From positions 1-36,865 of the forward strand of contig JAFGBA010000092.1 in the NCBI GenBank assembly GCA_016933395.1: 36,865 nucleotides of DNA, read 5' to 3'. A program made the translations under genes and the position numbers. How positions within the stretch are numbered: position 1 is the first letter of the stretch; each line of letters opens with the position of its first letter. Positions 1 through 36,865 of the stretch are shown here, piece after piece. The stretch is from Sedimentisphaerales bacterium (GTDB lineage Bacteria > Planctomycetota > Phycisphaerae > Sedimentisphaerales > SM23-30). The notes beneath the pieces are model-generated. The model was not told the origin of the DNA. It saw nothing but the letters and a program-made list of their open reading frames with translations, and made no database searches.

Positions 1-12
1 AGTAGATAATCT

Positions 13-37
13 GCCGGATGTTACCACAACATCCGGC
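13..37 (-). repeat. Perfect 10-bp stem-loop downstream of the HAD gene
   Basis: GCCGGATGTT, a 5-nt loop, and its exact reverse complement. It lies 26 bases beyond the stop of the leftward HAD gene. The bases after it on the minus strand are AT-rich but hold no T run, so it is either a weak terminator or a REP-like palindrome. Its GC-rich stem contrasts with the AT-rich gene before it and may mark the edge of the foreign block. Confidence 0.55.
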
Positions 38-62
38 GGGAGTAGCCATCGATTTTTGACTT

Positions 63-923
63 TCAACTATGAATGGGACAAGCTCTTACAAAACCTGGTT
101 CTTCTCCTCGATGTCTAGCAAATGCCGATTTTATTGATCTTGTATGCCGAATTAAAAGGTCGTTTTTATAGCGATCTTTAAATAATTTTGATGCAAAACT
201 AATAAATATTTCTAAGTTATGACGAGGTGCTGTTTGACCAGAACTCGGATATAAAACCCACCAATCTATATCTTGATAAATATTATCTAGATAAAGTGTT
301 GTTAAGAAAAATAAATAAATACTATCTCGAAGACGTTTTAAATCTGCCATTTCTTTTATTGCATCCCTTGCACGTCTTACTAATTCACGATTCAGGACGC
401 TTGTTGCATCATATAGCCCTCTGACAGAAATTGGTCGTCCATGCCGGTCATTATTATTTAATTCGATATACCAACCACGATCTCTTGATAAAAAAGTATC
501 TATAAAACTTAAGATATTTCTTGGTGTTATAATGTTAAGACCATATCTGTTATGCTTATTCGACCAACCTGCATTCAAATATAAAACGCCGGCATTAATA
601 GCACAAATAGCATCAGTTTTATCATTATCTCCAACATAGATCATTTCATTAAGTTCTATATCTAATTTATCCGCAGCATATTTGCAAAAAGCCGGGCTTG
701 GCTTTCTTTCGTTAACATCATCATTTGTAATTAATAAATGTGGATTTAAACTTGCATTACTAAGCATTTGGAGCGCTCTTCTACGCCCTTGGTTTGAAAG
801 TACTAGCCATTTAATATCTCTATGGTCAAGACCGCTTATTAATGTATTTATGTTTGGTACCAAATGTCCGCTTGAGTCAATTAATGTGCCATCTAAATCA
901 AAAAGAACTGCTTTAATCGCCAT
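63..923 (-). CDS. HAD-family hydrolase fused to a truncated phosphoribosyltransferase-like region
   Basis: About 286 residues from the chosen ATG at 923, which has a GGGGG ribosome binding site 7 bases upstream; an earlier in-frame ATG at 983 would overlap dprA by 71 bases. The HAD part (1-145) shows the nucleophile motif DLDGTL (Asp9, Asp11), SNQG at 43-46, KPSP (Lys74) and VGDND (97-101), so a phosphatase-type active site looks intact. The C-terminal part has YPSSG (225-229) and IRHTRSIKSAFARHR (258-272). As I recall, these features open a PRTase domain that continues with an HxNTIxLN-like segment and an acidic PRPP loop. Here the frame stops at TGA right after CPIHS, so the PRPP loop is absent. 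It overlaps the dprA stop by 11 bases, so the two are probably co-translated. Very AT-rich. The HAD call is firm; the PRTase call is inference. Confidence 0.75.
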   Translation of the reverse strand: MAIKAVLFDLDGTLIDSSGHLVPNINTLISGLDHRDIKWLVLSNQGRRRALQMLSNASLNPHLLITNDDVNERKPSPAFCKYAADKLDIELNEMIYVGDNDKTDAICAINAGVLYLNAGWSNKHNRYGLNIITPRNILSFIDTFLSRDRGWYIELNNNDRHGRPISVRGLYDATSVLNRELVRRARDAIKEMADLKRLRDSIYLFFLTTLYLDNIYQDIDWWVLYPSSGQTAPRHNLEIFISFASKLFKDRYKNDLLIRHTRSIKSAFARHRGEEPGFVRACPIHS

Positions 924-2118
924 TTGTTTTCCCCCGGATTGTATTCCGAACTTTTTCAATAAACCATTTATAACATGCTTCATCCATTGGAAAGATTTTA
1001 TGTGCTTTAAGAATAGTATCCAGAGCTTCTTTATAAGCTTCTAATCTTAGTGCGTTTTCATCTAATTTTATAGGTTCAGCATCTGTAGCGTATTTCTTTA
1101 TAATACTCCACAATTCATTAGGGCCATCTGGTTTTGATATGTTAATAATAGAATAACCTTTTTGTTTAAGTAAATATGGAATTTCATTTGAATTGTTGAT
1201 TTCATCAAGAATTATCCCAATAAGTGTTTTTCCATAATCTTCTGCAAAACGAATGGTGTGAGCCGTTCCACTCTCTGCTTTGCTTTCAATAGGAATAACT
1301 ATATTAGATAAGGCCGCTATGATCCTGTTTCTTTTAACAAAATTAGCTGCGCTATACATTGTATAAGGAAAATGTTCAGTTATTATAGCCCCATTTGAAG
1401 TATATATATTATACCTAAGATCACGGTTACTTGCAGGAAAATCAATATTCAAACCATGACCTAAAATAGCTATAGTTTTTCCTCCATATCTTAATACGGT
1501 TTTATGTGCAATTGAATCAATCCCATCAGCTAATCCTGACACAATTGTAAATCCCCTTTGTACAAGTTCCTTTGTTATATATTGAGTAGCGTTTATCCCA
1601 GATTGTGAGGGTTTTCTTGTTCCAACAACGGCTATATTGCATTCTTTAATTAATAATTTTGGATCTCCTTGAACAAAAAGCCAAAACGGACGGTCTGGAA
1701 TACATTTCAAAGATTCGGGAAACAATGGATGGCAATCCATAATTATATATGTTGAATTCTCCTTCATTTGATTTAAATTGCGAATCGATTTTGATAATAA
1801 ATCGTTTTTATTATTTTTTATTTTTTCTGATATAATATCTGATGATTTAATCTTTTCATTTTTTAAAATATTAACTAAAGATTTGGTATTAAACTCCCAT
1901 ACTTCACTTAAATCTGGAAATATTCTGCATAATTTTTTAAGAAATATTGGTCCAATGCCTTTAATCATAGAGAGAGCATAAAAATGAATTGCCTGCTGTT
2001 CGGGATCTAATTTTTTATTATGAGAAATTTCGTGAAATAACGAGGGCAAGTTATTTATATTCTTATGATTATCAAGATTATGTTTTTTTGTTGCCATATT
2101 TCTTATAAAATTATTCAC
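913..2118 (-). CDS. dprA: DprA/Smf-like SLOG-fold protein
   Basis: 401 residues with GTG at 2118; an ATG at 2097 is an equally plausible start and neither has a convincing ribosome binding site. A helix-hairpin-helix-like segment (about 50-75, MIKGIGP) precedes the Rossmann/SLOG domain: VVGTRKPSQSG (164-174), SGLADGIDSIAHK (194-206), ILGHGLNIDFPASN (218-231), RNRIIAALS (263-271) and SGTAHT (283-288). These are the DprA family signatures. Classical DprA loads RecA on incoming single-stranded DNA during transformation. The last 60 residues are helical and do not look like the usual winged helix. The gene is AT-rich (roughly a third GC by eye), unlike the operon at 2929-5540, and is translationally coupled to a HAD/PRTase-like gene. 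That context suggests a horizontally acquired DprA-like conflict or defence module rather than the housekeeping copy. The family call is firm, the role is inferred. Confidence 0.85.
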   Translation of the reverse strand: MNNFIRNMATKKHNLDNHKNINNLPSLFHEISHNKKLDPEQQAIHFYALSMIKGIGPIFLKKLCRIFPDLSEVWEFNTKSLVNILKNEKIKSSDIISEKIKNNKNDLLSKSIRNLNQMKENSTYIIMDCHPLFPESLKCIPDRPFWLFVQGDPKLLIKECNIAVVGTRKPSQSGINATQYITKELVQRGFTIVSGLADGIDSIAHKTVLRYGGKTIAILGHGLNIDFPASNRDLRYNIYTSNGAIITEHFPYTMYSAANFVKRNRIIAALSNIVIPIESKAESGTAHTIRFAEDYGKTLIGIILDEINNSNEIPYLLKQKGYSIINISKPDGPNELWSIIKKYATDAEPIKLDENALRLEAYKEALDTILKAHKIFPMDEACYKWFIEKVRNTIRGKTNGD

Positions 2119-2502
2119 TAATTACTGCAATCATTAACTAACCCCATTGATATTTTAAACAGTTTCACTCGACCAATAGCTTAGCATGCCTTAATTTTAT
2201 ATAGTTTCATAATAAACCGGGCATTTATAAAATAACCAAGAAATTTTAAAATTGCCTTTCACTGCTCTGAGTTAGGCCGACTTTGCCCGCCCCGGGGGCG
2301 TCAAAGACGCCTTCTGTTAACCTAATATATCTCGCCCATACGCAGGTTCTGAAAGAACCGGATAACTCCCAAAAATGATCGCGGCGTTAAATGCCCTAAT
2401 AGGGCTTATGGGACGTATTATAAGAAATTCATTAGGTGTTACAAGCCAAAAGGAGAATCGTGGTTAATGAGCGGCATAAGGGATTGTAATTAAAGGATTT
2501 AT

Positions 2503-2582
2503 AGCCGCAAGGATCGCAAAGAGCTCAAAAAAGAACCGGTTTAAGCCTTTGTTTTTCTGCGGTCTTTGCGTTCTCTGCGGCC
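2503..2582. repeat. Imperfect inverted repeat, REP-like
   Basis: Left arm AGCCGCAAGGATCGCAAAGA at 2503-2522 pairs with the right arm at 2562-2582 (TCTTTGCG...TGCGGC) with a few mismatches, around a loop of some 37 bases. The TTTGCG / CTGCGG wording is typical of dispersed intergenic repeats. A related GCGGATT-rich stretch lies at 18126-18155. Confidence 0.4.
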
Positions 2583-2608
2583 CAAGATAATCCATGATTA
2601 ATACAGAA

Positions 2609-2859
2609 ATAACTTATGTCGGGCCGGGGATAAGTTATGTCGGGCCAAAGATAACTTATAGTCAGGCAAAGATAACGTTATAAGCGATCATTTATAACGT
2701 TATAAGTGGGTCGGGGATAACGTTATGGTTATCCATTTATAACGTTATGTTTGGGTTTTTATAACGTTATATTTGAGTTGTTAAAACGTTATGTTTGGGA
2801 TTTTATAACGTTATGTTTTCAATTTTATAACGTTATGTTTGGGTCATTTATAACGTGAT
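2609..2859. repeat. Array of 12 palindromic 10-bp sites at 21-23 bp period
   Basis: Core ATAACGTTAT, a perfect palindrome, begins at 2672, 2694, 2717, 2739, 2761, 2783 (AAAACGTTAT), 2805, 2827 and 2850 (ATAACGTGAT). Three 9-bp variants, ATAACTTAT or ATAAGTTAT, begin at 2609, 2630 and 2651. Spacers are 12 bases (13 twice). In the right half they read GTTTGGGTTTTT or close to it; in the left half GTCGGGCC plus 4 bases. The 9-bp cores go with a 21-bp period and the 10-bp cores with 22, so spacer length is held constant. Every site therefore falls on about the same face of the helix. This could be a cooperative operator array, iterons, or a minisatellite. No cas genes and no unique long spacers are present. 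Confidence 0.9.
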
Positions 2860-2928
2860 GTTTGGTCGAAGATCAGAGCCGGCGGGCTGGAGAAAAGACA
2901 TCCAGTTCTTTAAATCAGTGTTTATCAA

Positions 2929-4074
2929 TCAATGCAATCTTTGGGCTACATTGATCAACCGCATTATCTGTTCGGCGGCGTCGGCCAGCAGCGTTGCTCC
3001 CTGAGTCAGCGCTTCGGCCGGTGTGATGGGGCCGGGGCAAATGGATAGATACGCCGCCACGCCCAGGTCGTGAACAGCCCCGGCGTCAGGGGCGACCGTT
3101 CCGGCCAGAGCGACGACGGGGATGTTTTGCCGCCGGGCGCGGGCGGCGACGCCGGCGATGGTCTTGCCGAAGGCGGTTTGACCGTCCAATTTGCCTTCGC
3201 CGGTGATGACCAGGTCCGCCCCGGTGAGTTTTTCATCCAACCGAGCGGCGTCCAGCACAATGTCCACGCCGCGTTCGAGCTTTGCTCCGGCGAAGGCCAT
3301 CAGTCCGGCGCCCAAGCCTCCGGCCGCTCCTGCGCCGGGCGTATCTCTTACCGCACGGCCGGTCGCGGCTTCGATGATATCAATGATGTGGGCGGCGTTG
3401 GTTTCCAGCATCTCCTGCCCGGCCGGGTCCGCTCCTTTTTGCGGACTATAGACCCGCGCTGCTCCCTTGGGCCCCAGCAGGGGATTGGTGACATCACAGG
3501 CCACGCGTATGCTTACGCCTTTGAGCCTTTTGACGGCTTCGGTCATGTCGATTTTCGCTGCCTGCCCCATAAGTTCGCCGGTCATGGGTTGTTGGATAAG
3601 TTGGCTGCAACGATCGTAAAACCGCACGCCCAACGCCTGGGCCATGCCCGTGCCGCAGTCATTGGTCGCCGATCCGCCGATGCCGATGATCAGCCGTTGG
3701 CATCCTTGCTCGACGGCGTCGGCCATCAACTCGCCCAGGCCATAGGTGGTGGTGTGAAGTGGATTGCGCTGAACCTCCGGAACCAAAGGCAAACCGGCCG
3801 CTGCGGCCATTTCGATGACCGCCAAGCGATCCGGCAACAAACCGTAGATTGCTTCAACCTTTTCCTGCAAGGGGCCATGCACTTTAAACCGTCGATACGT
3901 TCCACCCGTTGCCGCCGTCAGGGCTTCGACGGTGCCTTCGCCGCCATCGGCTACCGGAACTTCCACGATTTGAGTATCCGGCCGCACCCGCCGAATGCCT
4001 TCCGCGATGGCCCGGCACGCCTCGATGGAACTGAGGGAATTTTTGAAGGAGTCAGGGGCGATAATGATTTTCAT
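2929..4074 (-). CDS. garK: Glycerate kinase (GarK/GlxK type)
   Basis: 381 residues, the usual length of the GarK/GlxK-type glycerate kinase family, which phosphorylates D-glycerate to 2- or 3-phosphoglycerate using ATP. It starts MKIIIAPDSFKNSLSS, the family hallmark. Further signatures are VADGGEGT (about 42-49), IGIGGSATNDCGTGMAQALG (about 130-149), the acidic VACDVTNPLLGPKGAA segment, and TGEGKLDGQTAFGKT near 290-305. It is the last gene of a three-gene leftward operon, 14 bases after the GT2 stop. Its neighbours do not point to one pathway, so the glycerate source (glyoxylate, serine or glycosyl-glycerate turnover) is unknown; a GT2 next door allows a glucosylglycerate link, but that is speculation. 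Confidence 0.93.
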   Translation of the reverse strand: MKIIIAPDSFKNSLSSIEACRAIAEGIRRVRPDTQIVEVPVADGGEGTVEALTAATGGTYRRFKVHGPLQEKVEAIYGLLPDRLAVIEMAAAAGLPLVPEVQRNPLHTTTYGLGELMADAVEQGCQRLIIGIGGSATNDCGTGMAQALGVRFYDRCSQLIQQPMTGELMGQAAKIDMTEAVKRLKGVSIRVACDVTNPLLGPKGAARVYSPQKGADPAGQEMLETNAAHIIDIIEAATGRAVRDTPGAGAAGGLGAGLMAFAGAKLERGVDIVLDAARLDEKLTGADLVITGEGKLDGQTAFGKTIAGVAARARRQNIPVVALAGTVAPDAGAVHDLGVAAYLSICPGPITPAEALTQGATLLADAAEQIMRLINVAQRLH

Positions 4075-4088
4075 ACCGGTGCTTTCTA

Positions 4089-4793
4089 TTAATCAAACAG
4101 GCGGAAACGAAGTATCGTCGCCAAAGCGGCCAGGCCGTCCTTCCAGGTGATTTTTTTACCTTCGGTATAGGTGCGGCCGCTGTAGCTGATGCCGACTTCA
4201 TACACCCGCCAGCCGGCCCTGGCCACTTTCGCCGTCAGTTCCGGCTCCACGCCGAAACGATCGCTTTTGATGATGATGCGCTGAAGCACTTCACGGCGGA
4301 ATACCTTATAACAGCTTTCCACATCGGTCAGATTAAGGTTGGTGCACATGTTGCTCAGCGTGGTCACAATCCTGTTGCCGACGTAGTGCCAGTAAAAGAG
4401 CACCCGTTTTTCCTCCGAGCCGACGAAACGCGACCCATACACCACATCCGCTCGGCCGTCGAGAATAGGTTTGAGCAGGCGGGGGTAATCAACCGGATTG
4501 TATTCCAGGTCGGCGTCCTGCACCAGCACGATGTCGCCCCGGGACCGAGCGAATCCGTCGCGCAAAGCCGCGCCTTTGCCTTGATTTCTTGTGTGAGTAA
4601 TAACCTGAATTGCGGCGTCAGGGTGTTCGGCGACCGTCGTTTCAATTACGGAGGCGGTGTGATCGGTGCTGGCGTCATTAACGATGATGATGTCTTTGGT
4701 CAAAGGCACGTCAACCGCCAGGACCCGCTCCACGCACGTTTTGAGCGTCGCCGCTTCATTGTAAACCGGAATAACGATGGAAAGTGTTTTCAC
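4089..4793 (-). CDS. Family 2 glycosyltransferase (dolichyl/polyprenyl-phosphate sugar synthase-like)
   Basis: 234 residues, a GT-A fold GT2 without membrane segments. It starts TLSIVIPVYNEAATL and has VNDASTDHT (39-47), NQGKGAALRDGFARSRGDI (70-88) and the metal-binding DAD (93-95 in VQDADLEYNP), then GSRF and the ESCYKVFRREV segment seen in DPM1-like enzymes. These transfer a sugar from a nucleotide sugar to a polyprenyl phosphate or an envelope acceptor at the cytoplasmic face. It sits 27 bases after the EIIA-like gene and 14 bases before glycerate kinase, so co-transcription is likely. Substrate cannot be read from sequence. Confidence 0.9.
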   Translation of the reverse strand: MKTLSIVIPVYNEAATLKTCVERVLAVDVPLTKDIIIVNDASTDHTASVIETTVAEHPDAAIQVITHTRNQGKGAALRDGFARSRGDIVLVQDADLEYNPVDYPRLLKPILDGRADVVYGSRFVGSEEKRVLFYWHYVGNRIVTTLSNMCTNLNLTDVESCYKVFRREVLQRIIIKSDRFGVEPELTAKVARAGWRVYEVGISYSGRTYTEGKKITWKDGLAALATILRFRLFD

Positions 4794-4820
4794 CTTTGTT
4801 TTTACCCCGTCACAAAAAGC

Positions 4821-5540
4821 TTACAGAGAATCCGCAACGACGTTGCGTTCACATTCCTGAGTGATTTGCATAATGTCTTCGGCCGAATGGGTTTCACGGA
4901 TGCGATCGCACAGTTTGGTTTGATGCAAAATGCGGCACAAACGCGCCAGTACGTGGAGATGATGACGGTCATCCTTGGCGCAGGTCATGAAGAATACATC
5001 CGTCAACCGACCATCCGGTGCGCCAAAGCCGATGCCTTGCACCGTTCTGGCGACAACGATAATGGGTTCCGCCAGGGCGTAGGGCATGGGCCGCCGCGGA
5101 TGCGGAATTGCTACCCCGGCTTCCATCGCTGTCGAGCACAGGTCTTCCCGCTGGATAAGCGCTTCGAGGAGTCCTTCACCGTCAAAAACCAGGCCGGTTT
5201 CACCTGCCAGGGCGATTAAATCGCGCAGCACACTGGTGCGAGTTCGCGAAGACAGATTCGGCGCGATGGCTTCCGGTCGCAATAAGGGGGTAACTACCAG
5301 TTCATCGGCCGGACGCTGGCGATGAAGCTGCATCCCGGCGTCTACGGTCTCATGATGTTCCGTCGAGTGGGAAACCATCCGTTGGCCCAGCCATTCCGTC
5401 AGCTCCGCCCGGTTGAAGCGAAACTGGCCCGACACCTTCTGACAGGGAACTTCGCCCCGCTGGGCCATCCGTTCCACGCGGCGAACTTCCAGACCTAAAA
5501 AGCTGGCGGCCTGGGCCAAATTCATCTGTCCATAAGGCAT
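4821..5540 (-). CDS. Helix-turn-helix / PTS EIIA(Ntr)-like fusion regulator
   Basis: 239 residues. The N-terminal 55 residues look like a MerR/excisionase-type DNA-binding domain (LAQAASFLGLEVRRVERMAQ, then GQFRFNRAELTEWL). A linker follows, then a PTS EIIA type-2 domain from about 90 to 230, with the phospho-acceptor histidine in AIPHPR (His147) and the FFMTCAKDDRHHLHVLARL stretch typical of PtsN. EIIA(Ntr) proteins report phosphorylation or nitrogen/carbon state rather than import sugar. No EIIB/EIIC genes are nearby, which agrees with a regulatory role. It is the first gene of the operon; the promoter at 5583-5612 leaves a leader of about 36 bases to the ATG at 5540. A second ATG at 5525 is possible. 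Confidence 0.85.
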   Translation of the reverse strand: MPYGQMNLAQAASFLGLEVRRVERMAQRGEVPCQKVSGQFRFNRAELTEWLGQRMVSHSTEHHETVDAGMQLHRQRPADELVVTPLLRPEAIAPNLSSRTRTSVLRDLIALAGETGLVFDGEGLLEALIQREDLCSTAMEAGVAIPHPRRPMPYALAEPIIVVARTVQGIGFGAPDGRLTDVFFMTCAKDDRHHLHVLARLCRILHQTKLCDRIRETHSAEDIMQITQECERNVVADSL

Positions 5541-5582
5541 TTTTTGCTGGGTTCCTACGGGTTTTTCGTTCGCAAAGTCCTA

Positions 5583-5612
5583 ATTATAGCAGACTTAGGG
5601 TGACTTCGTCAA
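5583..5612 (-). promoter_or_regulatory. Sigma70-type promoter of the EIIA-GT2-glycerate kinase operon
   Basis: On the minus strand TTGACG (5612-5607), an 18-base spacer, and a perfect TATAAT (5588-5583). The start point would lie near 5576. The site is divergent from the tRNA promoter about 50 bases away. Confidence 0.75.
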
Positions 5613-5660
5613 TTTTATTTGGCCGGGTCGGTTTGGGTTCCAGGATTTGCAGCAAGCCTC

Positions 5661-5688
5661 TTGACAGACGGGATTTATCGGTTAAGAT
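5661..5688 (+). promoter_or_regulatory. Promoter of tRNA-Asn
   Basis: Perfect TTGACA (5661-5666), 16-base spacer, TAAGAT (5683-5688). It ends 43 bases before the mature tRNA 5' end, consistent with a short processed leader. Confidence 0.75.
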
Positions 5689-5731
5689 GCCTTATCCCGC
5701 CTGAGGTAAAGACCTCTCGCGGAGAGTTTTT

Positions 5732-5804
5732 TCCCCGATAGCTCAATTGGCAGAGCGAGCGGCTGTTAACCGCTAGGTCGTAGGTTCGAGCCCTACTCGG
5801 GGAG
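5732..5804 (+). tRNA. tRNA-Asn (anticodon GTT)
   Basis: A 73-nt cloverleaf. The acceptor stem TCCCCGA (5732-5738) pairs with TCGGGGA (5797-5803), discriminator G. The D arm is GCTC/GAGC. The anticodon stem AGCGG/CCGCT encloses the loop CTGTTAA with anticodon GTT at 5765-5767. The T arm is GTAGG-TTCGAGC-CCTAC. CCA is not encoded, as in many bacteria that add it enzymatically. It may serve as an integration site for the accessory genes that follow, but I found no repeat of its 3' end downstream. Confidence 0.97.
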
Positions 5805-6225
5805 ATCGGTTTTTTAAGGGTTGTTTTCTGCCTTGACGGTTAACGCGACCGCCTTATGATGGTAAACCCTCGGGGCATATTCATAACCTATTGCTATCAA
5901 AGGATTACGCACGTGTGTCCCAACAGGATATGGTTCTCTGTTTCGACGCCGAGAGTTAGGAATTCAAAAGCAATCGTGGGGATTGGTTTCGTACCCCGAA
6001 AAAACGAAATAAAACTCTCAAATTCTCTGTTTAACACCCATCTCTGGGTTAACAATCCTGTCCAATTCGGACCCCGAAAGCAACCGTTTCAAACTTCCCG
6101 TGAATACGTTAGGACAGACTATCATTGTTTGCTGCCGGGATTAGGCGGAAATGGACAGTTTACCTTCACCGGATTATACAGTCTGTTCAATCATTGTTCG
6201 ACATTTCGGAACCACAGGAGGCAAC
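5805..6225. other. Intergenic region after tRNA-Asn
   Basis: No gene supported. It has one promoter-like site (5833-5860). A 128-codon open frame (5856-6242) lacks a ribosome binding site and overlaps the next gene's start; its translation shows no recognisable features. Confidence 0.6.
5833..5860 (+). promoter_or_regulatory. Promoter-like site downstream of tRNA-Asn
   Basis: TTGACG (5833-5838), 16-base spacer, TATGAT (5855-5860). It could drive the TIR-like gene at 6226 through a leader of about 360 bases. It is the best sigma70-type match I noticed between the tRNA and that gene. Confidence 0.45.
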
Positions 6226-7611
6226 ATGTCAGCTACATATAAATGTTTGAAGGTCTTCCTCTGTTCGGCATCCGGTACCACGTCAGAGGAAAAGGCAGTA
6301 TGCGAAACGATAGAGAATATCAATCGTGTGACCCGTGATCATTTGGCGATCGAATTCCACCTTGTTAAGTGGCAGGAATTCGCTCCGCGTACGCCCGACC
6401 TTTCCAAGACACGCAAGCAATCCGAGTACAACGACTTCGTCAAAGAATGCGATATCTTCATTCTTTTGCTTTGGAAGAGGCACGGTAGCTACGAACCTGG
6501 CCAGGACCGGACCAATCTCGAACGTGAGGTAGATGAAGCGGTCAAGCGGGTCAAGCGCGGCGACAAGATGATGATGTTGACCTATTTTCGGAATTTTGAG
6601 GTGTCAGCAACACCCAATGATCAGGAAAAAGGCGTCATCACTTTGCGCTCATATCTCCATAAAGAAGGAATCACCTATATCGCATACGGAGAGATTAACG
6701 AGTTTGCGGATCGCTTCCTTCCCGACCTCTACGAGACCTTGCTTCAGTTCGAGTTCAACACCCCGCAATACCGTGCGCTACGTGCATTCTGGCAGTTCGG
6801 AGTTCCTGCTGACGATTCAACACCTCTTCCCCCTACGTTGGTCATTGGGTATCCTGGAATGAACCGAGCATACATGCGGCTTCCGCAACAAGACGTGAAG
6901 TTGTGGCTTCGTCGGCTTGTGCCGAACATCGTCTATGAGGACCACCGTGCGCTTCAAAAACTAGACAAGATGCTGAGGGTCATCAGGATGACAAATTCTC
7001 ATACCTGCACGCTTGCTAATCTTCCTGATAACTGGCGCCGCGCCAATAGATGTTGGATATGCATCCCGCGCAACTATATCGCTTTAGAACGGCTCAATCA
7101 CCATTCTCACCACGCATGTTTCTCAGTTCATCCATCAGAAGGAGATCAGGACGCTTGGTTTACATGGAAAGGAGGACATTCCTGTCGCAAACATCCTGTC
7201 AGATCACCGCTTGCGGTCTATTTGCGACTTCAGAGGAAGGGAGACGATCTCTCCAGAGAGTGGAACCGCAACCTCCGAGACGTTGTTGCACGTGACTACG
7301 CTATCATCGCGAGATTCCCTATAGAAGACAAGGAAATCCCCATGCGAGAAGGACACCTCATGGAGTACTTCATTGGTGGAATTCGTGGGCTTGGTACATG
7401 GGGTGCAACTTGGTTTATGGATCACAGGGCACATAAGTTGACGGACTGCCAGGGATGGGGTCCATATCAGCGTTTGTTGGAGGTGACCTACAAAGACGGA
7501 CATATTCACGATGTGAAGGACGTATCCGAAGAGTCGCCTAGTGACTTCAAGCATCAATTGGACGAGAAGTACATACTCCGTGAGATTGATAAAGTGAGAG
7601 CTGGCGGGTGA
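6226..7611 (+). CDS. TIR/DUF4062-like protein with uncharacterised C-terminal half
   Basis: 461 residues from the ATG at 6226, which follows an AGGAGG box at ideal spacing; an upstream in-frame ATG at 6151 has none. The N-terminal ~170 residues fit a DUF4062/TIR-like flavodoxin-type fold: KVFLCSASGTTSEEKAV (strand and first helix), VKWQEF, QSEYNDFVKECDIFILLLWKRHGS, then TNLEREVDEAVKRVKRGDKMMML with an acidic helix where TIR-like enzymes carry their conserved Glu. The C-terminal ~250 residues are not recognised; a striking stretch (about residues 379-402) includes EYFIGGIRGLGTWGATWF. No membrane segment or signal peptide, so cytosolic. A position next to a tRNA gene and beside a broken GIY-YIG gene suggests an accessory region. 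TIR-like N-termini joined to ligand-sensing C-termini are common in immune proteins; that role here is inference. Confidence 0.7.
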   Translation: MSATYKCLKVFLCSASGTTSEEKAVCETIENINRVTRDHLAIEFHLVKWQEFAPRTPDLSKTRKQSEYNDFVKECDIFILLLWKRHGSYEPGQDRTNLEREVDEAVKRVKRGDKMMMLTYFRNFEVSATPNDQEKGVITLRSYLHKEGITYIAYGEINEFADRFLPDLYETLLQFEFNTPQYRALRAFWQFGVPADDSTPLPPTLVIGYPGMNRAYMRLPQQDVKLWLRRLVPNIVYEDHRALQKLDKMLRVIRMTNSHTCTLANLPDNWRRANRCWICIPRNYIALERLNHHSHHACFSVHPSEGDQDAWFTWKGGHSCRKHPVRSPLAVYLRLQRKGDDLSREWNRNLRDVVARDYAIIARFPIEDKEIPMREGHLMEYFIGGIRGLGTWGATWFMDHRAHKLTDCQGWGPYQRLLEVTYKDGHIHDVKDVSEESPSDFKHQLDEKYILREIDKVRAGG

Positions 7612-7982
7612 CAAAAAATGACATACAATGGTACCCAACAAACTAGCAAGATGCACTACCGAACAACCACATCGAACGCAACCCCATGAAGGCCGACGGC
7701 GGTCTTCACAACGTAGTTCATGCTTGGCGTTAATCTGACCACGCAAGCCGTGAGTTTCACCATGTCATTCCCTCACGTTTACAGTTAACAACCCCGTTGC
7801 CTTCGCACTTCCAATCCGTCATCTTCTTCTGTGGGGTAAGTAATAGATAGCACAACTGTTAACCCGACGGTCGATGATTCGGGCGTAAGGTAAAGGGCGT
7901 TGAAAGCGGCTTTCACAAGGAGTAGTGAGCCCTGTAAGCAATCTGTGTGCAGGTTTTTGATAACAGAAAAGAGGGGGCCGGC
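7612..7982. other. Intergenic region, no gene seen
   Basis: No convincing coding or RNA feature on either strand. Overlapping minus-strand frames (7204-7746, 7785-8081, 7819-8127) lack ribosome binding sites and recognisable content. Possibly decayed accessory DNA between the TIR-like gene and the truncated GIY-YIG gene. Confidence 0.5.
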
Positions 7983-8129
7983 ATGTTTTGGGTTTATATC
8001 CTGATAAATCGAACTGCGGGGAAACGCTATGTCGGTCAAACCGACGATCTGGATCGCCGGTTGGAGGAGCATAACGGACAAAGCGTAAAACGTCTGCTGT
8101 TTCTGGTTGAGGGTTATCGAATTTCATAA
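7983..8129 (+). pseudogene. Truncated GIY-YIG endonuclease-like gene
   Basis: 48 codons from the ATG at 7983, preceded by a GAGGGGG box. The protein starts MFWVYILINRTAGKRYVGQT, giving the GIY (VYI) and YIG (YVG) motifs, then the conserved Arg helix DDLDRRLEEHN. Small single-domain GIY-YIG proteins run 80-100 residues and continue with a TSRxxPW-type strand and a helix carrying the catalytic Glu. Here, after NGQS, the sequence becomes VKRLLFLVEGYRIS and stops, and the other two frames do not restore the family sequence. So the catalytic Glu half is missing, which points to a deletion or recombination scar. Confidence 0.65.
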
Positions 8130-8202
8130 AATAATAAGGTTAATGGAAAAACCGGTGTACTAGCGGTATTTGTTTGTGCGAAATCACTACGGAAGGTTTA
8201 TT

Positions 8203-8231
8203 TTGACAGGATGGGGATGGGCCGGTATAGT
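8203..8231 (+). promoter_or_regulatory. Sigma70-type promoter of the kdsB-pyrG operon
   Basis: Perfect TTGACA (8203-8208), 17-base spacer, TATAGT (8226-8231). Transcription would start near 8238, which makes the GTG at 8243 an unlikely start for kdsB and favours the ATG at 8255 or the TTG at 8294. Confidence 0.75.
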
Positions 8232-8293
8232 CGCCGTGCAGAGTGTCAGGCCAAATGGAGTTGGTAAACCCTGCAAACATTTATGGTGTTATA

Positions 8294-9031
8294 TTGAGTG
8301 TAATCGCTGTTATACCAGCACGTTACGATTCAACTCGCTTCCCCGGAAAAGTTCTCGCGAATGAAACGGGGAAATACCTTATCCAGCATGTCTATGAGCA
8401 GGTGGTCAAGGCCAAGCTGGTGGAAGAGGTGCTGGTGGCGACGGATGATGAGCGGGTGATCGCGGCGTGTCGGGAATTTGGGGCCAAGTGCGTGACGACG
8501 CGGCGGGAGTGCCCCAGTGGAACGGACCGGGTGGCGGAGGCGGTGTCGGGAACGCCGGCGGATATGGTTATTAATGTCCAGGGGGATGAGCCGGAGGTGA
8601 ACCCGGATCATGTGGATGAACTGGTGCGGGCGCTGCAGGAGGATGAGTTCGCGGATATTTCAACGCTGGCGACGGTGATGGTGCGGGATGATCCGGCGAT
8701 ATTTGAACCCAATGTGGTGAAGGTAGTGACGAACTGGGAGGGGCATGCGTTGTATTTTTCGCGAGCACCGATTCCTTATCGCCGTGATTATCAAGATGAA
8801 GCCAAGCCGGTATATCGGCGGCATATCGGAATGTACGGTTTTCAGCGGGACAAGCTGATAGAATTTACCGAATATGAACCGGCGATGCTGGAGCAGGCGG
8901 AAAAACTGGAACAGTTACGGGCGTTGGAAAATGGCATGACCATCGTCGTGCGGGATGTACGGCATCCGGCGACGGGGATTGATACGCCGGAACAGTACGC
9001 TGAGTTTGTTAAGCGTTACAAAGGCGGATAA
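8294..9031 (+). CDS. kdsB: 3-deoxy-manno-octulosonate cytidylyltransferase (CMP-Kdo synthetase)
   Basis: 245 residues from TTG at 8294. It transfers CMP from CTP to Kdo, the activation step for the inner core of lipopolysaccharide, in the cytosol. It starts MSVIAVIPARYDSTRFPGKVL, matching the family start (E. coli KdsB begins MSFVVIIPARYASTRLPGK and is 248 residues). Further signatures are VATDDERV, SGTDRVAEA, INVQGDEP and YFSRAPIPYRR, then RHIGMYGF and the C-terminal GIDTPEQ. The start is uncertain: in-frame GTG at 8243 and ATG at 8255 exist, the latter with a short AGG box, while TTG 8294 has a weak GGTG. The promoter location excludes little beyond 8243. First gene of an operon with pyrG, whose product CTP is its substrate. 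Confidence 0.95.
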   Translation: MSVIAVIPARYDSTRFPGKVLANETGKYLIQHVYEQVVKAKLVEEVLVATDDERVIAACREFGAKCVTTRRECPSGTDRVAEAVSGTPADMVINVQGDEPEVNPDHVDELVRALQEDEFADISTLATVMVRDDPAIFEPNVVKVVTNWEGHALYFSRAPIPYRRDYQDEAKPVYRRHIGMYGFQRDKLIEFTEYEPAMLEQAEKLEQLRALENGMTIVVRDVRHPATGIDTPEQYAEFVKRYKGG

Positions 9032-9081
9032 ATGCATGGGGAGAACTATAGGCACGGTATTTAGTTGCGGGAGAATGTCTT

Positions 9082-10902
9082 TTGAGCACGAATGATCTGC
9101 TGGGCAGTGTTAGTAAGTTATCGGATGAGACGGAGTTTTATACGCCGGTGCCGAAGGGGTATGAAGTTGGGCGATGCAAATACGTGGTGATTTGTGGGAC
9201 GGTGATGAGCGGGTTGGGCAAGGGAATCTTTTCATCAAGCCTGGCGAAGCTGTTGCAGGATAAGGGACTAAAGGTGGCGCCCATCAAGCTGGAGGGATAT
9301 CTGAATATCGATTCGGGAACGCTGAATCCGTTTCGGCACGGGGAAGTGTTCGTGCTGGATGACGGCATGGAATGCGACATGGACCTGGGGACGTATGAGC
9401 GGATGCTGGATCAGGATTTGGCGCGGGCGAATTTCGCCACCAGTGGGCAAATTTACACCAGCGTACTGCAAAAAGAGCGACACGGGGATTATCTGGGACG
9501 GGACGTGCAGATGATTCCGCACGTAACCGGTGAAGTAAAGATGCGGCTGCGGGAACTGGCCATGCGGAGTAATGCGGACGTGGTGTTCGTGGAGGTGGGC
9601 GGGACCATCGGGGATGTGGAGAATGCGTACTACGTGGAGGCGCTGCGGGAACTGGCGTACGAGGAGGGGCCAAATTCGGTGTGCTTTGTGGCGCTGACGT
9701 ATGTATTGGAGCCGCCGACGCTGGGGGAACAGAAATCCAAGGCGGCCCAACTGGGTATCAAGCGGTTGATGGAGTGGGGTGTGCAGCCGCATATCGTGGC
9801 GTGTCGGGCGGAGAACCCGGTGATTGAAAAGGTGCGGCAGAAGATCGCCCAGTACACCAACGTGCCGCTGGCACGGGTATTCAGCATGCACGATTGTCCG
9901 AGCATTTACATGGTGCCGCGGATGTTGCGGGAGGCGGGTTTGGATTTCGAGGTGATTCGGCTGCTGCAACTGGACCAGCGGGTGGATTTGATGCACGAAC
10001 GTATGGCGTGGCTGAACTGGTGCGACTTCGTGGAACGGCTCAAAAATATTCAGCACCAGGTCAATATCGGCATTACCGGCAAGTACACATCGCTGCGCGA
10101 CAGTTACGCCAGCATTATTCACGCCTTGGAGCACAGCGGGGCGCATCTGGACGCCCATGTAAACATTCGCTGGATTGACACCAGCCAGGTGACCGGCGAC
10201 AACGTAGCGGAAAAACTTGACGGTCTGCACGGCATTATCGTACCGGGCGGTTTTGGCACGCGCGGGGCGGAAGGAAAAATCGAGTGCATTCATTACGCCC
10301 GCGAACACAAGCTGCCGTACCTGGGGATATGCTTCGGATTCCAGATGGCGGTGATCGAATTTGCCCGCAATGTCTGCGGCCTGGAAGGAGCCGACAGTAC
10401 GGAAATTCAAGCCAGGTGCAAGCATCCGGTGATTGATATTCTGCCGGAGCAGGAAGGCATAAAGGGTTTGGGCGGGAATATGCGGCTGGGCGGCAAGGAT
10501 GTGGCCATTGCTCCTGGGACGCTGGCGTGGCGGCTGTTTGGCGAGAAGGAACGGGTACGGATGCGGTTTCGTCATCGCCTGGAAGTGCGGCCGGATTATA
10601 TCGACACGCTCACCGAGCACGGCATGGTGTTTTCAGGTAAGGCCCCCGGCGAACCGATTATGCAGATAATGGAATTGCCGGATCATCCCTACTTCGTAGG
10701 CACGCAAGCGCATCCGTGCATGACGAGCAGGCCGCTGCGGCCGCAGCAAATGTTCGTGGGATTAGTCGCGGCGGCGAAGCGCTGTGCGTATCCCCAGGAG
10801 AATTTTCCGGCCCCGGCGGAGGTGGTGGAGCAGTTGATGCGACAATGGACCATAGCAGCACAGGAGAAAGCGCATGGGCGACGAAGCCGACAAAAAACCT
10901 AG
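9082..10902 (+). CDS. pyrG: CTP synthase, divergent
   Basis: 606 residues from TTG at 9082 with a GGGAG box; about 33 residues longer at the N-terminus than E. coli PyrG. It aminates UTP to CTP with ATP and ammonia from glutamine. The synthase half keeps GTVMSGLGKG (P-loop, 39-48), HGEVFVLDDG (86-95) and EVGGTIGDVE (171-180). The UTP-binding KTKPTQ motif is changed to KSKAAQ. The amidotransferase half keeps PGGFGTRG (388-395) and the nucleophile Cys417 in GICFGFQ. The triad site normally reading HPE is HPC (His544, Cys546; codon 10717-10719), so the usual Glu is missing. The 3' end overlaps the DUF1844 gene by 29 bases. Identity is certain; whether it uses glutamine as well as the standard enzyme is not. 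Confidence 0.95.
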   Translation: MSTNDLLGSVSKLSDETEFYTPVPKGYEVGRCKYVVICGTVMSGLGKGIFSSSLAKLLQDKGLKVAPIKLEGYLNIDSGTLNPFRHGEVFVLDDGMECDMDLGTYERMLDQDLARANFATSGQIYTSVLQKERHGDYLGRDVQMIPHVTGEVKMRLRELAMRSNADVVFVEVGGTIGDVENAYYVEALRELAYEEGPNSVCFVALTYVLEPPTLGEQKSKAAQLGIKRLMEWGVQPHIVACRAENPVIEKVRQKIAQYTNVPLARVFSMHDCPSIYMVPRMLREAGLDFEVIRLLQLDQRVDLMHERMAWLNWCDFVERLKNIQHQVNIGITGKYTSLRDSYASIIHALEHSGAHLDAHVNIRWIDTSQVTGDNVAEKLDGLHGIIVPGGFGTRGAEGKIECIHYAREHKLPYLGICFGFQMAVIEFARNVCGLEGADSTEIQARCKHPVIDILPEQEGIKGLGGNMRLGGKDVAIAPGTLAWRLFGEKERVRMRFRHRLEVRPDYIDTLTEHGMVFSGKAPGEPIMQIMELPDHPYFVGTQAHPCMTSRPLRPQQMFVGLVAAAKRCAYPQENFPAPAEVVEQLMRQWTIAAQEKAHGRRSRQKT

Positions 10903-11272
10903 CGTGATTCACGATGAAGACTGGAAGCAGCAGGCTCAGAAGGAGAAAGAGAAATTTTCCGAGACCAAGGAGGCCGAAGGGACAACAACGCAGGGCGGAA
11001 AAGCGGCGGGGGCTTATGAGGACATGCCGCCGGCGAGCTTCTTGACGCTGGTGAATTCACTAGTGGTGCAGACGCTCTATAGTTTGGGCCGCCTGGGCGA
11101 CCCTGAAAGCAAGAAGGCGCCACCGGTAAATTTGGACCTGGCCAAGCATCATATCGATATGCTGGGCGTGTTGGAAGAAAAGACCAAAGGCAACCTCACC
11201 GCCGAAGAAAGCCAGGGTCTGTCTATGGCGCTGCATGAAATGCGAATGCTATACGTCCAATCCGCATCATAA
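10874..11272 (+). CDS. DUF1844 protein
   Basis: 132 residues, ATG with an AGGAG box inside the 3' end of pyrG. A charged, low-complexity N-terminal third (Lys/Glu-rich) is followed by the compact DUF1844 domain: PPASFLTLVNSLVVQTLYSLG, then LDLAKHHIDMLGVLEEKTKGNLT and a terminal amphipathic helix. The function of DUF1844 is unknown; it is small, soluble and found in diverse bacteria including Planctomycetota. Coupling to pyrG and to the SppA-like gene 19 bases downstream suggests one transcript. Confidence 0.85.
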   Translation: MGDEADKKPSVIHDEDWKQQAQKEKEKFSETKEAEGTTTQGGKAAGAYEDMPPASFLTLVNSLVVQTLYSLGRLGDPESKKAPPVNLDLAKHHIDMLGVLEEKTKGNLTAEESQGLSMALHEMRMLYVQSAS

Positions 11273-11291
11273 ATAGATTGGGAATACAAAC

Positions 11292-12275
11292 ATGAAATAT
11301 TGCGCAATAATCATTTTGATAATGACTTTTTTTTTGGCGGGGTGTGCGCCGCAGGGTGTGGTGATTCGCCCGGCGCCGGCGCCGGATGGGTTGAAGGAAA
11401 CGGTAATTGCCGCGGATGAGGGGTGGTTTGTTTGGGATAAAATCGCGGTGATTGATGTCGATGGCGTGATGACCAATGCCGCTGAAACCGGGCTTTTGGG
11501 CGGAGGGACCGGTGAAAACCCGGTGAGTTTGTTTGTCGAAAAGCTCAGCCGGGCGGCCGGAGATAAGCGGGTGAAAGCGGTGGTGTTGCGGATTAATTCA
11601 CCCGGTGGGACGGTGGCGGCCAGCGACGCCATGCACCACGCCCTGCGGGAATTCAGAAGGACGACGGGCAAGCCGGTAGTGGCGTGCATGCTGGATATGG
11701 CCGCCAGTGGGGGGTACTACCTTGCTTGCGGTTGCAATGGGATTATGGCCCAGCCGTCAACGGTAACGGGCAGCATCGGGGTGATTTTTCAGACGATCAG
11801 CTTCGAAGGCACGATGGGCAAAATCGGTATGAAGGCGACAGCAGTCAAGTCAGGCGAACTCAAGGATATTGCCTCGCCCCTGAAGGATTTAAGCCCGGCG
11901 GAATACCGGGTGCTCCACGGCGTCGTGATGGGCTTTTTTAAACAGTTCACCGATGTGGTACTGGACGGACGGCCGAATTTGACGGCCGAAGCGCTGGAGC
12001 CGCTGGCCGACGGTCGGGTGTTTACCGCCCAGGCAGCCCTGGAGGCGGGGCTGATCGACCGGATCGGATACCCGGACGAAGCAACGGCATGGGCGAAGAA
12101 ACTGGCCGGAACGGATAGGGTCAAGGTGGTGATGTACCACCGGCCTATGGGGTATGCGCCGAATTATTACGCTGCGTGGGATGGATCAGCAAAAACCGGG
12201 GCGCTTTTGAACATCGAGTTGCCGCAGTGGCTGCAAAGTTCCGGGCCGCAATTCTTGTACTTATGGCAGCCATAG
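11292..12275 (+). CDS. SppA-like S49 serine protease, lipoprotein form
   Basis: 327 residues. The N-terminus is a lipoprotein signal with lipobox FLAGC (Cys18), so the mature protein should be lipid-anchored outside the inner membrane. The S49 domain follows: IAVIDVDGVM, VKAVVLRINSPGGTVAASD (95-112), catalytic Ser139 in AASGGYYLAC, the VTGSIGVIFQ segment (158-167) and the general-base Lys191 in KSGELKDIASP. Signal peptide peptidase A cuts leftover signal peptides in the membrane. Single-domain SppA proteins usually carry a transmembrane anchor instead of a lipobox, so this variant may act at the outer leaflet or outer membrane. It ends the kdsB-pyrG-DUF1844 operon. Confidence 0.88.
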   Translation: MKYCAIIILIMTFFLAGCAPQGVVIRPAPAPDGLKETVIAADEGWFVWDKIAVIDVDGVMTNAAETGLLGGGTGENPVSLFVEKLSRAAGDKRVKAVVLRINSPGGTVAASDAMHHALREFRRTTGKPVVACMLDMAASGGYYLACGCNGIMAQPSTVTGSIGVIFQTISFEGTMGKIGMKATAVKSGELKDIASPLKDLSPAEYRVLHGVVMGFFKQFTDVVLDGRPNLTAEALEPLADGRVFTAQAALEAGLIDRIGYPDEATAWAKKLAGTDRVKVVMYHRPMGYAPNYYAAWDGSAKTGALLNIELPQWLQSSGPQFLYLWQP

Positions 12276-12427
12276 GTCGATAAATTCAAAAAACTATAAT
12301 GCAACTATAGCATACCGCACAGCAGTAAGAAAAACCTTCGGATATTACGCTTATTCCGCATAAATTGCCTGTTTTATCGGGGGAAGATTGGTTTCTCATA
12401 TAAAGTTTGAGAGAATCTCTGGTTATT

Positions 12428-12456
12428 TTGATTATTTTATGCTATAAAAGTATATA
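12428..12456 (+). promoter_or_regulatory. Promoter of the beta-helix gene
   Basis: TTGATT (12428-12433), 17-base spacer, TATATA (12451-12456), within an AT-rich stretch of the 264-base gap after the SppA-like gene. It would give a leader of about 75 bases. Confidence 0.5.
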
Positions 12457-12488
12457 TTCGCTGTGGTTAAGGTCCATCCCGCAGGAGG

Positions 12489-12516
12489 GCGGAAAGCACC
12501 GCTCGGGTGCGGCCGC
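12489..12516 (+). promoter_or_regulatory. GC-rich leader hairpin
   Basis: Nested stems GCGG/CCGC (12489-12492 with 12513-12516) and GCACC/GGTGC (12496-12500 with 12506-12510) form one long hairpin in the 5' leader, ending 11 bases before the GGAG box. It could control translation or mRNA stability. It does not match a riboswitch I recognise. Confidence 0.45.
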
Positions 12517-12539
12517 AAAAACAACGCCGGAGAAAAAGA

Positions 12540-14582
12540 ATGAGAACGTTTGTCTGTTTCACAACAACGTTGGTATTTGTCCATTTTTTTATTATAACCT
12601 GTGTCTGCCGAGGGGCGGATTATTACGTTAATCCGGGCGAGTCCATTCAGGCCGTGATTGATACAAGCACCTACGGCGATACGGTGCATGTCGCGGCGGG
12701 GACGTATATAGAAAATCTGGCACTCAAAAACGGCGTGGCCCTACTCGGCGCCGGGGCCGCGACAACCACGATCGACGGCGGCCAAGCCGGATCGGTCATC
12801 ACTTCCGACGGTTGCGATCCGAATACCCTCGTCGACGGCTTTACCATCACCAACGGCAGCGGCCATGATGGGGGCGGTTACACGCTCGGCGGCGGCATGT
12901 ACAATCTAAACGCCTGTTTGGTCGTCGCCCATTGCGTGTTTACCGGCAACGCAGCAAGTTATTACGGCGGCGCGATGTATAACAACGTCGGCCACGTCAC
13001 CGTCAGCGAGTGCGAATTCACCGGCAACACCTCGAGCATGTCCGCCGGCGCCATTTATAACGACCATTGCGCCATGACCGCCGATCACTGCACCTTCACC
13101 ACGAACACGGCGACTTATTACGGCGGCGGGATCTACAACTATTACGACAGCGACCTGACCATCAGCGACAGCACCTTTACCGGCAACAGCGCCGCCGAAC
13201 AGTGCGGCGGCATCTATAACAGCGTCAGTCACGCGGCTATCACCCGTTGTACGTTTAGCGGCAATACCTCCACCTCCGTGTCCGGCAAGGGTGGTGCGGT
13301 ATGCAACAACTCCGGCGGCGAGATAGTCCTGACCGACTGTGGCTTTACCAACAACAGTTGTGCTTATGGCGGCGCATTAGCCATACTTTCCAACAGCAGC
13401 GGATCGGCCGCCTCCTGCACCTTTACCGGCAACAACGCCACACAATCCGGCGGCGCCGTCAACTGTGCCACCAACATCGGAGCGACTTTTACGGACTGCA
13501 CATTTACCGCCAATTCCGCCGCTTTTTACGGCGGCGGGATTTACTGCGGCTACCAATGCACTTTTAGCGATTGCGAATTTATCGACAACACCGCCAGCAC
13601 CGGCGGCGGCGCGTATCTGATCTATGGAGCGCCGTTGATCAGCCGCTGTACGTTCGATAGCCCGGGCGTCACCAACTCCAACGGCGGCGCCATCGCCAAC
13701 GCCACCAGCAGCGAAGCGAGGATCACCGACTGCGTGATTTGCCGCCAGACCGTCTCCAACAACGGCGCGGCCATTTTCAACAGCTCCGGCCGGCCTTATA
13801 TCGTTAATTGTTCGATCTTCGCCAACGTCGCGGGGGTTCACGGCGGAGCGATATTCAATAGCGGCAGCGACGTCACCATCGCCAACTGCTTGATCAACAC
13901 CAACACCGCCGACCATTATGGCGGCGGGATATGCACGTATAACGGTTCGCTGAATCTCAATAACACGCTGATCTACAACAATAACGCCGATCAAAATGGC
14001 GGCGCGATGTACAATCAATCCTGCAATCCTCTCATCACCAATTGCATTCTCTGGGGCAACACCGCCGACACCGGCGACGAAGTGTACAATTACCCCACCA
14101 ACACCACGCCGGTTTATACCTACAGCAATATCCAGGGTTGCGGCGCAAGCGGGGCCGGTTGGGTCACGTCGCTGGGAACGGATAACGACGGCAACATTGA
14201 CCAGGATCCGTGTTTCGTGGATCCCGACGGCGACGACGACACACCCGGCACACTCGACGACAACCTGCGCTTGGGGGCAGGTTCGCCGTGTATCGACGCC
14301 GGGCATAACCGGTATTACACCGTGGACATTGCCGATTTGGATCAGGATGGCCATACCACCGACGCGGTTCCTTGGGATGTCGATGGTCTGAATCGCTACG
14401 GCGATGATCCGGCTGCCGCCGATACCGGCGTGAGCCTGTTTAACGGCCATCCCGTCGTTGATATGGGGCCGTGCGAGCGACAAACGCCGGTCAAAATTCC
14501 CGGCGACATCAACGGCGATGGTTCGGTGGACATGTCGGACCTGGCGATTCTGGCCGCGAACTGGCTGGAAAATAACAGCTAA
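12540..14582 (+). CDS. Secreted right-handed beta-helix protein with Pmp-like repeats and dockerin-type C-terminus
   Basis: 680 residues from the ATG at 12540 (GGAG box 9 bases upstream); a GTG at 12507 would add a basic extension and is less likely. A signal peptide spans about 1-25 (hydrophobic VCFTTTLVFVHFFIITCVC). Residues 26-560 are parallel beta-helix coils at roughly 23-25 residues, with many CxFTGN and YGGGxYN units. These resemble the FxxN and GG(A/I) repeats of chlamydial polymorphic membrane proteins. A tail with CIDAGHN and VDMGPCE is the choice-of-anchor-Q type ending. The last 30 residues form a dockerin-like calcium-binding repeat (GDINGDGSVDMSDLAILAAN). Probably an exported surface or polysaccharide-binding protein. 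Free-living Planctomycetota carry many dockerin-tagged proteins without cellulosomes. Ligand unknown. Confidence 0.85.
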   Translation: MRTFVCFTTTLVFVHFFIITCVCRGADYYVNPGESIQAVIDTSTYGDTVHVAAGTYIENLALKNGVALLGAGAATTTIDGGQAGSVITSDGCDPNTLVDGFTITNGSGHDGGGYTLGGGMYNLNACLVVAHCVFTGNAASYYGGAMYNNVGHVTVSECEFTGNTSSMSAGAIYNDHCAMTADHCTFTTNTATYYGGGIYNYYDSDLTISDSTFTGNSAAEQCGGIYNSVSHAAITRCTFSGNTSTSVSGKGGAVCNNSGGEIVLTDCGFTNNSCAYGGALAILSNSSGSAASCTFTGNNATQSGGAVNCATNIGATFTDCTFTANSAAFYGGGIYCGYQCTFSDCEFIDNTASTGGGAYLIYGAPLISRCTFDSPGVTNSNGGAIANATSSEARITDCVICRQTVSNNGAAIFNSSGRPYIVNCSIFANVAGVHGGAIFNSGSDVTIANCLINTNTADHYGGGICTYNGSLNLNNTLIYNNNADQNGGAMYNQSCNPLITNCILWGNTADTGDEVYNYPTNTTPVYTYSNIQGCGASGAGWVTSLGTDNDGNIDQDPCFVDPDGDDDTPGTLDDNLRLGAGSPCIDAGHNRYYTVDIADLDQDGHTTDAVPWDVDGLNRYGDDPAAADTGVSLFNGHPVVDMGPCERQTPVKIPGDINGDGSVDMSDLAILAANWLENNS

Positions 14583-14591
14583 ATTTACATT

Positions 14592-14608
14592 CGGAAAATT
14601 ACTTTCCG
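14592..14608 (+). terminator. Weak stem-loop after the beta-helix gene
   Basis: CGGAAA, 5-base loop, TTTCCG, starting 10 bases after the stop. No T run follows, and the next promoter begins 2 bases on. Possible weak terminator only. Confidence 0.3.
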
Positions 14609-14610
14609 GG

Positions 14611-14638
14611 TTGACAGGCGGCCCATTTATCGTAAAAT
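14611..14638 (+). promoter_or_regulatory. Sigma70-type promoter of the STAS-like gene
   Basis: Perfect TTGACA (14611-14616), 16-base spacer, TAAAAT (14633-14638). It lies 63 bases before the start codon at 14702 and separates this two-gene unit from the beta-helix gene. Confidence 0.7.
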
Positions 14639-14701
14639 AGGGGTATTACTTGTCGGCAAATCGTGTCAAGTTTTGTTGGGTTATCTTTAAGGAGAGTCAA
14701 G

Positions 14702-15130
14702 ATGCCTTACGAAATTTCGGCGGATGATGACAATCAGATCGTTATCGCAAGGGTTTTTGGGCGGGCGACGCGCGACGACCACCACGCTGCACGCGAAGCC
14801 ATCGCCCGAGTGTGCGCGGAAAAACAATTCTGGCGTGCGCTGGTTAACCTGCAGGACTTGCAAACGGAAGGCGTAGTCACCACCGCGGGAGCCTTTGATT
14901 TTGGCAAGGAAGTTGCCGACGATGTGCGACTCAAGGGCGTTCGTATGGCTCATGTTCTTCCCAGGAACGACGACTCGCGTAACGATGTGACGTTTGCCGT
15001 CACCGTTGCCGCCAATCGCGGCGGCGTCATCGGAAAATTCAATACGATTAAAGAAGCACGGAAATGGCTGTTGCGTGATAATAGAGAAATCAACGTACAT
15101 AAAAAGCATCTAAAGAGAGCAATTCGATGA
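14702..15130 (+). CDS. Small STAS/SpoIIAA-like protein, function unknown
   Basis: 142 residues from the ATG at 14702 (AAGGAG box); an upstream GTG at 14663 has none. No signal peptide or membrane segment, so cytosolic. The pattern MPYEISADDDNQIVIARVFGRAT - helix - FWRALVNLQDLQ - helix - RMAHVLP - VTFAVTVAANRG - KEARKWLLRD looks like an alternating alpha/beta STAS or SpoIIAA-like fold. Proteins of this sort bind partners or lipids. The stop overlaps the start of the membrane protein gene (ATGA), so the two are coupled and may interact. The fold call is by eye and could be wrong. Confidence 0.55.
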   Translation: MPYEISADDDNQIVIARVFGRATRDDHHAAREAIARVCAEKQFWRALVNLQDLQTEGVVTTAGAFDFGKEVADDVRLKGVRMAHVLPRNDDSRNDVTFAVTVAANRGGVIGKFNTIKEARKWLLRDNREINVHKKHLKRAIR

Positions 15131-15618
15131 AGTCACTCCGGCGAGCAAAATGGATGTTGGGATTTGTGGCTTTGGGGTTACTGGTGTCCGGTGTAACGGT
15201 TTGGCCGCTGGTGAGTGAACTGAAATGGCTGGCGCACGTCGTTTGGGGTGAAGGTGAGCCAACCGGTGAAGTGCACGGGTTTATCCTGCGAACGATTGAT
15301 GGATTGCAGGCGACCAAGGTCCAGTATCCATTTTTGTTATATGGTTTTGACTGGCTGGCGTTCGCGCATATTATGCTGGCGATTTTATTTTTGGGAGCGA
15401 TGCGCGATCCCGTGCGGAATATCTGGGTGGTGCAATGCGGGCTGATTATGTGCGCGTTGATTCCGGTATTGGCGGGTATCTGCATTCCGTTGCGCGGATT
15501 GCCGCTTTGCTGGTTTTGGGCGGATTTCGCCTTCGCCCCGGCCGCGGCCGTGCCGCTCTGGATTGCCTTGCGGGATATTCGCAAAGCAGAAAGAGGAAAA
15601 GCAACAACGGCCTTTTAG
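15127..15618 (+). CDS. Integral membrane protein, unknown
   Basis: 163 residues with about four hydrophobic segments: 10-30 (MLGFVALGLLVSGVTVWPLV), about 76-95 (DWLAFAHIMLAILFLGA), about 101-122 and about 130-147. Short charged loops include a Glu/Gly-rich stretch near 40. The C-terminus is basic and probably cytoplasmic. I recognise no family. The start overlaps the STAS-like gene's stop by 4 bases, so both share the promoter at 14611-14638. A strong hairpin follows 8 bases after the stop. Confidence 0.7.
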   Translation: MKSLRRAKWMLGFVALGLLVSGVTVWPLVSELKWLAHVVWGEGEPTGEVHGFILRTIDGLQATKVQYPFLLYGFDWLAFAHIMLAILFLGAMRDPVRNIWVVQCGLIMCALIPVLAGICIPLRGLPLCWFWADFAFAPAAAVPLWIALRDIRKAERGKATTAF

Positions 15619-15626
15619 AATAAGAC

Positions 15627-15653
15627 GGGCGCAGCCTCCTGAGGACTGCGCCC
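15627..15653. terminator. Strong stem-loop between convergent genes, probable terminator
   Basis: GGGCGCAG/CTGCGCCC (8 bp) enclosing CCTC/GAGG with a single bulged A. It lies 8 bases after the stop of the plus-strand membrane protein, and downstream of the minus-strand pilin-like gene and its small ORFs. On the minus strand it is followed by GTCTTATTC, slightly T-rich. Placed to end both transcripts. Confidence 0.6.
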
Positions 15654-15665
15654 ATACATACCTGA

Positions 15666-15704
15666 CTATGAGACCTGCCTAAATTTAAATTGCTGGTCGG
15701 GCAT
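15666..15704 (-). CDS. Candidate 12-residue ORF coupled to the 58-residue ORF
   Basis: ATG at 15704 overlaps the preceding TGA (TGATG) and follows an AAAGGAG box. It encodes MPDQQFKFRQVS and stops 13 bases before the stem-loop at 15627-15653. It may be a real microprotein or only a chance reading frame; no family is known to me. Confidence 0.25.
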   Translation of the reverse strand: MPDQQFKFRQVS

Positions 15705-15880
15705 CAACTCCTTTCATCCCCGCACTGAAGGTTTTGGGTTGCTTCGCGAAGCCTAACGGGTCCCCTACTGCACTTATACCACCAGGAAAATGTTATTTTT
15801 ATCGTGGACGACACAGGCAGATATGGCCTCCCAGGTTTTCGTTCTTGTTCTTTGTTCAATGTCATATTTTCTGTTTCCAT
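15704..15880 (-). CDS. Candidate 58-residue small protein downstream of a pilin-like gene
   Basis: ATG at 15880, 18 bases after the stop of the prepilin-like gene; an AAGGG box sits rather far upstream (about 11 bases). The translation begins METENMTLNKEQERKPGRPY, continues through TFSWWYKCSRGPVRLREATQ and ends CGDERS. It is hydrophilic and basic, with a Trp-Trp pair, two cysteines and no membrane segment. It could be the third cistron of the pilin-like transcript before the terminator. The region also holds the perfect palindrome GCTTCGCGAAGC (15741-15752), so a structured RNA is an alternative reading. Confidence 0.35.
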   Translation of the reverse strand: METENMTLNKEQERKPGRPYLPVSSTIKITFSWWYKCSRGPVRLREATQNLQCGDERS

Positions 15881-15898
15881 GGTTAAGATACCCTTAGA

Positions 15899-16807
15899 TT
15901 AATTGCCGAGATACGAATCCGTTGGATCCTGGGCGTGGCCGCCGTTCCATAAACCAATTCGTTTGTCGGGGTTTTGCGGATCGGCGACATTCCAATGGGT
16001 GTAGATATTGTCCTCGTCAATGCCGACCAGAGGAGTTTCGCATCGTTTTACATGTGTATCAGCGAATAGAACGTTCTGCATTTCATAGGCATGATTAGGG
16101 GAATTCCCAGCGCGGTTTTCGTCGGCTTTTCCCGTCCAGTCATCATCCTTTACCACCGGGGCATTACCGGCGAGGGTATTCCATACACCGGTTTCGTTAC
16201 AATAGGCGTTGTTTATGTCGGCCATAACGGCCATATCACTGTGCACATCCCCCTTTAGCGGCGCCGCCCAGGGGTCGTTATAAGAATAAGACAGATTGGT
16301 CATGGAACGGAAATCATTAAGATCCCCCCATTTTTGAGGAACAGGCCAACCTTTGCTTCGGCATAGATCCATCACTTCCTGTAAATCCATTTCCTCGGCC
16401 ACCTCCGAAGAAGGGCATATAAGCATATTCGGAACCAGGTCTTCGTATTTAATCAGCAGATACAAACACCCGCCGACCGTAGGCTCCGAGTCCCATTGGT
16501 TAAACGTCGGGTTCACCCAGCGGGTATAGGTGTTTTGGCCGGAAGCGTTATAAAGCCCCATGCCAAATTGGGCGTCAGGGCGAACGTTCTCTCCCCACAC
16601 GATGGGATAAGCTTCTCGGTAGTCATTATTATATAAGGCGATAGCTTTACCGATGCCATTAAGCTGAGTCGCACATTTTATTTGATTAGATGGTTCACGC
16701 CCCCCCCTATAACGCGGCATAATATTAACAATAAAGATACTTAGAAGGACAATAAAAATAACTACCAACAGCAATTCAATCACAGTAAACGCTTTTTGGG
16801 TGCGCAT
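15899..16807 (-). CDS. Prepilin-like protein with H-X9-DG-like tail (paralogue 1)
   Basis: 302 residues; ATG with an AGGA box. A type IV pilin-like N-terminus, MRTQKA then FTVIELLLVVIFIVLLSI, has Glu at +5 after the expected cleavage, but Ala instead of Gly at -1. A single N-terminal helix is followed by a large globular part with DAQFGMGLYNASG, TYTRWV, GGCLYLLIKYEDL and WAAPL. Near the C-terminus, AGNSPNH leads to NVLFADTHV, close to the H-X9-DG signature of DUF1559-type planctomycete pseudopilins but with one extra residue and DT for DG. It ends YLGN, as does its neighbour. Probably a processed, surface-exposed pseudopilin. The leader from the promoter at 17087-17114 is about 270 bases. Confidence 0.82.
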   Translation of the reverse strand: MRTQKAFTVIELLLVVIFIVLLSIFIVNIMPRYRGGREPSNQIKCATQLNGIGKAIALYNNDYREAYPIVWGENVRPDAQFGMGLYNASGQNTYTRWVNPTFNQWDSEPTVGGCLYLLIKYEDLVPNMLICPSSEVAEEMDLQEVMDLCRSKGWPVPQKWGDLNDFRSMTNLSYSYNDPWAAPLKGDVHSDMAVMADINNAYCNETGVWNTLAGNAPVVKDDDWTGKADENRAGNSPNHAYEMQNVLFADTHVKRCETPLVGIDEDNIYTHWNVADPQNPDKRIGLWNGGHAQDPTDSYLGN

Positions 16808-17086
16808 AGAGTGTCCTTTCCGATTTTAGCGCGGAGATTGGGTTCATAACGCTCAAAGCAAGGCCGGAAGCGCAAAGTTTCCGCGCAGAGTGAAAAACAG
16901 GATATTACAGACCGAAAGATCCGTTGGGGCGGGGTCGGAAAGGCGGGAAGGAAATGAGAAAAATTATGAATATAAATAATAACAAAAATGATGATTCGCT
17001 CACCCGGCCGACGCCACAGCAGGGCTGATTAAGCGTTTTGGGTTATTTCATAGGCATTGTCTCCAAAATGAAAATGTTTCTACCAT
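16808..17086 (-). promoter_or_regulatory. Long untranslated leader of prepilin-like paralogue 1
   Basis: About 270 bases separate the predicted start point (near 17080) from the ATG at 16807. No credible gene lies here. It contains a GC-rich stem (TTCCG/CGGAA within about 16864-16885) and a purine-rich part. Possible post-transcriptional control. Confidence 0.4.
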
Positions 17087-17114
17087 ATTATAGCACAATT
17101 TTGGCACTATGCAA
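17087..17114 (-). promoter_or_regulatory. Promoter between the two prepilin-like genes
   Basis: On the minus strand TTGCAT (17114-17109), 16-base spacer, perfect TATAAT (17092-17087). It lies 35 bases past the stop of paralogue 2, so paralogue 1 can be expressed separately. Confidence 0.65.
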
Positions 17115-17148
17115 ATCATCGGCAATTTTTTTTGAAATTCTTGAGCCT

Positions 17149-18051
17149 TTAATTGCCCAGGTAGGAATCCATCAGGTCCTGAGCATGACCGCGATCCCAC
17201 CGGCCGATGTGTTTATCTGCTTTATCCCGGTCAGGGATGTCCCAATGGGTGTAGATATTGTCTTCCTGAATGCCGACCAGCGGCGTTGGGCACCATTGAG
17301 CGTGATGATCGGCAAAAAGAACATTCTGGCCGGTCGAACGATGGTTGGGTGAATTGCCCGCGCGGGAACTACCATCCGGTGCTGCGCCTGCTTGAGGAGT
17401 GATACTGCCGATCACAGTTGCGTAAGCGGGATTGCGGTCGGCTAATAGCACCAAAGCTGACGTGGCGGAATCGTCCAGGGGCGCAGCCCATGGGTCATTA
17501 TAAGCATAAGAAAGATTCGCCATACTGTGGAAATCGTTGAGATCATTCCAGCCTTCGGGAACAAGCCAGCCGTTGTTCTGGCAGGTTGAGACCGCCAGTG
17601 CCAAGTTTGATTCCACTGCCAGGGGGTCAGCCGGACATAAAAATTCTTTTGGTTGTGCGTCTTCATAGACAATAAGCAGATAAAGGCAGCCGCCCGCGGT
17701 AGGCTCCTGATTCCATTTTTCCAGAGCGGGAAGAATCCTTTTGCCAAACTGTCTGAAGTCAGGGTCCACCCAACGGGTATAGGTGGTGGCCCCGGGAGCG
17801 TTATACAGGCCCATCCCGAATTGGGCGTCGGATCGTACCGCATCACTCCATATGATGGGATTCTGACATTTATAGTCACAATTATACAGGTGAAAATAGT
17901 TGGCAATGGTGTGCAGATTATTTTGGCAGGTTTGGCGTTTAGCCATAGAACGTGACCGGCTCAAAATAGGCAGAAGAATTAACGCCAATAACAAAATCAC
18001 AACGCCTATAATCAAAACTTCGATTTTCGTGAGGCCCTTGTGTGATGTCAT
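17149..18051 (-). CDS. Prepilin-like protein (paralogue 2)
   Basis: 300 residues; ATG with an AAGGGGTG box. The N-terminus MTSHKG then LTKIEVLIIGVVILLLALIL keeps Gly at -1 and Glu at +5, but the mature protein would begin with Leu rather than Phe, and Lys at +3 breaks the hydrophobic run. Shared blocks with paralogue 1 are DAQFGMGLYNA, TYTRWV, GGCLYLLIVYEDA, AYNDPWAAPL, RAGNSPNH, QNVLFADHHAQWC, PLVGIQEDNIYTHWDIPD and the ending SYLGN. The pair therefore arose by tandem duplication. The central region is more diverged. Whether this degenerate leader is still cut by prepilin peptidase is open. Likely an envelope or secreted protein; partner genes for pilus assembly are absent from the window. 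Confidence 0.8.
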   Translation of the reverse strand: MTSHKGLTKIEVLIIGVVILLLALILLPILSRSRSMAKRQTCQNNLHTIANYFHLYNCDYKCQNPIIWSDAVRSDAQFGMGLYNAPGATTYTRWVDPDFRQFGKRILPALEKWNQEPTAGGCLYLLIVYEDAQPKEFLCPADPLAVESNLALAVSTCQNNGWLVPEGWNDLNDFHSMANLSYAYNDPWAAPLDDSATSALVLLADRNPAYATVIGSITPQAGAAPDGSSRAGNSPNHRSTGQNVLFADHHAQWCPTPLVGIQEDNIYTHWDIPDRDKADKHIGRWDRGHAQDLMDSYLGN

Positions 18052-18165
18052 GATTCACCCCTTTCTTGTTATGACAGTTCAATCGACTTATCGAATCGGT
18101 CAGTAAACCGGGGTTAAAAACATCGCATAAATCCGCGTTCATCCGCGCAATCCGCGGTTGGAAAT

Positions 18166-20177
<2,012 letters not shown>

Positions 20178-20181
<4 letters not shown>

Positions 20182-21377
20182 CCTTTGACTGTCGCCTCGC
20201 ACACCCGCCGACAGCGGCTGCGCAGGTTATCCAGCACGTTCATGAAGTTAATGTATGAATCGTAAGGACTGTCATAAGGGTTGAAATACTTGTGGACGTC
20301 TCCGTCGGAAAACCACTTGGTGCACATGTAATAGAAGTGATCCGAAGTTTGCAGCATACGCCAATCGCGAAGAATTTCCTCGTCGCCGGTTTCCTTGACG
20401 AGGTTTTCCATACGGTATAATTCATACAGGGCATTGGACTGCATGGCGTTACCCAGCCAGGCGGACAAGTCGCGTTCGATGTCGGCCCAGCTAATCATAT
20501 GGGGCACATCCATTTCACCCATGGCCGGATGGGTGTCGATCACCTGGCTGGGCGTGAGAAAATCGTTGTCAGGATGTCTGAGAATCTCCTCGGGCAAATG
20601 GCGAAGAAATTCAAAAATGCCGGTGTCCTCCCATTGATGTTCGCCGAGGGTTTCGTAATCCATGAATAAATTGACGGTAAAACCGTTGCCGTTGACCTGA
20701 TTGACCCATTGAGCGAATTTCGGCGCTGTAAGGGGCCACTCTTCCCATCCGCGATTGCCGAAGCGAAAAGCGATGTCGTCGCTGAGGCGGTAATTTTTCG
20801 TTAGCAGCTTAAGGCCTTTGACGCCCGGAGCGGTGTAGATATAGTTGGGACTGCGATAACCAAGTACATGATCGGCGCCTTCACAGCAAATGCCGTCGAA
20901 ACCCATCTCGCGGGCGAAAGCCGCTACATCGTTGTTATAGACCAGTTCGGTGTTGCGAAACACGCGCGGGGTTTGGCCGAAAAGGTTTTTGATTTTTTTT
21001 TGGTGCAGGCGAATTTGCTCCGCAAACTCATCGCGAGAGTAAAGAAACGAAAGGCTGTGAAAGTAGGTTTCCGAAAGGAATTCCACGCACCCGGTTTCGT
21101 TGAGGGCGTGAAACGTGCTCATTACTTCCGGCATCCAGCGCTCAAACTGCTCCATGGCCGCGCCGGTAATGCTGTAAGCAATACGAAAACGTCCGTCGAA
21201 TCGACGAATCAAATCGAGCATAAGCCGGTTGGCGGGCAGGTAGCATTTATGTGCCACCTTGCGGCAAATCTGCTCGTTCTTATAGTCGTCGAAATAGTTG
21301 CGATCGTTGTCGAAAACGCTGTAACGCCGCAGCCGTGACGGTTGATGCACCTGGAAGTAAAAACACACTGATGCCAT
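20178..21377 (-). CDS. GH57 family alpha-glucan hydrolase/transferase
   Basis: 399 residues with the five-motif GH57 pattern: HQP (11-13), GAAMEQ (72-77), the nucleophile motif FRNTELVYNND (Glu144), FMDYETLGEHQ with the acid/base Asp240, and a C-terminal helical bundle. GH57 enzymes are retaining alpha-amylases, 4-alpha-glucanotransferases or branching enzymes; length and cluster suggest the short cytosolic alpha-amylase type seen next to GT4 and debranching enzymes. No signal peptide. It overlaps the debranching gene by 4 bases and starts 88 bases after the GT4 stop. Exact specificity is not readable from sequence. Confidence 0.92.
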
Positions 21378-21465
21378 GCGAGAACCCCTTCGTTGATCTC
21401 AATTGTAAATTTTACTGATTATACGCCTTTTGCTTTTCGCCGTGTCGGATATTTCAACTCAAGCC

Positions 21466-22770
21466 TTATACGGCAACAGGCGATTGCGCCATCCGATACA
21501 CCTCCATCACCTGTTGTGCGGAAGTCGTCCAGTTGAACTTACGAACTTCAAAATTGCCGTGTTCGCGGAGTGTCGAATGTAGTGGTGGATGCCGTAGAAC
21601 CGCCACGATCTTGTTGGCCATCTCATTGATGTCCCAGAAATCGACCTTTAAGGCATGCGTGAGCACTTCGGCCACGCCGCTTTGCTTGCTGATGATAACC
21701 GGGACGTCATTACGCAGGGCTTCCAGCGGCACCAGGCCGAACGGCTCGGAAACGCTGGGCATGACAAACAAATCGGCCATCTGGAAAACGCGATCAACGT
21801 CCTTGCCGCGGAGGAAACCGGTAAAGAGCACCTTGTGGCCGATGCCCATTTCGGCGGCCATCTCGATGGTTCGGCGGATCATATCGCCCGAACCGGCCAT
21901 GACAAACTTGACGTTGTCCATGACCTCGAGCACTTTCTTGGCGGCGGCCAGGAAATACTCCGGTCCTTTCTGCATGGTAATGCGCCCCAGAAATAATACG
22001 ATCTTTTCATCCTTGCTGATGCCCGGATTGACAAATCCGACAACGCTGCCGTCGCGGTCGATGGCGTTATACACGACTTCAACCTTTTCCGCCGGAACCG
22101 CATAGCGGTTGACAACAATATTTTTTGTCAGATGGCTTACCGCAATCACTTTATCCGCGGCGTGCATACCCTGACGTTCGATGTCATATACCATCTGATT
22201 GACGTGTTCGCCGCTGCGATCAAATTCCGTGGAATGAATATGCACCACCAAGGGTTTTCCCGAGAGGGCGGATACAGCCATACCCGCCGGATAAGTCATC
22301 CAGTCGTGAGCATGAATAACGTCGAATTCCTCCTCTCGCGAAATCCAGGCCGCCAGCTTGGCGTATCGCTGCACTTCCTGATACAAATCTCGCCCGTAAT
22401 GATCACCGCCGGCGATATCTGGAAGATCCAACTCCAATCCAAACGATTCTCCTGCTAATTGGCGGGCTTTGCGCAATGCCTCTTCATAATCCTGCGGAGT
22501 TTGATAAGGAGTCATCATACTCGGTAATGTGCGAAAGATTACGCGCGCCAGTTCTGATCCTCCAAACACATCTTTCCCACTTATTCGGCCGAGAGCGTGC
22601 GGGTGAGCCATTTTTACATGTGTAGCGTGAACTCCGGTGATGGGTTTGGGCAGCACAAAAATAACCTCCGTGCCCATCTGGCTCAATGCACGAGTTAACC
22701 CATAACACGCCGTTCCCAACCCGCCGGAGATAAACGGCGGGAATTCCCATCCCAACATTAGTACTTTCAT
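21466..22770 (-). CDS. GT4 family glycosyltransferase, glycogen synthase-like
   Basis: 434 residues with a GT-B fold. The N-terminal donor/acceptor loop WEFPPFISGGLGTACYGL resembles starch and glycogen synthases. Further marks are VIHAHDWMTYPAG, the VHIHSTEFDR segment, the inter-domain FLGRITMQKGPEYFL, and the EX7E motif in SEPFGLVPLEAL. These enzymes extend alpha-glucans or related polymers from nucleotide sugars. It heads the leftward alpha-glucan cluster with GH57 and debranching enzyme, supporting a role in storage-polymer synthesis or turnover. No obvious ribosome binding site precedes the ATG; a TATAAT-like -10 on the minus strand at 22909-22904 lacks a good -35. Confidence 0.9.
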   Translation of the reverse strand: MKVLMLGWEFPPFISGGLGTACYGLTRALSQMGTEVIFVLPKPITGVHATHVKMAHPHALGRISGKDVFGGSELARVIFRTLPSMMTPYQTPQDYEEALRKARQLAGESFGLELDLPDIAGGDHYGRDLYQEVQRYAKLAAWISREEEFDVIHAHDWMTYPAGMAVSALSGKPLVVHIHSTEFDRSGEHVNQMVYDIERQGMHAADKVIAVSHLTKNIVVNRYAVPAEKVEVVYNAIDRDGSVVGFVNPGISKDEKIVLFLGRITMQKGPEYFLAAAKKVLEVMDNVKFVMAGSGDMIRRTIEMAAEMGIGHKVLFTGFLRGKDVDRVFQMADLFVMPSVSEPFGLVPLEALRNDVPVIISKQSGVAEVLTHALKVDFWDINEMANKIVAVLRHPPLHSTLREHGNFEVRKFNWTTSAQQVMEVYRMAQSPVAV

Positions 22771-23404
22771 GGCGACACCATTCGGTAAATTGTTATTTTG
22801 TGAAACGTTTCCATCAATACGGATACTGCTTTCCGCACACTATCCACTCTCCCCAGTCGACCGGTTCGCCCATAAATGTCCCATTTCGCCGAAATTCGCC
22901 GAAATTATAACAAATTATTACACAACCTTGAGTATAAAGCAAGAAAACCTCGAAATTTACTTACAATTCTCCATAACTTTGCACTACGAAGGCCCTTGGT
23001 CGTTATGCGCAAACCTTTACCTTGCGGCAACCGTGGTAAAATTGTGATTTTCTATGTCACAAATCCGTACTTCGACGGTTTTTTACCTTCGATTCCCTCA
23101 ACGAAATGTCAGGCCCCTTCTGAAAGACAACAAACCGGCTCGCCTTTTCGTTTCGGGTGGTCGCAAGTCTTTAAATTTAATGTCTCCAAGCATTAAACGC
23201 CTGGATAACTCACGACTTATTTTCTATCGGCTAAAGGACGGACCAGGATTAGGCAGCATGAGCGATTTTTCTTCATTGTCATCTTTATAATGCTTTGTTA
23301 GAGTAAATTTTGTATTGATTCGACGTTGTAACAAACCTTTGGGCCGACCATTTTGGCGGCCATATTGCTAATCAAATTTACCTATTATCGAGGAAACTAT
23401 AAAT
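22771..23404. other. Divergent intergenic region between the glucan cluster and aconitase
   Basis: Holds the upstream signals of both directions: a minus-strand TATAAT at 22909-22904 and a plus-strand TATAAT at 23286-23291, each with a poor -35, and the tandem decamer TTCGCCGAAA twice at 22885-22904. Open frames at 22876-23196 and 22769-23047 lack ribosome binding sites and look non-coding. Confidence 0.5.
22885..22904. repeat. Tandem 10-bp repeat, possible operator
   Basis: TTCGCCGAAA is repeated twice without a gap, and each copy has a partial dyad (TTC...GAA). It touches the minus-strand TATAAT at 22904-22909, a position where a repressor would block expression of the glucan cluster. Confidence 0.35.
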
Positions 23405-25360
23405 ATGGCTGAAAGCTTGAGTTATAAAATTCTTGCCCAACATATAATCGAAGGGGAATTGCTTCCTGGTCGAGAAATCGGCATCCGAATAGACCAAACC
23501 ATTACCCAGGACGCTACTGGAACAACGGCTCTGTTATTATTTGAGTCGATGCGTATACCGTGTGTAAAAACTTATCTGTCAGTTAGTTATGTTGACCATA
23601 ACCTGGCCCAGTTCGGCCCGGAAAACCACAATGACCACCTGTATTTACAGTCGGCGGCAAAAAAATTCGGCCTGTACCACAGTCGACCGGGCAATGGCAT
23701 ATGCCATCAGGTCCATTTGGAGCGGTTTGCCAAGCCAGGTGCTACTCTCCTCGGTAGTGACAGCCATACCCCCACCGCTGGGGGCATAGGGTCAATCGCT
23801 ATCGGGGCCGGTGGGTTGGACGTGGCCGTAGCGATGGGGGGTGGGGCATTTTATTTAACAACTCCAAAAGTTATCGGAATCCGGTTGACCGGCCGGCTCC
23901 AAAACTGGGTTGCCGCCAAGGACGTTATCCTCAAGGTATTGAGTGTCTTAACCACCAAAGGTAATGTGAGTTGGATCGCTGAATATTTTGGACCTGGGGT
24001 TGCCACGTTAAGCGTTCCTCAGAGAGCCACCATTACGAATATGGGCGCCGAACTTGGTGTAACTACGAGTATTTTTCCTGCCGACGAAGTAACGCATCGA
24101 TTTTTGGCTGCCCAAGGAAGAGAAAAGGATTATATCCCTTTGGAGGCGGATGCCGGGGTACAATATGATCGCGTTATCGATATAAACCTGAACGATGTTG
24201 AACCACTAGCGGCGTGCCCTTCCAGCCCTGACAATATAAAGACGATTGCCGAATTGGGGGAGCCGGAAATACACCAGGCTCTCATAGGTTCATGCACCAA
24301 CAGCAGTTACCGTGATTTAATGACAGTCGCAGCGTTGCTAAAAGGGCGCAAGGTTCATCCTCGTGTCGAGTTGGGCATCGCGCCGGGTTCCAAGCAAGTG
24401 CTTGGTTTATTGGCGGCTAATGGGGCGTTGGCGGATATGATCGGGGCTGGTGTGCGGTTGATGGAAGCAGGTTGCGGGCCATGTATCGGGCAGGGTTTCA
24501 GCCCGGGTGAGGGAAAGATCAGTGTGCGCACCATTAACCGCAATTTCAAGGGGCGAAGCGGGACGAAAGATGATTTGGTGTATTTGGTCAGCCCGGAAAC
24601 GGCCGTAGCGGCTGCTCTTACCGGCAAACTTATCGACCCGCGACGTATGCCGGATATATTGGGGACAATTTGGCCAAAAGTCGATGATTTAACCAGCATA
24701 CCAATAGATGATGGTATGATCGAACCGCCCGTTTCCGCCGAGGAAGCAGCGACGGTTGAAATTGACCGGTCGGAAAGTATTGTCACCCCGCCGTCTGCGG
24801 AGGCGCCGCCGGATACATTGGATGGGCAGGTGCTTATCCGGGTAGGTGATAAAATTACCACAGACCATATTATGCCGGCGGGAACATTCCTCAAATACCG
24901 GTCAAATGTACCGGAATACGCCAAGTACGTTTTTAATTGTTTCAACGAGGAAGGCCAACCAACCTTCGCTGACCGGGCGCTGGCCTTAAAAGCCCAAGGA
25001 CGGCATGGCATCGTCGTCGCGGGCGACAGTTACGGCCAGGGGTCCAGCCGGGAACACGCTGCGCTGTGCCCGATGCACCTGGGCGTGAAGTTGGTGATTG
25101 CCCTGGCGATCGAGCGCATTCACCGGGCGAACCTGGTGAATTTCGCCATCGTTCCGGCGATGTTCGCTGATTCGGCCGATTACGGCCGCATCGAACAGGG
25201 TGATGATTTGCGGGTAAAAAATTTCCATAAGGTTATCGCCGAAGCGGAGATATTCAGTGTTACTAACATGACGAAGGGATACGATTTCAATTGTAAACTC
25301 GAACTTACCGGCCGGGAACGACGCATCCTGCTGGCCGGCGGACTGCTTAATACGTGTTAA
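23405..25360 (+). CDS. acn: Aconitate hydratase (about 650-residue form)
   Basis: 651 residues; ATG with a GAGGAAA box. It converts citrate to isocitrate in the TCA cycle. The 4Fe-4S ligands are Cys297 (GSCTNSS), Cys357 and Cys360 (CGPCIGQG). Other marks are GSDSHTPTAGGIG, GGAFYLTTP, the swivel-domain DKITTDHIMPAG and GDSYGQGSSREHAA. The length matches the compact putative aconitase group (PRK07229-like) rather than the 890-residue AcnA or AcnB. Monocistronic: no close neighbour on either side. Confidence 0.95.
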   Translation: MAESLSYKILAQHIIEGELLPGREIGIRIDQTITQDATGTTALLLFESMRIPCVKTYLSVSYVDHNLAQFGPENHNDHLYLQSAAKKFGLYHSRPGNGICHQVHLERFAKPGATLLGSDSHTPTAGGIGSIAIGAGGLDVAVAMGGGAFYLTTPKVIGIRLTGRLQNWVAAKDVILKVLSVLTTKGNVSWIAEYFGPGVATLSVPQRATITNMGAELGVTTSIFPADEVTHRFLAAQGREKDYIPLEADAGVQYDRVIDINLNDVEPLAACPSSPDNIKTIAELGEPEIHQALIGSCTNSSYRDLMTVAALLKGRKVHPRVELGIAPGSKQVLGLLAANGALADMIGAGVRLMEAGCGPCIGQGFSPGEGKISVRTINRNFKGRSGTKDDLVYLVSPETAVAAALTGKLIDPRRMPDILGTIWPKVDDLTSIPIDDGMIEPPVSAEEAATVEIDRSESIVTPPSAEAPPDTLDGQVLIRVGDKITTDHIMPAGTFLKYRSNVPEYAKYVFNCFNEEGQPTFADRALALKAQGRHGIVVAGDSYGQGSSREHAALCPMHLGVKLVIALAIERIHRANLVNFAIVPAMFADSADYGRIEQGDDLRVKNFHKVIAEAEIFSVTNMTKGYDFNCKLELTGRERRILLAGGLLNTC

Positions 25361-26067
25361 GAATTTTGGCAACGAATACGGCAAAAATCCGTCGATCCGG
25401 ATTTCCCGGTCCTCGTCGTCGCCTTCGCCGAAAACGACAGCTCACCGAAAAAGCATGAACGCCATGATGTTCATAGGCAAATACCGCCGCTAGAACCGCA
25501 AGTAACTTTCATTTATCGCAATAATAAAATACTTAAAGTCCCTAATGTTCTGTCGAAAACATTTATAAGGTTTTATCGATGGAAAGGATGGGGAATAATA
25601 ATACTCAGTGAACGGAGGCAAATAATGAGTTGATTCATGACCATATTGCCTACGGCCTTGGCGCAAAAAGTCCTGCTAATCGTCAAGGACTTTTTCGAGC
25701 CTTATTCCAACATATGTTCTTTTGCAACAGGAACTAATTAAACTCAACGGAGCATTAAACCTACCCAAAACCTATAGAGATTCGGAATTTTAGTCCAGAG
25801 ATTGGTCATGAGTTTACAGTTCTGTAAATATAACCTATGGACGGCTAGAAAATTCAGAGCGGAATAAGCAAAATCAAGGGATTTTTAAGCTGAATTCCAT
25901 TTTTATTATGCTTGGCGTTTAATTGATATTCATTGCTATGGCAATTTATGTTTCAAAAAGAGTTTTTAGGAGTTGCGGGAAAGGCCGGTGAGAGATATGG
26001 TATTTGGCGTACGTTGGTAAGGTTAGGCGTAAACGAACGGCCCGTTAGGCCGGGGAGTTGAATACGC
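25361..26067. other. Intergenic region between aconitase and the porin
   Basis: No gene supported. It contains a terminator-like hairpin (25665-25695), tiny frames after an excellent GGAGG box (ATG-AGT-TGA at 25625) and a 34-codon frame at 25637-25741 that runs through the hairpin. A weak promoter-like pair TTGATA/TATGTT at 25923-25952 could serve the porin gene. Confidence 0.5.
25665..25695 (+). terminator. Rho-independent terminator-like hairpin
   Basis: AAAAAGTCCT (25665-25674), 11-base loop, AGGACTTTTT (25686-25695). The core is GTCCT/AGGAC with A and T tracts on both sides, so it can work in either direction. It lies about 300 bases after the aconitase stop. Confidence 0.6.
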
Positions 26068-27567
26068 ATGAAGATAAACTTATTATCGCAAGGTGGGCGG
26101 ATTAAAAGCAAACTATTGGCGATGGTTATCGCAGTGCTGGGCGGCTGGACGGCGGAGGTGTTCGCCCAGGTCGAAGGCACACAAGCCGAGCGGATTCTGG
26201 ATGAGCCATTTCGCTTGAAAATGGATGCTTCAGCACCCGCAGGCAAGCGGGCGGTGGTCAACTGGGGCGGGTGGTTTCGCAGCAGCTTCTGGGATATTGA
26301 TGATAATCTGGACCTTGACGGCGATGGTCGCAACGATGGCCGGCACACCCTGCGGCGGCAGCAGTTGCGGTTGTACGGTGATATCAACCTTGACCAGGTG
26401 CATCAGTTTTACGTCCGCGGCCGGCTGGATTACCTCGACTGGAACAGCGGCACCAGTTTCGACGGGCGGGACAGCGACTGGGACGGGCCGGATTTGGACC
26501 GGTTGTGGTATGAGTTCCGTTGGTCGGCGGCCCAGCGGGCGTACGGGTGGGGCGAGCCGACAAGCGACGATGTTATCGTTCGTATCGGGCGGCAGTATGT
26601 GGAGTTCGGCACGGGGTTGGCCCTGTCGACGCCGCTGGATGCGGTGGTGCTGACGGCCCGCCGCGGCGGTCTGGATGTGACAGGATTGCTGGCGTTGTCA
26701 GTAACGGACGCCTATAACATTGACCAGACGGCGCCCGGCGACAGCCGCGAAGACCGCAAGTACTGGGGTGTGGAATTAAAGCTGCGGCAGTGGCGGGATC
26801 ATGAATTGTTCGCCTACTACTTTGCCCAGCAGGATCAGGACCAGGGCCGGCTCTTTCATGTCGGCAACGGCCTGATGCGGGCGTTCGGGTATGACTCCAG
26901 CTATGTGGGCGCCGGCAGCCGGGGAAGAGCATTCCTGCGGGATTTGCAGTACACGGTGGAAGTTGTGGGCGAGTTCGGCAAGAGTTACGCCAGTGACGCC
27001 ATCCCCAACAGCCAGAATATTCACGCCTGGGCGTTCGATACGGAATTGCGCTACGTCATTCAGGATGTGCGACGGTCACAGGTGCTGGTGGAATACCTGC
27101 TGGCGTCCGGCGACAGCGACCGCTATCTCAGCCCGACCGACACCATTGGCGGCAACCGGATTCATACCGGCGATACGAGCTTTAACGGCTGGGGCTTTCG
27201 CAACACGGGACTGGCGCTGGCGCCGACCCTGAGCAACCTGGGCATGGTGCGGCTGGGTGCTTCGACGTTCCCGCTGCGAACCGGCAGCGAACGTTGGCTG
27301 GATGAACTGCAGGTGGGAACGGATGTGTTCCTGTACCACAAGCAGCAGACCGGCGGCGTGATGAGCGACAGCCTCTCGCTCAATGACGACAGTTTTGTCG
27401 GGACGGGTGTGGATGTGTGGGCGAACTGGCGCTTGCTGAGCGATGTGGCCTGGACCGTTCGCTACGGTATTTTCAAACCAGGCGATGCGTTTTATAATCC
27501 CCTGCTTGATCAAAGCTATCGTAATTGCCGCCAGCAGTTCTTTACCGGTGTGACGATTAACTTTTAA
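26068..27567 (+). CDS. Outer-membrane beta-barrel (alginate-export/porin-like)
   Basis: 499 residues. The signal peptide ends near residue 33 (LLAMVIAVLGGWTAEVFAQ). After a short linker the sequence alternates amphipathic strands rich in Tyr/Trp with Asp/Gly-rich turns: RQQLRLYGDINL, QFYVRGRLDYLDW, the IRIGRQYVEFGTGL plug-like motif, TARRGGLDVTGLLALS, ELFAYYFAQ. It ends VTINF with a C-terminal Phe, the BAM recognition signal. The GRQ-x-FGTG type motif and length recall AlgE-like export porins (alginate_exp). Substrate unknown. It opens an envelope cluster with a lipoprotein, a FecR-domain protein and a giant surface protein. Confidence 0.8.
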   Translation: MKINLLSQGGRIKSKLLAMVIAVLGGWTAEVFAQVEGTQAERILDEPFRLKMDASAPAGKRAVVNWGGWFRSSFWDIDDNLDLDGDGRNDGRHTLRRQQLRLYGDINLDQVHQFYVRGRLDYLDWNSGTSFDGRDSDWDGPDLDRLWYEFRWSAAQRAYGWGEPTSDDVIVRIGRQYVEFGTGLALSTPLDAVVLTARRGGLDVTGLLALSVTDAYNIDQTAPGDSREDRKYWGVELKLRQWRDHELFAYYFAQQDQDQGRLFHVGNGLMRAFGYDSSYVGAGSRGRAFLRDLQYTVEVVGEFGKSYASDAIPNSQNIHAWAFDTELRYVIQDVRRSQVLVEYLLASGDSDRYLSPTDTIGGNRIHTGDTSFNGWGFRNTGLALAPTLSNLGMVRLGASTFPLRTGSERWLDELQVGTDVFLYHKQQTGGVMSDSLSLNDDSFVGTGVDVWANWRLLSDVAWTVRYGIFKPGDAFYNPLLDQSYRNCRQQFFTGVTINF

Positions 27568-27591
27568 TTCGAAAGGTGCGGAACGAATGTC

Positions 27592-27639
27592 ATGCCCGAC
27601 GTGATCGGGCATCCAGAAACCGCGGGCAAGATGCCCGCG
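27592..27639. repeat. Paired palindromes (REP-like) between porin and lipoprotein genes
   Basis: Two stem-loops side by side: ATGCCCGA-cgtga-TCGGGCAT (27592-27612) and CGCGGGC-aagat-GCCCGCG (27621-27639). The first shares the GACGTGA centre with the hairpin at 28199-28218, suggesting one dispersed family. Confidence 0.6.
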
Positions 27640-27661
27640 ACACGACGGAGAAGGTGACGCC

Positions 27662-28192
27662 ATGAAATGGATAACAGGTTTGCTGATATGTTGCGGTGGG
27701 GTGGTGTTGTTGTCGGGTTGCCAGAGCAATCCACCCACTGAACCGGAGGTGGCGACCGTGTCATTGACAAAGACCGGGCCGATGGATGCAGCGGAACTGG
27801 CCTATCAGCTTTCGCGCAAGACATGGTGCACCAATGATGAAGCCTGCTCGATGATGCTGCACTTTTTGGATGGCGAAGATCCCTTCGCCGCTTTCGAGGA
27901 ACGCACCGACGATTTGCGGCAACGCGGCGTTATGCCGGAAGGCTGGAAACTCAACGCCGATGAGCCGGTAACCAAAGGCACGTTGGCGTATATGGTATGC
28001 CGAGCGATGGAGCAGCCCGGCGGGCTGATGATGCACCTGCTGCCGGGTCGGCGCTATGCGTATCGCGAGGCAGTGGAGTTGAACCTGATGGCCAAAGGTT
28101 CGGAGAATGAGCCGCTTACCGGGCCGGAAGTGGTGGGTGTTATGGGCCGGGCGTCACGGATGATGAATCAGAATCAGCAGGTGGTTGATTAG
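27662..28192 (+). CDS. Lipoprotein with SLH-like segment, unknown
   Basis: 176 residues. The signal has lipobox LLSGC (Cys20), then a Pro/Glu-rich linker. The globular part has DAAELAYQLSRKTW, a possible Cys pair (TWCTNDEAC), and DDLRQRGVMPEGW...EPVTKGTLAYMVCRAM, which reads like an S-layer-homology motif (a helix, a Gly turn, a TxGxxA helix). Probably anchored in the outer membrane facing the periplasm. It lies between the barrel and FecR-domain genes, each gap holding palindromic repeats, so the three may be one transcript with REP-like inserts. The SLH call is by eye. Confidence 0.65.
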   Translation: MKWITGLLICCGGVVLLSGCQSNPPTEPEVATVSLTKTGPMDAAELAYQLSRKTWCTNDEACSMMLHFLDGEDPFAAFEERTDDLRQRGVMPEGWKLNADEPVTKGTLAYMVCRAMEQPGGLMMHLLPGRRYAYREAVELNLMAKGSENEPLTGPEVVGVMGRASRMMNQNQQVVD

Positions 28193-28198
28193 GTTTAG

Positions 28199-28278
28199 CC
28201 CCTGACGTGAGTCAGGGGTCGGATAGGCGCAGCGTGGAAGGATGCACAGGGCGTTCGACCCACAACTTTCGTTGTGGG
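28199..28278. repeat. Paired palindromes (REP-like) between lipoprotein and FecR genes
   Basis: CCCCTGAC-gtga-GTCAGGGG (28199-28218) and CCCACAAC-tttc-GTTGTGGG (28259-28278), about 40 bases apart. Both are perfect 8-bp stems with 4-base loops. The spacing and the GACGTGA centre recall the element at 27592-27639. No T tract, so terminator function is doubtful. Confidence 0.6.
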
Positions 28279-28295
28279 CTAAGATGGAGACAGCC

Positions 28296-29144
28296 ATGTT
28301 TGAAAATAAAAAAAATATTACGAAACGAACGGTGTGGATGATAGCGATTGGAGTGTGTTGTCTGAATATAAAAGTCGCTTTTTGTCAGGATAAGCCCCAG
28401 CCCGTCGCCGATCCCAATGCCTCCGCAGCGCCGCAAACTCAGTTGGAAGCGGAGATCACTCTCGTTACCGGCAAGCATGTGCAATACACCCTGGATAAGG
28501 TTAATTGGCTGCCCGCAAAGGTAGGCATAAAGCTGCCCGGTGATGCGTCGGTGCGGACGGGATTCGCCAGCACGTGCGAAATCAGTTTTCGCGGCCATAC
28601 CGTAGTGCGGGTGGAGGATTTATCCTCGGTGCGAATCGCGGAATACCTGGGTAATGAAAAACAGGAAACGGTCCGAACGAACTTGCAATATGGGGCGGTG
28701 CGCTGCGGGGTGGAGGAAGGCCGGATTAAGAGCGACACCACTATCAGCACACCGGTAGCCCTTTTGGCGATTCGCGGCACGGTGACGCAGGTGGAATATG
28801 ATCGCGGGACGGCCGAATGTCGGCTGGGGGTGCTTAGCGGCGGGCCGGCGGATGCGATCAGCCGACGCGGGCGATACCCGCTGCAGGCAGGCATGAACAC
28901 CAACGGTCAACTTAACCGATATCTGCAAACCGCTATTACAGAACGATTTGTGTCGGTGACGGGAAATGTGGCGCTGGGCGGGTTGACGCCGGATGAAGCC
29001 GGGGTATTGGCGCAGTTGGCGGGGGGGAGTCTGCTTCAGGGTGATGACCCTACCTCCTTACTGGACAGGGTACGTGACCGGTTGTCAATCATCAGGGATA
29101 TTCTTTGTCCCGGCGGCGAGTGCGATCCCGGACCGAGTCAGTGA
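28296..29144 (+). CDS. Secreted FecR-domain protein
   Basis: 282 residues from the ATG at 28296 (GGAG box); upstream frames to 28242 run through the palindromes and are unlikely. A signal peptide spans about 1-33 (VWMIAIGVCCLNIKVAFCQ). The body is a FecR-type beta domain: EAEITLVTGKHVQYTLD, GDASVRTGFASTCEISFRGH, VVRVEDLSSVRI, LQYGAVRCGVEEG, then TISTPVALLAIRGTVTQVEY, the characteristic TPxAxxxxRGT strand. The C-terminal 80 residues are a low-complexity and helical tail ending in CPGGECDPG. No sigma-factor gene is nearby, so this is probably a structural or envelope FecR protein rather than an anti-sigma regulator. Confidence 0.82.
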   Translation: MFENKKNITKRTVWMIAIGVCCLNIKVAFCQDKPQPVADPNASAAPQTQLEAEITLVTGKHVQYTLDKVNWLPAKVGIKLPGDASVRTGFASTCEISFRGHTVVRVEDLSSVRIAEYLGNEKQETVRTNLQYGAVRCGVEEGRIKSDTTISTPVALLAIRGTVTQVEYDRGTAECRLGVLSGGPADAISRRGRYPLQAGMNTNGQLNRYLQTAITERFVSVTGNVALGGLTPDEAGVLAQLAGGSLLQGDDPTSLLDRVRDRLSIIRDILCPGGECDPGPSQ

Positions 29145-29270
29145 TATATTTTATTGCCTGACGTAGTTGAAAAAGCTGATGTTTAATACCCCTTTTGCCC
29201 ATATTCCCCGGTTTAACGCCGAGATTCATCCATCGTTTCAAGAAAAACTAACATAAAAGAGAGACAAACA

Positions 29271-29299
29271 TTGCTTCAAGTCCCTAGGTGCGGTATACT
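29271..29299 (+). promoter_or_regulatory. Promoter of the LptC-like / giant protein unit
   Basis: TTGCTT (29271-29276), 17-base spacer, TATACT (29294-29299). The start would be near 29306, just ahead of the AGGAG box at 29326-29330. Confidence 0.6.
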
Positions 29300-29349
29300 T
29301 ATGGGCTTATGATTCAGGTGGAAGCAGGAGAAAACCGTGAGGCATTTTT

Positions 29350-30360
29350 TTGTCTGATGATGCGGGGCGGCTAAAAGCGGCGTTGCGACTACCTTCGAGA
29401 ATGGTAATGGTATGTAAGCCATTAAAGAACGTTTTACCTGATAACCGACGACGGCGAACCGTGCGGTTATTGGTTTGTTCGTTGTGGGTGGCGGCGCTTA
29501 TCTTATGGGCGGCGGGGTGGATGTATCTGCACCGTGATGAAGGTGTCGGGGAAATATCGGAGAATGCGTTCCAAGAACCGCCAACCGCCGTCCCCGGCAG
29601 TCCGGCGGCGCTGGAAACGCTGGCAGGATTGGAATTTGTGCGTTGCGATCCGGAGCATGACTTTCGGCCATTGGCGGCAATAAGCTGCGAAAGTCTTTGG
29701 ACAGAGAATGGGCAACTGGGTGTTTTTCAGACGGCGCTGCACAAGGAACTCACGCTGGATAAGCCGCGGCTGCGTTTATATGAATATAGCAATACGGTTG
29801 CAGCAACCGGCGATAAGGACAGGAATTTGGCGGCCGGCGCTTCCCATGCGGCTTCGGCGCCGGATTTTACCGCACTGATTACGGATGCTTTCACCGCGAC
29901 CTGGTCCGGCGTCATGGCGAAGATGAACACGGATCCGGTTATCGACCTGAGCAACACCACGCGGGTTTTTTTCCGGGATTTGGATTGTAGCCGGCATCGC
30001 GACGGCGTGGAGACGCTGCGGCTTCAATGTCGGCGTGCGCAATTAAGCTGGCGCAAGCCCGACGTGCTGGACTTGCGCGGGCATGTTTGTATTCGCACCG
30101 CCGACGGCCGGCAGATGGAATGCAATCAGGCCCGATGGTATTTTAGTCAACAGCTTTTTCGAATTGAGGGACGTTATTGGTTCAATGATAACGGCAATAC
30201 CCGTGAGGGGTCGGGGGGGACATGGGATTACGCCCTCAACCCCGCGAACACAACAAGCCAGACCATCGCCGCGACCGCCGCGGCGACAACAATATCAACA
30301 TCATCATCCAGTTTGCCAACCCTGCGAGGTAAGGCCCTTAATAAAGGTGAACAACCATGA
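29350..30360 (+). CDS. LptC-like single-span membrane protein
   Basis: 336 codons if begun at TTG 29350; ATGs at 29401 and 29407 are alternatives, none with a good ribosome binding site. The strong AGGAG box at 29326-29330 instead serves a GTG at 29337, whose frame hits a stop after six codons because of a seven-T tract (29345-29351); with six Ts it would join this gene. One membrane helix lies at about 38-60 (RLLVCSLWVAALILWAAGWMY) after a basic N-terminus. The periplasmic part ends in LptC/OstA-like strands (TLRLQCRRAQLSWRKPD, LRGHVCIRTADGRQMECNQA, LFRIEGRYWF). A Ser/Thr/Ala-rich tail follows. Its stop overlaps the giant gene's ATG. The LptC resemblance is moderate; the neighbours are envelope genes, not lptA or lptB. 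Confidence 0.6.
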   Translation: MSDDAGRLKAALRLPSRMVMVCKPLKNVLPDNRRRRTVRLLVCSLWVAALILWAAGWMYLHRDEGVGEISENAFQEPPTAVPGSPAALETLAGLEFVRCDPEHDFRPLAAISCESLWTENGQLGVFQTALHKELTLDKPRLRLYEYSNTVAATGDKDRNLAAGASHAASAPDFTALITDAFTATWSGVMAKMNTDPVIDLSNTTRVFFRDLDCSRHRDGVETLRLQCRRAQLSWRKPDVLDLRGHVCIRTADGRQMECNQARWYFSQQLFRIEGRYWFNDNGNTREGSGGTWDYALNPANTTSQTIAATAAATTISTSSSSLPTLRGKALNKGEQP

Positions 30361-33300
30361 AACGTTACCTGTTAGCCGTTTTAGTGACTTTAGCTTGTTT
30401 AACCGCCATCGCTGATGCTCAATTCGCCATCACCGGAACGGTGTATTATGGCGGATATGAATCCGTCGGCGGCGTAAAACTGGAACTGCATTCATCGCAA
30501 CCAGGCACGCCGCTTTTGGACACGGTAATCAGCGATTACGACGGAACGTATCGCTTTGAAAACGTGCCGGAAGGCGAGTATGGATTGTGGGTTTACGGGC
30601 CGGATGATGACAATGCCGATCTGGTTACGTGGAATGTTACGGTAGTGGATGCGGATGTGACGCAGGACGTCGCGGTGTTCAAGGCATTGCAACGGCGCAG
30701 TCCGTACAATCATGGCGTTGTCGCCACGCCGAACCCGCGGCTAACCTGGGCGCCGCAGAACGATGCGGAGTATTACATCGTGACGTTATATCATCACGAG
30801 GGGCAGAATTTTAACCAGATCGCACAGAGTGGGCTGTTATACACCGCGGAATGGACTATCAGCGATGCGTTGACCCCCGGTGAAAGTTACGGCTGGACGC
30901 TTGAGGCTTATAACTGGATGGAGGAAGCGGTCGGCATCTCCGAAGGCATGAGTGATTTCACTGTAGAAGCGACAGAAAGCCTGGAAACGCTGCTGACGCA
31001 GGCGCGGGGACTCATGGCGGATCGCAGTCTGTCGGGCTGGCGGGCGGCTGACGCCCTGCTGGAAACGGGCGTCGCCACGTATGGCACGGAGAATCCCGAA
31101 TTGGTGTTTTTGCATACCCTGACCCGTTCCATGATGCTGCTTATCCGGGACGACGGCGGCGACTGGGACAGTTTCTTCGAATTGCTGGGGCAGTTCGATA
31201 TTTTCATTCTGGGCGATTTGCTGGACGAATTGGAGCCGGACTTCACTCTCAACGAATTTGGTTATTATAGCAAACCCGGTGATGCGCCGACACGGGATGA
31301 CATTCGCAACAAACTCGATACCAACACCATTCCGAAGCTGGCCGACATCCTTAACGAACTGGGAGCCATTGAGTCGCAAAGTAATTTCCAGATGTACCTA
31401 TACCCCGGCGAGACGGGTCTTTATCGCGATGTCGATGTGGATTACAGCGATGTGATCATTCTCCGCGCCGCGCTCAAGGCCCTCAAGGCCCGGCTCGAAA
31501 CGCGCTGGGCGTATGATACGTATTTGACCGAGGCGGAAGAGGACGCCATCGCGCAGAAAATTGACGCCGGCGTGTTCGATATCAACGACGACTTGCTCAG
31601 TCCCCACCCGTATTTCATGACGCTCCTGCCGACGCCCGGCCACGAAGACGAAGACGGCCTGGTCCGCCTGCAACAGGCCAAACAAAACAGCCTGGACGCT
31701 ATTGCGGATTACTTTATCGCCGTTGACGCCATCCGCGCCGAAACCGACGACCAAACCGACGATTTGTTCTACATCAAGGAAACGAATAGCCATGGCGTCG
31801 ATGTCATGGACGCCCGATTAACGACGTTGCAGCAGTCTCTGCTGGATTCGCAACCGGGTACGTATCCATGGGAAACAACACGCACCTATTTCCTGATGGA
31901 TGGTGATGAGCAAGAGTATAACCTGACGTTGACGTTTGATTTCAATGAGGCAGACGGCGATGCAGGCAGTTTTATTGTTCCCTCGGCAGTGCTGGAATTG
32001 ACGGACTGGCGGGTGAAAGATTTAGAGCGTTGCGGTGATGAACTTTATATTGACCTGGAGCCTAACGAACCTTACGTCGGAGGAGCGGCGTTTCTATTGT
32101 GTTTACTCGATGGCGATTCGATTATCAACGCCACGTTTGATTATTGGGGCGATTATAACGGAGTCATCTCCGGATTGTCCGGTGATTTGACGAATACGAA
32201 TATTCTGACCAAACGGTTCGATCCAACGCCGTTGTTCGCCGGAGAGGTGGAACCGCGCGACATGCTGCCGGATTACGGCCCGAACAACCGGCCGTTGCCT
32301 GACACGATGGGGGCCGGATTGGATTATGACCCGACCCTGGGTGACATTTTTCCGGACATGACGCAGGATGACTGGAACGAAATGTTCGATCTGCAACCTG
32401 CCGGCGAGTTTGACTTCCCAGTGGTAACATCCGGCGCAATTACTGCCGATGGTTCTTTGGACGACTGGGCGTCATGGGAGATTGCCCCGGTCTTTATCGA
32501 CCGCACCGGGGATGCGGACTTCGATCCTCGCTATCAGGCCGACGGCATCGACATCCATGAGCTTTATATTGCCCAAGACATCATGACTGACACAGTATTT
32601 GGCGCCGTCACCTCGGCGCCGATTGAATTCCTGCCTATTGCCGGCGGTGCGGACACTGACTATGCCATCATATTCGAGTATAACAACGGGTACGAGCCTG
32701 TTATCATCAGGATTAATATGCCTTTCGACACCGCTACAGGCTCAGCCGATATCTGGGGTAATGGCAGCCTCGTCGGCACCGGCACGGCGATCCGCTCGGG
32801 CAACGTCGTGGAATTCGCCATCACACCCGATATACCCCGCACTCCCCACGGCGGCAGGATGCTGGCGGTTCACAGCCATTATATTATTAACGGCAACTCT
32901 TACGCCGCCGACGAGAACGACACCGGCCTGCAATATACCAGTTCCAACGCTATATCGCTTATGAGGACCATCAGCGGCACGGTGACGTATGCGGATTATC
33001 CCAATGCCCCCATCATCGTGCAGGCCTTCAATGACCTCGACGATCCCGACGGCAGCGTTTTGGCCTCGACCATGACCGACGGGTCCGGCTCGTACACGCT
33101 TGAAGGCATTGGTTTAGGTTGGGATGGTTACGTCCGCGCCTGGGCCTATTGGCATGGCGACACCAGTATGTACGCCATAAATGGTTCGCGCGTGCGGGCG
33201 GATTATCAATATGTAAATGTCGCCTCCGGCTCGCTAACGGGTATCAATTTTGAACTGGGCCGAACGATCACCGTCGGCGAGGAGGGTGATTACGCTTTTA

Positions 33301-36300
33301 TTCAGGACGCCATCGACGCCGCTCAGGATGGCGACCGCGTCTTCATATATGAAGGCGTGTATTCCGGTTACAGCAGCAGTCGCAATATTGATCTGAACTT
33401 CATGGGCAAGGCCATCACTGTCGAAGGTGAAAACGCCCCCAACGGCGTTGTCATTGACTGCTATTACGAAGGCAATCATCGCGGGTTTACCTTCAACCAT
33501 GGCGAAGGGCCTGCATCCATCCTTCGGGGCGTAACTATTATCAACGGCTGGGCGCCGGATTACGCCACGGATCCTGAGTTTGGTCCCTGGTGGGGTCAAA
33601 TTGGCGGCGCGATTGTTTGCGATGAAACTTCTCCCACGATTACGAACTGCATATTCGAAATGTGTGACGCTGATTACGCCGGCGCACTGGCCTGCGTAAA
33701 CGAGGCCGCACCTCTGATCCGCGATTGCATTTTCCAGGAATGCAGCGCCTCACAGGGCGGGGCGGCGGCGTGTCTGGGAAATTCCGATGTAACCTTTGAA
33801 AATGTGCAATTTCAAGCCAACGCCGCCAACATCGATTACGAAATCGGCAGCGGCGGCGCGGTTTATGGCGAGGGCGGTTCGTGCGATTTTATCAACTGCC
33901 TTTTTGCGGGCAATGATTGCGCTGAATACGGTTCGGCGATTTACAGTTATGATCAAACTACGAACTTGATCAATTGCACCATCACGGATAACAGCGCTTA
34001 TTACGCCGGCGCAGTCTATAGTGATATGTCTTGGATGTCCCTGACGAACTGCATTGTTTGGGATAATATCAGTGAAATGTCCCCGGCAAACCCGATTGCC
34101 GGCGACGTCGATTCCGTCACATATACCTGTATCGACGACGGCAATCCGGGTGACGGCAATGTTCCCTTTGGTGGTGTGAACAACGGCAACATCGATACTA
34201 ATCCGGAATTTGTTGAATATGGTTACTGGGGCCTTTACGGTTGGGTGCCGGGCGATTATCACCTGCAAAGCGGTTCACACTGTATTGATAGCGGTAACGA
34301 TGATGCCGTTGCCAATGTGGCTACAGACCTTGATGGATCACCGCGCATTCAGGGTAGCCATGTGGATATGGGCGCTTATGAAGGCGCCGCCGGGCCGCTG
34401 CCGGATATCGTTGCTGAATATATTGATATAACTGATGAAGATGCCGACAATGTTTATTATTCGTTTGGCCTGGCCAATGCCGGTGGTGAGATTACGTCTA
34501 ATTTTTACGTAACCTTTTATGCCTCAGAGGATGAATATTTCGATCCGCAATACGATCATTATCTGGAAATGACGACCATCGGCGCTCCTGTGCCCGAAGG
34601 GTGGTGGCTGAATTTTGACGACTGGACATTGGATAGGTACTATCTGCGGCTTCCGGACGGGGTTTATCATCTTATCGTTGTGGCCGACTGTGATGCGCCG
34701 CCGATGTTTTATCCAGTTGTTGCTGAAAGCGATGAAACCAATAACTGGGCCGTCTCGCCGCAAACTTTTACCGTCCATGGTGAAGAATTTCATTTATCCA
34801 TTACCACACAGGGTGAAGGGGAAGTATCTGCATCCCCCCCCAGCGACCCATATGGTTATTACCCCGTTAACACCGAAGTAGAATTAACTCCCCAATCGGC
34901 TTCCGGCTGGCATTTTGCTTATTGGTGGATTGACAATGAGATCACAATGGACAATGTTCCCTTGTATGTGATTATGGACATGGATCATGAAGTCAGCGCC
35001 GTTTTCGAACCTGATGAAGTTCCGCAATATACTCTCAATGTCTCGGTTGCTTCCGGCAGCGGTAGTATTCGGTTGACGCCCTCTGGTGGTATATATGAAC
35101 AAGGCAGTCAGGTTTTGGTGCGGGCGCTGCCGGAGAGCGGCTGGCGTTTCGATCACTGGACGGGCGATCTAATCGAAGCGTCCAATCCCGTTTTGGTGAC
35201 CATGGATGAAGACATAACCGCCGCCGCCGTTTTTGAGCGCATTACCACGCCGGATATTGTTTATTACGATCTTACGACCGCCGTTACCGCCGGGCAGGGG
35301 ATTATTATACCTGCCGGCGGTACGTATCAGGAAAACACCACGGTGACTCTTAAGGCCGTGGCGGCCTCGGGTTGGCGCGTGCTGAATTGGTCAGGCGCCA
35401 ACAGTGACCCCGCCACCGGGCAAACCAGTGTGCAAGTGACCATGAACGCCAACCGCCACGTTACGGTTGCTTTTGAAAAGGTATATACTTTGACAACATC
35501 GGTGATAGGAGACCTGGGAACCATCTCGCCTGACGGCGGCACGTATTCTGAAGGCACTGTAGTGACGCTAACGGTCACGCCTCCGGCCAATTACTGCGTC
35601 AAAGGCTGGCTTGGCGCCGATAATGTGCCTGCCGGCGGAGAATTGACCAATACCGTTACCATGAACGCTGACAAGACCGTGCGCGTGCTTTGCGAACCGT
35701 TAACCGGTTCGTTGACCGCCGCGATTATCCCCACTCTCGCCCAACTTGACGGTGCTCAGTGGCGTGTCGATGGCGGCGAATGGCACAACAGCGGTGATGC
35801 CATCAATCAACTACCCATCGGGAGCCATACGGTGAGCTTCCAGGATGTTACCGGCTGGACCACGCCGGCTGATATTGCGGTGACCATTTCCGCTGATGCA
35901 CTCACTAGCGTTCAAGGCACGTATGTCGGTGTTTTACCTCAGGAGATTGAAACCGGCACCCTGCGCGTGTGGCTGACCAGTCCTGACGGCGTTATTACAC
36001 CGTCACCGCAGTGGCGGTTAGCTAAGGTTAGCGGCTGGTTGTCCGGCGGCGCCATATTGTCGGATATTGAACCGGGTATTTATGAGGTTGAATTCAGTGA
36101 AGTAACCGGTTGGACAACGCCGGCGTCTGCTCCTGTACAAATCGATCCCGGCCAGACTACTACCTATAGCGCTGTCTATCAGAAAATTATTGTAAATCCT
36201 CTGCCACAAACCGGCACATTGATTGTAACCTCAGCAGCGACGGATCAGGCTCGTTGGCGGCTGGCGGATCAAAGCTGGCAATCGACAGGCGTTACCCTGG

Positions 36301-36865
36301 GCGACATGAATCCCGGTGTTTATACCCTGCAATTCAGTTCACTTGATGACAACTGGCTCGCTCCGGGATCGCAAACCGTGATTATATATCCCGGCCAGAC
36401 CACTACCGTCAGCCCGGCCTTTACTCCCGTGAAAAACGCCATATTCGTTGACCCCGACGGCAGCAACACCGGTAACGGTGAAAGCGGCGCTCCCTATGGC
36501 ACGATTCAATGGGCAATTGACCGCGCCACTTCCGGCGAGACTATTGTTGTGCAGCCGGGGACATATACCGGCCCGGGCAACGTCGATCTGGACTTCCGCG
36601 GCAAAGCCATTACTCTGCGTTCGGCGGAAGGGGCCGACACCTGCATCATTGACGGCAACGGTTCCGAGTCGCATCCTCACCGCGGCTTCTGGTTCCATAG
36701 TAAAGAAACTGCGGATTCGATCGTTGACGGCTTTACCATCACCTGCGGCTGGGCCACGGTCGGTGGCGGTATTTTCTGCGATGGGGCAGACCCCACGATT
36801 CGCAACTGCGTCATTAAAAGCAATACGTCGCTTTATTCCGGAGCGGGTCTCCGCTGCAATAACGC
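30357..36865 (+). CDS. Giant modular secreted surface protein (partial, open at window end)
   Basis: At least 2169 residues with no stop; ATG overlaps the previous TGA. Order (approximate residues): signal peptide 1-21 (cut after ADA); carboxypeptidase-regulatory/CNA-B-like domain 22-105; FnIII-like 108-198; helical, acidic region 202-500; beta-rich part, then a CBM9/DOMON-like domain 695-862 (starting ITADGSLDDW); second CNA-B-like domain 870-962; beta-helix 970-1345 ending CIDSGN...VDMGAYEG; CARDB-like domain 1348-1476; four InlB-type B repeats 1478-1781 (each with GWxxxxW and VTM...VxAVFE-like blocks); three Q/RWRL-type repeats 1782-2021 (GWTTPA, PGQTTT); second beta-helix from 2024 (FVDPDGSNTGNG...). 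This is an adhesin or matrix-type architecture. The C-terminal anchor is outside the window. Confidence 0.9.
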   Translation, partial: MKRYLLAVLVTLACLTAIADAQFAITGTVYYGGYESVGGVKLELHSSQPGTPLLDTVISDYDGTYRFENVPEGEYGLWVYGPDDDNADLVTWNVTVVDADVTQDVAVFKALQRRSPYNHGVVATPNPRLTWAPQNDAEYYIVTLYHHEGQNFNQIAQSGLLYTAEWTISDALTPGESYGWTLEAYNWMEEAVGISEGMSDFTVEATESLETLLTQARGLMADRSLSGWRAADALLETGVATYGTENPELVFLHTLTRSMMLLIRDDGGDWDSFFELLGQFDIFILGDLLDELEPDFTLNEFGYYSKPGDAPTRDDIRNKLDTNTIPKLADILNELGAIESQSNFQMYLYPGETGLYRDVDVDYSDVIILRAALKALKARLETRWAYDTYLTEAEEDAIAQKIDAGVFDINDDLLSPHPYFMTLLPTPGHEDEDGLVRLQQAKQNSLDAIADYFIAVDAIRAETDDQTDDLFYIKETNSHGVDVMDARLTTLQQSLLDSQPGTYPWETTRTYFLMDGDEQEYNLTLTFDFNEADGDAGSFIVPSAVLELTDWRVKDLERCGDELYIDLEPNEPYVGGAAFLLCLLDGDSIINATFDYWGDYNGVISGLSGDLTNTNILTKRFDPTPLFAGEVEPRDMLPDYGPNNRPLPDTMGAGLDYDPTLGDIFPDMTQDDWNEMFDLQPAGEFDFPVVTSGAITADGSLDDWASWEIAPVFIDRTGDADFDPRYQADGIDIHELYIAQDIMTDTVFGAVTSAPIEFLPIAGGADTDYAIIFEYNNGYEPVIIRINMPFDTATGSADIWGNGSLVGTGTAIRSGNVVEFAITPDIPRTPHGGRMLAVHSHYIINGNSYAADENDTGLQYTSSNAISLMRTISGTVTYADYPNAPIIVQAFNDLDDPDGSVLASTMTDGSGSYTLEGIGLGWDGYVRAWAYWHGDTSMYAINGSRVRADYQYVNVASGSLTGINFELGRTITVGEEGDYAFIQDAIDAAQDGDRVFIYEGVYSGYSSSRNIDLNFMGKAITVEGENAPNGVVIDCYYEGNHRGFTFNHGEGPASILRGVTIINGWAPDYATDPEFGPWWGQIGGAIVCDETSPTITNCIFEMCDADYAGALACVNEAAPLIRDCIFQECSASQGGAAACLGNSDVTFENVQFQANAANIDYEIGSGGAVYGEGGSCDFINCLFAGNDCAEYGSAIYSYDQTTNLINCTITDNSAYYAGAVYSDMSWMSLTNCIVWDNISEMSPANPIAGDVDSVTYTCIDDGNPGDGNVPFGGVNNGNIDTNPEFVEYGYWGLYGWVPGDYHLQSGSHCIDSGNDDAVANVATDLDGSPRIQGSHVDMGAYEGAAGPLPDIVAEYIDITDEDADNVYYSFGLANAGGEITSNFYVTFYASEDEYFDPQYDHYLEMTTIGAPVPEGWWLNFDDWTLDRYYLRLPDGVYHLIVVADCDAPPMFYPVVAESDETNNWAVSPQTFTVHGEEFHLSITTQGEGEVSASPPSDPYGYYPVNTEVELTPQSASGWHFAYWWIDNEITMDNVPLYVIMDMDHEVSAVFEPDEVPQYTLNVSVASGSGSIRLTPSGGIYEQGSQVLVRALPESGWRFDHWTGDLIEASNPVLVTMDEDITAAAVFERITTPDIVYYDLTTAVTAGQGIIIPAGGTYQENTTVTLKAVAASGWRVLNWSGANSDPATGQTSVQVTMNANRHVTVAFEKVYTLTTSVIGDLGTISPDGGTYSEGTVVTLTVTPPANYCVKGWLGADNVPAGGELTNTVTMNADKTVRVLCEPLTGSLTAAIIPTLAQLDGAQWRVDGGEWHNSGDAINQLPIGSHTVSFQDVTGWTTPADIAVTISADALTSVQGTYVGVLPQEIETGTLRVWLTSPDGVITPSPQWRLAKVSGWLSGGAILSDIEPGIYEVEFSEVTGWTTPASAPVQIDPGQTTTYSAVYQKIIVNPLPQTGTLIVTSAATDQARWRLADQSWQSTGVTLGDMNPGVYTLQFSSLDDNWLAPGSQTVIIYPGQTTTVSPAFTPVKNAIFVDPDGSNTGNGESGAPYGTIQWAIDRATSGETIVVQPGTYTGPGNVDLDFRGKAITLRSAEGADTCIIDGNGSESHPHRGFWFHSKETADSIVDGFTITCGWATVGGGIFCDGADPTIRNCVIKSNTSLYSGAGLRCNN

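Follow-up and report, generated by a model that had tools for sequence, protein, structure and literature searches.

What is the function of twelve palindromes set in a regular row, with a glycerate kinase gene on one side and a putative phage-defense operon on the other? The question is raised by an intergenic segment of contig JAFGBA010000092.1 from a Sedimentisphaerales bacterium, the 36,865 nucleotides of which were analyzed as a whole and are referred to below as the window. A preliminary description of this DNA had suggested a site for a cooperative dimeric protein, iterons or a nucleation site.

Anatomy of the array

Direct reading of the sequence, TRF and re-alignment of the units agree on an array of 12 head-to-tail units with 21–23 bp steps at positions 2609–2871. 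The twelve-unit palindrome array first described is therefore real. Units 1–3 (2609–2671), delimited in the same three ways, are 21 bp each and carry the 9-bp core ATAA(C/G)TTAT, followed by spacers that begin GTCGGGCC or AGTCAGGC. Units 4–6 (2672–2738) measure 22, 23 and 22 bp and share a mismatch-free 10-bp core, ATAACGTTAT, whereas their spacers have diverged widely. Units 7–12 (2739–2871; 22–23 bp) have the same core and a GTTTGGG-like spacer, with one core mismatch in unit 9 (AAAACGTTAT) and one in unit 12 (ATAACGTGAT). The 10-bp core is consequently perfect in 7/9 of units 4–12 and singly mismatched in 2/9. The palindrome arms ATAA and TTAT are near-invariant across the units, and it is the center that varies, being C, G or CG. 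The spacer is 12 bp long in 10/12 units and 13 bp in 2/12 (units 5 and 11). The earlier rule that 9-bp cores go with a 21-bp step and 10-bp cores with a 22-bp step holds, except that units 5 and 11 step 23 bp because of their 13-bp spacers.

The core is conserved selectively, while the spacing stays constant within the array. Mean pairwise identity between the 12 units in the alignment is 94% for the core and 40% for the spacer, which is not the pattern of evenly decaying minisatellite DNA. The spacers had been called similar to one another, and this does not apply in general, since likeness is confined to subgroups (units 1–2, and units 7–12 with GTTTGGG). With up to one mismatch allowed, the window contains ATAACGTTAT 10 times where 1.3 would be expected, a count that 0/100 shuffles reach; none of 500 column permutations is as palindromic as the array (0/500). 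The dyads are in phase for a helical repeat of 11.0 bp (mean phase vector 0.925) and not for one of 10.5 bp (0.22). The suggestion that all sites face the same side of the DNA is thus correct for a repeat of about 11.0 bp and fails for 10.5 bp. A helical repeat near 11 bp is the value obtained from loop-spacing experiments in living bacteria.

The most obvious alternative is a degenerate minisatellite, produced by slippage or unequal exchange of a palindrome-bearing 22-bp unit through a mechanism that favors whole-turn duplications. A minisatellite history is real, because the units were duplicated head-to-tail, and similarity is higher between neighboring than between distant spacers (units 1–2 and 7–12). 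However, even decay cannot yield the observed difference between core and spacer identity. With the core kept and the spacers diverged, the array is no plain minisatellite, in agreement with the earlier statement that simple slippage does not predict it.

Other helically spaced arrays in the same genome

The genome is a fragmented MAG of 3.37 Mb in 384 contigs, 70% complete. About one third of it (1.08 Mb) was scanned for chains of a recurring 8-mer with up to one mismatch and steady spacing, in five period classes. The contigs were sampled partly by number and partly for weak motif matches, and those chosen for weak motif matches yielded none of the arrays. Within the 1.08 Mb, conserved-core chains of at least five units occur only at periods of 10–11 or 20–23 bp, and none was found at 13–18, 25–30 or 31–36 bp. 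The core differs at each array locus, and at least six independent arrays are present. The array in the window consequently belongs to a class whose members in this genome share helical spacing and differ in core sequence, a point that the preliminary description had missed.

Among the arrays with two-turn spacing, that of contig C338 (L238; 14860–15090) consists of ten AAGAG-N3/4-CTCTC units at 22–23 bp steps between the alanine dehydrogenase and mfd genes. Contig C331 (L231) carries GTCGCAGnGGCTGCG at 20 bp, located at 2.5 kb between usp and sulfatase genes, and contig C316 (L217) carries GAGTTAGTC at 22 bp, located at 13.6 kb. One-turn spacing is found at the start of contig C147, where AAACGAC recurs every 10–11 bp upstream of a permease gene, and in two arrays of 11-bp AAACC units, each about 250 bp upstream of a LamG-dockerin gene: seven units in C306 (L207; 137–208) and nine in C9 (L149; 4105–4196), the latter detected only in the 7-mer setting. 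An A-rich run in C9 (GAAAAAA at 9–11 bp steps), also from the 7-mer setting, was taken as a low-complexity run. None of the annotated genes adjoining the other arrays encodes a regulator.

In five replicates of a Markov-simulated genome sample, no chain of at least four units appeared at periods of 19–24 bp, and over all periods a single 4-chain was obtained, at 13–18 bp. A 250-kb sample of E. coli contained no such chains, and 357 kb of a family relative contained only low-complexity repeats, mostly of triplet-multiple period, both samples being too small to prove absence. That 6/6 arrays fall into the helical classes has a post hoc probability of p = 9e-6 under uniform periods of 9–36 bp.

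In C338, a 13-bp core goes with a 22-bp step and a 14-bp core with a 23-bp step, the extra base lying at the dyad; the constant-spacer rule noted for the window is thus obeyed by a second, independent array in the genome. In addition, one C338 unit has two palindrome base pairs changed on both sides (AT to GC and GC to TA), with the palindrome kept. Palindromicity beyond column permutation (0/500) was also obtained for C338 and C331; for C316, one of the four arrays at 20–23 bp, it was not significant by this test. The C9 and C306 loci are homologous and 76% identical, and substitutions between them fall in 1/35 core and 12/39 non-core positions (Fisher p = 0.0017). Taken together, the contrast between core and spacer, the C338 dyad rule with its paired changes and the C9/C306 split argue for selection on the sites.

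These results also bear on the minisatellite explanation. In its favor, the C9 and C306 loci differ in length by exactly 22 bp, that is, two 11-bp units; other MAGs commonly contain tandem repeats of various kinds; and about half of psychrophile and mesophile genomes show an excess of clustered octamer repeats (PMC4060949). It does not account, however, for the uneven split of substitutions between the two homologous arrays, or for a constant spacer with a toggling dyad in two independent arrays. A degenerate minisatellite appears rather unlikely.

Genomic setting and distribution

The array follows the glycerate kinase operon and precedes the dprA-HAD pair, as had been stated. It starts 57 bp past the stop codon of the glycerate kinase gene (2929–4074, minus strand; Pfam PF02595, E 4e-144), and about 490 bp separate its other end from the start of a downstream dprA-like gene, also on the minus strand. 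The latter gene (913–2118, minus strand) encodes a DprA-fold, ShosA-like putative antitoxin (PADLOC ShosA, E 2.8e-79; Pfam DNA_processg_A) and is followed by a HAD-containing, ShosT-like putative toxin gene (63–983, minus strand; PADLOC ShosT, E 7.6e-17; HAD_2). The ShosT-like reading frame ends at residue 306 (stop at 307), and relatives have about 410–420 aa, so that its C-terminal part may be missing. On the basis of these matches, the pair first labeled dprA-HAD is assigned to ShosTA-like toxin–antitoxin phage-defense systems. ShosTA pairs at other loci, including phage and plasmid ones, have identical gene neighbors. A DprA/phosphoribosyltransferase system is described from P2-like phages, and DprA homologues serve as antitoxins in shosTA (PMC9122126).

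The description of this pair as foreign-looking appears justified: the DprA proteins of family relatives are only 31–40% identical to the ShosA-like protein, and the ShosTA region, with the array at its edge, has 32% GC compared with 51% in the genome sample, which makes acquisition of the pair probable. The suggested link between the array and dprA-like genes, in contrast, did not survive. None of six other ShosTA loci (0/6; L281–L286) has an array upstream of its operon, and the association is therefore probably incidental. The best sigma-70-like promoter match, TTGTAA-16-TATAAT (2417–2444, minus strand), lies in the gap between the array and shosA and is purely a match to the consensus, at 10/12 positions. 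The same gap contains, at 2505–2585, an inverted repeat of the dispersed CCGCAAAG / CTTTGCG(TT)CTCTGCGG kind, with a partial copy in L181. The remaining window is ordinary chromosome, with genes for CTP synthase, KDO cytidylyltransferase, aconitase, glycogen debranching enzyme and tRNA-Asn. Near the tRNA-Asn gene, an open reading frame at 6151–7611 gives a weak DUF4062 match, below the curated cut-off, and matches the PADLOC candidate-defense family PDC-S60.

This setting makes it necessary to consider a mobile-element end, in which the palindromes would be subterminal transposase-binding sites of the Tn7, Mu or IS21 type, left behind or edging the AT-rich ShosTA island. Transposase sites are often helically spaced repeats, and the array does border the low-GC region. 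Moreover, ShosTA is typical mobile-element cargo (PMC9122126), and other ShosTA loci lie in phages and plasmids. However, no transposase or integrase was found near the array or among the tested proteins beside the six other arrays, and no inverted second copy was found in the genome; the contig begins 2.6 kb from the array, and the far end of the island lies outside it. The array-free ShosTA loci also oppose this explanation, as do the other arrays that flank housekeeping genes (AlaDH/Mfd and Usp/sulfatase), and it must be regarded as improbable.

The position of the array directly upstream of a toxin–antitoxin pair and the folding of its minus strand (z = -6.4 against shuffles) suggest another explanation, namely that its RNA would form pairing stems in the glycerate kinase 3′ UTR or the shosA leader. 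It could then act as a terminator, a stabilizer or an antitoxin RNA resembling type III toxin–antitoxin repeats. Arrays of self-complementary words always fold well, however, which makes the folding score uninformative, and an RNA role is weak because single 9–10 bp cores with a 1–2 nt center cannot form a hairpin. Neither an Rfam covariance-model match nor a terminator-like site was found in the array, and no toxin–antitoxin genes adjoin the remaining arrays of the class. Such a role is very unlikely. The lowest probability, close to negligible, is given to a plasmid or chromosome origin with the repeats as its iterons or centromere. Many direct repeats of about 22 bp do recall iterons or parC-type arrays, but the tested window genes include no replication or partition gene, no DnaA boxes or box cluster lie near the array, and the skew does not clearly change there. 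The context is chromosomal and housekeeping, and one genome has several arrays with different cores. A role as an origin finds no support.

The distribution of the unit was also searched. The preliminary description had named scattering of the array over unrelated loci as the mark of a plain minisatellite, and no second or dispersed copy of the unit was found in the genome. The bare 10-mer core occurs four more times elsewhere in the genome, about the chance level, and an ordinary regulon is therefore lacking. None of 396 other genomes of the class has the two-core pattern, and among 294 genomes of the phylum tandem TAASTTATGTCGG occurs only in this one. In seven relatives with enough flanking sequence, neither an array nor dprA is found within 1.5 kb after glycerate kinase. 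Searches of plasmid and phage collections for similar DNA gave no second copy of the array and nothing useful, and viral matches to ATAACTTATGTCGGG were rejected as chance single sites. The genome collection holds no close relative, and the array is known from this one genome.

A GTDB scan for paired cores returned mostly 20–24 bp pairs in Pseudomonas, Rhodobacterales and Photobacterium, which resemble ordinary two-palindrome sites. The sites of the form ATAACGTTAT-N10/12-ATAACGTTAT conserved in Rhodobacterales and Pseudomonas are probably ordinary operators; the loci listed are L042, L045, L074, L076 and L096, together with L028, L043, L051, L064 and L091 in Pseudomonas. Repeats of 8-bp and 12-bp period in Bacteroidota were set aside as a different kind. 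The Spartobacteria MAG Umea_bin-08385 (L033, L047, L063, L069, L106) contains many strictly 21-bp arrays, including ATAACGTTATTGGACGGCGGA and the palindromic variants ATGACGTCAT and GTAACGTTAC; open frames cross these arrays, which may therefore be translated. Closer in build to the window array are six units of GTGACRAATCGTCAC (TGACGAATCGTCA) at alternating 22/23-bp steps in a Ca. Parabeggiatoa MAG (L049, 7580–7735) and a 23-bp array of GGATAACGTTATCC in a Spirochaetes MAG (L067). With these two, the class may be wider than this genome.

A proposed binding array and its closest known systems

A cooperative dimer-binding array needs a conserved palindromic core at fixed helical spacing, and this is what the locus presents. 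The cooperative dimeric binder first proposed therefore remains the best reading: with slightly better than even probability, the array comprises about 12 sites bound cooperatively by a dimeric protein, is one of several such arrays and has a local role. The protein, its cooperative binding and any effect on transcription or DNA architecture are what we infer from the layout of the sites. The half-site would be ATAA/TTAT, with the dimer tolerating 1 bp at the dyad, and the dimers would sit two helical turns apart (22 bp at 11.0 bp per turn) on one face of the DNA, a spacing at which neighboring dimers are proposed to touch and bind cooperatively. Elsewhere in the genome, dimer sites would step by about 22 bp and monomer sites by about 11 bp, with a separate protein for each array; it is this two-turn and one-turn geometry that leads the arrays to be taken as cooperative binding strips. 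Most likely, the array would serve in its intergenic region as a multi-site operator, as an upstream activating region or as a nucleoprotein patch. Its putative targets are the neighboring genes or local DNA structure, here in the gap between the glycerate kinase and ShosTA-like operons. Against a binding array stand the missing dispersed regulon, the absence of the array in relatives and the lack of a regulator beside the other arrays. The C331 array, moreover, is flanked by convergent genes, where an operator would be unusual, and the C316 array is not significantly palindromic.

A broader and distinctly less probable version is that the lineage as a whole uses helically phased arrays specific to their loci, with a polymerizing protein family that supplies one member to load each array. 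Every array would have its own palindromic or direct core at an 11- or 22-bp pitch, and the protein would polymerize on one face of the supercoiled double helix; the resulting local nucleoprotein patches would determine gene expression or chromosome structure. If the Parabeggiatoa and Spirochaetes arrays belong to it, the class would be wider and so far undescribed. Should the arrays be protein-loaded, they would represent a kind of intergenic cis element that is classed among the minisatellites by repeat finders, and they would offer a direct read-out of the helical repeat used by proteins on bacterial DNA in vivo (11.0 rather than 10.5 bp). The idea can be put to the test, as 1.08 Mb contain at least six independent arrays and one dedicated binding protein is predicted per array.

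The literature searched contains no description of a class of helically spaced arrays with many cores, and the array had rightly been called unrecognized, as no matching described element was found there. Cooperative operators of dimeric repressors and PHO-box type 11-bp boxes of response regulators usually have few sites, a known regulator and a dispersed regulon. The likeness lies in intergenic half-sites repeated at one- or two-turn spacing, with the core conserved and the spacer free; the present array differs in having 12 sites, no dispersed regulon and no assigned protein. Iterons, parC centromeres and transposon subterminal arrays are also helically spaced arrays of protein sites, but no replication, partition or transposition gene was found near the array.

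LytTR-family sites are direct repeats separated by 11–13 bp (PMC6193735). Their 9-bp element, 12–13 bp spacer and 21–22 bp period agree with an array of 9–10 bp cores; however, they are direct-repeat pairs, whereas the array is made of tandem palindromes. No LytTR (PF04397) protein was found in the 70% complete genome, compared with 5/14 positive control genomes. BldC forms cooperative head-to-tail filaments on direct repeats, the number of which varies from run to run (PMC5859096), so that cooperative multimers on repeat runs of this sort do exist. Its repeats are AT-rich, shorter and non-palindromic and would fit the 11-bp arrays only. Beggiatoaceae have many intergenic arrays per genome, built of TAACTGA direct repeats, a single 7-bp word used genome-wide (PMC4679880). 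No helical spacing is reported for that word, whereas here the core differs per locus and the spacing is one or two turns. Laboratory lacO/tetO arrays would, if the present arrays are protein-loaded, have natural counterparts here.
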